From a virus: a stretch of DNA of 62,733 nucleotides. Where the stretch lies: the IMG/VR virus record IMGVR_UViG_3300009176_000006, positions 1-62,733 of that record; one strand, 5' to 3'. The translations under genes were made by a program, and so were the position numbers. The notes under the pieces are model-generated. The model did no database searches, was not told the origin of the DNA, and saw nothing but the letters and a program-made list of their open reading frames with translations. This document shows, piece by piece, positions 1-62,733 of the stretch. The first letter of the stretch is position 1. Every line of letters starts with the position of its first letter.

Positions 1-123
1 GACCTGCTCGTCGTTGATCAGCGCCTTGTTGAAGGCGTCGTCGAGGCGTCGGCCGAACTCGTCGTGGTCGAAGTTCTCGACCTCCTCGGTGAACGCCTTC
101 TTGTACCGCTTCGCGCTGGCCGA
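1..123. repeat. Terminal direct repeat, left copy
   Basis: These 123 bases are identical to the last 123 of the window (62611-62733). The tape measure reading frame continues through the joint without interruption, so the window is a circular or circularly permuted genome of 62,610 unique bases with a duplicated overlap. A repeat this short inside a coding gene looks more like an assembly overlap than a biological terminal repeat. Confidence 0.95.
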
Positions 124-246
124 CCCGGCGTCGTCGAACGAGCCGTCAGCGTCGTCGAACCCTTCGCGCACCGACTCGGGGAGACCGGTGGCGTCGGCGA
201 GCACACGCACATAGGCGGTGCCGATCGACTCACCACGAAGCGGCAC
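1..246 (-). CDS. Tail tape measure protein, N-terminal part (gene crosses the window ends)
   Basis: The frame opens right after the tail chaperone stop (250-252). The first start is GTG at 246, which I take as the start, translationally coupled to the chaperone gene. The first residues read MPLRGESIGTAYVRVLADAT, with an acidic stretch after them. The frame runs out at position 1 and continues at 62610. The joined gene has about 994 codons (246 bases here plus 59872-62610). It acts as the molecular ruler of the siphovirus tail. At roughly 1.5 Angstrom per residue the tail would be near 150 nm (inference). Confidence 0.85.
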   Translation of the reverse strand, partial: MPLRGESIGTAYVRVLADATGLPESVREGFDDADGSFDDAGSASAKRYKKAFTEEVENFDHDEFGRRLDDAFNKALINDEQV

Positions 247-249
247 GAC

Positions 250-881
250 TCACCCGCCGAACTGGGCGTAGGCAGCCGACCAGGAGTCGGCCTCCTGCTC
301 CTCGGTGAACGCGGAGACCGACGTGGGGTCCTGGCCCGGAAGCGGGGCGTTGAGCACCATGTCGAACTCCTCTCGTTTCTCGTTGGTGAGGCCGTTCACG
401 AAGAAGGCGTAGACGAAGTTCAGGAAGCGGTCCGCCGGGAGGCTGACGAGGTCGACTTGCGGGTACGCGGCGTCGACTTCTGCCCAGCGACTTTCTGCGA
501 GCGCGAAAAGTCGGAGGGCTGCTTGGTAGGGCGGCCGCCCCACTCCTCCACCAGGTAGAAGACGATCGGCTCCACGTCGGCCAACCCGAACGGGTCGCGC
601 CGGTCCATCAGCCGGCGGACGATGTACTCCTTCGACTCGTCGTCGAGCACGTCGGTGAAGAAGTCGATGATCCCGGCGATCTTGTCGCTGGTCGAGGAGC
701 GCCGTCCCATGGTGTCGGCGATCAGGACGATCACCTGCCCGTCGCCGGGGTGGTAGGCGTGGCACACGACCTTGTCGAGCACTGCGTCGGTGTCGGGGTC
801 CCGCTCCACGATCGTGAACGGGTAGGCGACCTCCTCCTCGTCCTCGACCCTGGCTCTGGCTACTGCTGTGTCGAACTCCAT
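250..881 (-). CDS. Tail assembly chaperone, -1 frameshift product (G-T)
   Basis: The second chaperone frame ends at 250 and is open through the whole first frame, offset by -1. Its convincing coding part runs from about YQAALRLFALAESRW through LPADRFLNFVYAFF to the C-terminus. Siphoviruses make a G and a G-T protein upstream of the tape measure by programmed frameshifting, which fits this position. I see no canonical slippery heptamer. The best P-site slip is CCCT on the minus strand at 531-528 (CCT to CCC for tRNA-Pro), and a CTTTTC run at 510-505 is an alternative. The product would chaperone tape measure folding during tail assembly. Confidence 0.75.
420..881 (-). CDS. Tail assembly chaperone G (unshifted product)
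   Basis: The 153-residue frame starts at ATG 881 behind a good ribosome site (AGGAAGG). It is convincing protein up to about VEEWGGRPTKQPSDF, then runs through low-information Ser/Arg/Thr sequence to its stop, as expected past a frameshift site. It sits directly upstream of the tape measure, the conserved position for this chaperone. A palindrome (961-977) lies 79 bases upstream of the start. Confidence 0.8.
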   Translation of the reverse strand: MEFDTAVARARVEDEEEVAYPFTIVERDPDTDAVLDKVVCHAYHPGDGQVIVLIADTMGRRSSTSDKIAGIIDFFTDVLDDESKEYIVRRLMDRRDPFGLADVEPIVFYLVEEWGGRPTKQPSDFSRSQKVAGQKSTPRTRKSTSSASRRTAS

Positions 882-960
882 GTCCGTCCTTCCTGTTCGA
901 TCCGAGCATAGAGATTCAACACCGCCGATGTGAGTATCCGCGTGTTGGGGGGGTCGGGAG

Positions 961-977
961 TTTGACCCGGGGTCAAA
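961..977. promoter_or_regulatory. Palindrome P1, TTTGACCCGGGGTCAAA
   Basis: Member of the genome-wide palindrome family. Against the consensus CCA/TGG the inner positions are CCC/GGG, a paired change that keeps the dyad. It lies 3 bases beyond the stop of the gp10-like gene and 79 bases upstream of the tail chaperone start. Confidence 0.8.
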
Positions 978-980
978 GTG

Positions 981-1478
981 TCAGGACACGAAGCCGGGGA
1001 ACATCGGGTGCAGGGCACGGTGGGTGCGGGCCGTGGCGTTGTAGCCCGCGAGCATGAAGTTGTTCGGCCGCTGGCCCCGGACCCGCAGGTGCAGGCCGTT
1101 GCGGGAGTCCGACAGCCGCATCCACATGCCGGTGGTGTCGATGCCGACGTTGCCGACCAGCCGGGACTTCACCGCCGACTCGAAACCGGGGTGCCGGTAG
1201 ATGTAGCCGGTTCCGCCTCCTGCGGTGCCGTGGATCACGTACGGGGTGTGCGGTGCGGTGGAGGAGACGACGGCGTCCAGCACCCGCAGGCTGGGGGCGT
1301 CCTGGTCGAAGTCCAGGGTGATCCCGGCCTTGAGGGCTCCGGTGCGCTCGGGCGCGTTGTGCACCGTGTTCTGGTAGAGCCGGTTGCCGACGCCGATCAT
1401 CCACCGGTGGACCAGGCCGTTGCCGACGTACAGTCCCTCGTCGATCACCACGACACGCTCGAACTCGAGGACGATCAC
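981..1478 (-). CDS. Tail completion / neck protein (HK97 gp10-like)
   Basis: 165 residues. The GTG start at 1478 overlaps the preceding stop (GTGA). The motif NAPERTGALKAGI followed some 35 residues later by APHTPYVIHGT matches the shape of HK97 gp10-like neck proteins, which join head and tail. It is the last of three connector genes between the major tail protein and the tail chaperones. The exact connector role is inferred from position and motif. Confidence 0.55.
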   Translation of the reverse strand: MIVLEFERVVVIDEGLYVGNGLVHRWMIGVGNRLYQNTVHNAPERTGALKAGITLDFDQDAPSLRVLDAVVSSTAPHTPYVIHGTAGGGTGYIYRHPGFESAVKSRLVGNVGIDTTGMWMRLSDSRNGLHLRVRGQRPNNFMLAGYNATARTHRALHPMFPGFVS

Positions 1479-1978
1479 GGCAGCCACCCGGAGATCGGGA
1501 TGATCCCGCCCAGCACCCCGCCCTCGGGGCCGAACGGCGTGTAGGTGCCGACCACGAAGTCCTTGGCGTTCAGCCACTCGCAGCAGTTGATGGCCTTCCG
1601 CATCGCCTGCTCGTCGGCCCACTGGAGACGGGCGGACTCGAGCTGGGTCTCGGCGTCCGGCATGGTGCCGTCCTCCTCCAGCGGGAAGCACCGGTACAGC
1701 CCGACCTCCAGGTCGAACCCGGTGCCGGTGGCACAGTTGCCGGGGGTCAGGTCGGTGACGCCCACCTCGCTGGCCGGGTAGGTGTTGACGAGCCGGACGT
1801 AGGCCAGGCCGTCGGCCTCGTCGCAGTGGCCGACGTCGGTGCTGACCCCGGCCCCGGCGATCACCCCGCACTGACAGGGTGGAGGGAGGCCGTCGGCGAG
1901 GATCTGCGCGCACAGGCAGGTGGCGAGCTTCTCCACCACAGCGCCGACCGGCGTCTCGGGGATCACGAAGTTGGTCAC
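1475..1978 (-). CDS. Putative tail terminator / connector protein
   Basis: 167 residues, GTG start overlapping the stop of the upstream adaptor gene (GTGA). It has several cysteines (CLCAQ, CQCG, AINCCEW) and the pattern YVRLVNTYP...EVGLYRCFPLEEDG, which resembles tail-terminator proteins of actinophages as I know them. It lies between the head-tail adaptor and the gp10-like gene. A connector role is likely; which one is uncertain. Confidence 0.5.
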   Translation of the reverse strand: MTNFVIPETPVGAVVEKLATCLCAQILADGLPPPCQCGVIAGAGVSTDVGHCDEADGLAYVRLVNTYPASEVGVTDLTPGNCATGTGFDLEVGLYRCFPLEEDGTMPDAETQLESARLQWADEQAMRKAINCCEWLNAKDFVVGTYTPFGPEGGVLGGIIPISGWLP

Positions 1979-2733
1979 GGCGACCACACGGTGGTGCGCT
2001 GCATCCGGTGCTTGGGGTTCCACAGCGCGATGAAGGCGTCGACCTCCCTGATCCCTGTCTCTCCGTTCGGGAACGACCCGGCGGCCAGGGTGTAGGAGAC
2101 GCCCTGGCGTACGACGGCGGTGACGGTGGCGGGCAGGTCGCACTTCTTCCCCGCGCAGGCGTTGGCGTACTGGAACGCCAGCTTCCCGGCCGCGTAGGCG
2201 GCGAGGCCGTCCGGGCGGGCCGAGTCGAAGTAGGCCACCTCGAAGGTCCCGGCTGCGGTGGAGGGCTGCGACAGGTCCTGGGTGAGCGGCCACTTGGTCG
2301 AGCCGAGGGCGTACAGCCAGCCCTTCTCGTAGCGCCAGTCGGTGCCCTCGACCAGCAGGGTGCCGTTGAGGTGGACGGTGTCGACGCCGTAGACGGGCGG
2401 CGGGATCTTGAGCGCCTTCGCCGGGTCGCCGTGGCCGCACGGACCGGGGCAGGCGCAGTTGGTCCAGGCCCCGTTCCAGTTCAGCGGGACGAAGCCGAGA
2501 GGCTGGCCGGTGACGGCTGTGGAGAGGAAGGGGCTGCACACGGTGGAGCAGGGGCGGATCTTCACCGCGCACCCGCCCACCCGGTAGGCGGTAAGACGGC
2601 GCAGCGTGTTCGAGGCCAGCGCGATGGCCCGGGTCTGGGTCGGCTCGTCGAAGTTGGCGTCCCACTCGTCACCCAGACAGGCCGGGTCGATCGGCCAGGG
2701 ACAGCCGTCGGGCTCCGGGATGGTCACCGTCAT
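1975..2733 (-). CDS. Head-to-tail adaptor protein
   Basis: 252 residues. The N-terminal region WPIDPACLGDEWDANFDEP, then a helix ending RAIALASNTLRRLTAYRVGG and a Cys-rich segment (CAVKIRPCSTVC), is characteristic of actinophage head-to-tail adaptors. It follows the major tail protein, separated from it by a strong stem-loop (2754-2795), and overlaps the next gene by four bases. Confidence 0.6.
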   Translation of the reverse strand: MTVTIPEPDGCPWPIDPACLGDEWDANFDEPTQTRAIALASNTLRRLTAYRVGGCAVKIRPCSTVCSPFLSTAVTGQPLGFVPLNWNGAWTNCACPGPCGHGDPAKALKIPPPVYGVDTVHLNGTLLVEGTDWRYEKGWLYALGSTKWPLTQDLSQPSTAAGTFEVAYFDSARPDGLAAYAAGKLAFQYANACAGKKCDLPATVTAVVRQGVSYTLAAGSFPNGETGIREVDAFIALWNPKHRMQRTTVWSP

Positions 2734-2753
2734 GGGCTCACCTTCTCATGCCG

Positions 2754-2795
2754 GTGGCCTCGACCCTCGGAAGGACGTAGGAGGGTCGAGGCCAC
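2754..2795 (-). terminator. 15-bp stem-loop after the major tail gene
   Basis: GTGGCCTCGACCCTC (2754-2768) pairs perfectly with 2781-2795 around a 12-base loop. It starts 18 bases beyond the major tail protein stop on the transcribed strand. There is no strong U tract, so it may be an attenuating terminator or an RNA-processing/stability hairpin rather than a full stop. Confidence 0.6.
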
Positions 2796-2813
2796 ACCCT
2801 GGCCCCCCAGGGA

Positions 2814-3695
2814 TCAGGCGTGGACGCCTGCCACCCAGGTGGTGCCGTTCCAGTTGATCTTCGACCCGTCTCGCATCAGCGCGTACTGGCCGGTGGTCCA
2901 GTTGGTCGCCGGAGAGGCCACCAGCGGCAGCGCGATCGCACCCGCCAGGTTCAGCGGGGCGTAGGAGTTGGTCGGGGTGAAGGTCGCCGGGATGCCGGCC
3001 ACCGCAGTGGTCGCAGGCACACCGAGCTGGGCGGCACCGGCAGCGGCAGGCGGCGCCGTCGCGGTCTTCTCCAGGTGCAGGTGGTTCTTGGTGGAGAGGG
3101 CCACGTTGAGCGGGGAGTCGACGCCCGAGACGTTCTTGACCACGTTGTACGGGCCGACCCCCCAGTTGTTGCCGTCCTTGGTGACGGCGTTGTTGATGGT
3201 GAAGGTGATCGCGGCGTTCTCGATGGAGACGTCGCCCAGACTGCCGCCCCGCAGGAACGGGAGCAGGAAGTAGCCGTACTCCTGGACCCCGCCGACGCAG
3301 GCGTTGGACGGGACCGAGGACCACAGCTCGAGCGCGAAGCCCGACGTGGACAGGTCGACGTCGGAGTTCACGTCGACGCCGACCGGCGTGGTGCCGTCAG
3401 CGGCGTACACGACCGGCTGCCCGGTGACCAGGGTGTAGAGCTCCGGGTCGACCTGGCAGAAAGTGAGGGTGACCGTGAACCCGGTCGGGCGCGGTGCAGG
3501 CTCGTCGAGGATGCACTGCTTCCCGGCGGCGTTGGTGACGTCGATCGTCTCACCCTCGTCGGTGTTCGCCGCGAGAGCAGCGGTCGTGAACCCGTCAGAG
3601 GTGACGGAGTTCTTCGGGCCGAGCACCTTGTTGCCGCAGCCGTCGAGCCTGGTCACGCGCATGACCCGGCCGCGGACGAGTGAGTAAACGGTCAT
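2814..3695 (-). CDS. Major tail protein (tail tube)
   Basis: 293 residues, ATG 3695 with ribosome site AGGAG. The pattern MRVTRLDGCGNKV, ...FTVTLTFCQVDPELYTLVTG, GYFLLPFLRGGSLGDVSIEN and KDGNNWGVGPYNVV matches actinophage major tail proteins. The C-terminal ~50 residues (NSYAPLNLAG...INWNGTTWVAG) look like a separate small surface module. It follows the capsid genes and precedes the connectors, the chaperones and the tape measure. The strong hairpin after it fits a highly expressed gene. Confidence 0.8.
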   Translation of the reverse strand: MTVYSLVRGRVMRVTRLDGCGNKVLGPKNSVTSDGFTTAALAANTDEGETIDVTNAAGKQCILDEPAPRPTGFTVTLTFCQVDPELYTLVTGQPVVYAADGTTPVGVDVNSDVDLSTSGFALELWSSVPSNACVGGVQEYGYFLLPFLRGGSLGDVSIENAAITFTINNAVTKDGNNWGVGPYNVVKNVSGVDSPLNVALSTKNHLHLEKTATAPPAAAGAAQLGVPATTAVAGIPATFTPTNSYAPLNLAGAIALPLVASPATNWTTGQYALMRDGSKINWNGTTWVAGVHA

Positions 3696-3704
3696 GGCTT
3701 GCTC

Positions 3705-4049
3705 CTACTTGGTCGACTTCTTGGCGGCGCGCTTGCGGGTCGTCTTGGGCTTGTCGTCGGACTGGGGCGACTGGGTGGCCTTCGCCTGCTCCTCGCGTGC
3801 CTTGTCGGCTGCGGCCTGGTCGGCCTCGGCCTGCTTCTGTGCCTGCTCGGCGACAGCCTCGGCGTCGTCGGAGTCCGCACCCTTGAGCTTCGCCTTCTTG
3901 GCGACCTCCTCGGGAACCCGGAACCCGCCGTCCTCGGGCTGGTTGTGAACCACGAAGGGCTCCAGGTCCAGCTCGTCGGCGGCACCCAGCAGGAGCGTCG
4001 CGGTCTCGGACGGCTTCTCGCCGTAGGGGACCAGAACCTCGTCAGCCAT
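3705..4049 (-). CDS. Conserved virion-region protein with Lys-rich tail
   Basis: 114 residues, ATG 4049 in a TGATG overlap with the upstream gene (GTG 4052 is an alternative start). The N-terminal half is folded-looking (MADEVLVPYGEKPSETATLL). The second half is a charged Ala/Gln/Asp helix-prone stretch ending in a basic tail (KPKTTRKRAAKKSTK). Position between capsid and tail genes suggests a virion or assembly role; I do not recognise the family. Confidence 0.65.
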   Translation of the reverse strand: MADEVLVPYGEKPSETATLLLGAADELDLEPFVVHNQPEDGGFRVPEEVAKKAKLKGADSDDAEAVAEQAQKQAEADQAAADKAREEQAKATQSPQSDDKPKTTRKRAAKKSTK

Positions 4050-5227
4050 CACTGCACCTTCACTCTCACGGCTGCTGCGTAGCAGTCCACTGTTGCGATG
4101 TAGGCCCGCTCCAGCAGGGCGCGGAAGCGGTTCGAGTCCGTGGTCTCCACCAGGTCCATACCACCCTTGTGGATGATCTCGCTGGGGGCGACCGTGACCT
4201 CACCGGAAGCGTAGATCCACTGCTCGCCTGCGGCCGGTGCCGCGCCGGTGGGACCCTGGTTCGGGAACTCGTACCCGGCGTCGGCTGCGATCTTCGAACC
4301 GAGGCTCGAGACCAGCATGTTGCCCTGCATCTCGGCCTGGCCGTTGCGGGTCACCAGGGAGCCGATGGTCCGGCCCATGTGGATGGTCGGCTGCCCGGCG
4401 TAGTTGTTCATGGCGTGGCCCTCCAGGAGAGCCAGGCCCACGCCCGGGTCGACCGCGCCGGCGATCGGGATGATGTCGGTCGGCGCGGCCCAGTGACCGG
4501 CGGAGACCACGAACCGCTGGATCATCAGCGCCCGGGCGACCCCGACGGACTCGGTGGCGGTGAACGCCCGCTGCATCTGGCGGAAGGCGTCCTCGGCGTC
4601 GAAGCCCACCATCTTGCAGGTGACTCCGGCGTAGACGGCGAACTTGATCGCGTCCTGCCAGACCGGCCCGTCGTTGAACGACTTGATCACCGGGACGGTG
4701 GCGGTGTTGCTGGTGGGCGGTGCGACGTTGCCCGCACTGAACGCAGGCGTGCCGGTCCACACGTACGTGGTGACGGCACCCACCTGGACCAGGAAGGTCT
4801 CGGAGTTCGATGCGCCGTTGGTGACGTACACCTTGTAGCCGGTGGCCCCGGCGACCGCGTTCCAGTTCCAGGTCACCGTCGACGTGGAGCCGGTGGTGAC
4901 CTGGGACTGCTCGCCGGACGCGACCGTCTCGCCACGGGTGTTGATCGCGGTGATCTTGGCGCGGTAGGTGCCCGCAGCCAGGGTGCCGCCGGTGGTGGCG
5001 GTGGCGGGTGCGGTCTGGGTGGGAGCGCCGAGGAAGTTCGGCGGGCAGGGGAGCACCGCCAGCGTGTCGACGCTCATGCAGTTGTAGGACGGGAACATGC
5101 CAGTGGTGTCCTGGCTGGAGAACCGTCCCTCGATCGTCGAGGCGACGTCGAGCAGCGTGCCCTTGACGGGTGCCGGCTCCGGGGACGTGAACAGTCCCGG
5201 TGCGACCTCCAGGCTGCTGGTCGTCAT
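4049..5227 (-). CDS. Capsid-region structural protein with an Ig/FN3-like domain
   Basis: 392 residues, start ATG 5227 behind GAAGGAGG. Residues about 68-175 form a Thr/Val-rich beta domain (GTYRAKITAINTRGE...TWNWNAVAGATGYKVYV) typical of Ig/FN3-like insertions in phage virion proteins. The flanking ~285 residues (IKSFNDGPVWQDAIKFAVYAG...ALMIQRFVV) are a conserved structural core. It directly follows the major capsid protein, separated from it by a stem-loop. It could be a second capsid/vertex protein or a decoration protein; the sequence does not decide. Confidence 0.6.
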   Translation of the reverse strand: MTTSSLEVAPGLFTSPEPAPVKGTLLDVASTIEGRFSSQDTTGMFPSYNCMSVDTLAVLPCPPNFLGAPTQTAPATATTGGTLAAGTYRAKITAINTRGETVASGEQSQVTTGSTSTVTWNWNAVAGATGYKVYVTNGASNSETFLVQVGAVTTYVWTGTPAFSAGNVAPPTSNTATVPVIKSFNDGPVWQDAIKFAVYAGVTCKMVGFDAEDAFRQMQRAFTATESVGVARALMIQRFVVSAGHWAAPTDIIPIAGAVDPGVGLALLEGHAMNNYAGQPTIHMGRTIGSLVTRNGQAEMQGNMLVSSLGSKIAADAGYEFPNQGPTGAAPAAGEQWIYASGEVTVAPSEIIHKGGMDLVETTDSNRFRALLERAYIATVDCYAAAVRVKVQ

Positions 5228-5251
5228 CTGCCACCTCCTTCGGTGAGAGTG

Positions 5252-5288
5252 CCCTGGGAGCAGGCCGTGGCGTCACCGGCTCCCAGGG
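5252..5288 (-). terminator. 10-bp stem-loop after the major capsid gene
   Basis: CCCTGGGAGC (5252-5261) pairs perfectly with GCTCCCAGGG (5279-5288) around a 17-base loop. It lies 7 bases beyond the capsid stop and 24 bases before the next start. No U tract follows, so attenuation or mRNA stabilisation is as likely as termination. Confidence 0.55.
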
Positions 5289-5294
5289 TCAGGC

Positions 5295-6950
5295 TCACAG
5301 GCTGGCGGCGCCGGTCTTGCCGGTGAACGCGGCGGTGACCGGGATGGTGACTCGACGGACCTCGTAGCACATCTTGGCCAGCAGCAGGCCCTGCTCGAAG
5401 AACAGGCCGGTGTAGATGTTGGTGGCCAGCGAGGCGGCGTCGTAGACGGCCGACAGGTTGATGACGTTCGAGACGCCCTTGACGATCGTGCCCGCCGGGT
5501 AGATCAGCGCCTCCAGGGTGGCGGGCCAGGTCAGCTCGGTCCCGGCCAGCTCCTGCCATCCGTAGATGAACTGGACGTTGAAGTGGCGCACCGTGAAGTG
5601 GGCCATGATCTCGGCGTCGGACACGGCCTCGGGCGGACGGCCGTTGCGGAGACCCAGCTCGTTGCGGACCACCGACTTGGCCCACACCGGCAGCACGACC
5701 TCCAGGGTCGCGGTGGCGCCGAGGCGGTACTTCTGCCGGATGATCTCGGCCTGGATGTCGAGGGTGTTGAGCAGCTCGCCGGTCAGGGACGCGAAGTCCG
5801 GGGTCGGGTCGAGCGCGGCACCGGCGATGGTGAGCAGGCGGGTGATGACACTCGCGTTCACCTTGTACTGGTGGGCGATCATCGACCCGGACATGATCCG
5901 CTGGACCACCTCCGGGTAGCCGACCTCGAGCAGGATCGGGACCTTGATGCAGAGGCCGATCGCGTCCAGGCGCTCGTCGACGAACGTCGGGCACGGCACC
6001 TCGTAGCAGGTCTTCGTGGTTCCGGCGATCGCCTGGGCCTCCGTCTGGAGGAAGCCGACACCGGCGAAGATGGTGGCGAAGTCGATGCCGGTGGTGTGCT
6101 TGAAGCCACCACGGTTCACCTGGACCTCGGGCACCGAGAGGATGCCGTCGACCACCTCACCGCCACACAGGTCGTAGAGGGTCTCCGACGGGGCGCACCA
6201 GCCGTTGGCGGCGGTCAGCGAGTTGCCCTCCAGGCGGGTCTCGTCGATCGCGTGCTGGAGGATGCCGTCGATGGCCTCCTCGTCCATGCCTCGGTTGACC
6301 TGGAACTCGGTCGGGTACTCGACGGCGATGTTCGCCACCGGGTACATGCGCAGGTCCTCGGTCTCGCCGTCACCGTTCGGCTCGCTGAAACCCTTGAGGC
6401 GGTGGATCACGGCCTGGCCGACCTGGCCCAGGTCCAGCTCGGAGCCGGTGGCGAAGTTGGTGTCGGCGGCTGCGGTGATGGTGACCATGTTCTTCTCGGT
6501 CTGCGGCACCACCGGGCGGTTGCCGGCGAGCGTGACGGTGGCCTTGGCGCGGGTCTTGGTGGCGACGGCGGCGGCGACCTTCTTGGCGGGCTTGGCCTCC
6601 GGCTCCGGCTCGACTGCGGCCTCGACCTCCGGCTCACCCTCCTCCTCGGTCTCCTCGGCGGATGCCTCGACCTCGGGCTCCTCGTCCGGGTCCTCCTCCT
6701 CGTCGCCCTCCGACTCGGGGGCGTCCAGGGAGAGCTCGGCCAGCGCGGCGGTCTCCTCCTCGGTGGCGGGCTCCGCACCCTCCAGCGCGTCCTTCACCTG
6801 CTCGATCTCCTGGAACTCGGCGGCGAGGGTCTGTGCCTCCGCGATCTCTGCGCGGGTGGGCGTCTTGAGCGCCTTGATCTCGTTGAAGCGGGTCCGCTTC
6901 TCGTCGGCCAGCGCGATCAGCTCGTCGAGGCTGAGAGTGGTGAGGTCCAT
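5295..6950 (-). CDS. Major capsid protein with N-terminal scaffold-like domain
   Basis: 551 residues, ATG 6950 with a strong ribosome site (AGGAGA). Residues ~1-120 are an acidic, helix-prone segment (LSLDELIALADEKRTRFNE, then Glu-rich repeats) like the delta/scaffold domain of HK97-type capsids. After a basic linker the capsid core begins near residue 150 (MVTITAAADTNFATGSELDL) and includes EVVLPVWAKSVVRNELGLRNG. The protease that would remove the N-terminal domain is in the fusion gene ending at 10122. Two tailspike-like genes separate the two, an unusual order. Confidence 0.8.
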   Translation of the reverse strand: MDLTTLSLDELIALADEKRTRFNEIKALKTPTRAEIAEAQTLAAEFQEIEQVKDALEGAEPATEEETAALAELSLDAPESEGDEEEDPDEEPEVEASAEETEEEGEPEVEAAVEPEPEAKPAKKVAAAVATKTRAKATVTLAGNRPVVPQTEKNMVTITAAADTNFATGSELDLGQVGQAVIHRLKGFSEPNGDGETEDLRMYPVANIAVEYPTEFQVNRGMDEEAIDGILQHAIDETRLEGNSLTAANGWCAPSETLYDLCGGEVVDGILSVPEVQVNRGGFKHTTGIDFATIFAGVGFLQTEAQAIAGTTKTCYEVPCPTFVDERLDAIGLCIKVPILLEVGYPEVVQRIMSGSMIAHQYKVNASVITRLLTIAGAALDPTPDFASLTGELLNTLDIQAEIIRQKYRLGATATLEVVLPVWAKSVVRNELGLRNGRPPEAVSDAEIMAHFTVRHFNVQFIYGWQELAGTELTWPATLEALIYPAGTIVKGVSNVINLSAVYDAASLATNIYTGLFFEQGLLLAKMCYEVRRVTIPVTAAFTGKTGAASL

Positions 6951-6981
6951 CGTGGTCTCCTGTGACGTTTCGAAGAAAGGT

Positions 6982-6999
6982 GGCGCGCTTCGCGCTGCC
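6982..6999 (-). terminator. Stem-loop with T-rich tail upstream of the capsid gene
   Basis: On the minus strand a GGC-A-GCGC / GCGC-GCC stem with a GAA loop is followed by ACCTTTCTTCG. It lies in the 146-base gap between the second tailspike gene and the capsid gene. It could insulate capsid transcription from the tailspike genes. I see no convincing promoter in the gap. Confidence 0.4.
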
Positions 7000-7096
7000 A
7001 GGTCACTGGGTTCCAAGACCACTCGGACGATGCTGGGACAGACCCTACAACCGCAGGACCCCTCTGACTACGGAACCCTCGGATTCCCGGCGTGTC

Positions 7097-8731
7097 TCAG
7101 CCGAGCCAGTGGTGCACGGCGACCACCACGACGCCGCCTGCCGGGTCGATCGCGGCGACGGTCGTGTTGGTGGCGCGGATGGTCACGGTGTTGGCCGAGC
7201 CGATGGACCCGGTGAGGATGATCCCGTTCGGCGGGAAGGTGGTCGACAGGGGGTAGACGGTGACCGTGTCCCCCTGCACAGCGCCCGGAACGGTGATGGT
7301 GAGGTTCTGCACGCCACCACTGGCCGCGATCGACGGGAAGTCGAGGGTCGCCGACGCCTGGTACACGATCCCCATCGAGGAGAACTGGGCCGCGCCGTTG
7401 AGGATCACGTTGTTGGTGGCGGCGCCGTCGTGGGTGTTGTTCTGGGCTCGGCCCTGCACGGCACCGGCGCTGGCCTCGGTGACGGAGATCGGCGGGTTGG
7501 TGGTGTACCGGACGAAGGAGTTGTTGGTGACCGAGACGGAGACGCCACGGGTCAACGCGACCGCCTTGGTCTTCGCGGTCGCACCGTTGTCGATGTAGCA
7601 GCCGTCGATGATGACGCCGGTGTTGGACGCGGTGTCGCCGATGATGAAGTCAGCGGTGCCGCTGTTGGTCTCCAGGTAGCAGCCGTAGAAGTTGGTGTTG
7701 AACGCGCCGTTGACCTTCACCCCGAACGTGGAGTTGCCCTCGATGCAGGTCCCGTAGAACGAGTTGGCCCCACACTGGCCGTTGACCTCGACGCCACCCC
7801 CGGCGTTCGACTGGATCTCACCGCCATGGAACAGGACGGCGGCGACGAAGGCTGTCCCCAGGATCGGGTCGACGTGCATGTAGACGCCCCGGCCGGTGCA
7901 CTCGCGGAAGTAGGAGCCGACGACGGTGCCGATGTACGACCCGGCGATCTCGAGGCCGTCGCCGGTCGACCCCTTCACGTCGATGTTGTCGATGGTGAAC
8001 CGCGCCACCCCGAAGGCTGCGCCGCCACCCTTGAGGTACAGGGCTGGCCCGGCGGTGCCGGTGCGGTTGATCCGCAGGTCGCGCAGCGTGGTGCGGAAGC
8101 GGTGGGCTGCGCTGCCGTCGACCAGGAGCCCGGCACCCACGAAGTTCAGGACCGTGTTCGCACCGTCCCCGATGACGGTGGCGTAGTCCCAGTCGAGCAC
8201 CAGGTTGGAGGTCATCTTGTAGGTGCCGGCCGGGAAGTAGAGGGTACGTCCGGCGGCCTTCGCTGCGGTGACGGCGGCCTGGATGGCAGTGGTGTCGTCG
8301 GTGGTGCCGTTGCCGGTAGCGCCGTACGCCGGGTTGCGCACGTTGACGGTCAGCGACGAGGTGGGCGGGAAGGTGGTCGACAGGTAGCTCTGCTCCAGCG
8401 TCCCGGCCTTGCTGATCGCGGGAGTCCAGAAGGTCAGCTCGGTGGCGTCGAACGCGGGTCGGGAGGTGCGGGTGGCGTTGGAGACGATGGTGCTGCCGTC
8501 CGGGTGGATCACGACCTGGCCGGTGGTGTACGACGTGCTCGGCTGCCACATCAGAGTGGTGGACAGGTCGCCCAGGCTGTACGGCAGCGAGTTCCAGGTG
8601 GACGAGCCGTTCCCGACCTTGCCCTTCCGGGTGTCGGTCTCCCACCCCGGCTCCCCGATGGAGAGGATCGGGTTCCCTGCGGTCCACTCGGCGGCGGTGC
8701 CACGGCGGAACCGGACTGTCGACAGCGGCAT
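7097..8731 (-). CDS. Tailspike-like protein with pectate-lyase-type beta helix
   Basis: 544 residues, ATG 8731 behind AGGAG. Residues 1-55 (MPLSTVRFRRGTAAEWTAGN...) form a head domain shared with the next gene upstream. The helix proper begins near residue 115 with the classic entry motif NPAYGATGNGTTDDTTAIQA followed by GRTLYFPAGTYK, and continues as right-handed beta-helix coils. Such proteins often bind or cleave host surface glycans. Catalytic residues cannot be assigned by eye. Confidence 0.65.
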   Translation of the reverse strand: MPLSTVRFRRGTAAEWTAGNPILSIGEPGWETDTRKGKVGNGSSTWNSLPYSLGDLSTTLMWQPSTSYTTGQVVIHPDGSTIVSNATRTSRPAFDATELTFWTPAISKAGTLEQSYLSTTFPPTSSLTVNVRNPAYGATGNGTTDDTTAIQAAVTAAKAAGRTLYFPAGTYKMTSNLVLDWDYATVIGDGANTVLNFVGAGLLVDGSAAHRFRTTLRDLRINRTGTAGPALYLKGGGAAFGVARFTIDNIDVKGSTGDGLEIAGSYIGTVVGSYFRECTGRGVYMHVDPILGTAFVAAVLFHGGEIQSNAGGGVEVNGQCGANSFYGTCIEGNSTFGVKVNGAFNTNFYGCYLETNSGTADFIIGDTASNTGVIIDGCYIDNGATAKTKAVALTRGVSVSVTNNSFVRYTTNPPISVTEASAGAVQGRAQNNTHDGAATNNVILNGAAQFSSMGIVYQASATLDFPSIAASGGVQNLTITVPGAVQGDTVTVYPLSTTFPPNGIILTGSIGSANTVTIRATNTTVAAIDPAGGVVVVAVHHWLG

Positions 8732-8739
8732 CGTGGCTC

Positions 8740-9969
8740 CTAGGGCAGCAGGCCGTAGGCGACGAGCCTGGCCTTCATGTCGGCGAACGCGGTCCGCAGC
8801 CCGTTGATGGTGGCGATGGCCGCGTCCCGGTTGGCAGCAGTGTCCCACCCTCCAGCCGCAGTGCCAGTACCTCCTGCCGGTGCGGCGGCGGGGGTGGCGC
8901 TGATCGCTGCCGCCTTGGCGATCGGGGTGGTGCCGTAGAAGCCGATCTGGTCGCCGTTGTGCTGGAACCTGGCGACCTGGAGGTTGCCTGCCACGGCTGT
9001 CTGGACGAAGGCGTCGGTGACGGTGATCCCGAAGAAGTCCGCCTTGTAGGTGTTGGTGGCGGAGTTCTTGGTGGCGTCGATGATCGTCAGGTAGCGGGTG
9101 TTGCCGGTGCCCCGGATCAGGTTCGTGACGTTGGCGACGGCGGTCGGGCCGGACGCGCCGATCACCACACCCCGGGCGTTGTCGAACAGGATGCCGTCGG
9201 TGCAGTTCTCGATGTGGGCGCCGATGATCGTGGCCTCGCCGGTGGCCACCGAGATGCCGACGGTGAGGAGCCCCTGCACGCCGACGGTGGGCTTGTTGAT
9301 GATCTGCGACCCGGCGCAGTGCAGCAGGATCCCGGTGGTGGCCCCGGTCGACGACGGGTAGACCTCGACGTTGTCGATGGTGAAGTTGGCCGCACCGGTG
9401 TCGAAGTGGATGCCGGTGGCCTTGAAGTTGGAGATGGCCACCAGCATCAGGCCGCACATCTCCTGACCCTGGAACGAGTAGACGCCCACCGAGCCGGTCA
9501 CGTTGTTGCAGTCCAGGGACATCCGCTCGAGGCGGGACGCGAACGACAGCCCGGCAGCAGGGCCGAGCCGGATCAGGGCGGTGGAGGTGGGGAACCCGGT
9601 GCCCGCCTTGATCAGCGTGGCCGACCTGTTCACCCCGCGCAGGGTCACCTTGTTGGGGACCTCCATCAGGTTGGAGATCAGGTAGGTGCCGGGCCGCAGT
9701 TGCAGGGTGCCGCCACCACCGGCCCCGAGCAGGGTGAGCAGAGCCTGGAGGTACGCCAGGTCGTCGCCGCCGGACGGGGCGGCGGCTGTGACGATCGCGC
9801 CGGAGTCGCCGAGCGAGTAGGGCAGGGAGTTCCAGGTGGTGGACCCGTCACCCACCTTGCCCTTGAGCGTGTCGGTCTCCCAGCCGGGCTCGCCGATCGC
9901 CAGGATCGGGTTCTGCGCCGTCCAGGTCGCGGCTGTACCTCGGCGCAGGCGCACCGTTGACAGGGGCAT
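8740..9969 (-). CDS. Tailspike-like beta-helix protein, paralogue of the next gene
   Basis: 409 residues, ATG 9969 behind GAGGG. The first ~55 residues (MPLSTVRLRRGTAATWTAQN) are nearly identical to those of the gene at 7097-8731, so one N-terminal domain carries two different bodies. The body has beta-helix character (GTLQLRPGTYLIS, MEVPNKVTLRGVNRSATLI). The C-terminal ~40 residues are a helix (AANRDAAIATINGLRTAFAD) that could trimerise. Its place between capsid protease and capsid genes is unusual. Confidence 0.6.
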   Translation of the reverse strand: MPLSTVRLRRGTAATWTAQNPILAIGEPGWETDTLKGKVGDGSTTWNSLPYSLGDSGAIVTAAAPSGGDDLAYLQALLTLLGAGGGGTLQLRPGTYLISNLMEVPNKVTLRGVNRSATLIKAGTGFPTSTALIRLGPAAGLSFASRLERMSLDCNNVTGSVGVYSFQGQEMCGLMLVAISNFKATGIHFDTGAANFTIDNVEVYPSSTGATTGILLHCAGSQIINKPTVGVQGLLTVGISVATGEATIIGAHIENCTDGILFDNARGVVIGASGPTAVANVTNLIRGTGNTRYLTIIDATKNSATNTYKADFFGITVTDAFVQTAVAGNLQVARFQHNGDQIGFYGTTPIAKAAAISATPAAAPAGGTGTAAGGWDTAANRDAAIATINGLRTAFADMKARLVAYGLLP

Positions 9970-9975
9970 CGGCCC

Positions 9976-10122
9976 TCACTTCTGTCGAGTGGTGATGGTG
10001 CCGCCGCCGGCGCGGATCTTCGCCACCTGGGCCTCGATCTCCTTCGAGTACACCTTGGTCTGGCCGTTGGGAGCAGTGAACACGTACTCGGTGGTGCTGC
10101 TCTGACCGCATCCGCAACCCAT
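9976..10122 (-). CDS. Small MGCGCG-type protein
   Basis: 48 residues, ATG 10122 in an ATGA overlap with the upstream fusion gene. It begins MGCGCGQSSTTEYVFTAPNG and ends in a short helix (KEIEAQVAKIRAGGGTITT). Short proteins with this N-terminal Cys-Gly motif recur in actinophage capsid regions; their role is unknown. Confidence 0.7.
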   Translation of the reverse strand: MGCGCGQSSTTEYVFTAPNGQTKVYSKEIEAQVAKIRAGGGTITTRQK

Positions 10123-12812
10123 CAGACCTCCTCGAAGACGTGGGCCAGTTCCTCGATCGTCCGGCGACGCTCCTCACGGTCCTCGATGGCGGCGGCGACA
10201 GCCTCGGCCAGCTCGGTGATCGGAGAGTCGGAGTCGACCTCGGACGTAGTGAGGCTGGCGACCAGGGACACCTGGACGCCGTTGTCGATCCCGACCCGGC
10301 GGACCGGGAGTCCGGGAGCGTTGACGCTGAGCACCCCGATCATGTCCATCTCGCCGGTGTTCGGGTTGCGCCGCCAGTCGCCGCTGGGCGGGTGGGCGCG
10401 GAGCTCGTACTTCTTCTCGTCGCTGATCCAGGGACGGACCCAGCCGTTGATCCAGACGCCGATGTCGTCGTCGCCGCACACCACGTCGGCGACCGCGTTG
10501 CCGGTGTCGTCGTAGTGGGAGAGGGCGGCGCGGAGGCCGAGCCGCCGCCCGGCGTGCTTGGTGGCCAGGGTGACCACACCGGTGGCGACCGGACCCTCGT
10601 CGGTGACCACCTCACCCATCCGGTAGTAGGCGTAGCCGTTGGTGGACGGGTGGACCTGGATGCACTGGCCGGGCTCGGTGAAGGACATGTGGCAGACCGA
10701 GAAGTCGGCGACGTGACCGAAGATGTGCCCGTCCTCGGTGATCGTGATCGGGGTCGGCTCGGTGAGGCCGGGGTCGCGGAACCACTCCGCAGGCGGGGTG
10801 ACGGTGTCGGCGGAGGCGACCAGGCTGATCGCCGGAGCCTGCTCACCTTCGGGCGTAGCCAGCGCGTGGCCACGCTCGGCCGGTGCGTCACCAGGCCAGA
10901 AGCCGGTGGCGTCGTGGTGCCACTGGGCGCAGATCTGGTTGATGAACCGGAGCTTCTCCGGAGAGTTCTCCCCGATCTCCTGGCCCACCTCGACCCGGCA
11001 GCGGTTGAAGTCGCCGTCGGTGCCCCAGCCGACCTTCTCGTAGCCGGGCTGGCCGGGGACGGTCCAGTAGTCGTGGATGCGCTTGGTGTCGGCGGGGTTG
11101 GTGATCCAGCCGGGGCCACGCCCGAAGGACTCCGGGTCGATGCCGAGTTCCAGCGGCTTGTCCTCGGCGGCGGCGGCGTGCTCGTCGCACCACAGGCCGA
11201 ACCACATGGGGTCGTCGGTGGAGACGGCCTTGGTGGGCGGGTTCTTGCAGCCCTCGTGCAGGCAGATCGAGTCCTCGGGGACGTCGGTCAGTTCCTCGAT
11301 GGAGAGGACCACCGTGTTCTCGAAGGCGAGTCCCTCGGGCGGGTCCTCACCGAGCGTGGAGTACGCCGAGCGCAGGGCACGGCGGGCAGCGGCCACCTTG
11401 TCGGACGGGGCGTCGACCTGGTTGACCCGGCCTGCGGCGGCGTGGACACCGGCGCGGGACAGGGCGCCGTCGGGCTCCTTGATGGGCAGCTTGTGGGAGG
11501 ACTTGTTCAGGGAGTCGTCGAGGTGGAGGACGCAGGACCGCTTCCACTGCTCGGGGGTGAACCGGGAGGCGGAGCCGTCCCACGACTTGTCGCTGATCGC
11601 GGCGCTGACCGTCAGGTTCCCCAGCGTCCCCAGGTCCACGGTGACGGTGCCGGGGTAGGTGAAGACCTGAGTTTGACCAGTGGTCAAAGTGCCAGCCTGC
11701 TCCTCGATGGAGGCGGCCAGGGACTCCTCGGCGGGCTGGTAGTCCGGGTCGGTTCCGAGCCGGATGTACGCCTGCGCGAACGCCGGGATCTGCACCATCG
11801 CCGCCGAGCAGATGCGGGCCATCGTGAAGACGATCCCGTCCTCCTCCTCGTCGAGGTCGAAGTCGGCGGCGTCCGCGTCGACGGAGACACCGAACTTGCC
11901 GAAGTGGGCGAGCAGCCCGACAGCCTCGTCGGCCTCCTCGGTCTCCAGCATCACGCCGCCGGCGTGCATCATGTTGCCGCGCTTCTCCAGCCAGTCGATC
12001 GACCCGACGGTGACCGAGCCCTTGTGCCCCTCGTCGGAGACCTTCTGGTAGGTCAGCGGCAGCGGCAGGTCGCGGTTGGACAGCGCCCCCTCGGCGAACA
12101 TGCGCTTGTCGCCGGACCACACGCCTTCGGGCGCGAGCACGCCGTGCCAGGGGATCAGGCCGGTGGGGTCGACCCGGCTGGCCGGTGCCTCGGTAGTCGT
12201 CTCACTCATCTCGGGTGCTCCTCGTTCCAGACCAGCCTCAGTATCCACCGAAGCGGCCCCGATGTCGGTGACCGGCACTGCGGCGAGTGTGCAGCGGCAG
12301 TTCACCCACTCCTTCATGGGTGCGGTCGAGTCTCCGGGGTAGCGGAGTTCTGCGGTGCCGACCCGGAACTTGTCTCCGGGCTTGATCCGCTGACCGTCGG
12401 CCTGACGGTGGGTGTGGCGGACCTTGCTGTCGTGCATGGAGATCCACTCCAACTCGAAGGTCTCCTCGCCCTGCACGGCAGCGGCGATGGTGGCGGCGGA
12501 CAGGATCTCCGCTGCCACCCAGGTGGCGACCAGGGTGTGGCTGTACTCGTCGACGCGCTTGGTCTTGGTCAGGGCGTGGGTGAGGTCGAGGGCCAGCCGT
12601 GCCCAGGCGGGTGCCGCCTTGCCGGGGTCGCCTCCGTCGTCACGGACGACGCTGTCGAACAGCGGCTTGGCGGCGTCGACCACGGTGCGCCACCAGGTGT
12701 CGGCGCCGTCCTGCTTGCGGTCCAGCGCCCGGCCGACCACCGGCTCCAGGGCGGCGATCAGGTCGTCCTGGGCCTTGCGTCGCTTCGCGGCGAACTGGAT
12801 CCGGTCGAACAT
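10122..12812 (-). CDS. MuF-like minor capsid protein fused to capsid maturation protease
   Basis: 896 residues; ATG 12812 overlaps the portal stop (ATGA). Residues ~120-178 carry a Mu gpF domain (WISMHDSKVRHTHRQADGQR...EWVNCRCTLAAVP). Residues ~217-355 (LIPWHGVLAPEGVWSGDKRM...) and a later block (VADFSVCHMSFTEPG, ALSHYDDTGNAVADVV, LRAHPPSGDWRRNPN) match the two halves of actinophage capsid maturation protease proteins. Between them, a consensus palindrome (11672-11688) is read as codons for the linker TLTTGQT at residues 375-381. The protein probably sits at the portal and processes the capsid precursor. Confidence 0.75.
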   Translation of the reverse strand: MFDRIQFAAKRRKAQDDLIAALEPVVGRALDRKQDGADTWWRTVVDAAKPLFDSVVRDDGGDPGKAAPAWARLALDLTHALTKTKRVDEYSHTLVATWVAAEILSAATIAAAVQGEETFELEWISMHDSKVRHTHRQADGQRIKPGDKFRVGTAELRYPGDSTAPMKEWVNCRCTLAAVPVTDIGAASVDTEAGLERGAPEMSETTTEAPASRVDPTGLIPWHGVLAPEGVWSGDKRMFAEGALSNRDLPLPLTYQKVSDEGHKGSVTVGSIDWLEKRGNMMHAGGVMLETEEADEAVGLLAHFGKFGVSVDADAADFDLDEEEDGIVFTMARICSAAMVQIPAFAQAYIRLGTDPDYQPAEESLAASIEEQAGTLTTGQTQVFTYPGTVTVDLGTLGNLTVSAAISDKSWDGSASRFTPEQWKRSCVLHLDDSLNKSSHKLPIKEPDGALSRAGVHAAAGRVNQVDAPSDKVAAARRALRSAYSTLGEDPPEGLAFENTVVLSIEELTDVPEDSICLHEGCKNPPTKAVSTDDPMWFGLWCDEHAAAAEDKPLELGIDPESFGRGPGWITNPADTKRIHDYWTVPGQPGYEKVGWGTDGDFNRCRVEVGQEIGENSPEKLRFINQICAQWHHDATGFWPGDAPAERGHALATPEGEQAPAISLVASADTVTPPAEWFRDPGLTEPTPITITEDGHIFGHVADFSVCHMSFTEPGQCIQVHPSTNGYAYYRMGEVVTDEGPVATGVVTLATKHAGRRLGLRAALSHYDDTGNAVADVVCGDDDIGVWINGWVRPWISDEKKYELRAHPPSGDWRRNPNTGEMDMIGVLSVNAPGLPVRRVGIDNGVQVSLVASLTTSEVDSDSPITELAEAVAAAIEDREERRRTIEELAHVFEEV
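11672..11688. promoter_or_regulatory. Palindrome P2, TTTGACCAGTGGTCAAA, inside a coding gene
   Basis: Exact consensus copy inside the MuF/protease fusion gene, translated as part of the linker TLTTGQT. It is the only exact copy buried deep in a reading frame; the reading phase avoids the TGA in TTTGACC. Confidence 0.85.
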
Positions 12813-14617
12813 CAGGTCACCGTGGCGAGCCACTTGGCGAGAGCGTCGCGGGTGTGGGGCTTGCCGGAGGTGAGCAGGCCCATCGTGTAGGAGTGCAGGG
12901 TCTTGACGGTGGACTCACAGTCTGGCGCGATGCCGTCCAGCACGAGCGGGGCGCAGGGCCAGGCGTCGACCAGGGCCTCCGTGGCCTGGCTGGGGGTCAG
13001 CGACATCATCGTGTGGGTCTCGTACGACGGCACCCCAGGCGGCTTCGTCCCGGCCTGGCGCAACCGGTTCCCTGCTCTCTCGAGCGCGCGGAGCACCAGG
13101 CCCTCGGACCCGGCGAGCAGGGCGGCGGCACGGTCCGGCAGGTCCCGGTTCGGGTGGTCCTCCAGTGATGGCGGTGGGCGGGACTCGTTGATGTCCGGCG
13201 GCATCGGCAGGGTCGGCACGGCGGCGGGACCCAGGTCGACACCGAGCGCACGCAGGGCCTCGTTCACCATCTCCGGTGTCGCGGAGCCGGAGGCCACCTT
13301 GACCGTCAGCCACATCTGGCGCTCGTCGGGCTTCATCGCCTCGGACACATCGAAGCCGTTCTCGCGCAGCACCACCTCACCGGAGACCAGGCCCCGGTCG
13401 TAGAGCTCCATCGCCTCGGCGGAGCGGTCGGGCCGCAGCCGCAGGTCGGAGGTGTCGTAGCGAATGGTGGCCACCGGGTCCTCGGTGACCGGCCGCAGGT
13501 AGTAGATGGCGATGGCAGAGACCAGCACGTCGAGCATCGGCTCGACGTGCATCTTGATGGTGTCCTCGTCGATCTGCCAGGCACCCCAGTGGGAGACGCC
13601 GGTGCCCTGTCCGCCGCCGGTGCCGAGGTTCGAGGACATCCCCAGCACCCGCTCGGGAGGCAGGTCCATGCCGAGCGCGAACCGCTGGATCGCCTCCTGC
13701 CGGAGCCCCTTCGCCTCGGTGTCCAGCTCGGACCAGAACTTGATCCACTCCTGCTTGCCGATGTGCTCGCCGGGGGCGGTCATCACGATCGGGATCTTCG
13801 CCGCCGGGTTCGACGGGTCCTCGATCGGCTTGAGCATGTTGTCGGCCAGCAGCGTCATCAGCTTGTCGGCCTTGTTCCGCTCGGCGTTCTCCTCGCCGTC
13901 CAGGTCCGGAGGCTCCGGGAAGTCGATCTCCTCGGGGACCATCCAGACGCCGGCCCCGGCGAGCCGCGACGAGCACTGCGCGAACACGTACCGGGTGAGC
14001 CACTCGATCTCCTCCAGGATCGGGAGGAGTGACCGGAACGGAGAGTCGGCCTGGATGGACTCCTGCGGGTCGGGCGTCCAGATCCGGATCACCACGTCGT
14101 CGTCGACCAGGGGGATGTTCGGCTGCCCGCCGCCCTGGACGATCCACCACTTGCCGCCCTTGCCCATCGGCAGGCCGTTGGTGCGGGTCTCCAGCACCGA
14201 GCGGATCTCCCAGATCGGGTCGGTCTCCCCTTGTGGTGTGCGGCCGATCAGGAAGCACTCACCGGCGATGGTGAGGTGGACGCCGACCGCGGCGTTCATG
14301 GACTCTTGGCCCTCACAGCCGTTGAACAGCTCGTCGAGGGCGTCGACCGCCGGGCCGCTGGTCAGTTTCGGTGACCGCTTGTCGCGGGGGTCGGCGGGAA
14401 TATAGAGGTCGGCCTTGGAGAGCGCGTGGCCGAAGAACTGGGCGGCGAACCTGGCCTCACCGCAGATGCGGTAGTGGCGGTACGCCTCGGCCTGCCAGGT
14501 GTTCGGGGAGTTGTTGTAGATGCGCGCCGTCTTGGCGTCGAACCGGGTCGCCGATGCGACGAGTGAGCGGGTGGGGAGCGGCACTACTGGTGCCAGCTCC
14601 CTCTGACGACGGGGCAT
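12812..14617 (-). CDS. Portal protein
   Basis: 601 residues, ATG 14617 behind AGGAG. Features typical of actinophage portals are ARIYNNSPNTWQAEAYRHYR at the N-terminus, GECFLIGRTPQG, an acidic loop (PEEIDFPEPPDLDGEENAE), and the clip/wing-type stretch GLRQEAIQRFALGMDLPPER...NLGTGGGQGTGVSHWGAWQ. It lies between terminase and MuF/protease, the expected place for the dodecameric DNA gate of the head. Confidence 0.8.
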   Translation of the reverse strand: MPRRQRELAPVVPLPTRSLVASATRFDAKTARIYNNSPNTWQAEAYRHYRICGEARFAAQFFGHALSKADLYIPADPRDKRSPKLTSGPAVDALDELFNGCEGQESMNAAVGVHLTIAGECFLIGRTPQGETDPIWEIRSVLETRTNGLPMGKGGKWWIVQGGGQPNIPLVDDDVVIRIWTPDPQESIQADSPFRSLLPILEEIEWLTRYVFAQCSSRLAGAGVWMVPEEIDFPEPPDLDGEENAERNKADKLMTLLADNMLKPIEDPSNPAAKIPIVMTAPGEHIGKQEWIKFWSELDTEAKGLRQEAIQRFALGMDLPPERVLGMSSNLGTGGGQGTGVSHWGAWQIDEDTIKMHVEPMLDVLVSAIAIYYLRPVTEDPVATIRYDTSDLRLRPDRSAEAMELYDRGLVSGEVVLRENGFDVSEAMKPDERQMWLTVKVASGSATPEMVNEALRALGVDLGPAAVPTLPMPPDINESRPPPSLEDHPNRDLPDRAAALLAGSEGLVLRALERAGNRLRQAGTKPPGVPSYETHTMMSLTPSQATEALVDAWPCAPLVLDGIAPDCESTVKTLHSYTMGLLTSGKPHTRDALAKWLATVT

Positions 14618-14664
14618 CCAAGGCTCCTGTTAGGTCTGCTACTAGGACGGAGTGTGGCACAGGC

Positions 14665-14784
14665 TCAGGTGCAGACACGGCAGGAGCAGTCGACGACACA
14701 CTGGTACGTGTCGTTCCACGCCTCCCCGTCGCACTTCTCGTGGTTCCCCCGGACGCACTCCTCGCAGGGGACTTCGACGCCCAT
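14665..14784 (-). CDS. Small Cys-rich protein
   Basis: 39 residues, too short for most gene finders. The ATG at 14784 shares its A with the TAA of the membrane gene (TAATG). It reads MGVEVPCEECVRGNHEKC and ends CVVDCSCRVCT, giving seven cysteines and a His suited to metal binding. No family recognised. Confidence 0.55.
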   Translation of the reverse strand: MGVEVPCEECVRGNHEKCDGEAWNDTYQCVVDCSCRVCT

Positions 14785-15110
14785 TACTCAGGCTGGTCGT
14801 AGGCGACGACGATGGCGGCCAGGTAGGAGCAGGCCCACCAGGCGTTGGGGACCAGCCACCAGATCAGGAACCCGTTGGTGCTGGTGTTGTTGTAGACCAG
14901 GAGGAACCAGGCGATCTGTCCGGCCATCAGGTACGGGGCCACACAGAAGGGGCAGACCACCAGTTCGGCCCAGCCTTTCAGCTTCGCCGCGATCCTGGGA
15001 CGCGCCCACTCCATCGGAGGCCAGGTGTCGTGGGTGATCAGGCGGGCTGTCCGCGCCACCGAGAGCACGCCGATGATCACCCACACCACCGGGTGCAACA
15101 GGAAGTCCAT
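14784..15110 (-). CDS. Membrane protein, DUF1360-like
   Basis: 108 residues, ATG 15110 behind AGAGGAGAG, 13 bases after palindrome P3. It has an N-terminal membrane segment (LHPVVWVIIGVLSVARTARL), then the motif RLITHDTWPP and ELVVCPFCVAPYLMAGQIAW, and a second hydrophobic region near the C-terminus. The DTWPP and CPFC pattern is that of DUF1360 membrane proteins. Function unknown. Confidence 0.65.
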   Translation of the reverse strand: MDFLLHPVVWVIIGVLSVARTARLITHDTWPPMEWARPRIAAKLKGWAELVVCPFCVAPYLMAGQIAWFLLVYNNTSTNGFLIWWLVPNAWWACSYLAAIVVAYDQPE

Positions 15111-15123
15111 CTCTCTCCTCTAC

Positions 15124-15140
15124 TTTGACCAGTGGTCAAA
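15124..15140. promoter_or_regulatory. Palindrome P3, TTTGACCAGTGGTCAAA
   Basis: Exact consensus copy between terminase and the membrane gene. The terminase stop (15136-15138) lies inside it. It ends 13 bases before the next start on the minus strand, followed by GTAGAGGAGAGAG. Confidence 0.85.
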
Positions 15141-16680
15141 CTACCCGCAGGTGGCGGGGCACCGGCGTACGACGCACCAGGCGAGCCGGACTCGAGACCT
15201 GTGCCACACCATGGCCGTTGACCAGGGCGGTGGACCCATGGACGAGGGCGTCGACACGGTTCGGGGACGGACCCTCCCCGGGAACCCAGGAGGTCTGCTC
15301 GTCCTCCAGGTCGTGCAGGTCCCCACGCTCTCCGACGTGGACGACCCGGTGCTGCTCGTAGCGGGCCACCACAGGCTCGGCGCGGATCTTCTTGCCGTGC
15401 CGGGAGTTGACGAGCTGTATGCGGGCGTCGAGGTCCTTCGGCTTCGTGGTCTCCAGGACGTGCTTGACCATGTTGCCGCCATAGTTCTTCTCGGCGACGA
15501 TCGCGTCGACGGAGTAGTCGGAGACGGCCTGCCACACCCGCTTGCCCCACACGTCGGGGGTGAACTTGCCGGTCAGGTCGGCGAGCACGAACTCCAGGTC
15601 GTCCTTGCGTCCCATCACCACGATGCCGGTGTCGTCGGCACGGGCGTCGGTGGATCCGGCGGGGTCGACGGAGACCACGATCCGATCCAGGACGGGGGCG
15701 TCCTTGGCGTAGGTGAACAGCCCGTAGTTCCACAGCGCGCCCTCGACGTCCTCCAGCACCTCGCCGTAGATCTCCTGGGCTCCGAGCCGGGTGCCCTCGT
15801 GCTTGCCGATCACGTTGCGCTTGAACGACTCGGCCAGGTTCTGGGCGTTGAAGTAGGAGGAGACGCGGTGGACGATCGTGATCTCCTCCTTGACCCGGGC
15901 CTTCATCCAGGGGGTGGGCTTCGGGGTGGAGGTTGCGACCACCTTCGGGTCGCGGCCGTGGGCGTCCTTGATCCGCAGGCCGAACTCCATCATCGACCAG
16001 ACCTCGTCGACCAGCGGGTAGTGGGCGGGCTCGTCGGCCCACACGAAGCCAGACTCGGGGCCACGCAGACGGTCGGGCTCCTCGGCGGAGAACCCTTGGG
16101 CGACGCACCCGTTAGGCCAGGTGAGCCGCTTCCGGGACGGCTCCCACACGGGGCGGGAGCCGGGCTTGGCGGTCGCTAGCAGGCCGGACCGGCCCTCGAC
16201 CATGGTCTCCCTCAGGTCGGGGCCGGTGGCGGCGATCAGCGTGATGCGTGGGGTGATCAGGGTGGCCTTGTGGGTGGTCTCCGACCCGGCCCTGGTCTTG
16301 CCGGAGCCGCGCCCACCGGACATCAGCCAGTTCTGCCAGGGCAGCGGCCAGCGCGGGGGACGCTGGTCGACGCGGGCGTGCTCCCACAGCCAGTCGTCGA
16401 GCGCCTCACCGTCCACACCGCAGGTGATGCAGCCCCAGCGGCCGGCGGGCGTGGTCTCCCAGATGTGGCCGTTGGGGGCACCGCACTTGCGGCGGGACCG
16501 GGGGTTCGCCTTGACGTGGGCGTGCCCGTTGCAGAGGGAGTCAGGACAGAAGAACGGACGCCAGGCTTGGTTCTCGGCCTGACGGAGCGCCTCTAGAGCC
16601 TTGGCCTGGTACTCGGGCTTCCACTGCTTGTAGGCGTCGATCGCAGGGTCATGCAGATCACGCGGTGTCGAGACAGGCAC
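15136..16680 (-). CDS. Terminase large subunit
   Basis: 514 residues from GTG 16680 (VPVSTPRDLHDPAIDAYKQW, the usual terminase opening). A zinc ribbon (C45, C50, C66, C84, C87) precedes Walker A SGGRGSGKT (121-129) and Walker B GFVWADEP (D216, E217). The C-terminal RNase H-like nuclease shows VVSVDPAGSTDARADDTG, VAEKNYGG and NRVDALVHG. This motor packages DNA through the portal. The start overlaps a small zinc-protein frame on the same strand; ATG 16695 is an alternative. Confidence 0.9.
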   Translation of the reverse strand: MPVSTPRDLHDPAIDAYKQWKPEYQAKALEALRQAENQAWRPFFCPDSLCNGHAHVKANPRSRRKCGAPNGHIWETTPAGRWGCITCGVDGEALDDWLWEHARVDQRPPRWPLPWQNWLMSGGRGSGKTRAGSETTHKATLITPRITLIAATGPDLRETMVEGRSGLLATAKPGSRPVWEPSRKRLTWPNGCVAQGFSAEEPDRLRGPESGFVWADEPAHYPLVDEVWSMMEFGLRIKDAHGRDPKVVATSTPKPTPWMKARVKEEITIVHRVSSYFNAQNLAESFKRNVIGKHEGTRLGAQEIYGEVLEDVEGALWNYGLFTYAKDAPVLDRIVVSVDPAGSTDARADDTGIVVMGRKDDLEFVLADLTGKFTPDVWGKRVWQAVSDYSVDAIVAEKNYGGNMVKHVLETTKPKDLDARIQLVNSRHGKKIRAEPVVARYEQHRVVHVGERGDLHDLEDEQTSWVPGEGPSPNRVDALVHGSTALVNGHGVAQVSSPARLVRRTPVPRHLRVV

Positions 16681-16784
16681 TTTCCGCACCACCATCCACC
16701 GTGAAGGCGGGTCGCCACGGAGCCGGAGGGCAGCCAGGAACCGCACCCCCCGGCGCACTTGACGCTCCAGCGCACCTTGCCCAT
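16593..16784 (-). CDS. Small zinc-ribbon-like protein overlapping the terminase start
   Basis: 63 residues in a different frame from terminase. It begins MGKVRWSVKCAGGCGSWLPS and has two CxxC-type pairs (KCAGGC, WWCGKC), as in a zinc ribbon. The last ~28 codons lie inside the terminase coding start, so the C-terminus may be a by-product of overlap. The paired cysteines argue it is real. Confidence 0.5.
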   Translation of the reverse strand: MGKVRWSVKCAGGCGSWLPSGSVATRLHGGWWCGKCLSRHRVICMTLRSTPTSSGSPSTRPRL

Positions 16785-16815
16785 GACCTAACAATACCCA
16801 CTTGTCTCACCTCGG

Positions 16816-17052
16816 TCACCGGACTTCCTCGTAGGTGTTCGCCGGGCCGACCATCTTGTGGTCGTTGAACTCCCCCACGGTTGGCCGGGTCGGTGGCAGC
16901 CGGGAGAGCATCTCGTCGAGGTCCTCGCCCAGGTCCTTGGCAAGCCGCTCGCAGACAGCGATCTGGATGTAGCGGGTGATCGACGGGGTGCCGGTGACCG
17001 AGCAGGCGTCGAAGCACATCGACGGCATCTCCGCCGACGTGAGGAACTGCAT
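16816..17052 (-). CDS. Conserved small phage protein
   Basis: 78 residues from ATG 17052 (MQFLTSAEMPSMCFDACS); an upstream ATG at 17085 would overlap the terminase small subunit by 20 bases. It contains TPSITRYIQIAVCERLAKDL and an acidic helix. Located between the small and large terminase genes. No family recognised. Confidence 0.6.
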   Translation of the reverse strand: MQFLTSAEMPSMCFDACSVTGTPSITRYIQIAVCERLAKDLGEDLDEMLSRLPPTRPTVGEFNDHKMVGPANTYEEVR

Positions 17053-17065
17053 CTTGGTGCGTCCC

Positions 17066-17593
17066 TCACCCAGCCTGAACGGCATCCTCGACTACCTCAC
17101 CCTCGACGATGTCGAACTCGGCCATGTCCGGCATCTGCGCGGCGACCACGCGGGAGACCCACTCGTCGATCTGCTTCTGCTCCGGGGAGGTGACGGTGAC
17201 CTCCATCGGTGCGTCCAGACCCCACAGCTTGCGGTAGTCGGCGATGATCTCGCGGGCTCGGCCGACAGCGGCCAGGTGCTCCGGGTGGTCGCCGTCGGTG
17301 GCCTTCGGGTACACCGAGCGGAGCATCGTGTCGAGCCGCCCGGCCACCAGCAGACGCAGGTGGTCCTTGTCCATCGCCGTCAGCCGCTTCTCCAGCATCA
17401 GCTCGACGGCGACCTTGGCGGCTCGTGGCGTCGGATAGCCGCAGGTGCGGGCGATGTCCTTCCAGTTCGCACCTGCCATCGCCAGCGACAGGGCGGCGTT
17501 GGACTTGCGCTGACGGGCGCGGGTGATCTCCTTGGAGCCGTGGCCGGAGGTGTCGACCACCCCGGTCGGGTCGCTGGAGTCCTGTGCCTGCAT
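17066..17593 (-). CDS. Terminase small subunit-like DNA-binding protein
   Basis: 175 residues. Residues ~35-65 form a helix-turn-helix (ALAGANWKDIARTCGYPT type, reading SLAMAGANWKDIARTCGYP, then RAAKVAVELML). A central helical region (HLRLLVAGRLDTML...EHLAAVGRAREIIADYRKLW) suits oligomerisation, and the tail is acidic. Size, fold and position just upstream of the large subunit fit the packaging-site recognition subunit. Confidence 0.65.
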   Translation of the reverse strand: MQAQDSSDPTGVVDTSGHGSKEITRARQRKSNAALSLAMAGANWKDIARTCGYPTPRAAKVAVELMLEKRLTAMDKDHLRLLVAGRLDTMLRSVYPKATDGDHPEHLAAVGRAREIIADYRKLWGLDAPMEVTVTSPEQKQIDEWVSRVVAAQMPDMAEFDIVEGEVVEDAVQAG

Positions 17594-17603
17594 GGGGCTG
17601 AGG

Positions 17604-18179
17604 TTACAGCGCCCCGGCCAGGCGGAGCAGCAACTCGAACCTGTCCGTGTCGGTCTCGGCCTCCCGCGTGGCGTGCCGGAACGCCTTCATCATCTGCGGG
17701 GAGACCCGCAGGGTGAGGGTGGGCCAGTCGGCCCGCTCGAAGGTGGGACGCATCTCGGCGAGAGCCTCCAGCGCCTCCATGTGGTGCTCGTCGACGCCGG
17801 TTCCCCGGAGCTGGTCGCGGGTGGCGATCTCCACCAGCGTGTCCAGCAGCATCGCGTTGTCGGGCTTGGCGTTGCGGGCGATCACGTTGAGCGCCACCAT
17901 CAGCTTCTTCGCGGTCAGGTCGTCGACGTCGAGGGGCAGCAGCGGGGCCACCTCGGCGTCGTGTTCGAGGAGCGAGTACCAGGTGTGGGTGCCCGCGATG
18001 ATGTACCCGGTGGACACCTGGTACTTGATGACCTCGCACATGCCGTTCTCGTCGATGGACTCACCGATCGCCTCGACGTCGCCGTTGTTGTAGTTCTCCG
18101 GGTGCGGGGTGACGGAGTCGATGGGTGCCAGGAACGGCTCGAGCGCAGGGTGGAACCGGACCCGCCCGGAGACGATCAC
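17604..18179 (-). CDS. ParB-like nuclease-domain protein
   Basis: 191 residues, GTG 18179 in a GTGA overlap. Residues ~18-85 match the ParB/sulfiredoxin N-terminal fold: APIDSVTPHPENYNNGDVEA, IGESIDENGMCEVIKYQ, then YIIAGTHTWYSLLEH where ParB has its GERR-type box. The C-terminal half is helical (LTAKKLMVALNVIARNAKP). In phages such genes often flank terminase; a DNA-binding or nicking role in packaging is inference. Confidence 0.65.
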   Translation of the reverse strand: MIVSGRVRFHPALEPFLAPIDSVTPHPENYNNGDVEAIGESIDENGMCEVIKYQVSTGYIIAGTHTWYSLLEHDAEVAPLLPLDVDDLTAKKLMVALNVIARNAKPDNAMLLDTLVEIATRDQLRGTGVDEHHMEALEALAEMRPTFERADWPTLTLRVSPQMMKAFRHATREAETDTDRFELLLRLAGAL

Positions 18180-18493
18180 GGGTGTGCAGTCGTGTACGGC
18201 GGGTGGTCACTGGGCCGCTGGTCCCAGGCTCGTGCCGCCAGGTCCCGGACGTGTGCGTTGAAGTGGGCGAGCACCTCGGAGTCCGGCTCACCACCGGCGT
18301 GGACGTAGGCGTTGAGCAGGTCATGGACGGCGGTGTGGGAGTTCGGGCACAGCCACACCAGGTTGGCCTCGACGGTCGGCCCACCCCAGGACACCGGGAG
18401 GACGTGGTGATGGTTGGGGACGTACGCCCTGGGCGAGTGGTACGAGACGCACTCGCAGGTGTGCTCCCGGTGGTAGGCGACGATCGAGGTCAT
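18176..18493 (-). CDS. HNH endonuclease
   Basis: 105 residues, ATG 18493 (ATGA overlap). The HNH core reads VPNHHHVLPVSWGGPTVEAN then LVWLCPNSHTAVHDLL, with H28-H30, N44, H53 and H57 as the usual metal/catalytic set. HNH nucleases beside terminase are needed for DNA packaging in several phage families, and this one lies three genes upstream of the large subunit. Confidence 0.75.
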   Translation of the reverse strand: MTSIVAYHREHTCECVSYHSPRAYVPNHHHVLPVSWGGPTVEANLVWLCPNSHTAVHDLLNAYVHAGGEPDSEVLAHFNAHVRDLAARAWDQRPSDHPPYTTAHP

Positions 18494-19152
18494 CGCACGA
18501 ACAGCACCGCGTCGCCGCCCTGGGCGAGCAGCGTGCCGAAGTCGGCCCAGTACATGTAGAACCTGCCGCCGATCCCCCAGGCTTCACTCCAGGAGTTGGT
18601 GAACCGCAGCCACTTGTGGGTGATGTTCACCCCGTCCAGGCAGATCTCGTGGCCCCCGGCCTCCCCGCCGGTGGGCCGCACGATCCCGTTCGGCTCGGGG
18701 TAGAACATGTCGTTCATCCAGGGGACGCCGACGATCAGCGGGCCGAGCATCAGCGTGGACAGGACGTGGTCGAGGCCGAAGGCGTGCTGGTAGGCGGTGA
18801 TCCGTCCCTCCCGCTGGACGACCTTCGCCACCGAGAGCCCATCGGACCCGGTGTCGGTGGGCGGGTAGCGCCCGGTGAACGGGTCGATGGTGGTGGCGGT
18901 GGAGTAGATCCGGACGGCGTCGGTCTCGGTGAGCATCGGCGCACCGGTGGCGTGGAACGGGACGTGGTTGAGGCACCCGGCGGCGGCGTTGCCGGTGCAG
19001 GACCCCAGGTTGCCCTGGTCGAGCACGTCGCCGTACCGCCGCCAGTACTTGGTCTTCACCGGCAGGTCGGCCCTGGCCGCGAAGTTCCGGGACCTGGGGT
19101 CGTGGTGCTCGGCCGCGTCGGGGTGGCGACCCAGCGGGAACGGTGTGGTCAC
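18490..19152 (-). CDS. Papain-like cysteine peptidase
   Basis: 220 residues, GTG 19152 in a GTGA overlap with the holin-like gene. It holds the full papain-type set: oxyanion Gln46 and nucleophile Cys52 in DQGNLGSCTGNA, His168 in GGEAGGHEICL, and Asn186 in FTNSWSEAWGIGGRFYM. The Q-to-C spacing of six equals papain's. No signal peptide is visible. Its place beside a holin suggests lysis, wall remodelling or virion maturation; the substrate is unknown. Confidence 0.75.
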   Translation of the reverse strand: MTTPFPLGRHPDAAEHHDPRSRNFAARADLPVKTKYWRRYGDVLDQGNLGSCTGNAAAGCLNHVPFHATGAPMLTETDAVRIYSTATTIDPFTGRYPPTDTGSDGLSVAKVVQREGRITAYQHAFGLDHVLSTLMLGPLIVGVPWMNDMFYPEPNGIVRPTGGEAGGHEICLDGVNITHKWLRFTNSWSEAWGIGGRFYMYWADFGTLLAQGGDAVLFVR

Positions 19153-19523
19153 AGCACCCGTGCCAGCAGGATCAGCACCAGGCAGGCGGCTGCCACCACC
19201 AGCAGCACGTAGAGAACGCCCACACCCTGCTCGCCGGGGACAGGCTGGTTCGGCGGCGGGTTGCGGAGGAACGCTGCCTTGGGTGCGGCGTTCTCGACCA
19301 TGGCCCACACGAAGTTCAGCAGGGCGATGAACCCGGCTGCGATCGCCGACACCAACAGGAACAGCAGCCCGTGGGCGTCGGGGAACGGGGTGGAGCCGTT
19401 GTCACGAGCCCACCGGGTGAGGTCGTTCAGCCAGCCCAGGAGACCTGGGATCGCCAGGCCGAGGGTGGCGAACACGAAGGTTCGGATGGCGCGACGGAGA
19501 GCGTCGCTGGTTCCTGCACTCAT
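19149..19523 (-). CDS. Holin-like membrane protein
   Basis: 124 residues, ATG 19523 (ATGA overlap). Three membrane segments: FVFATLGLAIPGLLGWLNDL (~16-35), LLFLLVSAIAAGFIALLNFV (~53-75) and VLYVLLVVAAACLVLILLA (~103-121). Small size, three segments and position near the papain-like peptidase favour a holin. The amidase endolysin is 4 kb upstream in the same arm. No experimental-type motif proves the role. Confidence 0.55.
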   Translation of the reverse strand: MSAGTSDALRRAIRTFVFATLGLAIPGLLGWLNDLTRWARDNGSTPFPDAHGLLFLLVSAIAAGFIALLNFVWAMVENAAPKAAFLRNPPPNQPVPGEQGVGVLYVLLVVAAACLVLILLARVL

Positions 19524-19687
19524 GCCGGTACTCCTGTCAGGTGTGTTGCGAGGTGCTCTTGCAGCAGACGCGCTGCGTGTTCACAGTCCACCAGGTCGAG
19601 CACTCCGCACTTGGAGCACTCCATGGTGGCCGACCCGTCCCCGAGGGGAACCGAGACGAGCTGGATCAGGTCGTCGTCGTCGCTCAT
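19520..19687 (-). CDS. Small protein with CxxC and His pairs
   Basis: 55 residues, missed by 60-residue cut-offs. Both ends overlap neighbours by ATGA. It begins MSDDDDLIQLVSVPLGDGSA, followed by ECSKCGVLDLVDCEHAARLL and HLATH, a plausible zinc site. No family recognised. Confidence 0.6.
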   Translation of the reverse strand: MSDDDDLIQLVSVPLGDGSATMECSKCGVLDLVDCEHAARLLQEHLATHLTGVPA

Positions 19688-21084
19688 GGCGCCGCCGGAT
19701 GGATGCGGGTGACCATGAAGCCATTCGGCGGGAAGGTGGCGGGCTTGGAGCCGGGCTTGGTGCAGACCACCTTGCTCATCAGCGGCCCCGGCTCGTCGGT
19801 ATCCCCGGCCACCAGTTGCAGGGTGACGGTCCCGTCGTGGTCGAGGGTGGTGGCGGGACGGTCGAACAGCAGGACGCCGTCACGCCACATCTTCACCCTG
19901 GTCGGGATGCCGACCGGGTCGAACGGGACGTTGCCGTCGTGCAGCACGCAGGTCCACGGCGGGTCCAGGTCGCCTGCTGTGTAGGAGTCCACAGTCTCTC
20001 CTCGGTGGAGGTTCCGTCCCAGGATGACCTGGTGCGGGTTCGCCTGCATCATCCCTCGGTGTGGGTTCCGAATCAGGGCGGCACGCGGGTCGGTGACCAC
20101 CAGCGGCGGGGTCAGCTCGAGTGCAAGGTCGTGCTCCAGGGCCGTGTCCAGGGCGTCGGAGTGGGTCCTGGCGAACGCTCGTGCGGTGTCGGTCTCGGTG
20201 GTGGTGAGCAGCAGCCGGCGGTGGGCGCGAGCCAGCGCCTGGGCCACCTCGCTGGTGGCGGCGACCGGCAGTGCACGGACCTTCCGGCGTCCCACCGGCT
20301 GGGCTGCCTCGGTCTCGACCGCCACCGGGAGTGCCCTGACCTTGCGGCGTACCACCACCACGGCGGTGTCGGTCTCGGAGGCGACGTTGAAGGCTCCAGC
20401 GCGGACGATCGCCCGGGCGGTTTCAACCTCCGCCGTGATGGGAACTATCTTGGTCTTGCGCTTCCCGACCGGCTGGCCCGTATCTGCCTCGTTGCCCCCC
20501 GAGATAGCACGGCGGTGGGTGCGGGCCAGTCCTTGCGCAGCGTCCGTCTCCGCCGTCAGCGGCAGAGCCTTCCGCTCCACCTTCGCCAGGGCCTGCGCCG
20601 TCTCGGTCTCCGACGCGACCGGCAGCACCTTCACCTTGCGGCGGGCGATGACCTGTGCGGCGTCGGTCTCGGTGGCGATGGACAGCGCTGGGGTGGCCCT
20701 GGTGATGGTCTGAGCGGTGTCGGTCTCGGGCGCGACCCCCAGGAGGCGACGGTGGACGCGGACGAGGGTCTGTCCGGCGTCGGTCTCGGTGGCCACCGGC
20801 AGCGTCTTGCGCTTGGTGCGGGCGATCGTCTGTGCGGCATCGGCCTCAGTGGAGATGGCCGGGGTGCGCTGGTGTCGTCGGTCCAGGGTCTGCGCCGCGT
20901 CGGCCTCGTCGGCGATCGGGACCAGCTTCCGGTCGCCGACGAAGACGGCGGTGTCGTTCTCGACGACGATCGGCAGCGCCTTGCGCTCGGTCTTGGCGAA
21001 CGCGACGGTGGCATCAGACTCGGTGGCTACCGGGACGGCGACGACCTGGCCTGTGGTCCCCTGGAACAGCAGCAGGAGGCTCAT
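19684..21084 (-). CDS. Virion-like protein with ~16 tandem 20-residue ETDTAQ repeats
   Basis: 466 residues, ATG 21084 behind TAGGAGG. Residues ~15-325 are about sixteen degenerate repeats of roughly 20 residues, consensus ATETDTAQxxxRxKxRALPV (an acidic ETDTAQ half and a basic RRK-LPV half). The last ~140 residues form a non-repeated domain (NPHRGMMQANPHQVILGRNL ... PPNGFMVTRIHPA) that looks like a beta-rich head. The layout suggests a shaft plus a tip or attachment domain on the virion. Position between endolysin and holin is atypical for a core tail gene. Confidence 0.6.
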   Translation of the reverse strand: MSLLLLFQGTTGQVVAVPVATESDATVAFAKTERKALPIVVENDTAVFVGDRKLVPIADEADAAQTLDRRHQRTPAISTEADAAQTIARTKRKTLPVATETDAGQTLVRVHRRLLGVAPETDTAQTITRATPALSIATETDAAQVIARRKVKVLPVASETETAQALAKVERKALPLTAETDAAQGLARTHRRAISGGNEADTGQPVGKRKTKIVPITAEVETARAIVRAGAFNVASETDTAVVVVRRKVRALPVAVETEAAQPVGRRKVRALPVAATSEVAQALARAHRRLLLTTTETDTARAFARTHSDALDTALEHDLALELTPPLVVTDPRAALIRNPHRGMMQANPHQVILGRNLHRGETVDSYTAGDLDPPWTCVLHDGNVPFDPVGIPTRVKMWRDGVLLFDRPATTLDHDGTVTLQLVAGDTDEPGPLMSKVVCTKPGSKPATFPPNGFMVTRIHPAAP

Positions 21085-21093
21085 CTGCGCCTC

Positions 21094-21648
21094 CTACAAG
21101 AGGTTGTTGATCGTGGTCAGCCCGATGGTGGGGAGCAGGGCCACCGCTGCTGCCGGTGTGACGGTCGCGGGCAGCGGGTGGGCCGACGCCATGCTGACGC
21201 AGCCGAAGCCGCGTGTCACGCCGTTGGTGGTGGCGAGCCCGCGCACGGTCAGCGTGGTGGCAGCCGACGACATGGCGATGTAGTAGCGGCCACGCACCAG
21301 GGTCAGCGGCGAGGCAAGCGCACCTCCACCCACCGGCAGGACAGCGTCGGTGGTGCTGACCGCGTTGGTAGCGCCCAGGGACGCGAGCAGCTTGAAGCTA
21401 TCGTTGTAGACACCCAGGTCGTAGGCGGTGGTGCCGGGCGTGGTGCCCGCCTGGAAGAAGATCTCGGCGAACGTGACCGGGAAGGCCACGGTGAACGGGA
21501 CCAGGATCGCGGTGTTGACGGTCGGCCACGCCTGCGAGGAGGGGACGACCCCACCCAGGCCGAACTGCCGGTTCTTGCCTCCGATCATGGACTGCGTGGT
21601 CCAGGACGGACCACGCTGGGAGTCGGCTGCCGGGACGGCGAGCGGCAT
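21094..21648 (-). CDS. Structural-like protein, paralogue of the gene at 21650
   Basis: 184 residues. It shares the start MPL and a central pattern with its upstream neighbour: V-P-F/V-x-R-x-T ... LGVYNDSFKLLASLGATN here, LGVYTISGTTGTRLQSIGAT there. The pair is therefore a tandem duplication. The fold is beta-rich with a YYIAMSSA strand, as in carbohydrate-binding or fiber modules. Virion role inferred from its neighbours. Confidence 0.55.
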   Translation of the reverse strand: MPLAVPAADSQRGPSWTTQSMIGGKNRQFGLGGVVPSSQAWPTVNTAILVPFTVAFPVTFAEIFFQAGTTPGTTAYDLGVYNDSFKLLASLGATNAVSTTDAVLPVGGGALASPLTLVRGRYYIAMSSAATTLTVRGLATTNGVTRGFGCVSMASAHPLPATVTPAAAVALLPTIGLTTINNLL

Positions 21649-21649
21649 G

Positions 21650-22198
21650 TCAGATCACCGCCGACTCGGACAGCCCGAACAGGGGGATGTAGGTCTGGTT
21701 GTAGATCGCCACGGTCGGCGACGCGGCCAGCGGGCTCTGCCCGGAGGCGACGTTGTAGATGCCGCTGATCCGGCCTGCGGTGGCGTTCGGCTGTGCGCGC
21801 CAGTACTGCCCGGTGGTGGCCTCGGAGTGGCTGAACGCCAGGTAGTACAGGCCGGGGTCGAACGTCCAGTTGATGGTGACCTGCTGCAAGGCGGAGGTGC
21901 CGGCCTGCGCGGTGGCGCCGATCGACTGGAGCCGGGTGCCGGTGGTCCCGGAGATGGTGTAGACCCCGAGGTCGGCGTTGCCCGCCACCGCCGAGCCGTT
22001 GCACCACCAGGCCCGCTGGTAGGTGCGGCGCTGGGTGATCCGGACCGGCACGAACACGGCGTACCCGGAGCCCGGCCACAGGGCGCTGGCGGCGGTGCCG
22101 TTGGACTGGTAGGCCATCGCCTGGATGAGCTCGTAACAGTCCGCCGAGGAGAGGACCGGCAGCTCGGGGACGCCGGTGGGCGGCAGGGTGAGCGGCAT
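21650..22198 (-). CDS. Structural-like protein, tandem paralogue
   Basis: 182 residues, ATG 22198 (ATGA overlap). Contains QRRTYQRAWWCNGSAVAGN, LGVYTISGTTGTRLQSIGAT and PGLYYLAFSHSEATTGQYW. This is the LGVY ... YYLA pattern of its downstream paralogue. Beta-rich, no signal peptide. A tail-fiber-type or decoration module is likely but unproven. Confidence 0.55.
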   Translation of the reverse strand: MPLTLPPTGVPELPVLSSADCYELIQAMAYQSNGTAASALWPGSGYAVFVPVRITQRRTYQRAWWCNGSAVAGNADLGVYTISGTTGTRLQSIGATAQAGTSALQQVTINWTFDPGLYYLAFSHSEATTGQYWRAQPNATAGRISGIYNVASGQSPLAASPTVAIYNQTYIPLFGLSESAVI

Positions 22199-23004
22199 CA
22201 GACCAGCTCCGTGACGTTGGCGAACCCGACCGCTGCGCTCCAGATCCCCTGGATCTGCCCGGTGTAGTTGAACGGCACCTCCCAGGCTCCACCGGCGGGG
22301 ATCATCTGTGAGTAGTTGCCGGACGAGATGGCCGCTGCGCTGGCCGAGAGGCGTACGAACAGGTTCGCCGAGGAGGCGTCGTTGGCGATGATGCAGCCGC
22401 GCCGGGCCGCGTTCGCCGACAGCAGGGTGGTGTTCGACGCGGAGGCGGTGACCCCGGTCTCGGTGGCGGTGCCGACCCCGGCGATGCCCACGTTGGGCGC
22501 CACCTCGAAGGCGTTGACGGCAGGTGCGATCGCCACGCCTGCGGTGCCGGAGGTGTAGGCGGTGGCCCGGACCCGGAACTGCGAGAAGCCGGGGAGCGGG
22601 AAGTCCCAGGCCCGGATCTGGTTGGACGGAAGCACCCCGGAGGTGGTCTCGGTGACGAAGGCGTCGGTGCGCTGGCCGAGGACGCCGACCCAGGTGGTGC
22701 CGTCGACTGAGCCCTCGAAGGTGACGTTGACGCCCGCGTAGGTGCCACCGATCACGACCGTGCAGGACCCGGCGTTGCCGAGGTCGGTGGTGGCGGTGAC
22801 CGTGGAGGTGGAGGTGGTGATGGTGCCGGTGGTCAGGGTCAGCCCGGCCACCTTGGTGGGCATCGGGTTGGTGGGGCTCATCAGAGCCTCGGTGCCGGTG
22901 CCGATCGCCACGTCGATGCCGACGATCTGGGTCTTGACCCCGGCCCGGTCCTTGTCCCGGACGGTGTCGCCGGAGCCGCCTGGGACCTGTGTGTTGTCAG
23001 CCAC
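22198..23004 (-). CDS. Virion structural protein, beta-rich
   Basis: 268 residues from GTG 23004 behind GGAGGTGAG. The Thr/Val-rich sequence includes CTVVIGGTYAGVNVTFEGSV and DGTTWVGVLGQ, then QFRVRATAYTSGTAGVAIAP, a jelly-roll-like composition common in minor tail proteins. Overlaps the next gene by ATGA. Specific role unknown. Confidence 0.55.
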   Translation of the reverse strand: MADNTQVPGGSGDTVRDKDRAGVKTQIVGIDVAIGTGTEALMSPTNPMPTKVAGLTLTTGTITTSTSTVTATTDLGNAGSCTVVIGGTYAGVNVTFEGSVDGTTWVGVLGQRTDAFVTETTSGVLPSNQIRAWDFPLPGFSQFRVRATAYTSGTAGVAIAPAVNAFEVAPNVGIAGVGTATETGVTASASNTTLLSANAARRGCIIANDASSANLFVRLSASAAAISSGNYSQMIPAGGAWEVPFNYTGQIQGIWSAAVGFANVTELV

Positions 23005-23018
23005 GGCTCACCTCCGGG

Positions 23019-23480
23019 TCAGGAGGCGCGGTAGAAGTCGGTGATGGTGGCGACGACGTCGGAGCCGTCGGGGGTGATGGCGAAGGTGTGGCAGGTCAGC
23101 GGGATGATGTTCGCGTCGGTGCCGCCGGTGGTGTCGTTGTCGTAGCAGATCAGCAGGTCGGTGACGGTGCCGGTCGAGACCGCCGTCCAGGTCTGGTCGG
23201 CCAGGTCCAGCGGCATCCGGTCGTTGGTGTTGTCGACGGTCATCGCCGACAGGGCGGTGTCGTCGAGGGTCTTCCGGTTCCAGCCGCCGGTGGTCCGCTC
23301 GGTGAGCCCTGCGGCGAGGGCTGCGGTGAGCGTGGCGGTGTCGATCAGGGTGGCGTCGGTGGTGGCACCACGGTCGACGGGGACGATGATCAGCGCGGAG
23401 TTCGCGGGGTCGTTGGTGTCGACCCTGTTGTAGAGCTCGGCGACCCGGCCCTTGGCGATGTTGAAGACGAACGTGCCCAC
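23019..23480 (-). CDS. Conserved virion-region protein
   Basis: 153 residues from GTG 23480 behind CAGGAG. It begins MGTFVFNIAKGRVAELYNRV, contains VTDLLICYDNDTTGG and ends VVATITDFYRAS. This family recurs in actinophage structural arms, but I cannot assign a function. It follows the endolysin gene after a weak hairpin (CCACG/CGTGG). Confidence 0.55.
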   Translation of the reverse strand: MGTFVFNIAKGRVAELYNRVDTNDPANSALIIVPVDRGATTDATLIDTATLTAALAAGLTERTTGGWNRKTLDDTALSAMTVDNTNDRMPLDLADQTWTAVSTGTVTDLLICYDNDTTGGTDANIIPLTCHTFAITPDGSDVVATITDFYRAS

Positions 23481-23543
23481 GGCTCACTCCTGGTTGTCGG
23501 TCTGGGCACAGGCTAGACCACGGCAGGGCTCGCCGCGTGGAGG

Positions 23544-24320
23544 TCAGGGCTTCGGGTTGCGTGCCTCGATCTGGTCGGCCCACCGGACGAGCTGGTCTGC
23601 GATGCGGGGGTGTCCGTCCTTCCGCTCCCGTACGGCCTCGTTGCGAAGGAAGGTGACCCGGCGCTGCGGGGTCCACAGCGGGGGCGGCGGCTTCGGGTGT
23701 GCGAGGTCGACGGCCATCGGCAGGGTCATGTCGACGAACTGGTGGATGCGCCGGTCGGTGGGGCACTCCTTGCCGAACGAGGCGGACCAGTGCTCGCCGC
23801 CGGGGACCCGGCCTCCGAGGAGGGTTCCGGGCGGGGTGGGGAAGTTGCCGTCGATGCCGAGGCGGTGCCAGCCGAAGCCCTTGACGCCGGGCTTGGAGGA
23901 GGTCATCCGGATCAGCGGGATCTTGTGGGTCTTGTTGAGCCAGACCATGAACTCGGCCTTGGCCTTGACCACCTTGTCGTTGTCGAAGGGGGCCTGGCCC
24001 CCGGTCCACAGGCTCTTGGAGGGGTCCTTGGAGTACCCGTCCTCGGTCTCCCAGGTGATCAGCCGGTGGTTGCCGTCGAGGCAGGCCGAGGAGCGGAAGT
24101 CGGTGTCGATGTACTGCACGACGGAGCCGTCGAGGAAGAACATGGCGTGGGGGGTGGGGGCACCGGACCTGTTGAACCCGGCGAACGCGGCGTCGTGGCT
24201 GGGGGAGCCGACGTAGGTGTGGTCGACGCCGCCGTCGTAGGAGGTCATCGGGGTGGCAGAGGAGCCGCCGGCCTTGTGCCTGTCGACGAGCCTGATCCGT
24301 GCGCCTGGGTAGAGAGCCAT
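23544..24320 (-). CDS. Endolysin, N-acetylmuramoyl-L-alanine amidase type (lysin A)
   Basis: 258 residues, ATG 24320 behind CGGAGG. The amidase-2/PGRP pattern is visible: H34 in GGVDHTYVGSPSH, H177 in GGEHWSASFG and C186 in KECPTDRRIHQFV are the likely zinc ligands, with WETEDGYS and GWHRLGIDGNFP between. It would cut the amide bond between muramic acid and peptide. The C-terminal ~50 residues are a charged helical tail. No lysin B follows. Confidence 0.75.
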   Translation of the reverse strand: MALYPGARIRLVDRHKAGGSSATPMTSYDGGVDHTYVGSPSHDAAFAGFNRSGAPTPHAMFFLDGSVVQYIDTDFRSSACLDGNHRLITWETEDGYSKDPSKSLWTGGQAPFDNDKVVKAKAEFMVWLNKTHKIPLIRMTSSKPGVKGFGWHRLGIDGNFPTPPGTLLGGRVPGGEHWSASFGKECPTDRRIHQFVDMTLPMAVDLAHPKPPPPLWTPQRRVTFLRNEAVRERKDGHPRIADQLVRWADQIEARNPKP

Positions 24321-24322
24321 CG

Positions 24323-24511
24323 TCAGCCTCCGATCGGCCGGGTCAGGGAGTCGGCGTGGTCGGCCATCCGGTGGGCGTCGGCTGCCATCTCGAGCAGTCC
24401 CTGGAGCTTGGCGTGGTGCTGGTCGTGGACCTCGGTGTTGAACACGAGGACCCCGCAGTCCTCGCAGACCATCCCGGAGCCCACCCAGCGGTTGTAGCGG
24501 TCGTCGTGCAT
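24323..24511 (-). CDS. Small zinc-binding-type protein
   Basis: 62 residues, ATG 24511 behind GAAAGGA. Motif VCEDCGVLVFNTEVHDQHHA offers a CxxC and His pair. The remainder is a short helix (LLEMAADAHRMADHADSL). Common type in actinophages, function unknown. Confidence 0.6.
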   Translation of the reverse strand: MHDDRYNRWVGSGMVCEDCGVLVFNTEVHDQHHAKLQGLLEMAADAHRMADHADSLTRPIGG

Positions 24512-24528
24512 GGTGTGTCCTTTCGTTC

Positions 24529-24957
24529 TCACGAGTGTATGGAGTCGCCTGCCGGTTTGTTCAGACCCATCGCGGTGATCGCGTCGTCCATGTTGAAGTG
24601 CGTGTCGCACAGCAGCGCCATGCTCCAGGCGCCTGAGTGTGCGCCGTTGTTCGCGGGGTTCTCGCAGGGCTCGCCGTCCGTGCCCTCTCGGCCGAAGTCA
24701 CACGTGCCCCACGACCACGAGTGCGGCTTGTCCAGTCGGACGTTGTCTCGACGGTACTCGGCGTAGCACTCGCGGGCCTCTAGCTCCGTCTCGTGGTAGT
24801 GCTCCGGCCAGGTGGAGGCATCGTTGGGATCGGAGTCGGGTCCGGGTGCCCAGCAGAACCCGATGGGGTGGGTGCCGGTGCGCCGGTTGGCGGTGGTGTA
24901 CTGCCACTTCCCGGCGTGCTCGCCTTCGGCGATCTGGCGTGGCTGGTCGTAGTTCAT
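24529..24957 (-). CDS. Conserved hypothetical protein
   Basis: 142 residues, start ATG 24957 overlapping the membrane gene stop. It opens MNYDQPRQIAEGEHAGKWQY; cysteines and histidines recur (FCWAP, CYAEY, WGTCDFG, GEPCEN, LLCDTHF), suggesting a metal site. Not recognised. Confidence 0.55.
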   Translation of the reverse strand: MNYDQPRQIAEGEHAGKWQYTTANRRTGTHPIGFCWAPGPDSDPNDASTWPEHYHETELEARECYAEYRRDNVRLDKPHSWSWGTCDFGREGTDGEPCENPANNGAHSGAWSMALLCDTHFNMDDAITAMGLNKPAGDSIHS

Positions 24958-25112
24958 CGTCGGGTCCTCTCGTAGACGTGCTGGGTCGCTGCTGCTCCTG
25001 CGATCGCCAGCCACATGACGGCGACCACGATGAACGCGAGCCCCATCAGGGCGGCGAAGAACACCCCGGCCACCAGGTAGCCGACGAGGCGGAGCAACTG
25101 CCAGAGCAGCAT
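24954..25112 (-). CDS. Small membrane protein
   Basis: 52 residues, ATG 25112 in an ATGA overlap. Almost the whole chain is hydrophobic (LLWQLLRLVGYLVAGVFFAA, LMGLAFIVVAVMWLAIAGAA), one or two membrane passes, with a basic tail (ERTRR). An alternative holin or accessory lysis factor near the endolysin is possible. Confidence 0.55.
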   Translation of the reverse strand: MLLWQLLRLVGYLVAGVFFAALMGLAFIVVAVMWLAIAGAAATQHVYERTRR

Positions 25113-25279
25113 CAGTATCCCGCCTCCTCCTCCTGCGCGCAGGACTGGCAGACGATCCGCCCGGAGTTGGGTCCCTTGCTGATCACCGTGGTGGCCTCGT
25201 TGTCGCAGCGGCGGTAGATGCTGTCGGCGTAGCCCTCGCGGTGGAGGGCGACCACCAGCCGCTCGCAGGTGGCGCTCAT
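25112..25279 (-). CDS. Small Cys-containing protein
   Basis: 55 residues, ATG 25279. Four cysteines (TCERL, YRRCDNE, VCQSC) in two pairs suggest a zinc knuckle; ends in QEEEAGY. Overlaps both neighbours by ATGA. Unknown function. Confidence 0.55.
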   Translation of the reverse strand: MSATCERLVVALHREGYADSIYRRCDNEATTVISKGPNSGRIVCQSCAQEEEAGY

Positions 25280-25512
25280 GTGATGATCCCTTCCTTGGCC
25301 TGCCGGGCCAGCTCCTCGACACGGGCGAGCCCGAGGATCTTGACGGTGTTCACCGGGGCGGTGTCGGCGGTGACGTGGAACTGGTCGGTCTTCGGGTTCT
25401 TCTCGAGCCGGATGGGGCCGATGATGACCCGGTCGTGGTCGTCGGCCCACTTGCGGAGCTTGAGGTACTCGTCGCGGTAGCGGCGCATCAGGTTGTCGGG
25501 TGCGTCGGGCAT
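25276..25512 (-). CDS. Conserved small protein
   Basis: 78 residues, ATG 25512 (ATGA overlap). Charged N-terminal helix (LMRRYRDEYLKLRKWADDHD), then a strand-like VIIGPIRLEKNPKTDQFHVT and a C-terminal helix. Not recognised. Confidence 0.55.
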   Translation of the reverse strand: MPDAPDNLMRRYRDEYLKLRKWADDHDRVIIGPIRLEKNPKTDQFHVTADTAPVNTVKILGLARVEELARQAKEGIIT

Positions 25513-25838
25513 CAGGTCTCCAGGGTGGGGTCGGAGGGAACCTCGGAGGTGCGCAGCGCGATGTCCATGGCGGCGGCGACCGAGTTCACCAGCCACCGCA
25601 TCGAGCCGTCGTGGAGCATGTCGGAGCGGACCGTGAGGTCGATCGAGAGGCGGGGTCCGGCGTAGGTGACCGTCATCTCGGAGACACCGTCCTCCAGGTG
25701 GGAGTTCAGCCGGTTCCGTGACCCCCTGGTGATCCGCCACGGCGCCTCCAGATCCAGCGGGACGTCCTTCGGGAAGGTGCGCCCCCGGTCCTTGTCGCCG
25801 ACGGCGACCTCGGCTGCCGTCTGCTCGTGCTCGCTCAC
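25512..25838 (-). CDS. Hypothetical protein
   Basis: 108 residues from GTG 25838 in a GTGA overlap with the preceding gene. Contains KDVPLDLEAPWRITRGSRNR and a beta stretch EMTVTYAGPRLSIDLTVRS followed by a helix. Unknown role in the first part of the leftward arm. Confidence 0.5.
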   Translation of the reverse strand: MSEHEQTAAEVAVGDKDRGRTFPKDVPLDLEAPWRITRGSRNRLNSHLEDGVSEMTVTYAGPRLSIDLTVRSDMLHDGSMRWLVNSVAAAMDIALRTSEVPSDPTLET

Positions 25839-26035
25839 CGTGCCCCTCCACTGCATTCGCGGCACAGCCATGGTCGGCTCGCCGAGTCTGGCTTGCAGGT
25901 GGCGTTGGCGCAGCACTCGCAGTCCTTGATGGTGCCAGCACAGCCTCTGGGGGTTTGGAGCAGGGACCTGACCACCCTTCCGTGCGCACAGGTAGGTCGG
26001 ATGGCCTCCAGTCTGTGTCTGAGAGCCTCGCTCAC
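25835..26035 (-). CDS. Small Cys-rich protein
   Basis: 66 residues, GTG 26035 (GTGA overlap). Cysteines in CAHG, CAG, CECCANATC and WLCREC give two paired sets for metal binding. Basic overall. Unknown function. Confidence 0.5.
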   Translation of the reverse strand: MSEALRHRLEAIRPTCAHGRVVRSLLQTPRGCAGTIKDCECCANATCKPDSASRPWLCRECSGGAR

Positions 26036-26232
26036 CGTGCCTCCTCGATCCTCTTGACGAACTCGTCGGAGTGGGCGGCAGCGACGGCCAGCGCGGCTCT
26101 CACCACCACCGACAGGTCGGTCTGGTGGGTCAGCGCGATGTCGTCGAGCCAGGTGCGCCTGGAGGGGGAGATCCGGAACGTGACCGGCACCCGCTTAGGC
26201 CGCACGGCAGGCCCGCTCAGCGTCTCCCCCAT
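26032..26232 (-). CDS. Ribbon-helix-helix candidate DNA-binding protein
   Basis: 66 residues, ATG 26232 in TGATG (GTG 26235 also possible). A short strand (RVPVTFRIS) is followed by helix A (PSRRTWLDDIALTHQTD) and helix B (LSVVVRAALAVAAAHSDEF), the ribbon-helix-helix order of small dimeric repressors. It is the second gene of the leftward arm, close to the divergent control region, so it is a candidate binder of the palindromes. No close family match by eye. Confidence 0.5.
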   Translation of the reverse strand: MGETLSGPAVRPKRVPVTFRISPSRRTWLDDIALTHQTDLSVVVRAALAVAAAHSDEFVKRIEEAR

Positions 26233-26450
26233 CACATCCCCTTCCCGGCGCGCTCGAGGATCACCGTGTACGGCACCTCCGGCACCACCTCGTCAGCGTG
26301 CATGTGCCGTACACCGGTGTCGATGAACGACCAGTAGGCGAGCCTGCGTGGCAGCCGGTGCGCCACCTCCCGAATCACCCACTCCCCGGTCCGGCTGAGC
26401 CTCTCGGTGAGCGGCATCGCGGTCGGTGTCCAGATCGTCGTGAGCCTCAT
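26232..26450 (-). CDS. First gene of the leftward arm, hypothetical
   Basis: 72 residues from ATG 26450; the frame also has in-frame ATGs up to 26513. No Shine-Dalgarno is visible, but TATGCT at 26463-26458 is placed for a leaderless transcript. Sequence includes SRTGEWVIREVAHRLPRRLA and YWSFIDTGVRHMHADEV. Not recognised. Confidence 0.45.
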   Translation of the reverse strand: MRLTTIWTPTAMPLTERLSRTGEWVIREVAHRLPRRLAYWSFIDTGVRHMHADEVVPEVPYTVILERAGKGM

Positions 26451-26457
26451 GAGCCAG

Positions 26458-26463
26458 AGCATA
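26458..26463 (-). promoter_or_regulatory. Candidate -10 box for a leaderless leftward transcript
   Basis: TATGCT on the minus strand ends 7 bases before ATG 26450, the spacing for transcription to start at the ATG itself. There is no clear -35 and no ribosome site. Weak by itself. Confidence 0.25.
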
Positions 26464-26593
26464 CACATGTCAGCGCCGCTTACACCTGTACGCGCCCAAA
26501 ATATCTGGTACACACCGTCGAGTTAGGCACCGAGCTGCTGAAAACCCGGTGTACCCAGCGAAGCGGGCAGCGCCTATACCCCCCTCCTCCGGA

Positions 26594-26619
26594 GGGAGCG
26601 GGCGGGGGTGGGGGTGGGG
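26594..26619 (+). other. G-quadruplex-type motif
   Basis: Five G runs (GGG, GGG, GGGGG, GGGGG, GGGG) are separated by loops of 3, 1, 1 and 1 bases on the plus strand. The palindrome P4 starts five bases further on. Very short loops predict a stable parallel quadruplex if the strand is exposed. Confidence 0.6.
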
Positions 26620-26624
26620 TGGAC

Positions 26625-26641
26625 TTTGACCAGTGGTCAAA
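26625..26641. promoter_or_regulatory. Palindrome P4, TTTGACCAGTGGTCAAA
   Basis: Exact consensus copy in the divergent control region, next to the G-rich run and 219 bases before the first rightward gene. Confidence 0.85.
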
Positions 26642-26860
26642 CCCCCGGATCTGCCGAACAACCGCGCTGGCTTGCCTAACAGACCGAACAGGAGGAGAGT
26701 GCTCCCCGTACCACCCATGCCCGGCCACTGGTGACCCGCTTGAGAGCAACCAGCGCGCACGGTGCCATGGCTTGAGAACTGAACAGTGTGCGCGCTCTGC
26801 CTTCCGCCTTCCCGACTCCGTGGCACTGGGTTACGGGGCGGGTGAGTGGAAGGCAGAGAC

Positions 26861-27658
26861 ATGAGCAAGCAAGCAAGCAAGGTGCCGACGGTGGACTACT
26901 CCAAGGTCGTCGCGGAGGTCTCGGGTATCGAGGGGCCGAAGGACGCCAGGGCGTACGCGCTCCGGGTCGGCAAGGCGTACCGGAAGTCGGACGACCTCCA
27001 GACGGTGCGGGCCACGTTGGCCACCCGTGAGGCACTCCGGACGGGGTGGCTCTCCGATGGACGCTCCACCCCGATTGAGGGTGGGCTGTCGACGGTGAAC
27101 GGCGCTGCGTTCGGGAAGTCCTTCGGGGTGACCGGAGGCCTGGTCTCCCGCTGGCGTGCGCTGGCCGCTGCGATGGACGCGGGTGTGATCCCGGGCACCA
27201 TCCTCTGGACCGCTCTGACGTCGCGGCTCTGCCGCACGTCGGAGGGTCGCAAGGCGATGCACTCCGGGAACCTCGCCGCGATTCAGGCGACAGCAGAGGC
27301 GGACGGGTACAACCTCGAGACCGGAGTCCGGACCGCGCCCCCCGCGTCCAAGCCGCGCAGCAAGGCGACGGACAAGGGCGACAAGGTGAAGCCCGGAGAT
27401 GTGGTCCAGACGAAGGTCTCGCCGAAGGATGCCAAGGCCGTCGCCGACGAGGCCGTCACGGTGCTGGGCATGGCGCTCTCCGCGCTCCCCGTCACGTCGG
27501 GGAATGCGGAGGTCTACGCGTCGCTCCGGGGTCGTGTCCTGGCGATTCTCCGCGAGGAGGACAAGCGGCGGAACGTCGCCACGATCAGCAAGCCGCGCGG
27601 CACGCGGACCCAGCAGAACCGTGGCAAGGTCGCCCCGCCTGCTGCCAAGGCGGGGTGA
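26861..27658 (+). CDS. First gene of the rightward arm, unknown
   Basis: 265 residues, ATG 26861 behind GGAAGG. A lysine/tyrosine-rich N-terminus is followed by a possible helix-turn-helix (AAFGKSFGVTGGLVSRWRAL, residues ~84-103). The C-terminal region is basic and low-complexity (KPRSKATDKGDKVKPGD, KRRNVATISKPRGTRTQQNR). Position as first rightward gene, basic charge and the possible HTH suggest a DNA-binding early protein. A strong double hairpin follows it. Confidence 0.6.
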   Translation: MSKQASKVPTVDYSKVVAEVSGIEGPKDARAYALRVGKAYRKSDDLQTVRATLATREALRTGWLSDGRSTPIEGGLSTVNGAAFGKSFGVTGGLVSRWRALAAAMDAGVIPGTILWTALTSRLCRTSEGRKAMHSGNLAAIQATAEADGYNLETGVRTAPPASKPRSKATDKGDKVKPGDVVQTKVSPKDAKAVADEAVTVLGMALSALPVTSGNAEVYASLRGRVLAILREEDKRRNVATISKPRGTRTQQNRGKVAPPAAKAG

Positions 27659-27684
27659 CCCCCTGGCAGAGCGCGCACACTGTC

Positions 27685-27713
27685 GCCCCCCGCTCCCCCC
27701 CGGAGCGGGGGGC
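27685..27713 (+). terminator. 12-bp GC hairpin after the first rightward gene
   Basis: GCCCCCCGCTCC pairs perfectly with GGAGCGGGGGGC around a five-C loop, 27 bases after the stop. No U tract follows, but a second hairpin follows within 10 bases. Confidence 0.6.
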
Positions 27714-27720
27714 ACCCCCG

Positions 27721-27754
27721 TCCACCCCGGGCGCCCCGTGCGTCGCGGGGTGGA
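27721..27754 (+). terminator. 9-bp hairpin with T-rich tail
   Basis: TCCACCCCG (27721-27729) pairs with CGGGGTGGA (27746-27754), followed by CGTGTCTTTCC. With the preceding hairpin it makes a likely tandem terminator. The next palindrome (27793) starts a new block of genes. Confidence 0.5.
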
Positions 27755-27792
27755 CGTGTCTTTCCGGTCCCAGCTCGGACGTCGGGACGTTG

Positions 27793-27809
27793 TTTGACCA
27801 GTGGTCAAA
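27793..27809. promoter_or_regulatory. Palindrome P5, TTTGACCAGTGGTCAAA
   Basis: Exact consensus copy, 67 bases before ATG 27877 and downstream of a tandem terminator. Confidence 0.85.
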
Positions 27810-27876
27810 CCGCGTGCCAACGGTTGAGCAACCGCCAACCGTCAACCGCTCGACGCTCAACAGAGGGAGCAACGAG

Positions 27877-28011
27877 ATGAACCTCAACCACGGGCAGGCA
27901 ATCGCCTGCTACACCGACCTGGCCGACGTGCCTGCCGGATCGGTCTACGTGACCGACGTCCGGCCCGACCGGGTGGTCTACCTGGTGTTCGCCATCGGAG
28001 GTGACCAGTGA
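27877..28011 (+). CDS. Small hypothetical protein
   Basis: 44 residues, ATG 27877 behind AGAGGGAGCAAC. Reads MNLNHGQAIACYTDLADVPA then VYVTDVRPDRVVYLVF. First of six tightly overlapping small genes. Unknown. Confidence 0.55.
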   Translation: MNLNHGQAIACYTDLADVPAGSVYVTDVRPDRVVYLVFAIGGDQ

Positions 28012-28154
28012 TGAACGACAACGACAACGAGGACAAGGTGAGCCTGTTCGCCGCTGTCCTCTCAACCGACGTGGACACCGCGCCACTGCCCGCCAACGGA
28101 TGCACGGCGCACCTGACGGCGTGCACGTACCTCCTCAACGGGGTGCCCGCATGA
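28011..28154 (+). CDS. Small hypothetical protein
   Basis: 47 residues, ATG 28011 in TGATG overlap. Asn/Asp-rich start (MNDNDNEDKVSLFAAVLS). Ends overlapping the next gene by ATGA. Unknown. Confidence 0.5.
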   Translation: MNDNDNEDKVSLFAAVLSTDVDTAPLPANGCTAHLTACTYLLNGVPA

Positions 28155-28342
28155 CCAGGACGTGCACGGCGCACGGTGGCCGTGCCGTCGAGGGTGAGGT
28201 GGTCTGGGTGGCCGGGCATCACAAGCCTGGCCAACGGACCGTCTACACCCAGCTCCGATGCGTGGTCTGCAACCGACCGACCGGAATCCGGCGGACGGTG
28301 ACCGACGCCGACTACAACCCGGTCGTCAAGGAGGCGTCATGA
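28151..28342 (+). CDS. Small Cys-containing protein
   Basis: 63 residues, ATG 28151 (ATGA). Cysteines in TCTAHGG and LRCVVCNRPTG fit a zinc-ribbon half site. Unknown. Confidence 0.55.
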   Translation: MTRTCTAHGGRAVEGEVVWVAGHHKPGQRTVYTQLRCVVCNRPTGIRRTVTDADYNPVVKEAS

Positions 28343-28476
28343 CCTGCAAGGTGTGCGGGATCGGCGTGCGCTGGCTCCCCTTGGCCAACGCCTGGATCCA
28401 CGTCGAGCCGCGCACCCTCGAGAACAACCTGCACAACAACACCCCCGACCACAACGCAGAGGTGGTGAACCGATGA
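28339..28476 (+). CDS. Small Cys-containing protein
   Basis: 45 residues, ATG 28339 behind AGGAGG. MTCKVCGIGVRWLPLANAWI, then His/Asn-rich to the end. Overlaps both neighbours by ATGA. Confidence 0.5.
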   Translation: MTCKVCGIGVRWLPLANAWIHVEPRTLENNLHNNTPDHNAEVVNR

Positions 28477-28643
28477 AGCTCCACCACCTCGCGTTCCGGA
28501 TCGGCGACGGCACCCACGGGTGGCCGACGTGTATGGGTGGCGGGCGCGGCGGGCCGTGGAACGTGGCGTCCGGGAGGTTCGCCCCAACCGACGAGGAGGT
28601 GACCTGCCTCAAGTGCCTCGACCACCTGACCCGTCCCAACTGA
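28473..28643 (+). CDS. Small hypothetical protein
   Basis: 56 residues, ATG 28473. MKLHHLAFRIGDGTHGWPTC, then a CLKCLDHL motif near the C-terminus, with three Cys and several His. Last of the first small-gene block before palindrome P6. Confidence 0.55.
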   Translation: MKLHHLAFRIGDGTHGWPTCMGGGRGGPWNVASGRFAPTDEEVTCLKCLDHLTRPN

Positions 28644-28661
28644 GGGCGCCTGACGGTGGAC

Positions 28662-28678
28662 CTTGACCACTGGTCAAA
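28662..28678. promoter_or_regulatory. Palindrome P6, CTTGACCACTGGTCAAA
   Basis: One mismatch from consensus (first base). 59 bases before ATG 28738. Confidence 0.8.
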
Positions 28679-28737
28679 CAGGGTCGAGGTCTGCCGCGAG
28701 GTGAACCCCTCGCCTCGAACGAGAAGGGAGCAACATC

Positions 28738-28953
28738 ATGTTGATCGTGACCATCAGGTTCTACGACAACGTCGGCAACGAGACGGACTCGCCCGAGACG
28801 TTCGGGCCGTTCGACAACGAGGACACCCGCAACGAATGGGTCGACGCGCTGATCGAGTCGGCCGCCAACGACCCGGAGAACAACCGTCTCCTGACGGCGA
28901 CGTTCACCCTGGACAAGCTGACCGCCCCGTTCCAGGTTCCGGTGACGGCATGA
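28738..28953 (+). CDS. Small acidic protein
   Basis: 71 residues, ATG 28738 behind AAGGGAGCAAC. MLIVTIRFYDNVGNETDSPE, then an acidic helix (NEDTRNEWVDALIESAANDP) and a strand. Looks like a compact alpha/beta fold. Unknown. Confidence 0.55.
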   Translation: MLIVTIRFYDNVGNETDSPETFGPFDNEDTRNEWVDALIESAANDPENNRLLTATFTLDKLTAPFQVPVTA

Positions 28954-29234
28954 GCACGCCACGCCTGGCGTTCGCTGCCATCGCCGTCGTCGGCGCGCTG
29001 TTCGCGGGGGTGTGGCTGGTCAACGGCAACGCACACGCCAGCCGGCCGGAGCCGATCCGGGCGTTCTGGATGAACCGCCCGTGCGCAACCGAGGACTCCG
29101 TCAACTGCTACTGGAACGACGGGTCCGGGCATCCGCTCTACTCCCGGAAGATGCCGAGCGGGAGGATCTGCCGGTTCTACGTCAACGTGCAGTACGCCCG
29201 GCACCACGACCACTGTTTCTACGACCACCGCTGA
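28950..29234 (+). CDS. Secreted or membrane-anchored small protein
   Basis: 94 residues, ATG 28950 (ATGA). The N-terminal LAFAAIAVVGALFAGVWLVN is a signal peptide or anchor. The exported part has four Cys (RPCATEDSVNCYW, GRICRFYV, HDHCFYD), apt for disulfides outside the membrane. An envelope-acting early protein, for example in superinfection exclusion, is possible but speculative. Confidence 0.55.
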   Translation: MSTPRLAFAAIAVVGALFAGVWLVNGNAHASRPEPIRAFWMNRPCATEDSVNCYWNDGSGHPLYSRKMPSGRICRFYVNVQYARHHDHCFYDHR

Positions 29235-29260
29235 ACGTCCTTCCACGGTGGCGCCCCCGC

Positions 29261-29277
29261 TTTGACCACTGGTCAAG
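29261..29277. promoter_or_regulatory. Palindrome P7, TTTGACCACTGGTCAAG
   Basis: One mismatch from consensus (last base). 54 bases before ATG 29332. Confidence 0.8.
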
Positions 29278-29331
29278 GTGGGGGCGCTGCCGTGGGCAGA
29301 ACTGTTCTGTCCACAGAGAAAGGAAGCAGCC

Positions 29332-29478
29332 ATGAAGAACAACGACAACCCCCGCCTGCTGGCGCACAAGCAGCAGGTCGACGCCGAGCGCAGGGCGCAG
29401 GCGATCCTCCGGGCGCAGGCCCAGCGTCGCGCCAACCTGGCCCGCATCGCGCAGGTCGCCATGAGGAGGGCGTCATGA
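29332..29478 (+). CDS. Small basic helical protein
   Basis: 48 residues, ATG 29332 behind AAGGAAGCAGCC. Almost entirely one Arg/Ala/Gln-rich helix (VDAERRAQAILRAQAQRRAN). Could bind nucleic acid; unknown. Confidence 0.5.
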   Translation: MKNNDNPRLLAHKQQVDAERRAQAILRAQAQRRANLARIAQVAMRRAS

Positions 29479-29870
29479 GCATCGAGGACATCGACGACGG
29501 GCTCGAGCCCGAGCGCGTCGACCTGCGGATCGCCAACGCCCGACGCTACGCACGGGCCATGCTCAACAGCATCAGCGTCGAGCGGCAGGAGATGGCCGCC
29601 GACATCATCGCCATCCTCAACGGCACCATCGACGGACCGGAGGACCCGCTGCGGTGCGAGCACGTCGAGGAGGGGCGGCTGATCGGGGAGAGGTGCCGCA
29701 AGCGGGGCACCGTCGCCGTGATCGTCACCGACGGCGAGGAGGGGCATGACAACAGCCCGGAGCTACACCCGTTCTGTGACGACCACTCGTTCGTCGACAT
29801 CAACGAGATGCGGGCCACCTCCGACGACACGTTCACCGTCGTCAAGTTCGTCCCGTTCGGAGGTGCGTGA
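29475..29870 (+). CDS. Hypothetical protein
   Basis: 131 residues, ATG 29475 (ATGA). Helical N-terminus (DLRIANARRYARAMLNSISV), then RCEHVEEGRLIGERCRKRGT and LHPFCDDHSFVDINEM, a Cys/His pattern suited to zinc. Unknown. Confidence 0.55.
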   Translation: MSIEDIDDGLEPERVDLRIANARRYARAMLNSISVERQEMAADIIAILNGTIDGPEDPLRCEHVEEGRLIGERCRKRGTVAVIVTDGEEGHDNSPELHPFCDDHSFVDINEMRATSDDTFTVVKFVPFGGA

Positions 29871-29872
29871 CG

Positions 29873-30013
29873 ATGCCGACCTGGATGTACCTGCCGATCT
29901 TCTTCGCCTTCGCCGGCGCCATCATGCTGGCCGTCGACCTGATCGACCGGCACGAGCACCGCTGCTACTGGTGCCAGCACCGCTCGACCGCCAAGCATCG
30001 GGGGTGGAGGTGA
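29873..30013 (+). CDS. Small membrane protein
   Basis: 46 residues, ATG 29873. A hydrophobic segment (WMYLPIFFAFAGAIMLAVDL) precedes a Cys/His-rich basic tail (HEHRCYWCQHRSTAKHRGWR). Probably single-pass with a metal-binding cytoplasmic tail. Confidence 0.5.
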   Translation: MPTWMYLPIFFAFAGAIMLAVDLIDRHEHRCYWCQHRSTAKHRGWR

Positions 30014-30165
30014 TGGACCTCAACGAGGAGCTCGACCGGCTCGAGAACTCCATCACCCTGGCCCGGATGGCGCTGGCCGACGAGCACGAGGCTGCGCTCA
30101 AGCACGAGTTGCAGATCCTCACCGTCGAGTCGCTGCGCGTCTACGTGGAGGTGATGTCGTGGTGA
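30013..30165 (+). CDS. Small coiled-coil-like protein
   Basis: 50 residues, ATG 30013 (TGATG). Heptad-like pattern LNEELDRLENSITLARMALA. Unknown. Confidence 0.5.
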   Translation: MDLNEELDRLENSITLARMALADEHEAALKHELQILTVESLRVYVEVMSW

Positions 30166-30326
30166 GTAACGACGGCATCGTCACCCTGATCGGAGCCTCA
30201 GCGGTGGGGTTCACCGGCGCAGCCGTGGTCACCGGCAACCCGTCGCTGGGCATCTTCGCCCTCCTCTACTCGGGGACGTGGGTGTGGATGGACAGGGTGC
30301 AGCGGAAGCGGGGACAACGCCCCTGA
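30162..30326 (+). CDS. Small membrane protein
   Basis: 54 residues, GTG 30162 (GTGA). Two hydrophobic segments (IVTLIGASAVGFTGAAVVTG; LGIFALLYSGTWVWM) and a basic tail (RVQRKRGQRP). Last gene before the 353-base structured gap. Confidence 0.5.
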   Translation: MSNDGIVTLIGASAVGFTGAAVVTGNPSLGIFALLYSGTWVWMDRVQRKRGQRP

Positions 30327-30428
30327 TTGCCCAACCAACCGAACTGGCCGCACTTGCCTAAGGAACCCAACCCTGGGAGACTAGAGGGGTGGGTGAGTGC
30401 TGCCCCAACAGGTTCCCCGAACCGCCGG

Positions 30429-30445
30429 TTTGACCAGTGGTCAAA
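30429..30445. promoter_or_regulatory. Palindrome P8, TTTGACCAGTGGTCAAA
   Basis: Exact consensus copy in the long gap 30327-30679, upstream of the folded leader. Confidence 0.85.
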
Positions 30446-30503
30446 CAACCCGCTCTGCATGGCTGCGGCGGATGGCGGGGAGGGGAATCTGCCGTCGGAC
30501 CAA

Positions 30504-30650
30504 CGCTCCTTCGAGGGGTAGGAGCGAGGGTCAGGTAGCCGACCGCCATCGGGGGATGCGGTCGGTGTGGTTCGACTCCACCGGCGGCACGGAGAGGTCC
30601 CATACCTCTCTACCAGGCCCGACCCTGCTTCTTCCGGGGTCGGGCCTGGT
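30504..30650 (+). ncRNA. Candidate structured leader RNA / attenuator
   Basis: The gap 30327-30679 has no credible gene. Within it five hairpins follow one another: CGCTCCT/AGGAGCG (30504-30526), CCGACCGC/GCGGTCGG with an inner ATC/GAT (30539-30565), GTGG-TTCGACT-CCAC (30567-30581), GAGAGG/CCTCTC (30592-30610), and a perfect 14-bp stem (30612-30650). Alternative pairings exist: GTCGG at 30494-30498 can pair with 30539-30543. The last stem ends 15 bases before the ribosome site of the next gene, leaving no room for a promoter, so the stem is probably transcribed as part of that gene's leader. Confidence 0.5.
30612..30650 (+). terminator. 14-bp hairpin, possible attenuator
   Basis: ACCAGGCCCGACCC pairs perfectly with GGGTCGGGCCTGGT around an 11-base loop, followed by CCGTTCTC. 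GC-rich, with a weak T tail. The GAGAGGAGCAACCA ribosome site of the next gene begins about 15 bases on. Confidence 0.55.
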
Positions 30651-30679
30651 CCGTTCTCATCCAACGAGAGGAGCAACCA

Positions 30680-32062
30680 ATGGATGAGTACCTGACCGCA
30701 GCCACCGACAACGGCTGGGTCTACGTCGGGAACAAGGCGGGTCACGCCGTCTACCACGACGCCGACGGGAAGGAGGTGTACCTGGAGTTCAAGACCCGCA
30801 AGGTCCGGCGAACCGCCGAGTGGTGGCTGGCCAACGACCCCCGTGCGCTGACCCTCGACTACTGGTGGGAGATGAACCACGAGCGGATGGTCGAGAAGTG
30901 GGGCGAGAAGGTGCTCGACCCGACGAGCCTCCGGTTCTGCCACCAGTGCCGGTGGGTACGGCTCGCCAGCAACTTCACCGACGACGAGTACGACTGGTGC
31001 GACTCGTGCGTCAGTACGCTGCCGACCTGCCCACGGTGCGACACCCGGTGCGGCTACCTGTACACGGTCCTCGGCGGGCACACCCTGTGCGAGCCATGCC
31101 GGGACGACCTCTGCCACTGGTGCGAGGGGTGCGAGGAGCACTACCTGCGCGAAGACTCCGACCTGCACCGTCACGCCGGATGCGAGTGCGAGTCGCCGCG
31201 TCAGACGTTCACGATCCGCAACGACGGGCACCCCCGTCTGGCCAACGACACCAGGGTCAAGGTCTCCCTGCCCGCCGGGGTGATCAGCGACGAGGGGATC
31301 GGGGAGATCGCCCGGTATCTCCGCGACGTGGGGCTGGGGTTCTTCGACTCCACCAACCGGCGTAACTACGCCCTGCTGTCCTACAACCTGGCCGAGATCG
31401 GGTTGAAGTGGCAGATGAAGGACGGCAACTACACCAAGCGGCTCAGCCGGTACGCCTACCAGCGGTACGGGCTCAAGCTCTCGCCCGACGTGATGTCGCA
31501 GATCGGCAACATCGGCAGCGACCACTCGCGGGGGATCGACTTCGACGTCGAGGTGACCCGCAACCTGAACCTGCCGAGGGAGGAGTTCGCCAACGAGGGC
31601 TCCTGCTGGTGGACCGACTACGCGGACTCGAGGTGCGCGTTCAAGTCCAACGGTGGGTTCGGTCTGCGGACCTTCACCGAACCCAACATCAACGGCCATT
31701 CGTACTGCAACGGCCGGGCCTGGGTGATCCCGCTCAGGTGGGACGTCGAGTACGAGCGCCTGGTGCAGACGTTCGACACCGACACCCCGACCGGGTTCAT
31801 CACCTTCAACGGCTACGGCACGCTCGAGGGCTACACCGCACCCCGCCTGCTCGGGCACATGGTGGGCCTGACCTACCGGAAGATCGTCTTCCACACCGGC
31901 GACGACGAGTCGGGCATGTACGTCAACAGCGACATCGGCTACCTGGTGGCACCGGAGTCCATCGCCGACCGCTACAACGAGAGCGGTGAGCGATCCACCT
32001 CGCTCATCCTCGACTGCCCCACCCACGCAACACTCATCGAGAAGGAGAGCAGCCATGTTTGA
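30680..32062 (+). CDS. 460-residue protein with N-terminal Cys-rich domain, unknown
   Basis: ATG 30680 behind GAGAGGAGCAACCA. Residues ~85-175 hold a dense set of CxxC pairs (FCHQC, WCDSC, TCPRCDTRC, LCEPC, LCHWCEGCEEHY, CECES), enough for several zinc sites in a RING/zinc-ribbon style. The C-terminal ~270 residues are a separate alpha/beta domain with VISDEGIGEIARYLRDVGLG, an aromatic SCWWTDYADSRCAF and ITFNGYGTLEGY. The stop codon lies inside palindrome P9 and overlaps the start of the peptidase gene, so the two are coupled. Not a family I can name. Confidence 0.6.
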   Translation: MDEYLTAATDNGWVYVGNKAGHAVYHDADGKEVYLEFKTRKVRRTAEWWLANDPRALTLDYWWEMNHERMVEKWGEKVLDPTSLRFCHQCRWVRLASNFTDDEYDWCDSCVSTLPTCPRCDTRCGYLYTVLGGHTLCEPCRDDLCHWCEGCEEHYLREDSDLHRHAGCECESPRQTFTIRNDGHPRLANDTRVKVSLPAGVISDEGIGEIARYLRDVGLGFFDSTNRRNYALLSYNLAEIGLKWQMKDGNYTKRLSRYAYQRYGLKLSPDVMSQIGNIGSDHSRGIDFDVEVTRNLNLPREEFANEGSCWWTDYADSRCAFKSNGGFGLRTFTEPNINGHSYCNGRAWVIPLRWDVEYERLVQTFDTDTPTGFITFNGYGTLEGYTAPRLLGHMVGLTYRKIVFHTGDDESGMYVNSDIGYLVAPESIADRYNESGERSTSLILDCPTHATLIEKESSHV

Positions 32063-33203
32063 CCAGAGGTCAAAGAAGAACGGCCCGAACAAGGGCAAGA
32101 AGAACAAGAAGAACACGCCCACCGAGCCCGGCTGGTGGGCCAGGGAGAAGGCGGACAGGGAACGGCAGAAGGCCGGGGTCGACCTGGCCTGGTCGGGCTT
32201 CGACCGCCGTGCTCTCCAGCGGGTGTGCGAGGCGCACGAGACCTCGTTCGGTGACGCCTACGACATGGAGAAGTGGGTGGTCGCAAGCCGGAAGGGACGC
32301 GACGACTTCTTCTACTACAAGAACAACGGCTCCGACACCCTGTTCGTGGCACACCTGGACACGGTGGTCTTCGACGACGAGCGACAGACCGACTTCGCCG
32401 AGACCGCCGCCGGCCTGGTCGTCCACTCCGGTGCGCTCGACGACAGGCTCGGCGCCTACATCGGGCTCGAGCTGCTGCCCCGGCTGGGGATCAAGCACGA
32501 CTGGCTGCTCACCGTCGGTGAGGAGTCGGGCCGGTCGACCGCCGAGTTCTTCCCGGCCTCGATCAAGAAGGCGTACGACTGGATCATCGAGTTCGACCGG
32601 GGCGGCACCGACGTGGTGATGTACGAGTACGAGGACGACGACGTGGTCGACCTGGTCGAGGACGTCGGGGCGAAGGTGGGGCTCGGTTCGTTCACCGACA
32701 TCTGCTACCTGGAGGACCTCGGCTGCAAGGGGTTCAACTGGGGCGTCGGCTACCAGGACTACCACTGCACCAGGGGGTACGCCTACCTGGAGGACACGAT
32801 GGGGATGGTGGCCCGCTATCTGCGGTTCCACGAGAACAACGTCGGTCACTACATGCCGCACGTCAAGAAGCCGAAGTACACCTACGCCTACGGAGGCGGG
32901 TACTCCGGCGGTGGGGGTGGCGGCTGGACCGACGACGACGACGTCACCTCGTGGGGCGGCTACCGGTGGAACAACACCACCAAGCAGTGGGACCCGGTCG
33001 ACCCGGTGGTCGACGCCGAGTCGGACATCCTGTCCGCCGACGAGCAACTGCTGCGGGACAAGATCGAGGAGTTCACCGGCAGGAAGCTCGACGACCTCAC
33101 CGACGAGGAGACGGCGGAGGCGGTGGCCGACATGGCCGAGTCCGGCTACCTGTCACAGCGGATCATCGGTGAGATCGAGTCCAACGTGGTGAGTTCGTCA
33201 TGA
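32055..33203 (+). CDS. Zinc peptidase-like protein (M20/M28/M42 aminopeptidase superfamily)
   Basis: 382 residues, ATG 32055 behind GAAGGAGAG. The metal-ligand series of co-catalytic zinc exopeptidases is complete: H100 and D102 in FVAHLDTV, bridging D129 in GALDDRLGAY, E156-E157 in LTVGEESGR, D181 in IIEFDRGG, and H237 in YQDYHCTRGYAYLED. The ALDDRLG box is closest to M42. The first 25 residues are Lys-rich, and the tail after ~265 is Tyr/Gly- and Asp-rich. The substrate is unknown. Palindrome P9 is read as codons 2-7. Confidence 0.7.
   Translation: MFDQRSKKNGPNKGKKNKKNTPTEPGWWAREKADRERQKAGVDLAWSGFDRRALQRVCEAHETSFGDAYDMEKWVVASRKGRDDFFYYKNNGSDTLFVAHLDTVVFDDERQTDFAETAAGLVVHSGALDDRLGAYIGLELLPRLGIKHDWLLTVGEESGRSTAEFFPASIKKAYDWIIEFDRGGTDVVMYEYEDDDVVDLVEDVGAKVGLGSFTDICYLEDLGCKGFNWGVGYQDYHCTRGYAYLEDTMGMVARYLRFHENNVGHYMPHVKKPKYTYAYGGGYSGGGGGGWTDDDDVTSWGGYRWNNTTKQWDPVDPVVDAESDILSADEQLLRDKIEEFTGRKLDDLTDEETAEAVADMAESGYLSQRIIGEIESNVVSSS
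32058..32074. promoter_or_regulatory. Palindrome P9, TTTGACCAGAGGTCAAA, next to a start codon
   Basis: The dyad begins directly after ATG 32055-32057 and contains the stop of the preceding gene (TGA 32060-32062). Inner spacer AGA instead of AST. Binding here would block initiation of the peptidase directly. Confidence 0.75.
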
Positions 33204-33310
33204 GGTACGCATGGCGACGGTTCTGGTGGTGGTTCACCAAGCCGACCGGTGAGTGGATGGGCCTGCCGCAGTACACCCGCCCGAAGCCCGACTGGTGGAG
33301 GGGTGCGTGA
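33200..33310 (+). CDS. Small Trp-rich protein
   Basis: 36 residues, ATG 33200 (ATGA). Begins MRYAWRRFWWWFTKPTGEWM; eight Trp in 36 residues, basic N-terminus; amphipathic, possibly membrane-associated. Unknown. Confidence 0.45.
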   Translation: MRYAWRRFWWWFTKPTGEWMGLPQYTRPKPDWWRGA

Positions 33311-33420
33311 TGCAGTACGCCCACCACCTCGACCGGATGAAGGACTCCTGGTACTGGTCGGGACCCGAGCAGTACCAACGACCGGACCTTGACCCCGAGG
33401 TCAAAGAGGAGGAGGAGTGA
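33310..33420 (+). CDS. Small protein whose 3' end contains a palindrome
   Basis: 36 residues, ATG 33310 (TGATG). Begins MQYAHHLDRMKDSWYWSGPE and ends in EVKEEEE; palindrome P10 is read as LDPEVK. Both ends overlap neighbours. Confidence 0.45.
   Translation: MQYAHHLDRMKDSWYWSGPEQYQRPDLDPEVKEEEE
33389..33405. promoter_or_regulatory. Palindrome P10, TTGACC-CCGA-GGTCAA
   Basis: Diverged copy with a four-base spacer. It lies inside a small gene, 12 bases before GTG 33417. Confidence 0.6.
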
Positions 33421-33572
33421 AGCGGCTGGTGCGATGGTGGCTGGCGCGCCAAGGCATCCTGGTCGAGCACGTAGGTCCTGACCTGCGGGCAGGAGCCGAC
33501 ATCATCGACTCGGTCGACGACTACGGTCGCATCCCGCAGACCATCCGCGCCGTAGCGAACGCACTGTCGTGA
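33417..33572 (+). CDS. Small hypothetical protein
   Basis: 51 residues, GTG 33417 (GTGA), ribosome site GAGGAGGAG inside the previous gene. VKRLVRWWLARQGILVEHVG. Unknown. Confidence 0.45.
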   Translation: MKRLVRWWLARQGILVEHVGPDLRAGADIIDSVDDYGRIPQTIRAVANALS

Positions 33573-33691
33573 TCTGGGTCAAGGACGGCATCGACGGTGT
33601 GATCATGCTGGCCATGCTCGGCTGGCACTTCTACGGCTACAAGCCAGGCGGTCGCTACGACCGCTGGCGCAAGAACTCTGGCTCGGACTAG
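33569..33691 (+). CDS. Small hypothetical protein
   Basis: 40 residues, GTG 33569 (GTGA). VIWVKDGIDGVIMLAMLGWH, then a basic tail (YDRWRKNSGSD); perhaps peripheral to the membrane. Unknown. Confidence 0.4.
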   Translation: MIWVKDGIDGVIMLAMLGWHFYGYKPGGRYDRWRKNSGSD

Positions 33692-33786
33692 CCGAGCCCG
33701 GAGCATCATCACCGGCTCCTGTTTGCTCCCTCTGTCGGGGGCCGGTGGTGGTGCCCTGGGACACCAGGAACAGAGAGGAGAAAGAG

Positions 33787-34119
33787 ATGAGGGGAAAGCA
33801 TGAGGCACCAGCGGAGATTCCGCATCGGCGCAGATGCGTCGACGGGGTGCCGTACCTGACGTACTTCAAGGACACGATCTGCTTCGAGTGGACCGGCAAG
33901 GCAACCGATCCCATCGAGGTCAGCCCGTACGCACAGGGTGAGCCGATCGAGTACGTGATCTACCGGGACCCGCACACCGACCTCGGCCTGTGGTCGTCGC
34001 AGATGCTCAGCGGACTGAGTGTCGTCGACTTCTTCCAGTCGGTGTGCGACGAGTGGCTGGAGCAGGCCACTGGTCCCTCCACGTACGAGGGGATGCGGGT
34101 GCTGGAGGTGTACGCATGA
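33787..34119 (+). CDS. Hypothetical protein
   Basis: 110 residues, ATG 33787 behind GAGGAGAAAGAG. VDGVPYLTYFKDTICFEWTG, then VIYRDPHTDLGLWSSQMLSG and an acidic helix. Overlaps the next gene by ATGA. Unknown. Confidence 0.55.
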   Translation: MRGKHEAPAEIPHRRRCVDGVPYLTYFKDTICFEWTGKATDPIEVSPYAQGEPIEYVIYRDPHTDLGLWSSQMLSGLSVVDFFQSVCDEWLEQATGPSTYEGMRVLEVYA

Positions 34120-34325
34120 GCGCCAAGATCATCAACCTGTTCGCCTCCGACCCGCCGAAGCGGGAGGACACCGAGTGGTGGGAGTGGGGCAGGGAGTTCG
34201 TCGAGGGCGAGGGGTACACGAACCTCGAGCTGATCGTCGATGAGATCTCCACCTGCGAGAACGAGGCTGCGCTGCGTCGTGTCCTCACCGAACTCAAGGA
34301 CGAGGTCGACAAGATCCCGCTTTGA
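34116..34325 (+). CDS. Small acidic protein
   Basis: 69 residues, ATG 34116. MSAKIINLFASDPPKREDTE, then a Trp/Glu-rich stretch and helix (AALRRVLTELKDEVDKIP). Its stop codon lies within palindrome P11. Unknown. Confidence 0.55.
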   Translation: MSAKIINLFASDPPKREDTEWWEWGREFVEGEGYTNLELIVDEISTCENEAALRRVLTELKDEVDKIPL

Positions 34326-34337
34326 CCAGTGGTCAAA
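34321..34337. promoter_or_regulatory. Palindrome P11, TTTGACCAGTGGTCAAA
   Basis: Exact consensus copy. It contains the stop of the preceding gene (34323-34325) and ends exactly 18 bases before ATG 34356, with CAGAGAGAGAGAGGAACC between. Confidence 0.85.
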
Positions 34338-34355
34338 CAGAGAGAGAGAGGAACC

Positions 34356-35513
34356 ATGCCAGTCACAACAGGAGCAGAGGTGGTCACCCACGGTGGCCGC
34401 ACGTTCACCATCGGCCAGTTGATGAGCCGCGAGGACCTGGACTTCATGCCGGTCGGCGCCGTCGTGGTCTGTCCGCAGGGGTGGCGATGGGTCAAGCGCC
34501 AGCCGGTCGACCAAGGGTGGCGGCGGGAAAACGAGGGCGACGGGCTCGGGGTGTCGCAACTGTCCGTCGACTACAACTACCTGGTCTCGATCCCCGACGC
34601 CGAGGAGGCGGGGCCGGAGACGCTGGCCCAGTTCAAGCGTCGGTTCGCAACCCATGTGATCCAAGGTGCCCGCAACGCCGGGGTCAGCCTCGGCCCCGTC
34701 TACGAGGCGCTGGCGAAGCTCGGCGTCGAGTCAGGGTCGAGGGCTGCCGTCGGTCATCCGGTCAACCACAACACCCCCGCACCGGAGGGTACGACGGCCA
34801 TCTTCGCCGACCCGTCCCATCCGGACTTCTCGGTATTCACCTACACCGACGGCGCATGGACCGGTGTTCTTGGGAAGTACACCCTCCTCAGTGCCGTCGG
34901 CTCCGCCACGGTGGTGACAGTCGGGGAATCGGTCGAAGCCGAGGACCCGGAGCCCACCGACCACGAGGACGCGCTGATCGCCGAGTTCAAGGCGAAGGTG
35001 TGGGCCGAAGGGTGGGCGGTCAAGCAACGGGTCGGCTGGTGCTCGACGTTCGAGACGGTGATGGCCGGGATCGGGATCACCGCCGGTGCGGTGGGACCGG
35101 ACCTCTCCGGCTACCCGTCCTGCGGCCCCGGCGACAGGCGCGGCATGGGTGCCGGTGCCCTGATCGTCCGGGTCGAGGGCAACGACTGGGCGATGTTCAC
35201 CCGCAGTGACGGCTGGGTGCGGGTCGCCGGAGCGGACCTCCGGTTGCGGAGCCAGTCGTTCGTGCTGCACGACGGCAACGGTGAGATGGCGGTTCCGGTG
35301 ACCCGGTGGCTGGCCGACGCCGTGCCAGTCGGGTCGACGATGGGCGACGTCGAGATGGATGCCTACTGGACGAAGCGTGAGATGCGCGACGGGATGTCCT
35401 GGTGGCAGCGGAACGGCGGGGTGTACAGCGCCGCACCGATCCACAACTTCACGCTGGGCACGCTGCGGCTCACCTCGGTGCCGGTGCCGGTCGACGACGA
35501 CGAGGAGTTGTGA
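34356..35513 (+). CDS. 385-residue protein, unknown
   Basis: ATG 34356 behind GAGAGGAACC. Starts MPVTTGAEVVTHGGRTFTIG. Beta-strand and turn-rich, with EGTTAIFADPSHPDFSVFTY, AGALIVRVEGNDWAMFTRSD and GEMAVPVTRWLADAVPVGS. A domain pattern (DGxWTGVLG..., DGWVRVAG...) recurs, hinting at internal repeats. The next large gene (35817) has a similar style. No family recognised. Confidence 0.55.
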   Translation: MPVTTGAEVVTHGGRTFTIGQLMSREDLDFMPVGAVVVCPQGWRWVKRQPVDQGWRRENEGDGLGVSQLSVDYNYLVSIPDAEEAGPETLAQFKRRFATHVIQGARNAGVSLGPVYEALAKLGVESGSRAAVGHPVNHNTPAPEGTTAIFADPSHPDFSVFTYTDGAWTGVLGKYTLLSAVGSATVVTVGESVEAEDPEPTDHEDALIAEFKAKVWAEGWAVKQRVGWCSTFETVMAGIGITAGAVGPDLSGYPSCGPGDRRGMGAGALIVRVEGNDWAMFTRSDGWVRVAGADLRLRSQSFVLHDGNGEMAVPVTRWLADAVPVGSTMGDVEMDAYWTKREMRDGMSWWQRNGGVYSAAPIHNFTLGTLRLTSVPVPVDDDEEL

Positions 35514-35800
35514 TGGACACCATCGCTCAGATCGTCTACGCCTACATGCGTGACCCGGCCACCCCGCCACCGGAGTCCCTGATCACCGCCCTTACCCAAC
35601 GGGAGGACGAGATCGCGGACAGCCTACGGATGGCAGGCATGAACCTGGGCGCCGAACCGGCGTTCGTGAACAAGGCGATCCTCGACATCGGGATCGGCAC
35701 CCGGCCGGCCGACGACGAGGTCGACCTGATCAACCGCACGTTCGCCGAGCGTGTGGCGTACTGGCAGGACCAGATCCGCCGTCAGTCCGACGGTGGATGA
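35513..35800 (+). CDS. Hypothetical protein
   Basis: 95 residues, ATG 35513 (TGATG). Helical: MDTIAQIVYAYMRDPATPPP, then TQREDEIADSLRMAGMNLGA and RTFAERVAYWQDQIRR. Unknown. Confidence 0.55.
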   Translation: MDTIAQIVYAYMRDPATPPPESLITALTQREDEIADSLRMAGMNLGAEPAFVNKAILDIGIGTRPADDEVDLINRTFAERVAYWQDQIRRQSDGG

Positions 35801-35816
35801 GAAGAGAGAGGGAATC

Positions 35817-36551
35817 ATGAGCACACAGATCAGAGACACCACCGAGCTGGACACCCTGCCGGAGGGCACGATCGTCGTGGTCGCCGTCACCGGGGACGGA
35901 ATCCGCGAGTGGACGAAGGTGGAGTCCGGGCTGCAACGGGAAGGGGTCATCATCCCGGCCACGCAGTTCGCCAACGCCGTCCGCAACGGCAGGTGCTATC
36001 TGCGGGGGGCACACCACGTCGGGGACACCGTCTACTCGGCTACGACCGGCGAGTTCTGCCGGGCTGTCGGGTACGACCACGAGCCTGGCCAGGACGCCAG
36101 CCTGATCTGGGCGGTGACCGACAGCAACGGTCTCTGGAAGCACATCACCAGCACCGAGCCAGTTGGCGAAGCGTACAGCGTGGGTGCCACGACCAGCGCC
36201 GTCCTCGACCTGGGTGGCAACTGGTGGAAGGCGGGCCTGCGGAACGAGATCCTCGAGATCGCCATCGACAACGGTGAACTGCCGACCGAGCACGAGATGA
36301 CGGTCACCGTCGAGGCATCCGGCACCGTCGAGGTGGCACCCACCGCCGACCAGGTGGCGGGCCTGATCGGGGACAGCGTGAAGCCGGGCGACATCACCGA
36401 CGTCGCGGTCAGCGAGGTGACCTGGACCAAGCGGGTGGAGGTGCGCAAGGAGGTGCTCGGGCACTGCGCCTGCAACCACGTGACCGTCGAGGACCTGGAC
36501 GCCTTGACACCAGGTGCGGTCACCTCCTGGCGGGTGATCACCTGCGCCTGA
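35817..36551 (+). CDS. Hypothetical beta-rich protein
   Basis: 244 residues, ATG 35817 behind AGAGAGAGGGAATC. IVVVAVTGDGIREWTKVESG, then a series of strands; C-terminal part has GHCACNHVTVEDLDALTPG. Style resembles the 385-residue protein at 34356. Unknown. Confidence 0.55.
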   Translation: MSTQIRDTTELDTLPEGTIVVVAVTGDGIREWTKVESGLQREGVIIPATQFANAVRNGRCYLRGAHHVGDTVYSATTGEFCRAVGYDHEPGQDASLIWAVTDSNGLWKHITSTEPVGEAYSVGATTSAVLDLGGNWWKAGLRNEILEIAIDNGELPTEHEMTVTVEASGTVEVAPTADQVAGLIGDSVKPGDITDVAVSEVTWTKRVEVRKEVLGHCACNHVTVEDLDALTPGAVTSWRVITCA

Positions 36552-36557
36552 AACACC

Positions 36558-36643
36558 CAACCCCAGGCGGGGGTTGACCAACATCCCCAACTGGAGTTGG
36601 ATATTGACCAGTGGTCAAAGAACTTCCTCACCGTCCGGTGAGG
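36558..36643 (+). other. Cluster of four dyads between genes
   Basis: CAACCCC/GGGGTTG (36558-36576), CCAACT/AGTTGG (36587-36600), palindrome P12 (36603-36619) and CCTCACCG/CGGTGAGG (36626-36643) follow one another in the 122-base gap before ATG 36674. The first may be a terminator for the preceding gene; the group looks like a small control region. Confidence 0.5.
36603..36619. promoter_or_regulatory. Palindrome P12, ATTGACCAGTGGTCAAA
   Basis: One mismatch from consensus, 54 bases before ATG 36674, flanked by other dyads. Confidence 0.8.
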
Positions 36644-36673
36644 TCGAGAGAGAAAGAACAGAAGGAGCAACCC

Positions 36674-37003
36674 ATGAGCACCATCGCCGACACCGTGAAC
36701 TGGAACCTGCCGCGCGGCGCCGAGAAGTACCGGACCCACATCGACCGGGGCATCGCCCTGCTCGCCGACCGTGAGGCGGGGATCGTCTCCGCCCTGCTCG
36801 CCTTCGCCGAGGCGAAGAGCGCCAGCGTCGGGGAGGTCCGGGGCTTCCTCGCCGACCTCGGTATGACCATCCCCGACGACACCCCCGAGCCCGAGGTCAC
36901 CGACGCCGACGTCGTCGCCAGCCTCTCGGCCCGGCTCGACCAGATCGAGGCGCGTCTCGGCCAGGCGATCGCCAACGCGGCGCGTCGCGGCGTTCACGTC
37001 TGA
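36674..37003 (+). CDS. Hypothetical helical protein
   Basis: 109 residues, ATG 36674 behind GAAGGAGCAACCC. MSTIADTVNWNLPRGAEKYR, then helices (GIVSALLAFAEAKSASVGEV) and a C-terminal coiled region (SLSARLDQIEARLGQAIANA). Unknown. Confidence 0.6.
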   Translation: MSTIADTVNWNLPRGAEKYRTHIDRGIALLADREAGIVSALLAFAEAKSASVGEVRGFLADLGMTIPDDTPEPEVTDADVVASLSARLDQIEARLGQAIANAARRGVHV

Positions 37004-37148
37004 GCAGCCGGGGCCGACCGACTGGGGAAGGCGGACGGTCCCGGTGTAGTACCCGGTGGTGGGTGTGGTGTCCCCGTGCCATGCCCGCCACCGGCCGCAA
37101 GAAACCGGAGCAGGCTTCACGAACTGCTGAACCTAGAGGAGGGCCTTG

Positions 37149-37469
37149 ATGGCAAGGACGAGACGTCCGCAGTCGGGGGTGGCGTGGGAGCCGCCCCCCT
37201 CTGCGGACAGGCCGAACTGGCAGGAGGTGGCTGATGAACTGCGATCCCGTCCGATGGAGTGGATGAAGGTCTACGAACACGGCCGCGCATCCTGGGCCAC
37301 GGCGGTGCAACTCGGGCACGTCAACCCGGTTCACCGTCGGCTCGGCTTCGAGCTGACCACCACCGACAACACGCGGGACACGCCCCGCACCTGCACGCTC
37401 TACATGCGGTACAACCCGGACCTCGCTGACGAACTGGCCGAGGTCCTCAACAGTTCCAGGAGAGGTTGA
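37149..37469 (+). CDS. Hypothetical protein before SSB
   Basis: 106 residues, ATG 37149 behind GAGGAGGG. Contains WQEVADELRSRPMEWMKVYE and RRLGFELTTTDNTRDTPRT; possibly a small nucleic-acid-binding fold. Sits 2 bases upstream of the SSB start. Unknown. Confidence 0.55.
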   Translation: MARTRRPQSGVAWEPPPSADRPNWQEVADELRSRPMEWMKVYEHGRASWATAVQLGHVNPVHRRLGFELTTTDNTRDTPRTCTLYMRYNPDLADELAEVLNSSRRG

Positions 37470-37471
37470 AC

Positions 37472-37927
37472 ATGAGACTGCCCAGCATCGCCGGCGAGTT
37501 CCGGCTGGTCGAGGACCCCGAACTGCGGTTCACACAGTCGGGTCTGGCTGTGGCGAACGTGAGGCTGGTCGCCGACCAGCAGCGGTTCGACAAGGACAAG
37601 AACGAGTGGGTCGACGACAAGAAGCTCTGGCTGAACGGCTCGGTCTGGCGGCAGATGGCCGAGAACGTGGCCGAGTCCCTGCGCAAGGGCGACCTGGTGG
37701 TGGTGCGTGGCTCCATCCACACCCGCGAGTGGGAGGACCGGGAGGGCAACAAGCGGTCGACGGTGGAGATGATGATCGACGACATCGCCCCGTCGCTGCG
37801 GTTCAAGCCGGTCCTGCACTCCGACGGCAAGGGCGGCAAGGTGACCCGCGAGGGGGCTGCCTCGCCCACCGATCCGGTCGACGACCCGTGGGCGACGCCT
37901 GCGTCGTCCGACGAGCCGCCGTTCTGA
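37472..37927 (+). CDS. ssb: Single-stranded DNA-binding protein
   Basis: 151 residues, ATG 37472 at good spacing from AGGAGAGG (TTG 37466 overlaps the previous stop but is too close to that site). OB-fold sequence: PSIAGEFRLVEDPELRFTQS, LAVANVRLVADQQRF, LWLNGSVWRQMAENVAESLR, KGDLVVVRGSIHTREWEDR. The C-terminal tip DDPWATPASSDEPPF is the acidic partner-binding tail. It covers replication and recombination intermediates and likely cooperates with the primase-helicase and Rad52-like proteins of this arm. Confidence 0.85.
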   Translation: MRLPSIAGEFRLVEDPELRFTQSGLAVANVRLVADQQRFDKDKNEWVDDKKLWLNGSVWRQMAENVAESLRKGDLVVVRGSIHTREWEDREGNKRSTVEMMIDDIAPSLRFKPVLHSDGKGGKVTREGAASPTDPVDDPWATPASSDEPPF

Positions 37928-37928
37928 G

Positions 37929-37946
37929 TTTGACCCGAAGGTCAAA
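37929..37946. promoter_or_regulatory. Palindrome P13, TTTGACC-CGAA-GGTCAAA
   Basis: Seven-base arms with a CGAA spacer, directly after the SSB stop and exactly 18 bases before ATG 37965. Confidence 0.75.
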
Positions 37947-37964
37947 GAGAGAGAGAGGAAGACA

Positions 37965-38405
37965 ATGATCACCACACGACAGGCCCACGACACGCTGCGA
38001 GCGATCGTCGACGAGGTCGGGGCCGACTACAAGTACGACCCGCCGATCGGGACGTCCTGCTTCTACACCGTCCGGGACACCCAGGCGGAGGCGCGGCAGA
38101 CTCTCGGTTCCGACCGAGCGGGGCCGGTCTTCCAGCACGCCTGGGGCGTGCTGATGAGCGGCAAGCCGGTCGGGCCGGGCTGCCTGATCGGGCAGATGAT
38201 GCACCGGCTGGGCGTGGACCTGGCCACGCTGGCTCTGTGCGACTCGAAGGGTGCCATCCAGGAGGTCGCTCGACGCGGCCTGGTGGACTTCGAGGACGAG
38301 CGCCTGGAGTTCGCGCTCGCTGGTGCCCAGTCCGTCCAGGACAAGGGCGGCACCTGGGGTGAGGCGCTGACCGTGTTCGAGCACGCGCTGGCGGTGCCGT
38401 CGTGA
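37965..38405 (+). CDS. Tandem paralogue A, unknown
   Basis: 146 residues, ATG 37965 behind AGAGAGAGGAAG. Shares layout with the next gene: N-terminal helix MITTRQAHDTLRAIVDEVGA, DYKYDPP, a Cys strand (TSCFYTVRD), PGCLIGQMMHRLGV, and an ALAGAQSVQDKGGTWGEAL helix. A local duplication. Function unknown. Confidence 0.6.
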   Translation: MITTRQAHDTLRAIVDEVGADYKYDPPIGTSCFYTVRDTQAEARQTLGSDRAGPVFQHAWGVLMSGKPVGPGCLIGQMMHRLGVDLATLALCDSKGAIQEVARRGLVDFEDERLEFALAGAQSVQDKGGTWGEALTVFEHALAVPS

Positions 38406-38794
38406 TCACGCTCACCGAGGAGCAGGCCGTCACCCTGATGCGCCAGGTTGTCTTCGAGTACGGCGAGGACTACACCTACACGGCGCCGGAGGTGGAGGAC
38501 CCCGACCTCGGCGTGTCGGGCAGCACCTGCATGTATGTCCTCAACAACAAGCCGTCGTGCCTGCTGGGCCACGTCCTGCACCGGTCAGGTGTTCCGTTGC
38601 AGACGCTCCACCAGCACGAGTACAGCCTGGTCTCGGCCCTGTTCAAGCCGGTCGGGGACATCGAGCCCCCGTGCAAGGCGGAGCCGTACCTGGTGGAGGC
38701 TCTGCTCGCCGCCCAGTCCGCACAGGACAACGGCCAGTCGTGGGGTGAGGCGGAGCACGAGTTCCTCCACTCCATCGAGAAGAACCAGGGGTAG
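38402..38794 (+). CDS. Tandem paralogue B, unknown
   Basis: 130 residues, GTG 38402 (overlap). MITLTEEQAVTLMRQVVFEY, DYTYTAPE, STCMYVLNNKPSCLLGHVLH, ALLAAQSAQDNGQSWGEAEH: each block lines up with paralogue A. Unknown function. Confidence 0.6.
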   Translation: MITLTEEQAVTLMRQVVFEYGEDYTYTAPEVEDPDLGVSGSTCMYVLNNKPSCLLGHVLHRSGVPLQTLHQHEYSLVSALFKPVGDIEPPCKAEPYLVEALLAAQSAQDNGQSWGEAEHEFLHSIEKNQG

Positions 38795-38796
38795 CG

Positions 38797-38988
38797 ATGC
38801 GTGAGTGGCTGATCGTCAGACACTCACCATCCAGTGGCACCACCGTCACCTGCACCCGTGTGATCGGGACGCTGGTGGTGCGCTGGACGGTGAAGTGTTT
38901 CGCAAGCACGATCCCGCAGGGGATCTGCGAAGCACGGCAGGGCGCCGACAACGCCCTGAAATACCTCGAGCCCACCGTGGGCTCGTGA
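38797..38988 (+). CDS. Small hypothetical protein
   Basis: 63 residues, ATG 38797 behind CAGGGG. MREWLIVRHSPSSGTTVTCT, then RWTVKCFASTIPQGICEARQ. Unknown. Confidence 0.5.
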   Translation: MREWLIVRHSPSSGTTVTCTRVIGTLVVRWTVKCFASTIPQGICEARQGADNALKYLEPTVGS

Positions 38989-39002
38989 CAGGAAGGACAG
39001 TC

Positions 39003-39290
39003 ATGGCAGACGACAAGACCCCACCGGCGATCGCGCAGCAGAAGCGCGAGTCGGAGAAGCGAGACGCGGTGCTGCGTGAGTCGTACACGGAGGCGACCAA
39101 GCAGTTGCGCGCCAACCACCTGGCCGAGTTCAACAAGATCCGGCAGGACCTGGCGAAGGCAGCCGGCGTCGACTGGGAGATCCCGTTGACCGCCGAGCAG
39201 CAGGCGGAGAAGGAGCTGGCCGCCCTGCTCACCGCACACCCGGAGCTGGTCGACAAGGTGGCGACGCTGGCGCCGAAGGTCGACGGCTGA
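39003..39290 (+). CDS. Hypothetical coiled-coil protein
   Basis: 95 residues, ATG 39003 behind AGGAAGGACAG. Long charged helix (IAQQKRESEKRDAVLRESYT, EATKQLRANHLAEFNKIRQD), then VDWEIPLTAEQQAEKELAAL. Unknown. Confidence 0.6.
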   Translation: MADDKTPPAIAQQKRESEKRDAVLRESYTEATKQLRANHLAEFNKIRQDLAKAAGVDWEIPLTAEQQAEKELAALLTAHPELVDKVATLAPKVDG

Positions 39291-39406
39291 TGGACCTGGA
39301 GAAGCCGATCCCTGCGAAGAACGACACGTCCTGGCAGGGCACCGTGATCCTGTGCACGCTGATCGTCTGCGCCACGGTGATCGCGGTGGCGGCGCTTCTC
39401 CACTGA
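39290..39406 (+). CDS. Small membrane protein
   Basis: 38 residues, ATG 39290 (TGATG). One membrane segment (VILCTLIVCATVIAVAALL). Unknown. Confidence 0.45.
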   Translation: MDLEKPIPAKNDTSWQGTVILCTLIVCATVIAVAALLH

Positions 39407-39446
39407 GACGTGGCCCCGCTCGGTTGTGTGCGCCGGGCGGGGCCAC

Positions 39447-39463
39447 CTTGACCACTGGTCAAA
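39447..39463. promoter_or_regulatory. Palindrome P14, CTTGACCACTGGTCAAA
   Basis: One mismatch from consensus; ends 13 bases before ATG 39477, with GAGAGGAGGGGCC between. Confidence 0.8.
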
Positions 39464-39476
39464 GAGAGGAGGGGCC

Positions 39477-39671
39477 ATGACCATCCAGGTGATCCAGGTC
39501 TGCGATGGCTGCGACCAGTCGAGACACCTCACCTGGTCCGGCGGCACGGGCCGGGAGGTGCAACTAGGTGAGCCACAGGAGGGTGGCGGCTGGCGTCTGG
39601 TGGCGGCGGGCCAGCACCTGTGCCCGACCTGCATCCGGCGGGCTCTGAACACCAGCGTCGCTCCGGACTGA
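39477..39671 (+). CDS. Small zinc-binding-type protein
   Basis: 64 residues, ATG 39477 behind GAGGAGGGG. Two pairs VCDGCDQSRHL and LCPTCIRRAL frame a beta hairpin, a zinc-ribbon arrangement. Unknown partner. Confidence 0.6.
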   Translation: MTIQVIQVCDGCDQSRHLTWSGGTGREVQLGEPQEGGGWRLVAAGQHLCPTCIRRALNTSVAPD

Positions 39672-39678
39672 ACGTGTA

Positions 39679-39724
39679 GAGACCCGGCCGGGAGAGAAAG
39701 GACGTAACCGACCGGCCGGGTCTC
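39679..39724 (+). other. Perfect 13-bp inverted repeat
   Basis: GAGACCCGGCCGG (39679-39691) and CCGGCCGGGTCTC (39712-39724) are exact inverse complements around 20 bases that contain a ribosome-site-like GAGAAAGG. It begins 7 bases after the previous stop. No T tract. Terminator, attenuator or protein site are all possible. Confidence 0.6.
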
Positions 39725-39736
39725 ACCGGAGCAACC

Positions 39737-39859
39737 ATGCCCGGTGCGCCCATGGTAGCGACCCGTTGCGGACCCCGCCTACCGGGAGTAGGTTTCTGCC
39801 CACTGAACAGCGAGAACCCCCGCCGGACGCCAGTACGGCAGGGGTTCTCCAGAGGCTGA
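39737..39859 (+). CDS. Possible 40-residue protein in a structured gap
   Basis: ATG 39737 follows CGGAGCAACC, the arm's usual ribosome site. The product begins MPGAPMVATRCGPRLPGVGF and is Arg/Pro-rich. Its 3' third overlaps a hairpin (39812-39849). The start context supports it; the composition and overlapping RNA structure leave real doubt. Confidence 0.3.
   Translation: MPGAPMVATRCGPRLPGVGFCPLNSENPRRTPVRQGFSRG
39812..39849 (+). other. 9-bp hairpin upstream of 39875
   Basis: GAGAACCCC (39812-39820) pairs with GGGGTTCTC (39841-39849), with extra CCG/CGG pairing inside. Ends 25 bases before ATG 39875. With the 39679 repeat it makes the 203-base gap strongly structured. Confidence 0.5.
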
Positions 39860-39874
39860 TAAGGAGCCTGGAAC

Positions 39875-40069
39875 ATGACTGTATCTGACACGCCCGCCAG
39901 CGAGTCAACCCTGCACCCATTGGCTGCCCTGCTCGATGAGGCGATCGAGCACGCAGAGCGGGCGACCTCGGCTGCCCGTGAGGCCAACGTGGAGGCCCTG
40001 CGCTGCCGTGAAGTGATCCGTGTCCTGCACCACCAGATGTTCGTGGCTGGACGGGAGGATGGGGAGTGA
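39875..40069 (+). CDS. Small helical protein
   Basis: 64 residues, ATG 39875 behind AAGGAGCC. One long helix (LAALLDEAIEHAERATSAAR, EANVEALRCREVIRVLHHQM). Directly coupled to the replication protein that follows. Unknown. Confidence 0.55.
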   Translation: MTVSDTPASESTLHPLAALLDEAIEHAERATSAAREANVEALRCREVIRVLHHQMFVAGREDGE

Positions 40070-40800
40070 GCGCCGTCGCTACGGCGTGGGTGTGGGCGAA
40101 CTCGAAGCAGAAGGGCAGCCCCCTGCTCGTGCTGCTAGCCATCGCTGACGCCGCCAACCAGCAGGGGGAGAACTCCTACCAGTCGGTGGCAACGCTGGCG
40201 AGCATGGCCAGGATCAGCGAGTCCACCACCCATCGCGCGCTGGCCTGCCTGCTGGAGTCCGGGGAGGTCGTGGAGGTGGGGGTGCACTCGCAGTACGGCA
40301 CCAAGATCTACGCCCTTTCCTCCACCCTCAAGGGGGGTGTCAATCTGACACCCCCACCCGAGGAGGGGGGTGTCACTGGTGCGTCTGGGGGGGTGTCACC
40401 TGTGACACCCGAACCAAGAACTAACCCAACTACTCCTACTACAACCTCTACCTCTCCTCAGTCCACCCCAAGCGTGCGCGAGGAGGTGAGGGGGAAGATG
40501 ACCAAGTCGTGGAAGCCGACGATCGAGGCGTCCAACGAGGCACTCTCGCGGTTCGACTCTCTCCCGCTGTCGCGCGTCGCATCAGAGGCGCAGACATTCC
40601 GCGACTGGCACATCGCGCAGGACACCCCGAGCAAGACCCGTTCGCAGTGGGACGCCCTGTGGCTGACCTGGCTGGACCGCAAGAACGTCGAGGAGGCGAA
40701 GGAGTCACCCCCGGACGAGGTGAAGTTCGACGACGTGACCGGACTGCCGATCAACCCGAAGGACCCGGTCTACGTACCGAGAGAGGAAGGACGAGCGTGA
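40066..40800 (+). CDS. Winged-helix replication protein (DnaD/replisome-organiser-like)
   Basis: 244 residues, GTG 40066 (GTGA). Residues ~1-90 are a winged helix: LLVLLAIADAANQQGENSYQ, SVATLASMARISESTTHRAL, ACLLESGEVVEV. A Pro/Thr-rich linker (GGVSPVTPEPRTNPTTPTTT) leads to a C-terminal block (EAQTFRDWHIAQDTPSKTRS, QWDALWLTWLDRKN) typical of phage replication initiators. It overlaps the primase-helicase gene and probably loads it at the origin (inference). Confidence 0.65.
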   Translation: MSAVATAWVWANSKQKGSPLLVLLAIADAANQQGENSYQSVATLASMARISESTTHRALACLLESGEVVEVGVHSQYGTKIYALSSTLKGGVNLTPPPEEGGVTGASGGVSPVTPEPRTNPTTPTTTSTSPQSTPSVREEVRGKMTKSWKPTIEASNEALSRFDSLPLSRVASEAQTFRDWHIAQDTPSKTRSQWDALWLTWLDRKNVEEAKESPPDEVKFDDVTGLPINPKDPVYVPREEGRA

Positions 40801-42419
40801 GCCACGAGGCCAAGTCGCTGGACGACGCCATCACCGACGCCCTCAACGGGCAGAAGTCGCAGGTCCTCTGCCCCCACCACGAGGACTCCACGCCGTCGCT
40901 GTCGGTGGCACCCGGCAAGGACCAGCCGGTGCTGCTGCACTGCCACGCAGGCTGCAAGCCGGAGGAGATCATCGAGTCCGGTGGCCTGGACTGGGCGCAG
41001 ATCATGCTGCCCGACGACCTGGAGCACGTCTCGTTCTCCAGCCACAACCTGTGGACACCACGAGGCCAGGCATCCCACTGCTACCAGTACCGGGACGCGA
41101 AGGGCACGCTGCTGTTCGAGGTGCTGCGGATCCCGATGGAAGGCGGGAAGAAGTCGATCATGCAGCGGCACTCCGACTCGACGGCGAAGGGCGGCTACGC
41201 CTGGAACCTCGACGGTGTGGAGCGGGTGCTGTACCGGTTGCCCGAAGTCCTGGAGGCGGTCCGCAACGGACGTACCATCCACGTCACCGAAGGCGAGAAG
41301 TGCGCCGACTCGGTGCAGTCGGTGATCCCCAACGGAGAGCAGGCAACCTGCAACCCGATGGGCGCCGGGAGGTGGGAGCCCCACTACGCCGAGATGCTGT
41401 CCGGTGCGACGGTCGTGGTCTATGCCGACGCCGACGAGCCGGGCAGGGCGCACGCCCGGCAGGTGCGGGAGTCGCTGCTGGAGCACGGCTGCACCGTCCG
41501 CGTGGTCGAGGCACCGCCGGGCATGACCCCGTCCGGGAAGGCGATCAACGACGTCGCCGACCACCTGGAGGCAGGCAAGGACCTCGACTCGCTGCTGGAG
41601 ACCACGCCGGCTGCGGAACTGGAGCGGGCACGGACCGGCATCGACGTGCTCGACCTGATCCGCCGTCCCCGTGGACGCACCGAGTTCGTGATCCCGATGA
41701 CGTTGGCGAAGGGTGAGCGGCTGATCCTGATCGGCTTCGAGGGCACCGGCAAGTCGACGCTGTGCAGGCAGATGGCGGTGATGGTGGCCGCTGGCCTGCA
41801 CCCGTGGACGGGGCAGGAGATCGAGCCGAGGAAGGTGATGTTCGTCGACGCCGAGAACCACCCGGACCAGGTCGACGAGTCGTGGGCTGAACTGGTGGGG
41901 CTGGCGTCCCGACAGGGAAGGGACATCGACCGGGGGATGCTGACGATCATGGAGGAGTGGGAGTCCTCGATCGACCTCGCGTCACCGGAGGGTGGCATGT
42001 GGCTGGCGGAGCGGGTGCACGCCTACCAGCCGGAGCTCGTGGTGATGGGGCCGCTGACGAACCTGGCGGCGAAGGACCTGCGTGACGACGAGCCGGTGAG
42101 GCGGTTGCGCAACTCGGTGAACGCGGCAAGATCGGTGTGCAACTCAGCGTTCATCATGGAGCACCACGCCCCCCATAAGGGGCCGATGGACAAGGAACGG
42201 CAGGTCCGGCCGTACGGCTCGAGCCTGTTCCTCAAGTGGCCGGACTACGGCTACGGCATGAAGCCCACCGACACGAAGGGCGTGTACGAGTGGTTCAAGA
42301 ACCGGGGTCCTCGGGTGCGGTCACGGATGTGGCCGGGCTGGATCCGGGAGGGACGCGGCGGCGACGAGTGGCCGTGGATGGACTGTGTGCTCGACGACAA
42401 AGGCAATGTCGTCGGCTGA
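40797..42419 (+). CDS. DNA primase-helicase
   Basis: 540 residues, GTG 40797 (GTGA) behind GAGGAAGGA. N-terminal CHC2-type zinc site (VLCPHHEDSTPSLSV and LLHCHAGC: C25, H28, C49, C53). Toprim domain with E165 in HVTEGEKCADS and D211/D213 in VVVYADADEPGR. The C-terminal RepA/RecA-like ATPase has Walker A GFEGTGKST (313-321), Walker B KVMFVDAENH (~346-355) and a VVMGPLTNL strand. A single protein for priming and unwinding. No DNA polymerase is visible in the window, so host polymerase use is likely. Confidence 0.8.
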   Translation: MSHEAKSLDDAITDALNGQKSQVLCPHHEDSTPSLSVAPGKDQPVLLHCHAGCKPEEIIESGGLDWAQIMLPDDLEHVSFSSHNLWTPRGQASHCYQYRDAKGTLLFEVLRIPMEGGKKSIMQRHSDSTAKGGYAWNLDGVERVLYRLPEVLEAVRNGRTIHVTEGEKCADSVQSVIPNGEQATCNPMGAGRWEPHYAEMLSGATVVVYADADEPGRAHARQVRESLLEHGCTVRVVEAPPGMTPSGKAINDVADHLEAGKDLDSLLETTPAAELERARTGIDVLDLIRRPRGRTEFVIPMTLAKGERLILIGFEGTGKSTLCRQMAVMVAAGLHPWTGQEIEPRKVMFVDAENHPDQVDESWAELVGLASRQGRDIDRGMLTIMEEWESSIDLASPEGGMWLAERVHAYQPELVVMGPLTNLAAKDLRDDEPVRRLRNSVNAARSVCNSAFIMEHHAPHKGPMDKERQVRPYGSSLFLKWPDYGYGMKPTDTKGVYEWFKNRGPRVRSRMWPGWIREGRGGDEWPWMDCVLDDKGNVVG

Positions 42420-42422
42420 GAC

Positions 42423-42439
42423 TTTGACCACTGGTCAAA
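42423..42439. promoter_or_regulatory. Palindrome P15, TTTGACCACTGGTCAAA
   Basis: Exact consensus copy, 3 bases after the primase-helicase stop and 21 bases before ATG 42461, followed by GAGAGAGAAGG. Confidence 0.85.
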
Positions 42440-42460
42440 GAGAGAGAAGGGACAAGGAAG

Positions 42461-42694
42461 ATGAGCAACACACAGAAGGACGCCCTCGAATACTTCTTCG
42501 AGGTGTGGATCGGGTCCGGCCTGCTCAGTGATATCGGGCCGAAGTTGACCTGCGTGGAGACCGACGCCCTGGCGGACCTGCTGCGGGCGCACGACTTCGA
42601 CGACCAGGCGGAAACTCTGATCGAGTTCCACGCCATCGAGGACGATGAGGACGACTCTCACTTCGCTGCGAACCTGGGCCGGGTGACGTCATGA
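42461..42694 (+). CDS. Small acidic protein
   Basis: 77 residues, ATG 42461. EYFFEVWIGSGLLSDIGPKL, then an acidic helix (DALADLLRAHDFDDQAETLI). Overlaps the next gene by ATGA. Unknown. Confidence 0.6.
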   Translation: MSNTQKDALEYFFEVWIGSGLLSDIGPKLTCVETDALADLLRAHDFDDQAETLIEFHAIEDDEDDSHFAANLGRVTS

Positions 42695-43167
42695 CGTTCA
42701 TGGAGTTCGAGAACATCGACGACATGTTCGAGTTCATGGAGAAGCGGACCAACGAGGCCAACGCCAACCTGGCTCCCGCTCAGCAGGGCGTCACGTACGG
42801 CGACTGCTGGGCCAGGTTCGACACCCTCCACAACTTCGGGTTCATCGAGTTCGGGCACGTCGAGACGGAGGCTGAGTTCCGGGCGTCGATGGTGAAGTAC
42901 CCGAAGGCGGAGACCGACAGCGAGTGGGAGTCGATCCAGACCGAGCACGAGCGGGGCTACCTGTTCAGCAAGGCGTACTCGCTGATGGGTCCCGACGGCG
43001 AACTCGGTGACACTCACCGGGCCAGCATGTGGCCGATCGACCGGGCGCTGTTCGACGCCGCCCGTGCCGTGGACTGGGACTACAAGCGGCTCGAGATCCC
43101 GGACGCGCTCAACCTGTCCCTGGCCTACGAGCAGTGGCTGGCGCACGAGAAGTCGATCGCGTCATGA
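42691..43167 (+). CDS. Hypothetical acidic protein
   Basis: 158 residues, ATG 42691. MTFMEFENIDDMFEFMEKRT, then TYGDCWARFDTLHNFGFIEF and a helical C-terminus (ALNLSLAYEQWLAHEKS). Unknown. Confidence 0.6.
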   Translation: MTFMEFENIDDMFEFMEKRTNEANANLAPAQQGVTYGDCWARFDTLHNFGFIEFGHVETEAEFRASMVKYPKAETDSEWESIQTEHERGYLFSKAYSLMGPDGELGDTHRASMWPIDRALFDAARAVDWDYKRLEIPDALNLSLAYEQWLAHEKSIAS

Positions 43168-43403
43168 CCGGCCCCGAGCACTACCGCGAAGCCGAGCGGC
43201 TGGTTGACCTGGCTGACGAGCAGGCGCGCCACCTCAGTGCGGAGCAGCAGATGGTGTTGGTCAGCGCTGCGCAGACTCACGCCACCCTCGCGCTGGTGGC
43301 TGCGACTGTGGCACCTCGGTCCCTCGGTCCACAGGAGTCATGGGGTGGCCAGATGATCCTGGTATCGGGTGCGTGGGTCGGCGTTGGTGATCCTCATGCC
43401 TAA
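43164..43403 (+). CDS. Small helical protein
   Basis: 79 residues, ATG 43164 (ATGA). Two helices (HYREAERLVDLADEQARHLS; AEQQMVLVSAAQTHATLALV) resemble a TPR-like hairpin or coiled coil. Common type in actinophages. Overlaps the HNH gene by 8 bases. Confidence 0.55.
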   Translation: MTGPEHYREAERLVDLADEQARHLSAEQQMVLVSAAQTHATLALVAATVAPRSLGPQESWGGQMILVSGAWVGVGDPHA

Positions 43404-43887
43404 TCCGATCCCGACATCAGCCCGAGAGCTGATCTACCAGCGGGACAGGGGACGGTGCGTACGGTGCGGGGCTCGGGGGTCGGCCCTGCACCACCGCCGC
43501 CGGCGTGCCATCTCCGACGAGCACACTCACTGCGCCTGCAACCTGGTGACGCTGTGCAATTCCTGTCACCCGGACGTCCACTCCCATCCGAGCGTGTCGA
43601 AGCCGACCGGCTTCATCGTGTCGGCGTGGAAGTGGCCGGGCCGGGAGAAGGTCAGCACGTTCCTGTACGGCTGGGCACAGCCGACCTGCGACGGCATGTG
43701 GCTGCTGATGTCGAAGTGCGAGGGGTGCGACAAGATCGCGGTCCTCGAAGGGGGCCGGTGCCGGGAGTGCCTGATCGCTGAGATGTGCTGCACCTCGGAG
43801 TTGCAGGCGGCACGGTCGGACTGCGGGTGCGGTGCTGCCGCTGCCCGCTGGCTGGACCGTCTGAACGAGAGGGTCGGCGATGCCTGA
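43396..43887 (+). CDS. HNH endonuclease with a second zinc site
   Basis: 163 residues, ATG 43396. Core: RDRGRCVRCGARGSALHHRR (C21, C24, H32-H33), then CACNLVTLCNSCHPDVHSHP (N49, C54, C57, H58, H62). The C-terminal half carries more cysteines (SKCEGCDKIAVLEGGRCREC), possibly a separate zinc ribbon. The neighbours are small unknown genes, so a role in replication, recombination or host DNA attack is open. Confidence 0.75.
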   Translation: MPNPIPTSARELIYQRDRGRCVRCGARGSALHHRRRRAISDEHTHCACNLVTLCNSCHPDVHSHPSVSKPTGFIVSAWKWPGREKVSTFLYGWAQPTCDGMWLLMSKCEGCDKIAVLEGGRCRECLIAEMCCTSELQAARSDCGCGAAAARWLDRLNERVGDA

Positions 43888-43987
43888 CGGATGGATCCAC
43901 CGGTGCATCGGCAGGTGGCTGGAGCGGTGGTTGCCGTGGGGTGAGGTGCGCTGTCCGTTCTGCGGGATGGAGCGCCCCGATGCCTGA
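43880..43987 (+). CDS. Small Trp/Cys protein
   Basis: 35 residues, ATG 43880. MPDGWIHRCIGRWLERWLPW then VRCPFCGMERPDA. Overlaps both neighbours by 8 bases. Possibly zinc-binding. Unknown. Confidence 0.45.
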   Translation: MPDGWIHRCIGRWLERWLPWGEVRCPFCGMERPDA

Positions 43988-45119
43988 GCGTCACACCAGA
44001 CAGAACCGGATGGCGGGCAGTGTGCGTGGTCGCCACCGTCCGGTCAGAGGCGGAGCGAAGCAGGACCTGCCCACCATCTCGGCGGGTGGGTGTTGGTGCG
44101 GGCTGCCGCACAACCATGACTGGCCCGACAAGGACAAGGGTGCGCCGCACCCGAGAGAGGAGAGCACGGTGATCGTGGAGTCGATAGAGAGCCCGCAACT
44201 CACGATGCGGATGATGAGGAAGTTCCCGAACGGCGTCGCACGGATGGTGACGAAGCTGTGCAACGAGCACGGGATCAAGTGGAGGTTCACCAAGGATGGG
44301 AACCACGTCCTGCTGTACCCGCCGATGGCGATCGACGGGGATGCGAACTCGACCAGGCCGTTCAAGGTGGGGTCGCATCGTCCGGAGGCACAGGGGATCA
44401 AGTACCTGGAGACGTGGGTGGAGAACTACGTCCAGCCGTGGCTGCTCAAGCAGCAGGCCGAGGAGTTGGCACGCAAGGTGAACGACCCGACCAAGACGGT
44501 TCGGAAGCCCGCTCCCAGGCCGTCTCCGGCACCGGTGGCCCAGGAGCCCACGCCGCCGCCGCCGACGCCTCCTAGCCCCGCCCCTGCCACGCCTGCACCG
44601 ACTCCTGATCCGGGTGGCACCGACCCGGTGCCGTTCACGGAGGGCGAGAAGATGCTGGCAGCCGGGATCGAGGGGGCACGGAAGGCTGGGCGCGAACTCG
44701 GACAGTTCGCAGCCGAGAGGAGAAAGGAAAGCAAGGGGTTGGCCGACAACGAGTTCGCCACCGACGAGGCACCTGACGGGTGGGTCGGGGTGAAGGACAC
44801 CCGGGGCCAGGCCGCGAACTGGTGGAAGCGGCCCGGCAAGAACGAGTGGATGTGCAAGGACTGCGGGGAGATCTACACGCAGAACACCGGCCGTGGTGGT
44901 CACCAGCGCCTGCACAGCCAGGCCACCAAGGACTCGCTGCTCCGCATCCGCACCAAGACCCATCTGCTGGGAATCGCCCGCGACATGGGGATTGACCTGT
45001 CCGACGACAAGGTCAGCAAGCGGATCGCCAGGTTGGAGGCCGACCTGGCGAAGGTCACCCAGCAGCGTGACGACCTGCAAGCCAGGTACGACCTGATCAA
45101 GGAGGCGATGAAGGCATGA
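43980..45119 (+). CDS. Pro-rich linker protein with C2H2-like zinc finger
   Basis: 379 residues from ATG 43980; a GTG at 44169 behind AGAGGAGAG is an alternative that would drop the first 63 residues. The N-terminal alpha/beta region (MMRKFPNGVARMVTKLCNEH) is followed by a Pro-rich hinge (TPPPPTPPSPAPATPAPTPD), then WMCKDCGEIYTQNTGRGGHQ and RLHSQ, a C2H2-type finger. A C-terminal coiled coil (RIARLEADLAKVTQQRDDLQ) may dimerise. Probably DNA-binding; not a known family to me. Confidence 0.6.
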   Translation: MPERHTRQNRMAGSVRGRHRPVRGGAKQDLPTISAGGCWCGLPHNHDWPDKDKGAPHPREESTVIVESIESPQLTMRMMRKFPNGVARMVTKLCNEHGIKWRFTKDGNHVLLYPPMAIDGDANSTRPFKVGSHRPEAQGIKYLETWVENYVQPWLLKQQAEELARKVNDPTKTVRKPAPRPSPAPVAQEPTPPPPTPPSPAPATPAPTPDPGGTDPVPFTEGEKMLAAGIEGARKAGRELGQFAAERRKESKGLADNEFATDEAPDGWVGVKDTRGQAANWWKRPGKNEWMCKDCGEIYTQNTGRGGHQRLHSQATKDSLLRIRTKTHLLGIARDMGIDLSDDKVSKRIARLEADLAKVTQQRDDLQARYDLIKEAMKA

Positions 45120-45397
45120 CCCAGCAGTCGGCGCACGACGTACTGGAGGACATCAAGCGGGCGATGGGTTCGTGTGAGGTGCAGTTGTGCATCGTCCCGG
45201 TGCTCATCGGCCCACACAAGGAGGCGGTGAAGATCAGGGTCCGCAACGGTGCGGGCCGGTGGATCAACGTGGGACCGATGCTGTTCCCACCCGGTGGCGG
45301 CAGCACCACCGACACGGTGGCGATGCTGATGGAGTTCCGCGAGAAGCGGGGCGACGAGCACACGCTCGAACGAGAGGAAGGACGAACAGATGGATGA
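45116..45397 (+). CDS. Hypothetical protein
   Basis: 93 residues, ATG 45116 (ATGA). MTQQSAHDVLEDIKRAMGSC, then strands (CEVQLCIVPVLIGPHKEAVK) and a charged tail. Unknown. Confidence 0.55.
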   Translation: MTQQSAHDVLEDIKRAMGSCEVQLCIVPVLIGPHKEAVKIRVRNGAGRWINVGPMLFPPGGGSTTDTVAMLMEFREKRGDEHTLEREEGRTDG

Positions 45398-45722
45398 GAA
45401 CAAAGTGACCGTCAGGTCACCCGAGGAGTACGACGCCCTGCTCGAGAAGGCGGCCGAGGCAGCGTGGCGCAGTCACTACAACTGGCCGCAGCAGCGGGCC
45501 TGGCCCGATCAAGCGACGGCTCCGGCGAAGTGGCGGAGAGTCGCGGAGACCGTGTTGAGCACTGTTGGGATTACCCGACCCGAGCCGACGCTGGGTGCGG
45601 TGGCGTGTCAGGCGTGGGGATCGGACCCGATCGGCACCGGTGGAGCCGCCCGGTGGGAGAAGGTGGCGGCTGCGGTGATCGACGCCTACGAGGGACGGGC
45701 TAGTAGCCGTCTCCCCACCTGA
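45390..45722 (+). CDS. Hypothetical protein, 3' end overlaps an opposite-strand gene
   Basis: 110 residues, ATG 45390 behind AGAGGAAGGACGAACAG. EEYDALLEKAAEAAWRSHYN, then GAARWEKVAAAVIDAYEG. The last 23 bases overlap the end of the leftward gene at 45700. Unknown. Confidence 0.55.
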   Translation: MDENKVTVRSPEEYDALLEKAAEAAWRSHYNWPQQRAWPDQATAPAKWRRVAETVLSTVGITRPEPTLGAVACQAWGSDPIGTGGAARWEKVAAAVIDAYEGRASSRLPT

Positions 45723-45957
45723 CCGCACGACCCCGTGCCTCGTTCTCGGCACGAGTCCACGCCAGCACCCGCTTCGTGGGGTGGAGGCCCAGGCTGAGAG
45801 CAGTCGGAAGGAGCTGCTCCAGCCGGGCCTCGAAGTAGACACGCTGGAACTCGGCGTCGAGTTCCTTCTTGGCCTGCTCGGCCACACCGGACAGCCACAG
45901 CAGGCGTGCGATGGGGTCGTCGGGTGCTTCGTCGAGGTTCAGAATTGGGTTCGCCAC
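45700..45957 (-). CDS. Lone leftward gene in the rightward arm, candidate regulator
   Basis: 85 residues, GTG 45957 with no ribosome site. A TATGTT 6 bases upstream (45969-45964) would give a leaderless transcript. The chain is helical: DPIARLLWLSGVAEQAKKEL, EFQRVYFEARLEQLLPTALS, then LGLHPTKRVLAWTRAENEAR, which reads as a helix-turn-helix. It faces away from the Rad52 gene across a 110-base region holding palindrome P16. Orientation, size and fold fit an autoregulated repressor, but the function is inferred. Confidence 0.55.
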   Translation of the reverse strand: MANPILNLDEAPDDPIARLLWLSGVAEQAKKELDAEFQRVYFEARLEQLLPTALSLGLHPTKRVLAWTRAENEARGRAVRWGDGY

Positions 45958-45963
45958 ATGCCC

Positions 45964-45969
45964 AACATA
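45964..45969 (-). promoter_or_regulatory. Candidate -10 box for the lone leftward gene
   Basis: TATGTT on the minus strand, 6 bases before GTG 45957. A TTCTA-G-TAGAA dyad lies a few bases upstream and could be an operator. No clear -35. Confidence 0.25.
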
Positions 45970-46031
45970 CCGTTTTCTAGTAGAATGGAGGTAGAGAAAG
46001 GGGCCGTCGGAGTGTCGGTGGCGACCGGTAG

Positions 46032-46049
46032 TTTGACCCTGGGGTCAAG
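46032..46049. promoter_or_regulatory. Palindrome P16, TTTGACCCTGGGGTCAAG
   Basis: Eighteen-base variant with CCC/GGG arms, exactly 18 bases before GTG 46068, between the lone leftward gene and the Rad52-like gene. Confidence 0.75.
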
Positions 46050-46067
46050 GACGATGAGGAGCAACCA

Positions 46068-46760
46068 GTGAGTGACGAGACAGACGTGAAGGGCAACCCG
46101 GAGATCGAAGGAACGGTCGTCGAGTTGGACAACTGGTACGGGCTGACACCCCGCCAGCGGAACGCCCTGCTGCGCCCGCTGAACCGCAGCCGGGTGGCGC
46201 ACCGGCAGCAGTCCGGGAAGCAGTTGTCCTACCTGGAGGCGTGGGACGTGAAACGGTGCCTGATCCGAGTGTTCGGGTTCGGCGGCTTCGACTCCATCGT
46301 GGAGGGTGAGGAGTTCGTCGGCGAGTACCCGTACTCCGGCAGCAACGACACCCCGATGCTGGAACTGGTGTGGCGGGCGCGGGTCCGGCTCACCGTCAAG
46401 GACCAGAACGGCAACCCGCTCGCCACCTACGTCGAAGGGTCCGTCGGTTCAGCCACCGTCCGCGCCGACTCCGCAGCGAAGGGCGACGCCCACGACAACG
46501 CCCTCAAGACCGCCGCCTCCGACGCGCTCAAGCGGTGCGCCATCAACCTGGGCACCCAGTTCGGCCTGTCCCTCTACGACGACGGCAGCACGGCCGACGT
46601 GGTCGGCCGGGTCCTGGTCGGAGACACCGGCGCACCCGAGGTGATCCCCGAGGACACGAAGGCGGCGCTGGAGTCCAGTCTCGGAGCGAAGGAGATCGAG
46701 CACCAGACGGCCACCGAGATCGCTGGAGAGGTGGCCATCCAGGAAGTGAGCCACGGGTGA
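46068..46760 (+). CDS. Rad52-like single-strand annealing protein
   Basis: 230 residues, GTG 46068 behind GAGGAGCAACCA. The core follows the Rad52/Rad22 fold: LSYLEAWDVKRCLIRVFGFG, GGFDSIVEGEEFV, a beta sheet (ELVWRARVRLTVKDQNGN), then SATVRADSAAKGDAHDNALK and SDALKRCAINLGTQFGLSLY. The C-terminus is acidic. It anneals complementary strands, and its exonuclease partner lies one gene downstream, giving a two-part phage recombination system. Confidence 0.8.
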   Translation: MSDETDVKGNPEIEGTVVELDNWYGLTPRQRNALLRPLNRSRVAHRQQSGKQLSYLEAWDVKRCLIRVFGFGGFDSIVEGEEFVGEYPYSGSNDTPMLELVWRARVRLTVKDQNGNPLATYVEGSVGSATVRADSAAKGDAHDNALKTAASDALKRCAINLGTQFGLSLYDDGSTADVVGRVLVGDTGAPEVIPEDTKAALESSLGAKEIEHQTATEIAGEVAIQEVSHG

Positions 46761-47011
46761 AGCACACCATCCGGCGCTCCTACCTGGTGCGGAGGGTCGA
46801 CACCTACACGCTGGAGTCGGCGATGGTCACCGACGCCCAGCACGCCATCGACGAGCACCGTGACGAGTTCGACAACGAGGTGATGATGTTCGGCGAACTG
46901 GTCGACGAGCAGATCGAGCTCGTCGAGTACGACGAGTTGAAGCTGGAGGTCATCGACCGTGAGTCGGCGAAGGTGATCCCGTTCAAGCCGAGAGAGGGAC
47001 AGAAGTCATGA
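46757..47011 (+). CDS. Small hypothetical protein between annealase and exonuclease
   Basis: 84 residues, GTG 46757 (GTGA). VKHTIRRSYLVRRVDTYTLE, acidic middle (DEHRDEFDNEVMMFGELVDE). Conserved position suggests a link to recombination. Unknown. Confidence 0.55.
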   Translation: MKHTIRRSYLVRRVDTYTLESAMVTDAQHAIDEHRDEFDNEVMMFGELVDEQIELVEYDELKLEVIDRESAKVIPFKPREGQKS

Positions 47012-47973
47012 GCCAGGGAGACATCCACACCATCGAGGCCGAGATGGGGCAGGTGGTCTACGAGTCGATCCAGAAGTACACGACGCTCGACGAGCGTGGG
47101 GCACAGTCCGCCCGGTACGAGGTGGGCGTCAGCGACCTCGGGTTCTGCTCCGAACGGACCCGGCGGATGCTCGCCCAGGAGGACCCCGAGGACACCGACT
47201 GGACGCTGGCGTTCATCGGCACCGCCATCGGTGACCACCTGGAGCGGGCCGTCAAGCAGTACGGCTGGCCGAGCGCCCTGATCCAGCCCAGTGTGGTGCT
47301 CCGGCTCACCTCCGACACCCACACCTACGACATCCCCGGCCACCCCGACATCGTGCTCCCCGACGGGATCCTCCTCGACGGCAAGACCAAGCGGGGCCTG
47401 TCGCTGGCCGAGCAGGCATGGAAGTCCAGCAGGCAGAACAGGTTCCAGCGCCACGGCTACGCCAAGGCGTGCCACGACGCAGGCATGTTCGACTGCCCCC
47501 TGGAGGATGTGCTGGTCGGCAACATCTACGTCGACCGTGCAGGCGACGACCGGAAGCCGCTGGTCCGGCTCGAGCCGTACGACCCGGACGTCATCTTCGA
47601 GATGACCGAATGGCTGGAGGAGGTCATCTACGACTTCACCCACAGTCAGACCTCGCGGAAGGAACCGCCTCGTGAGGTGTGCGCGGCGACCTGTGGGTTC
47701 TTCGCCACCTGCCGTGCGTTCGACACCGACGTCGAAGGGCTGCTCACCGACGAGGTGACACTGGAGGCGATCGGCCAGTACCGGCAGGGTCTGGAACTGG
47801 AGAAGGCAGGTGCCAGGTTGAAGGACCAGGCGAAGCCTGCGCTGGTCGGAACCGAAGGGTTCGCGCTGGTGAACGGCGAGCGGTTCGCGCTGCGCTGGGT
47901 CCATATCAACGAGGCTCCGGTCTCGTTCGTCCGGAAGGCGTCGGAGAAGATCGACCTCCGCAAGGTGAAGTGA
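47008..47973 (+). CDS. Cas4/RecB-like exonuclease with Fe-S cysteines
   Basis: 321 residues, ATG 47008 (ATGA). RecB-family nuclease residues: H77 in IGDHLER, D113 in GHPDIV, D124-G-K126 in LLDGKTKRG, then a Q/Y region (RFQRHGYAKA). Cys47 with C225, C229 and C235 (CAATCGFFATC) form the Cas4/AddB-type iron-sulfur set. It would resect double-strand ends to feed the Rad52-like annealase encoded just upstream. Confidence 0.75.
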   Translation: MSQGDIHTIEAEMGQVVYESIQKYTTLDERGAQSARYEVGVSDLGFCSERTRRMLAQEDPEDTDWTLAFIGTAIGDHLERAVKQYGWPSALIQPSVVLRLTSDTHTYDIPGHPDIVLPDGILLDGKTKRGLSLAEQAWKSSRQNRFQRHGYAKACHDAGMFDCPLEDVLVGNIYVDRAGDDRKPLVRLEPYDPDVIFEMTEWLEEVIYDFTHSQTSRKEPPREVCAATCGFFATCRAFDTDVEGLLTDEVTLEAIGQYRQGLELEKAGARLKDQAKPALVGTEGFALVNGERFALRWVHINEAPVSFVRKASEKIDLRKVK

Positions 47974-47974
47974 G

Positions 47975-47992
47975 TTTGACCCCAGGGTCAAA
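47975..47992. promoter_or_regulatory. Palindrome P17, TTTGACCCCAGGGTCAAA
   Basis: Eighteen-base variant with CCC/GGG arms, one base after the exonuclease stop and exactly 18 bases before ATG 48011. Confidence 0.8.
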
Positions 47993-48010
47993 GAGAGAGA
48001 GGACAGGAAG

Positions 48011-48433
48011 ATGAACGACCAGGTTGCATCGGAGGCGGACGAGCTACGCGCCGCCACCAGGGAAGCGCACGAGGTGATGGGGGATCTGGCCCGCACCATG
48101 AAGCAGGCAGAGAAACTGCTGGCTGACATCGAGGGCAAGATCCCGGACCTCATCTCCGTCCAGATGGACGAGGTGATCGGCGAGGCAGTGAGGATCGGGC
48201 TGGAGCACTACTCGGAAGTGATCCAGAAGGCGATCGAGGACTCCACCGACGCCGTCTACTACAGGTTCGACACGATCCTGTCGATCCTCATGGGCACCGA
48301 CGCGACGGGCAAGAAACGTGGGGAGTCGGTCCCGCAGATGCTGCAACGGGGTCAGTCGTCCGGGCTGTTCAAGCCGGACGTCGACCTGTCGGTGCTGAAC
48401 CAGCCGCTCTCCAGGGAGGTGACTGACGCATGA
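48011..48433 (+). CDS. Hypothetical helical protein
   Basis: 140 residues, ATG 48011 behind AGAGAGAGGACAGG. Long N-terminal helix (ADELRAATREAHEVMGDLAR, TMKQAEKLLADIEGKIPDLI), then AIEDSTDAVYYRFDTILSIL. Coiled-coil character. Unknown. Confidence 0.6.
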   Translation: MNDQVASEADELRAATREAHEVMGDLARTMKQAEKLLADIEGKIPDLISVQMDEVIGEAVRIGLEHYSEVIQKAIEDSTDAVYYRFDTILSILMGTDATGKKRGESVPQMLQRGQSSGLFKPDVDLSVLNQPLSREVTDA

Positions 48434-48852
48434 TCTGGCTGACCGAAGCCGAGAAGATCTCCCTCCTCGACGCACTCGCGTCTCCGGGCTATAAGCGCGA
48501 CTGGTACGTGGTCGACGCTGCGACCGAGATCGTCACCACCCGCCTCGCTGCTGTCGAGGCCGAGCGTGACGACGCCCGGGCGCGGCTGGCGGAGGTGCGG
48601 GCGCTGGCGGCGCGGTTGGAACGGCCCCTAGCCGGTCTGCGACAGCGAGCGAACACGAACGAGGACTTCGCCGAGGCCGCGCTGATGGAGAGCGAGCGAC
48701 GCAGCATCGCCGGTCGCCTCCGCGCCGTCCTCGACGCCCCTGCACGGGACGAGGGAACGCCCTGCGCGAAGCATCGGGCGCGTGGTGTCAACCCGACGTG
48801 TGGCGACTGCGACCAGGCCCCTGCGCGGGACGAGAGCGAGGGGGCGAAGTGA
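48430..48852 (+). CDS. Hypothetical protein with CxxC tail
   Basis: 140 residues, ATG 48430 (ATGA). MIWLTEAEKISLLDALASPG, then a coiled coil (AAVEAERDDARARLAEVRAL) and a C-terminal CAKHRARGVNPTCGDC motif, likely zinc-binding. Unknown. Confidence 0.55.
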   Translation: MIWLTEAEKISLLDALASPGYKRDWYVVDAATEIVTTRLAAVEAERDDARARLAEVRALAARLERPLAGLRQRANTNEDFAEAALMESERRSIAGRLRAVLDAPARDEGTPCAKHRARGVNPTCGDCDQAPARDESEGAK

Positions 48853-49139
48853 TGGCCGACACCGCCGAGAAAGACGGGACTCCCTGGCACGAGTTCACCG
48901 AGGACGTAGCCGACGGGTCCATGTGCATCTGTGGGGTTCCGGCGCTCACTCACGCCCAAGTGTTCCCGCCGCGCGACACCGCCGAAAGTGACGCGGGTCG
49001 TCCCGTGGTCATCGACATCACGGGAGGGCCGCTCAGCCCCGAGGAACGGGCGATCCACGCTAAGTACCAGAGCGATGACCCTCACGCCGACTACTACGAC
49101 CCCTGCATCATTCCGCCCGAACAGAGCGAGGGGTCGTGA
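48852..49139 (+). CDS. Hypothetical protein
   Basis: 95 residues, ATG 48852 (TGATG). Contains SMCICGVPALTHAQVFPP and EERAIHAKYQSDDPHADYYD. Unknown. Confidence 0.5.
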   Translation: MADTAEKDGTPWHEFTEDVADGSMCICGVPALTHAQVFPPRDTAESDAGRPVVIDITGGPLSPEERAIHAKYQSDDPHADYYDPCIIPPEQSEGS

Positions 49140-49300
49140 GCAGCCGTCACGCCGGGATCTACGGCCTCTGCGAGGAGGCTCACGTCTGCCCCACCCACGA
49201 GGGCACCGACGTCCGTTGTGGTGAGGTCTTCGACGACCCGTTCTGCGGACAGGTGTCGTGCTCCCACCCCGAACCGACCGATGAGGAAGGAACATCATGA
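49136..49300 (+). CDS. Small Cys-rich protein
   Basis: 54 residues, GTG 49136 (GTGA). VSSRHAGIYGLCEEAHVCPT, then RCGEVF, PFCGQVSCSHPEP: five Cys and several His for metal binding. Overlaps the next gene by ATGA. Unknown. Confidence 0.5.
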   Translation: MSSRHAGIYGLCEEAHVCPTHEGTDVRCGEVFDDPFCGQVSCSHPEPTDEEGTS

Positions 49301-49965
49301 CCGAGAGAACCAACCAGCAGTCCGGCAGGTTCGACGCCACCGCCAACGAGCAGGCGTCGATGCTCGCCCAGTTCCAGCACACCTGCACCAACGGCGGGAT
49401 CACCGAAGCCGCCAAGATCCGCCAGGCCGACATCCCCGGATGGGGGTTCACCGGCGGTGAGACCAAGTACCTGTGGGACCGGGTCCACTGGTCGAAGATC
49501 GCTGCCGACGAGGTCGTGATCCCAACCCCCCACTGGACCCGTGGCAAGGTCCACCGCACCGACGTGCGGATCCCGTGGGGTGTGGTGAAGAACAAGGACA
49601 CCGACAGGATCGAGTTCCACCCGATCTGCCACTTCCCTGCCCACCGGTCCGGGAGGCCGGCGAACCTCGCTGCCCTGCGGGGGCTCGAGAAGGCACTGGC
49701 CCCGATCATCGCCGAGTACAAGCCGGACGTGTCGACGCTGGGTGCCGACTTCAACCGCCGGCTCACCTCGGCGCGTGAGGCGAACCTGATCAACTCGTGC
49801 GTGGAGGGACTGGGGATGCACCTGGTGGTGCCCCCGAAGGCGACGCACCTGCTGTTCACGATCGACGGATGGTGCACCACCGCCGACCTGCACGACGAGG
49901 AGATGCTGAACCGGAAGAAGGGTTACGACCACCGTGGCGCAACCCTGATCACCTGTGGGTGCTGA
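49297..49965 (+). CDS. DNase I-like (EEP) phosphodiesterase candidate
   Basis: 222 residues, ATG 49297. The C-terminal two-thirds carry EEP marks: HPICHFPAHRSGR (H112, H116), PDVSTLGADFNRR (D151, N153) and a closing GYDHRGATLI (D211-H212) where the family has its SDH box. The N-terminal Asn and Glu motifs of classical members are not obvious, so it may be divergent or inactive. It sits next to a SLOG-fold gene. Confidence 0.55.
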   Translation: MTERTNQQSGRFDATANEQASMLAQFQHTCTNGGITEAAKIRQADIPGWGFTGGETKYLWDRVHWSKIAADEVVIPTPHWTRGKVHRTDVRIPWGVVKNKDTDRIEFHPICHFPAHRSGRPANLAALRGLEKALAPIIAEYKPDVSTLGADFNRRLTSAREANLINSCVEGLGMHLVVPPKATHLLFTIDGWCTTADLHDEEMLNRKKGYDHRGATLITCGC

Positions 49966-49968
49966 GCC

Positions 49969-50400
49969 ATGAGAATCCTTGTGACCGGGTCCCGCAACTG
50001 GCTGGACCGTGACCTGCTGAACCAGACGCTCGACGGCATCATCGACGAGTTCGTCACCACCGACCGGCAGCGGTTCCTCACCGAGGGCGTGACGCTGGTG
50101 TCCGGGCGCTGCTCGTCGGGCGCCGACAAGATGGCCGAGGAGTGGGCGGCGGGGATCTTCTTCGTCGACGTCGAGCCGCACCCTGCGGACTGGGACTTCT
50201 ACGGCAAGCGTGCCGGGTTCGTCCGGAACACCGAGATGGTCGACGCCGGTGCCGACGTGTGCGCTGCGTTCGTGATGCCCTGCGACAAGCCGACCTGCCC
50301 GAGGAAGGGTGAGCACGGGTCGCACGGTGCCACCCACTGCTCGGACCTGGCAGCCAACCGGGGGATCGACACCCGCCGTCTGAACAAGGTGCTGGTGTGA
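49969..50400 (+). CDS. SLOG-fold protein (YspA/DUF2493-like)
   Basis: 143 residues, ATG 49969. Rossmann-like opening MRILVTGSRNW, then VTLVSGRCSSGADKMAEEWA, a PADWDFYGKRAGFVRNTEMV block and DVCAAFVMPC, the pattern of YspA-type SLOG proteins, which bind nucleotide-derived ligands. An acquired Cys/His loop (CPRKGEHGSHGATHC) is inserted near the end. A role in signalling or anti-defence is conceivable, not shown. Confidence 0.7.
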   Translation: MRILVTGSRNWLDRDLLNQTLDGIIDEFVTTDRQRFLTEGVTLVSGRCSSGADKMAEEWAAGIFFVDVEPHPADWDFYGKRAGFVRNTEMVDAGADVCAAFVMPCDKPTCPRKGEHGSHGATHCSDLAANRGIDTRRLNKVLV

Positions 50401-50696
50401 GCGCCGACGTGCTCCTGGTCCCTGTCGACGGACTGATGGAGTGGTTCGTCTACGACGTCGACCCGCAGGAGATCCTCAAGCAGCACACCTCGGCGCAGGT
50501 CTGCCGGATCGAGCTGAACACCGACAACCAGCCGAGGGGCGAGGTGATCTTCGGCTACAACGACACCGTCAAGAACGAGCGGGCCACGGCCATAACCGGA
50601 CTGGTGTGTGGCTCGTTCGTACTGGTGACCGGACCCGCCGTGTTCTACGGCCTCGACGAGGGTGTGGTCGGGCAGATCATGAGAGAGGTGGCCTGA
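50397..50696 (+). CDS. Hypothetical protein
   Basis: 99 residues, GTG 50397 (GTGA). VPVDGLMEWFVYDVDPQEIL, then strands (VCRIELNTDNQPRGEVIFGY) and a VTGPAVFYGLDEGV end. Compact alpha/beta. Unknown. Confidence 0.55.
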   Translation: MSADVLLVPVDGLMEWFVYDVDPQEILKQHTSAQVCRIELNTDNQPRGEVIFGYNDTVKNERATAITGLVCGSFVLVTGPAVFYGLDEGVVGQIMREVA

Positions 50697-51025
50697 TGGC
50701 TGGCCACAAGCCGGTAGTGGTGACAGACAATGCCGACCGGTTCTTCGGGAAGTGCAACTGCGGGTGGAACTCAGGGCTGACCCGCCGGTTGCAGAGGTGG
50801 CAGGCAGAAGACGACGTCCGCGAGCATGAGCGCAACGTCGAGCTCGCCGTAGCCAACCTTCGGCGTGGTCGCGGATCGTTGAGGACCGACCGCGACCACG
50901 CCGCTCAGATGCTGGAGGACCCGAACGTCTCGGCGAAGGACAAGCGGGTCTGGCAGATCATCTTCGACGGAGCCGACCAGCGTCTGAACGACCACACAGC
51001 CGACGACGGTGACGGACTGTGGTGA
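50696..51025 (+). CDS. Hypothetical protein
   Basis: 109 residues, ATG 50696 (TGATG). FFGKCNCGWNSGLTRRLQRW (Cys pair and basic helix), then a charged helical region. Possibly nucleic-acid-binding. Unknown. Confidence 0.55.
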   Translation: MAGHKPVVVTDNADRFFGKCNCGWNSGLTRRLQRWQAEDDVREHERNVELAVANLRRGRGSLRTDRDHAAQMLEDPNVSAKDKRVWQIIFDGADQRLNDHTADDGDGLW

Positions 51026-51091
51026 CCGGTCCCCGGTTTCGAGCCCGTGACGGGATACGCTGAGCCCCGACCGCACGAACAGGAGCAACCC

Positions 51092-51397
51092 ATGGGCCAC
51101 CTCGTACACGCAGCCAGCCAGTTGATCACCGAGGTCGGCGACCTCGTGAAGGACGCCAAGGTCGAGACCCTCCCCGAGGAGGACGGGCTCGGCTTCAACC
51201 GTTCGATCCGCTTCGACCTCGACACCTCCAAGTCCCTGCCGGACGAGGTGGTGCAGGCGCTGGAGAGCGACGACCGGATCGAGTCGATCGTGAAGTCCAA
51301 CAAGGGCGTCCGGGTGACGTTCGTCCCCGACCCTCGTGCCGACTCCGCCGCGCCGTTCGGTGTTGCCGAGGGTGCGGCGGTACTGAGCGAAGGCTGA
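51092..51397 (+). CDS. Hypothetical protein
   Basis: 101 residues, ATG 51092 behind CAGGAGCAACCC. HAASQLITEVGDLVKDAKVE, then SIRFDLDTSKSLPDEVVQAL and RVTFVPDPR strands. Unknown. Confidence 0.6.
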   Translation: MGHLVHAASQLITEVGDLVKDAKVETLPEEDGLGFNRSIRFDLDTSKSLPDEVVQALESDDRIESIVKSNKGVRVTFVPDPRADSAAPFGVAEGAAVLSEG

Positions 51398-51423
51398 ACA
51401 CCCCTGCCATGGGGGGAGGGCGT

Positions 51424-51876
51424 GTGCCGCCGCAGCTACGAAGGCATCGGGCAACCCGGCTGGACACGCTGTACCTCCTGGGCCTGATCCTGCTGTCCAC
51501 GACCGGGCAGATCATCTCTGGCACGTTCAGCCAGGCGATCACCACCACCGTCCCGCTGTGGATGGCGTACACCTCCTCCGCCCTGCTGGCCCTGGGCGCT
51601 GCGATCACGCTGCTCGGGTCCATGTGGCGGGGCAGCAACCTGACCGCCCTCCAGATCGAGCAGATCGGCCGGGCCACCCTGTCCTTCCCCGCTGTCGGGT
51701 ACGCCGCAGCGATCCTCTACTACGCCCAACTGCACGCCGGGATCACCTCGGCCCTGCTGATCTGGCTCGGCGTCTCCTGCATGTTGCGGGCCAGGGAGAT
51801 CCACTTCGGGATCAAGGCGTACTACGAGGCGCTGCTCGGGATGGAGACGGACCAGGGGGACGGTGAGACGGTGTGA
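51424..51876 (+). CDS. Multi-pass membrane protein
   Basis: 150 residues from GTG 51424, which has the ribosome site GGGGGGAGGG directly upstream (ATG 51409 is an alternative, without a site). Hydrophobic segments: LYLLGLILLSTTGQIISGTF, LWMAYTSSALLALGAAITLL, VGYAAAILYYAQLHAG, SALLIWLGVSCML. First of three overlapping membrane genes closing the right arm. A lysis or envelope role is possible. Confidence 0.55.
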   Translation: MPPQLRRHRATRLDTLYLLGLILLSTTGQIISGTFSQAITTTVPLWMAYTSSALLALGAAITLLGSMWRGSNLTALQIEQIGRATLSFPAVGYAAAILYYAQLHAGITSALLIWLGVSCMLRAREIHFGIKAYYEALLGMETDQGDGETV

Positions 51877-52265
51877 CTTCTCTGGTCTCGGGGATCAACC
51901 TGTCCACGTTCCAGGTTATCTTCGGTCTTCTCGCCGCACTCGGTGGTCTAGCCGGTGCGGCGTCGCTCGTCTCCTCGGTCTCCCAGCGGGTGAAGATCAA
52001 CGCGGAGGCGAAGCGGATCGGCGTGGACGCCGACATGGTGATGTCGGACAAGGCCCTGGAGATGTACGCGCTGGCCCGTTCGGAGGCCCAGGAGGCGAAG
52101 TCCGAGGCGGCCGGCGCACGCATGGACTCGAGGAACTGCTGGCTCCTGGTGGACGCTCTCCGGGACCACGTCGATCGTCTTTCCAGGATGATGCGTGATA
52201 ATGGCATGAAGCCCCCACGGTTTCGAGCCCCGGATCTCGTGGTGGACGAGGACGATGAGTCGTGA
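51873..52265 (+). CDS. Membrane-anchored coiled-coil protein
   Basis: 130 residues, GTG 51873 (GTGA). One N-terminal anchor (QVIFGLLAALGGLAGAASLV) and a long helical region (SEAQEAKSEAAGARMDSRNC, ALRDHVDRLSRMMRD). This layout resembles spanin- or holin-accessory-type proteins but also many others. Confidence 0.55.
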   Translation: MTSLVSGINLSTFQVIFGLLAALGGLAGAASLVSSVSQRVKINAEAKRIGVDADMVMSDKALEMYALARSEAQEAKSEAAGARMDSRNCWLLVDALRDHVDRLSRMMRDNGMKPPRFRAPDLVVDEDDES

Positions 52266-52918
52266 GCCCCAACGACCTGAGTAGAGCACTTCACCGCCGG
52301 TCACTGTCTGATCGGTTCCTCCTCGGCGGGCTCTGCCTGCTGCTGTTCGGACTGCTCGGGCTGGCCGTGGTGCAGGGTGCCAACGCCCACTCCGACCGGG
52401 GCCAGGGTGCGTCGATCACCGAGATCCGCGACGAGATCATCGAGCTGTGCTCCTCGGGTGCGATCGACTGCACCGGCACCTCCGACCTCCCACCTCCGAA
52501 GGACGGTGCGTCGGGCACCGGGATCAGGTCGGTGACCTGCACACCGCAGGGGAAGTTCCGGTTCGTGTTCACCACCGGACGGGTGTCGCTGGTCGGGAAG
52601 TGTCTGGCGAAGGACGGGGCACGGGGTCCGGAGGGCAGGCCGGGGATCGCCATTCGTGGCCCCCGTGGGGAGACCGGGTTCGTCAGTGAGGACCAGGTCC
52701 GGCGGGTCGCTGCCAGCGTGCTGGCGGGGTACTGCGCCGCCCACAACCAGTGCAAGGGGCCGAAGGGCGACACCGGCAAGCAGGGCAGGCAGGGGCCGAA
52801 GGGGCCGAAGGGCGACAAGGGCGACCCTGGGAATGACCACGGCGGCGGGCACGGCCCCGGCCTGGACGAGGACGAGATCCACCGGCTGCTGTGCCTGGTG
52901 GTGCCCTGCCGTCAGTAG
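52262..52918 (+). CDS. Membrane-anchored protein with collagen-like domain
   Basis: 218 residues, GTG 52262 (GTGA). Single anchor FLLGGLCLLLFGLLGLAVVQ (~19-38), then an outside region with Cys and two Gly-X-Y stretches: GARGPEGRPGIAIRGPRGET (~120-139) and GPKGDTGKQGRQGPKGPKGD with GDKGDPGN (~165-192). Such stretches form trimeric collagen triple helices. It ends LLCLVVPC. A membrane-tethered trimer displayed outside the infected cell, or a virion component, are both open. Its stop overlaps the stop of the opposite minor tail gene. Confidence 0.7.
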   Translation: MSPNDLSRALHRRSLSDRFLLGGLCLLLFGLLGLAVVQGANAHSDRGQGASITEIRDEIIELCSSGAIDCTGTSDLPPPKDGASGTGIRSVTCTPQGKFRFVFTTGRVSLVGKCLAKDGARGPEGRPGIAIRGPRGETGFVSEDQVRRVAASVLAGYCAAHNQCKGPKGDTGKQGRQGPKGPKGDKGDPGNDHGGGHGPGLDEDEIHRLLCLVVPCRQ

Positions 52919-53832
52919 ATGTAGGCGGTGACCTGACCGGTGATCGCCTGGCTGCCGTACGCCGTGCCGTCGTCGAGGCGGTAGGCGATCGCCGAGATGT
53001 GGTCGATGTTGTTGAACAGCATCGCCTTGAACGGGACCAGCCCGGTCTCCTGGAAGTGGCAGACCAGCACGCCCGCCTTCCCCGCCAGGTCGGTGGACGT
53101 CAGCACGTCGAACTGGCCGGTGGCGCTGGTGGTGACGTTGATGTTCCGGGTGACCAGGGTGACCTTGGTGCCGGTGACGTACGGCCCGGAGAGCTGGAAC
53201 ATGGCGGCACCGAAGTCGCGGGCCACGCCGTTGGTGACCGGCAGCCACTGGGTGCCGGTCCAGTAGTCCTGCTGGCCCGGGTTGGTGTCGAGCATCGTCA
53301 CCGAGTTCAGGACCGGAGTGTCCACGGATGCGTCACGGGCGACGGCGGTGCCGAACCTGCGGATTAGCGAGGTGCGTCCGGTGGGGGTGAGGCCGAGCCC
53401 GGCGGCGACGGTCTGGAGGAACCCGTCCGGGTCCTCGACGATCGCCAGCGGTGAGCCGCCGGAGCCGTCTCCGGTCATGGAGGTGTCGTGCTGCACCGAC
53501 CCGGAGGCTGCGGTGGTGGGGGCACGCGGCGTCCACTTCGAGGTGGCGCTGTCCCAGCCGAGCACCTGGGTGTTGGTGGGCGCCGGGGCGTTGACGTCGG
53601 GCAGGTCGTCGAGCTTCGCCGTGGTGGCGAACCCGACCTGGAGAGTCCACGGGGAGGCGACGGTGCCGGTTCCGCCGAGCGACAGGTTGAACACGGAGTT
53701 GTCGGCGACCTCCAGGTCGACGTCCCCGGACACCACGAACGGGTCCTGGCTGGTTCCGATGCCGGTGATCAGGACGTGGTTGGCGCCCTGGATCAGACAT
53801 CCACAGGTTGCGCCTCCGCAGCAGCGTGCCAT
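52912..53832 (-). CDS. Minor tail protein, last gene of the leftward arm
   Basis: 306 residues, ATG 53832. N-terminal module MARCCGGATCGCLIQGANHV...GIGTSQDPFVVSG is shared in style with the next gene upstream (Cys-rich head, then a TGxGTxxxPYVVS turn). The body is beta-rich (FNLSLGGTGTVASPWTLQVG) with RNINVTTSATGQFDVL near the end. Converges with the collagen-like gene; the two coding ends overlap by 7 bases. Confidence 0.6.
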   Translation of the reverse strand: MARCCGGATCGCLIQGANHVLITGIGTSQDPFVVSGDVDLEVADNSVFNLSLGGTGTVASPWTLQVGFATTAKLDDLPDVNAPAPTNTQVLGWDSATSKWTPRAPTTAASGSVQHDTSMTGDGSGGSPLAIVEDPDGFLQTVAAGLGLTPTGRTSLIRRFGTAVARDASVDTPVLNSVTMLDTNPGQQDYWTGTQWLPVTNGVARDFGAAMFQLSGPYVTGTKVTLVTRNINVTTSATGQFDVLTSTDLAGKAGVLVCHFQETGLVPFKAMLFNNIDHISAIAYRLDDGTAYGSQAITGQVTAYIY

Positions 53833-53842
53833 CTACCTCACC

Positions 53843-54877
53843 TCACCAGACCGCGACCGAGCAGTAGCCGGCGCCGCCAGCGCCACCGGCCCCGGAGTTG
53901 AAGCCGTTCTCGGAGGCCGCTCCGCCTCCGCCACCTCCGCCACGGATCCCTGCGCCGCCGTTGCCGCCGACGATCGAGGAGCCGTTTCCACCGCCACCGC
54001 CGCCGGTGCCGCCGCAGATGTTGTTACCGGGTGCTTGTCCGCCGCCGCCTGCGCCGCCGTTGCCACGGATCCCACCGGCGAGCAGGAAGGTCTTGTTGTC
54101 GCCGCCGAACCCGCCGACGCCGCCCGGTCCACCGCCGGTGATGATCCAGGATCCGGCCCCACCTCCGCTGGCTCCGTACGACGCGACAGCGGGAGCGTCG
54201 AGAGGGATCGAGAACGACACCGGGGTGCTCGCTCCGCCCGCTCCGCCGGAGTACATGGCGACCCCGCCGACTGCTGCGTTCGTGTCGGAGGTGCTGCCGC
54301 CCTGGCCGCCAGCGCCGCCGTTGGCGTTCAGCAGTCCACCGAATACGGTCGCTGTCCCTGCTGTGCCGAACGTGCCGTTGGTGCTGTTGACGGTGGCGTT
54401 CGCTCCGCCGTTCCCGCCGGTGCCGACAGTGACAGCCACCGAGGCGGGCAGGTCGGTGATGTAGAAGTCGGCGATCGCGCACGACCCTCCGCCTCCGCCG
54501 CCCCCGCCGGAGTTGTTGGTCCCGGCGACACCACGTCGCCCGCCTCCGCCGCCACCGCCGCCTCCGATGCAGGTGACGTGGGCGACCGACTTGCCGGTCG
54601 GGCGGGTCCAGGTGCCGGAGACAGTGAAGGTGGTGACCGAGACGCTGGGGATGGTGAGGGTGGCGACAGCAGTGAGGACCGTCGGGTCCTCGGTCGTGCC
54701 CGCACCGGACAGGGTCAGGTCGACGGAGGCCGAGTCGGCGACGATGAAGTCCAGCTCCTGCGTGGAGGAGACGACGTAGGGGTTGGTGCGGGACCCGACC
54801 CCGGTGACCGCGATCCCCTCACCGGCGGTGATGGTGCAGGCGCAGTTCTCGCTGGCGCATCCACAACGCTTCGCCAT
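53843..54877 (-). CDS. Glycine-rich minor tail (fiber-type) protein
   Basis: 344 residues, ATG 54877 behind GGAGGT. Begins MAKRCGCASENCACTITAGE...VTGVGSRTNPYVVSS, the same Cys-rich head as the next gene. From ~110 to the end it is dominated by GG and GGG tracts (CIGGGGGGGGGRRG, GGTGGGGGGNGSSIVGGNGG), like the poly-Gly II-type bundles at phage fiber tips. A host-adhesion tip role is inferred. Palindrome P18 lies 40 bases upstream. Confidence 0.65.
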   Translation of the reverse strand: MAKRCGCASENCACTITAGEGIAVTGVGSRTNPYVVSSTQELDFIVADSASVDLTLSGAGTTEDPTVLTAVATLTIPSVSVTTFTVSGTWTRPTGKSVAHVTCIGGGGGGGGGRRGVAGTNNSGGGGGGGGSCAIADFYITDLPASVAVTVGTGGNGGANATVNSTNGTFGTAGTATVFGGLLNANGGAGGQGGSTSDTNAAVGGVAMYSGGAGGASTPVSFSIPLDAPAVASYGASGGGAGSWIITGGGPGGVGGFGGDNKTFLLAGGIRGNGGAGGGGQAPGNNICGGTGGGGGGNGSSIVGGNGGAGIRGGGGGGGAASENGFNSGAGGAGGAGYCSVAVW

Positions 54878-54917
54878 GCCTACCTCCGGGTTCACACCGT
54901 CTGGGCTCCGGGCCTAC

Positions 54918-54934
54918 TTTGACCACTGGTCAAA
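54918..54934. promoter_or_regulatory. Palindrome P18, TTTGACCACTGGTCAAA
   Basis: Exact consensus copy, 40 bases before ATG 54877 on the minus strand, between two minor tail genes. Confidence 0.85.
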
Positions 54935-54971
54935 GTCGCCTGGCCGTCCTGCCGTGGCTCACCCTAGGCCA

Positions 54972-55355
54972 TCAGATGGCCGTCCAGGTGGAGTACACCC
55001 GAGTCGAGCCGGTCGGAGTGACGAAGCCACGCTGGAACGAGGTGCCCGGGACGGCGGTGGAGAGGTTGATGCTGGTCACCTGCTGGATCCCCCAGCCGTC
55101 GAGGTTCGCCACCGCGTACCCGATCCACGCCTTCAACGGGTCCGGCGAGTGCAGCGACCCGACGTCGGAGTAGAAGTACCCGTTGAACACCACCTTGTCG
55201 TCGTTCCAGTCGGTGATCTTGGTGGCACGGGGGCCGATGCCGGGGCCTTGCAGTCCGTGGACGTGCTGGGGTCGGCGCTCCTGGCTGGTCATGCGGCGCT
55301 CGACGTCACGCATCCAGTCGTTGAAGTCGACTCTGTTGCGGCCGGTGCTGGTCAT
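54972..55355 (-). CDS. Minor tail protein
   Basis: 127 residues, ATG 55355 (ATGA overlap). RVDFNDWMRDVERRMTSQER, then VVFNGYFYSDVGSLHSPDPL and IGYAVANLDGWGIQQVTSIN, typical of a short tail-tip subunit in actinophages. Follows the Gp37-like gene. Confidence 0.6.
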   Translation of the reverse strand: MTSTGRNRVDFNDWMRDVERRMTSQERRPQHVHGLQGPGIGPRATKITDWNDDKVVFNGYFYSDVGSLHSPDPLKAWIGYAVANLDGWGIQQVTSINLSTAVPGTSFQRGFVTPTGSTRVYSTWTAI

Positions 55356-58300
55356 ACCGCTGCCTCCTGTGCAGCCGACTCGGCGTCGGGGTCCTGGCCC
55401 TGGTTGGGGGCCGGGCTCATCGTCACCCGTACCTGCTCCTTGCCCGCCTCCTCGATCACCTGGACCATGTCCAGCTTCTGCCACTGGCTGATCTCGATCA
55501 CGGTGCCCTGGGCGCGCAGCGGGATCCAGACGCCGGGCACGAGCTGGTTGATCCCGACCGGGGTCTCCGGCACCAGCATCGAGTTGTCGGGGACCCGGAC
55601 GATGTAGGGCGCCGGGTAGCGGGAGGCGATGCCGCGCTTCGCCTGCTCCAGCAGCACCTTCACCACCGCCTCCTGCTGGGCGGGGGTCATGGTGGCGGCG
55701 TCGGTGGCAGCGTTCTCGTTGAACGCCGACACCAGGATCTCGACCCCGCCGTACGGGGAGTCCTCGTGCTCGACGGCAGCGTAGAGCCCGGCGTTGTTGG
55801 TGACCGCGTAGTAGTCGGCGAGCAGCATCCCGTACTCGGTGATCTTCGGGGGGTCGTCGAAGTATTCGGACCGGAACTCCGGCAGCCTGCCGATCGGGCG
55901 GTGGGTGTCGTTGAGGATGATCCGCCGGCCGATGGTGGAGTAGTCGAGCCCGGCGTTGGCAGCCAGGTCGTCCAGCTCCTCCCACGCCGTCTTGGCGAAG
56001 TCGGGCTGGGTGCGGGACTCGCGGGCGTCGTCGGGGAACGTGAACAGGGTGACGTAGGGCAGCACGTTCGGGTCGTTGCGGGCCAGAGCGTCGGCGATCA
56101 GCAGGCCACCGCGCTCGACCACGGTGAGCAACCCCTCCTCGACGCCGTTGACGGTGTGGAAGGCGTCGTTGTAGCCCTGCCGCATGATCCGCCGGTAGAC
56201 GTAGCCCATCACGTCCTTGGCCTCGATGGTGAACCCTTCGGTGGAGTCCTCGATCAGGGTGATCGGCCCCTCCATCACGCGCTCTCCGTCACGGAACACG
56301 ACGAGCTCGTGGATCCAGGTGTGGGTGTCGGCGAGCAGGGCACCGCAGTCGTCGCCGAACCCGTTGGTGGTGATGATCATGTTGCCCAGGTCGTCACGCT
56401 TGCGGGTCCACTGCACCTTCGACAGCGGGGTGATCTCACCTCGGGGGACGATCCCGCCCCGGTCGTAGACGAACACCCGATGGGTGCCGCAGCCGAGGAC
56501 GCCCTGGTCCTCGGTGAGGTCGAAGGTGACCGGACCGGACAGGGAGCCGAGCCCGCCATGGGTGACGAACCGCTCGGAGTCCGACCAGTCCGACGGGTTC
56601 GGGTCGGTGGAGTGGTAGGTCCGCATCTGCCACTCGTAGTGGAGGCCGGGAACGAACGTGTCCTCGGGCACCGTCCAGGACCGGTCGCCTCCGGGCTCGG
56701 TGGTGTCGCCGAGCACCGTCACCCAGTCGGTGGTGCCGACCACCCGGAACCGGTAGTCGGCCTTGGTCTGGGTGACACCGGCGGTGGGGTCCCGGAAGTT
56801 CCACTGGAGCACCAGCGGGACGGTGACGTCGACCGCACGCATCCCGGTCGGGTACAGCAGCTTCGGCGGGTTGGCGTTGCCGAGGGAGAAGAACGAGCGG
56901 GGTGGTGCCCAGGGACCCCAGGCGTTCTGCCCGTCTCGGGTGCGCACCGTCCAGTCGTAGTAGACGCCGGACTTGAAGGTGCCGGGGTCGGCGGTGAAGT
57001 TGTCGAACGTGGTCCGCTTGCCGTGGGTGACCCAGGCTGCGGGCGGGTCATCGGCGGTCGCCGCCCGGCGCCACCGGATCTGGAACTCGGCCTGGCCGTC
57101 GCCGCTGTCCGGGTCGTGGTGCGCCCAGTCGAAGGTGACGGTGTCGGTGTCGAGGACCACGGCGTTGTCGCTGGGGGACTGGAGGTCCGGCTCGAGCGGG
57201 GGACGGTTGGTCCAGAAGTTGGCGCCGTTGTAGTTGCCGGAGTCCAGGCCCTTGGCGTCCTCGGCGTAGATGCGGAGGAAGTAGTGGGTGTTGGTGGACA
57301 GTCCGGTCAGCACCACCTCGGCCCGCTTGCCGGACTCGACCAGGTCGGAGCGGACGACGGCGGTGTTGGTGAACCTGCTCGACGCCGAGTAGCGGACCAG
57401 CAGCCGTACCTTCTGGTGCTTCTGGGTGGCCGGGTCGCCCGGCTTGTCGGGGTCCACGGTGGTGGAGTCGGAGTCCCGTACCACGGCGGAGACGGTGACC
57501 CTGCCGGTGGACTTGGTGGACAGCCCGTCGGCCTCCGGCTTGCCGTCGATCCGCACCTCCGACGGTGAGCCGGGAGGCTGGTTCGCGGGAGCCGGGGACA
57601 CCCAGGAGACGACGATGACGGCGTCGCCGGTGGTGCCGCCGCCCTGGTCGGAGGCAACGCCGGTGAACAGCCCGCCCGTGTAGTTGGAGCCGCCCGCTCC
57701 GCCGCCGCCAGGGGTGATGCCGATCAGTGCAGCCGCCCCGCCGCCACCGGCGTGGTAGCCGCCACCTCCACCGCCGCCGCCGTGGGTGTTCTGGCTGGGC
57801 CACTCGCCGCCCTTGCCGCCTCGGGTGAGGGTGGTGTCGGTGGCGTTCCCGCCGGACAGGCTGGCGTCCGCTCCGGACACGCCGCCGTTGCCGCCCTGGG
57901 TCTGGGTGCCACCGGTGGCGTTGCCGACCTGTCCGGTCCCGGCGTTGCCGAGCGAGCCGTGCAGACCGGTGGCCGCGCCGCCGTGCCCGCCCTCGCCGCT
58001 GTCGCCGGACGACCCGCCTGCCCCACCGGCGACCGCCTTGATCGAGCCGTCGCTGGAGTTCAGCCGGACCGCAGCCGCTCCGCCACCGCCTCTGCCGCCG
58101 TTGCGGCCGGTGGAGCCGTCACCCCCGGCCCCGCCCCCTCCGGCCGCCGTAGCCCCTCCGTTGCGCCCAGAAGCAGCCTTCCCGGCCTCGCCGACCAGCA
58201 GATACAGCACGTCGGTCTTCTTGACCTTGAGCTGTCCCCGGACCCGGCCACCGTGAGCCGCCCCGGAGCCCGCCCCCTTGAGGTCAAGGGTGACCCGGTC

Positions 58301-58363
58301 GATGCCGTCGGGTACGGCGAACGTCTGCCACCCGCCCTGGGCGGTGAAGGTGCGTGACGGCAT
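55352..58363 (-). CDS. Large minor tail protein: Gly-rich, FN3 and Gp37-like domains
   Basis: 1003 residues, ATG 58363 (ATGA). Residues 1-~260: MPSRTFTAQGGWQTFAVPDG, then glycine tracts (GGGGGGGGYHAGGGGAAALI). Residues ~265-620: fibronectin-like repeats (YSASSRFTNTAVVRSDLV, LSTNTHYFLRIYAEDAKGLD, HYEWQMRTYHSTDPNPSDWS). Residues ~650-1003: a domain like siphovirus ReqiPepy6 Gp37 (GNMIITTNGFGDDCGALLAD, FTIEAKDVMGYVYRRIMRQG). A tail-tip protein combining structural core and adhesive surface. Confidence 0.7.
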   Translation of the reverse strand: MPSRTFTAQGGWQTFAVPDGIDRVTLDLKGAGSGAAHGGRVRGQLKVKKTDVLYLLVGEAGKAASGRNGGATAAGGGGAGGDGSTGRNGGRGGGGAAAVRLNSSDGSIKAVAGGAGGSSGDSGEGGHGGAATGLHGSLGNAGTGQVGNATGGTQTQGGNGGVSGADASLSGGNATDTTLTRGGKGGEWPSQNTHGGGGGGGGYHAGGGGAAALIGITPGGGGAGGSNYTGGLFTGVASDQGGGTTGDAVIVVSWVSPAPANQPPGSPSEVRIDGKPEADGLSTKSTGRVTVSAVVRDSDSTTVDPDKPGDPATQKHQKVRLLVRYSASSRFTNTAVVRSDLVESGKRAEVVLTGLSTNTHYFLRIYAEDAKGLDSGNYNGANFWTNRPPLEPDLQSPSDNAVVLDTDTVTFDWAHHDPDSGDGQAEFQIRWRRAATADDPPAAWVTHGKRTTFDNFTADPGTFKSGVYYDWTVRTRDGQNAWGPWAPPRSFFSLGNANPPKLLYPTGMRAVDVTVPLVLQWNFRDPTAGVTQTKADYRFRVVGTTDWVTVLGDTTEPGGDRSWTVPEDTFVPGLHYEWQMRTYHSTDPNPSDWSDSERFVTHGGLGSLSGPVTFDLTEDQGVLGCGTHRVFVYDRGGIVPRGEITPLSKVQWTRKRDDLGNMIITTNGFGDDCGALLADTHTWIHELVVFRDGERVMEGPITLIEDSTEGFTIEAKDVMGYVYRRIMRQGYNDAFHTVNGVEEGLLTVVERGGLLIADALARNDPNVLPYVTLFTFPDDARESRTQPDFAKTAWEELDDLAANAGLDYSTIGRRIILNDTHRPIGRLPEFRSEYFDDPPKITEYGMLLADYYAVTNNAGLYAAVEHEDSPYGGVEILVSAFNENAATDAATMTPAQQEAVVKVLLEQAKRGIASRYPAPYIVRVPDNSMLVPETPVGINQLVPGVWIPLRAQGTVIEISQWQKLDMVQVIEEAGKEQVRVTMSPAPNQGQDPDAESAAQEAAV

Positions 58364-59862
58364 CAGGCTGCCCGGCTGAACAGGGACAGGTCGAAGACCG
58401 GCGGGGCCTGGGTCTGCGGCAGGTCCAGGGTGACGATGTAGCCCATCCCGCAGGTCAGCACCGGCCACTCGAACGGGGTGCCGTCGGTGGCGAAGACGAC
58501 AGCGTCGGCACGGCGGCGACGCTGGCTGGCGTCGAGCACGTACACCTGGCGCTCGGAGGTGTCGAAGATCAGGCTCGAGCCCTGCGGCACGTAGGAGACC
58601 ACGATGTCCCCGCAGAACGCGCACGGGTCGTCGGAGATGTCGCCGTCTCCGTCGACGTCGGCATAGAAGCGGAGCCGCATGTTCCGCACGTCGGTGTCCC
58701 TGGCGTGGATGGCGAACTTCGGGACCACCTCACCCCACAGCGGGATGTAGGTGTTGGGGATGGTGATCTGCCGGCGCCGCCAGTTCTTCGGCGGGTCGTA
58801 GCAGCCGAGCGGGACCGACGGCGGCAGCGGCGGGGGGATCAGGGCCGGGCACAGCGGGTCCTGGATCGGGGAGAACACCGGCTCGGCGCACGCGGTCTCG
58901 TCGAAGATCGAGCCGTCCAGGTCGAGGAACCCTCCGTCGGGGACCACGCCCCCCACCCAGGGGACAGTGACCGCAGGGTCGAGGAAGCCTTCGATCACAC
59001 CCACCTCGGCGCCGTACTGCCAGGGCTCACCGGCGACAGCGGTGAAGGTGACCGTCCACACCGCGCCCCCGTCGGAGGTGGTGCGCTTGGCGGTGACGGT
59101 GGGTCCGGCGTTGAACACCACCTTGTGCAACGAGCGCAGCAGCGGAGGCAGGCAGTCCTCTGGGGAGTTGTCGGTGACGATCACCACGCCCGGAGTGGAG
59201 GTGCCCTCACTGGTCGGGGTGCCGCCGTCCACGTCGGTGGTGATGACCCCGTCGTCGTTGGCGATGCCGCCGTCGTAGTCGGGGCCGGTGCCGCCGGTCG
59301 AAGGGGTGCCGTCGTCGATGTCCAGCGGCGGGGCCAGCAGCCCATCGACGACGGTGACCTGGACGCCGGTCACGTCGACGTGAGGCTCGGAGTCCAGGAA
59401 GCACAGGTCGTCGCCGGAGCAGTCCTGCGTGGATGCCCCACCACAGGGTCCCGACAGGAGCGCCTGCTTGAGCCAGCGCAGCCCGTAGGAGACGGCCGCG
59501 TCGTCCTCGCCGATCAGCACCGTGTTGAACACCATCGTCTTGGTGCCGTGTCGCAGACGACCCGGGTTGCCGCCGTCACGGATCGACTCAGTCACCGTGG
59601 AGGAGCGGGACGAGTCGTCGATGCCGGTGACCTCGAGCGGGTACACGCCGTAGAAGCCGTACGACTCGGGGAAGTCGGGGTCCGACCAGGGCGCCTCGTC
59701 GACCAGCGGCGAGATGTAGGAGTCGCCCAGCACCGGGCCGAGCGAGTCGTTCTTGAACACCGGGATGAACCAGCCCAGGTTCGCGCCCGTCGCGTAGCAC
59801 TCGGTGCGGGCGGCGTTGATGATCTCGTTGCCCGCGTAGGAGAACCATCCGTCCCATGCCAT
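58363..59862 (-). CDS. Minor tail protein (distal-tail-like)
   Basis: 499 residues, ATG 59862. First gene after the tape measure, as for distal tail proteins. N-terminal WDGWFSYAGNEIINAARTEC, then FYGVYPLEVTGIDDSSRSST, a Pro/Gly/Asp-rich insert (DIDDGTPSTGGTGPDYDGGI) and a C-terminal beta part (WRRRQITIPNTYIPLWGEVV, VRNMRLRFYADVDGDGDISD). The DVDGDGDISDD stretch looks like a calcium-binding loop. Confidence 0.65.
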   Translation of the reverse strand: MAWDGWFSYAGNEIINAARTECYATGANLGWFIPVFKNDSLGPVLGDSYISPLVDEAPWSDPDFPESYGFYGVYPLEVTGIDDSSRSSTVTESIRDGGNPGRLRHGTKTMVFNTVLIGEDDAAVSYGLRWLKQALLSGPCGGASTQDCSGDDLCFLDSEPHVDVTGVQVTVVDGLLAPPLDIDDGTPSTGGTGPDYDGGIANDDGVITTDVDGGTPTSEGTSTPGVVIVTDNSPEDCLPPLLRSLHKVVFNAGPTVTAKRTTSDGGAVWTVTFTAVAGEPWQYGAEVGVIEGFLDPAVTVPWVGGVVPDGGFLDLDGSIFDETACAEPVFSPIQDPLCPALIPPPLPPSVPLGCYDPPKNWRRRQITIPNTYIPLWGEVVPKFAIHARDTDVRNMRLRFYADVDGDGDISDDPCAFCGDIVVSYVPQGSSLIFDTSERQVYVLDASQRRRRADAVVFATDGTPFEWPVLTCGMGYIVTLDLPQTQAPPVFDLSLFSRAA

Positions 59863-59871
59863 GACTGCCTC

Positions 59872-62733
59872 CTAGTACCCGGTCGCCACGAGCTGATTGA
59901 CGACTTCGTGCGCCACCGCAGCCGGGTCCTCGGTGGGCGTGATGATGGTGAACTCGGCGTTGACGGTGCGACCCCGGTTGTTCGGCATCGGCGTGACACC
60001 CACTGTCGAGAGACCTTGTGCGATGGCCGACAGCATCCGCACACTCGGGTCCACCTCAGACAGCGGGCGGTCGAGCGGCACCAGCGCCTCCTTCCCGGCC
60101 TCGCCGAACACGCCGATCGTCGCCTTGTCGAACACACCTCCGGCTGCATGGTGCCCGAAGGTTGCCAGCGGTCCGACCAGGGCCTTGATCGGGTCGGGCG
60201 CGTCGGTGACGACGTGGACCACGACGGTTCCGATGGCCGCTGCGATCCGGGCGCCGAGGCCCGCGAACATATCGACGATCTGCTGGGGCACGTCGCTGAT
60301 CCGGGACAGAATCTCCGCCGCCCAGTTCGAGGCCGCAACGCCCCAGCCGCCAATGCTCTGGAGCCGTCCAGGCAGTGAGGCGAAGATCGACCGGATCCGG
60401 TCCGGGACGTTGTTGATGTTGTTGAACAGGGACCGGCCCCACGAACTGGCCGCAGCAGCCCAACCGCCGATCTGCTGGAGCCTGCCGGGGAGCTGGGAGA
60501 ACTGGTTGAACATGCGGTTGGCGATCCCGGAGGCGAAGCCCGGCAGCGCCCGGAGGGGCCGCTGGATGACGTCGGGCAGGCTGTCGAAGATTCCCCTCAC
60601 GCCCGTGCGGAAGCCACGGAACCTGTCGAGCACGTTGGGGATCCACTTGACCAGGCCGGTCGGGTTGATCTGGAAGGCGTTGTCGGGGGAGTTGCCGAAC
60701 AGTCCGCCGACGGCTCCCCTGAGCCCACTGAACAGCCTGCCGAAGTCGGGCATGTTGATGTGGAACGAGCGGTCCTTGGAGAGGAAGTCGCCGATGCTCT
60801 GGAGGATGCCCCACACGTCGATGATCGGGGTCTTCACCTTGTTGAACGCCTCGACCAGACCGGAGAACCCGGCGAACCCGGAGATGGCCTCCAGGGCAGG
60901 CGCGATCTTGCCGAGTGCGGCAACGGTGTCGAGGATCACCTTGAGGTTGGCCCGGGTGGTCGGGTCGTCCAGGGCGGCAGCGATGTCACCGATGGCGACC
61001 GCGACGTCACCGATGTCCTTGGCGACGTTCTCGCCGTTCTTGAAGAACTCGCCGAGCGCGTCGGGGTGCTTGTCGAGGAACCGGTCGAACGTGTTCAGGT
61101 TATCGGCCATCGACTGGAAGATGTTGTCCCCGGCCTGCTTGCCGCTGGTGCTGAACAGCAGGTCGCCGAGCACCCGGAACGCGGCACCCAGGAAGTTGCC
61201 GATCGCCTTCGCCGAGTCGGCCGCGTCGCGGAGGAAGTCCTGCACCTTCTTCGGGTTCGAGGTGATGAAGTTCTGGAACTCGCCAGTGATGTCGTCCAGC
61301 CAGCCCAGGAACTCGCGGGCCAGCGGGATCGAGTCGGTGAAGATCGCCAGCATGGTGCGGGTCAGGTTGCCGCCGATGTGACCGATCGTCTCCAGGGCGT
61401 CGGGGATGAACTTGGTGAACTGGTTGGTGAACCGGCGGAAGGTGGGGGACTCCAGACCGCTGGCGATCTGGTCGGCGATGGTGCCCAGCCCCTCACCGAA
61501 CGCCTCGACCAGAGGGTTGAGCTGACGCAGGCTGCCTGCCACGTCCTTGAGGTCGGCGTCGAAGGTCTGCATGAAGCCCTCACGGGCGGTGTCGCCCAGC
61601 GACTTGAGCTCGTTCTTGAAGGGCCTGATCGCGTGCAGCAGAGCGACGCTGGTCTGCTTGTCCATCGTCTTGAACGCCAGGATCGCCACACCCAGCGCGC
61701 CACCGAGCGCCACCACCACCGGGGTCAGGGCGGCGATGGCGCCGACCAGGGCGAACGAGATGGTGGAGGCCAGCGCGATGATCGCAGCGATGATCCCGGA
61801 CACCAGGGCGGAGACGATGCCGAGCACCGAGATGATGCCCCCGATGGCGACCACCAGCAGAGGCAGCGAGATCAGTCCGGACGACACCATCTCCGACAGC
61901 GCCGTCGAGGAGCCCTCGGCGTCCTTCGCCATCGTGGTGAACCCGGCCTTGAGGGAGGCGAACGCCGTCTCCCCGGCCTCCCGTGCAGCCTTGAACCCGG
62001 AGGTGAACTCGCCCAGGTTGCCGAGGATCCGGGGCAGGATCCCGATCACCCTGACACCGTTGGCGATGAACGACCCGAAGAAGTTCAGCAGCTCCGACCG
62101 GCTGCCCTTGCCGAAGGCGGACCCGATCCCATCGGCCATGTGGTCGATGGTCTGCGACATCCGGATGAAGACGTGCCGGTCCTTGTCGACCTGCGACCCG
62201 GTCTTCTTCGACTCGGTGCGCATGTTGAACAGCGCCCTCGCCACCTCGGTGACCGGGCGCTGCATCCCCTCCAGGGTCCGGCGCAGCGCCTCCAGGTTGT
62301 TGACGTTGTCGCGGCTGACGCGGCGGGACACCTGCTCGGCCTCGTCCATGGACCGCTTGAAGTCCCGCTCGAACTTGAGCATGTCCTCGCGTGCCTTGTT
62401 GGCGGCAGCGGACTCGGCCCGCACGGCCTTGTCGACGTTCCGGTTGATCCTGGCCACGATGTTCTCGACGTCGTTGGCGAGCCCCTCGATGGAGCCGGAC
62501 CGCAGGAACCGCTCCCGCATGGAGTCGGCCTCACGCTGGCCCATCGTCCCGAACCTGGCCACCAGGTTGCGCTCGAGCTTCTTGAACGCAGGCCCGTTGA
62601 TCACGCGCTGGACCTGCTCGTCGTTGATCAGCGCCTTGTTGAAGGCGTCGTCGAGGCGTCGGCCGAACTCGTCGTGGTCGAAGTTCTCGACCTCCTCGGT
62701 GAACGCCTTCTTGTACCGCTTCGCGCTGGCCGA
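59872..62733 (-). CDS. Tail tape measure protein, main part (gene crosses the window ends)
   Basis: The frame enters from the circular joint (bases 62611-62733 repeat 1-123) and ends at 59872. Together with 1-246 it gives about 994 residues. N-terminal third: helical coiled coil (EQVSRRVSRDNVNNLEALRR). Middle: hydrophobic stretch (LLVVAIGGIISVLGIVSALV; FALVGAIAALTPVVVALGGA), usual for tape measures and perhaps used in membrane penetration. C-terminal third: amphipathic Trp/Ser/Phe repeats (GRLQQIGGWAAAASSWGRSL, RLQSIGGWGVAASNWAAEIL). Wound in the tail tube, it sets tail length. Confidence 0.85.
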   Translation of the reverse strand, partial: SASAKRYKKAFTEEVENFDHDEFGRRLDDAFNKALINDEQVQRVINGPAFKKLERNLVARFGTMGQREADSMRERFLRSGSIEGLANDVENIVARINRNVDKAVRAESAAANKAREDMLKFERDFKRSMDEAEQVSRRVSRDNVNNLEALRRTLEGMQRPVTEVARALFNMRTESKKTGSQVDKDRHVFIRMSQTIDHMADGIGSAFGKGSRSELLNFFGSFIANGVRVIGILPRILGNLGEFTSGFKAAREAGETAFASLKAGFTTMAKDAEGSSTALSEMVSSGLISLPLLVVAIGGIISVLGIVSALVSGIIAAIIALASTISFALVGAIAALTPVVVALGGALGVAILAFKTMDKQTSVALLHAIRPFKNELKSLGDTAREGFMQTFDADLKDVAGSLRQLNPLVEAFGEGLGTIADQIASGLESPTFRRFTNQFTKFIPDALETIGHIGGNLTRTMLAIFTDSIPLAREFLGWLDDITGEFQNFITSNPKKVQDFLRDAADSAKAIGNFLGAAFRVLGDLLFSTSGKQAGDNIFQSMADNLNTFDRFLDKHPDALGEFFKNGENVAKDIGDVAVAIGDIAAALDDPTTRANLKVILDTVAALGKIAPALEAISGFAGFSGLVEAFNKVKTPIIDVWGILQSIGDFLSKDRSFHINMPDFGRLFSGLRGAVGGLFGNSPDNAFQINPTGLVKWIPNVLDRFRGFRTGVRGIFDSLPDVIQRPLRALPGFASGIANRMFNQFSQLPGRLQQIGGWAAAASSWGRSLFNNINNVPDRIRSIFASLPGRLQSIGGWGVAASNWAAEILSRISDVPQQIVDMFAGLGARIAAAIGTVVVHVVTDAPDPIKALVGPLATFGHHAAGGVFDKATIGVFGEAGKEALVPLDRPLSEVDPSVRMLSAIAQGLSTVGVTPMPNNRGRTVNAEFTIITPTEDPAAVAHEVVNQLVATGY
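62611..62733. repeat. Terminal direct repeat, right copy
   Basis: Exact copy of positions 1-123. It lies inside the tape measure gene and closes the genome into a circle. See the left copy. Confidence 0.95.

Follow-up and report, generated by a model that had tools for sequence, protein, structure and literature searches.

A predicted tRNA-like leader ahead of a cysteine-rich phage gene, with analogues in other viruses

INTRODUCTION

The known cis-acting tRNA-like leaders comprise one riboswitch class and scattered substrates of RNase P. The yjdF riboswitch is a tRNA-like leader that by hypothesis controls translation, and in vitro, tRNAs placed in mRNA leaders increase translation by a factor of 2 to 6.3 (PMC9142559). 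RNase P recognizes the T-loop, measures a 12–base pair (bp) stack, and cleaves minimal hairpins made of an acceptor and a T-arm; it also cuts the phage M3 RNA, the phage C4 RNA, and one mRNA of phage T4 (PMC11143913). The M3 RNA, the C4 antisense RNA, and the T4 gene 32 mRNA are thus non-tRNA phage RNAs that the enzyme accepts as tRNA-like (PMC11143913).

Here, we analyze the leader of a cysteine-rich (Cys-rich) gene in a virus sequence. Like yjdF, this leader places a four-way junction of tRNA-like design ahead of a start codon. Unlike yjdF, it has no Rfam match, long stems form its arms A and B, and it lacks a D-loop. The off state of yjdF is a pairing of the T-loop with the Shine-Dalgarno sequence; this pairing is not found in the leader, where the start codon lies in a separate hairpin. 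Next to the M3, C4, and T4 substrates, the leader is a candidate by its predicted fold; it has no CCA and differs from them in sequence and phage type.

RESULTS

The window, by which we mean the whole stretch of DNA that was analyzed, is a virus record of 62,733 bases with a G+C content of 0.67 and a 123-bp direct terminal repeat. Early genes occupy the plus strand beyond about 26.8 kb, while the head genes lie on the minus strand. The portal is 33 to 55% identical to portals in other soil virus contigs and about 37% identical to those of Microbacterium and Arthrobacter phages. Because of this likeness, we take the window to be an actinophage. The palindrome TTTGACCNNNGGTCAAA occurs 14 times in the window, against 0.09 copies expected, and mostly at gene borders (positions 961, 11672, 15124, 26625, 27793, 28662, 29261, 30429, 32058, 34321, 36603, 39447, 42423, and 54918). 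Judged by sequence, these sites are probably repressor operators or stoperators. One of the 14, the 17-bp palindrome TTTGACCAGTGGTCAAA (30429 to 30445, unstranded), is just ahead of the leader. The pairs 26625/27793 and 29261/30429 have the same spacing, 1168 bp each.

The gene that follows the leader (30680 to 32062, plus strand) encodes a Cys-rich protein of 460 amino acids with homologues in large phages. No relative was found for it in Pfam or PHROG, nor a convincing one in the PDB, and its AlphaFold model (pLDDT 47) is too poor for use. An M42/M20-like peptidase protein is encoded next (32055 to 33203, plus strand), and the two genes are linked in other phages: Cys-rich homologues occur in virus contigs of 46 to 164 kb, with the peptidase partner in at least three. 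The two genes adjoin in several unrelated large phages (30680 to 33203 in the window; L007, L008, and L009 elsewhere), and in L009 the peptidase gene is surrounded by three Cys-rich copies.

The fold of the leader, its excess stability, its T-arm, and its start-codon hairpin were all computed. The leader (30490 to 30691) is strongly over-folded: the stretch 30484 to 30680 has a minimum free energy (MFE) of −111.7 kcal/mol, compared with −82.7 ± 4.3 kcal/mol in 200 dinucleotide shuffles, none of which was as stable (z = −6.8). Among 785 blocks of 160 nucleotides (nt) from both strands of the window, the leader block ranks second in excess stability (−31 kcal/mol; mean of all blocks −3.2, SD 5.9); the most over-folded block is 27685 to 27844. 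The initial annotation of this region had proposed a structured leader or new RNA element and had named dinucleotide shuffles as a yardstick. By that yardstick, the leader is far more stable than chance, and the proposal is supported. It had also stated that no reading frame explains the region, and we find the same: a G+C-frame gene call picks none in the intergenic stretch 30327 to 30679, which is crossed by mechanical open reading frames only.

The MFE structure, the centroid, and the pair probabilities (mostly 0.9 to 1.0) agree on a closed tRNA-like four-way junction at 30490 to 30589 (plus strand), a cloverleaf with no anticodon loop. Its acceptor-like stem, P1, pairs UGCCGUCG (30490 to 30497) with CGGCGGCA (30582 to 30589), after which CG comes next. 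Arm A (30498 to 30532; GACC/GGUC plus an inner CGCUCC/GGAGCG stem) takes the position of the D-arm. Five unpaired bases separate it from arm B (30538 to 30566; a 12-bp stem with one bulge and a GGGG loop), which takes the position of the anticodon arm and is followed by the T-arm GUGG-UUCGACU-CCAC (30567 to 30581), with a 4-bp stem and a loop that fits the tRNA T-loop consensus. There are otherwise no unpaired bases in the junction, and pair probabilities are 0.79 to 1.0 in P1 and 0.97 to 0.98 in the T-arm. The five hairpins described initially are all present, but the first three are arms of this one junction rather than separate hairpins. The feature also begins earlier than first annotated, at 30490, since the 8-bp stem P1 closes those three.

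The 8 bp of P1 stack on the 4 bp of the T-arm, giving the same 12 bp as the acceptor plus T-stem of a tRNA, and the T-arm has a TTCRANY loop. The T-loop–like TTCGACT remarked on earlier (30571 to 30577) is an exact T-loop (UUCGACU) and forms part of the tRNA-like junction. In shuffled genomes, a T-loop with its stem and an abutting acceptor of at least 7 bp would turn up 0.035 times each; the window contains two, the leader and one other site. Given the T-arm, the acceptor stem by itself has a chance P of about 0.03. Taken by itself, this one case resembles a tRNA only moderately beyond chance, and its T-loop had been noticed ahead of the test. From the predicted fold, it is plausible that the core is a tRNA mimic, and we lean slightly toward this.

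The same P value of the acceptor stem would also suit ordinary intercistronic structure, that is, stable hairpins that insulate or stabilize the message and a T-loop that is coincidental. Very strong hairpins without a T-arm or a U-tract precede other early genes too (27685 to 27760 and 33700 to 33760), and no conservation of the leader was found. Ordinary structure fits less well with a whole 100-nt core that forms a single four-way junction in which hardly any junction base is left unpaired, with the exact T-loop, or with the similar elements in other viruses. We regard it as possible, if on the unlikely side.

At its normal threshold, ARAGORN found no tRNA gene in the leader. A seven-base anticodon loop is absent, as arm B is capped by GGGG; the core has no D-loop; and P1 is followed not by CCA or RCCA but by ACG, outside the canonical register. 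Odd phage tRNAs missed by ARAGORN do exist, and the core might be the remnant of one, or a stand-alone small RNA, unrelated to control of the next gene. The missing tRNA call and anticodon loop and the lack of a U-tract to end a small RNA make this decidedly unlikely, and neither arm A nor arm B, both long and perfect, looks like part of a decaying tRNA. The T-arm, the acceptor strand, and the mid-genome position would also suit an attP site that includes the 3′ half of a tRNA gene from the host. However, the 21-mer GTGGTTCGACTCCACCGGCGG is found in only three stretches among approximately 85,000 genomes, with a tRNA called at none of the three, and the 5′ acceptor strand is also in the phage. 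We give the attP reading hardly any credence. Bacterial Y RNA (YrlA) was rejected as a candidate, with no Rfam match and no Ro60 (TROVE) gene.

Two further hairpins follow the core on the plus strand: H4, of 8 bp in the predicted fold (30591 to 30611), and H5, of 16 bp in the same fold (30612 to 30650). H5 contains the perfect 14-bp stem of the initial annotation as 14 unbroken Watson-Crick pairs, to which a U·G and a G-C pair are added, and it does end 15 bases before the Shine-Dalgarno sequence GAGAGGAG (30666 to 30673), which was read in the sequence. A strong hairpin just ahead of a gene is what a transcription attenuator, as originally proposed, would have. But no U-tract follows H5, and the terminator scan of the leader made no call, although actinobacterial terminators without a U-tract are conceivable. 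The two strands of the proposed switch, GTCGG (30494 to 30498) and CCGAC (30539 to 30543), can pair, but forcing them to do so costs 12 kcal/mol, while the P1 pairs have probabilities of 0.79 to 1.0. Attenuation is not supported, and we consider it very unlikely.

The start codon itself lies in a hairpin that was missed in the initial annotation (30656 to 30688, plus strand). Here, CUCAUCCA (30656 to 30663) pairs with UGGAUGAG (30681 to 30688) in an 8-bp stem that includes the start codon, and the ribosome site is in the loop. This stem is the longest among 83 predicted starts (P = 0.004 in shuffles). Because the start codon is within it, control at translation appears to fit the leader better than termination does. 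H4 was rejected as an anti–Shine-Dalgarno sequence, with pairing between the leader and the Shine-Dalgarno at chance level (P = 0.45). A translational element of the yjdF kind, whose fold, possibly aided by a ligand, draws in the ribosome and unfolds the hairpin around the start codon, agrees with the four-way junction upstream of the start, with the start codon in its 8-bp stem, and with the enhancement of translation by cis-tRNA leaders in vitro (PMC9142559). Yet that nonsignificant Shine-Dalgarno pairing, the lack of an Rfam match and of a D-loop, and the absence of any known ligand make it an unlikely explanation. That the leader is a real cis element, strongly folded and equipped with a hairpin at the start codon, is well supported, and it probably does serve to control the Cys-rich gene.

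Homologous leaders were sought in several collections. Rfam, at the gathering score and at an E value of 10, returned no match to the leader beyond chance level. Nor was anything above chance found by BLASTN of the leader against phages and against 23 related virus records, or by a single-sequence covariance model run on the records of related phages. Relatives identified by the portal have structural genes in common with the window, and some also share SSB, primase, Rad52, and exonuclease; neither the leader nor the Cys-rich gene is present in them. The near-identical siblings that were found (99.7 to 100%) stop short of 30490. Homologues of the Cys-rich gene have no comparable leader ahead of them, so this leader is no constant component of the Cys-rich module.

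Related cases were located by searching virus contigs for the T-arm sequence. Judged by their sequences, the elements found are analogues of the leader, and none is a homologue. The phage G025 (also L058; 130.8 kb, G+C 0.67), in which ARAGORN makes one doubtful call, has eight T-arms with no anticodon between genes on the minus strand at 56577 to 67510, each on the gene strand. Several are 50 to 56 nt before a ribosome site and start, and several have CCA after the acceptor. Four of the eight have 7 to 8 Watson-Crick acceptor pairs at short distance (P = 0.0015 to 0.0095 each); the other four have no such stem. A further virus, G023 (L103, L115, L120, and L121), has five elements, likewise without an anticodon (14650 to 14734, 14842 to 14924, 119990 to 120052, 120161 to 120206, and approximately 122405). 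ACG occupies positions 73 to 75 in all five, compared with 5% of 679 phage tRNAs, and two of the five are near-copies, 190 bp apart, that differ in the inner arm. The element at 119990 to 120052 shares its arrangement with the leader: it is a four-way junction of 63 nt that includes a T-arm, and ACGG comes next, then a hairpin, with a start 46 nt downstream. Taken by itself, the acceptor of this element falls short of significance (P = 0.08), and some acceptors in both viruses are no better than chance.

Like the leader, the G023 and G025 elements precede a gene and have an acceptor on which the T-arm stacks, and a hairpin and a ribosome site come after them. The G023 element ends in ACGG, which also follows the core in the window, there one position off the canonical register. 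They differ from the leader in length (40 to 85 nt), in their insert (8 to 54 nt, compared with 69 nt in the leader), and in sequence, which is unrelated.

Similar shapes are found in L173, L249/L255, L179, and the haloarchaeal L158. Minus-strand minihelices of an acceptor and a T-arm lie at about 4335 in L158 (Halorubrum, NZ_WUAX01000005) and at about 2732 in the virus contig L179 (IMGVR 2706796002). Both have the layout GCCCCG or CCCCG, 9 to 10 nt, T-arm, and CGGGG, and both precede an ATG with an acidic coding sequence. L173 (IMGVR 2681812969) has three on the minus strand (6902, 7022, and 7195) with ACGGT in the insert, set within G+C-rich GGCAAGGC-like repeats. In addition, the left-end noncoding region of Arthrobacter phage Ranunculus (L155) holds an unannotated tRNA-like sequence (1150 to 1220, minus strand), with a T-arm and a terminator-like hairpin, that is not conserved among related phages.

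DISCUSSION

We tentatively propose, at rather less than even confidence, that this is a cis-acting, tRNA-mimicking leader of the Cys-rich gene that acts on mRNA processing and translation; here we infer tRNA mimicry as a function, a role for RNase P, and any regulation from the computed features. The core (30490 to 30589) would be a tRNA mimic: its closing stem stacks on the T-arm as happens in the upper half of that molecule, and long arms replace both the D-arm and the anticodon arm. Enzymes that act on this upper half, with RNase P as the first candidate, would bind the core and cut the early transcript near 30490. The cut would leave a message with its 5′ end capped by the core, H4, and H5, and the start-codon hairpin would then gate translation. 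As a second candidate, the leader may act directly on the ribosome; by either route, the message concerned would have its start codon within a hairpin.

The leader has the T-loop and the 12-bp stack of acceptor and T-arm by which RNase P knows its substrates, and it lacks a 3′ RCCA, with ACG after P1. Bacterial RNase P uses RCCA, which is helpful but not required in every substrate. By our analysis, processing of the leader by RNase P is a minority prospect, worth considering but doubtful. The main weakness of reading the leader as a tRNA mimic is that no homologous leader, from which covariation could be read, is present in any of the collections.

Of greater interest than this one leader are the anticodon-less elements of viruses as a wider class. 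These might represent an undescribed kind of viral mRNA element, in which structures mimicking a tRNA's upper half are placed before genes and recruit tRNA enzymes for processing or translation, although we hold this to be a speculative suggestion that is more probably wrong than right. Such a kind would span unrelated DNA viruses, among them actinophages and possibly a haloarchaeal virus. If DNA viruses do use anticodon-less tRNA mimics as routine gene punctuation, this would explain why the leader of this phage ends in a hidden start codon. It would also provide a simple way to process or boost viral messages by means of host tRNA enzymes, one that is invisible to tRNA finders and to Rfam.
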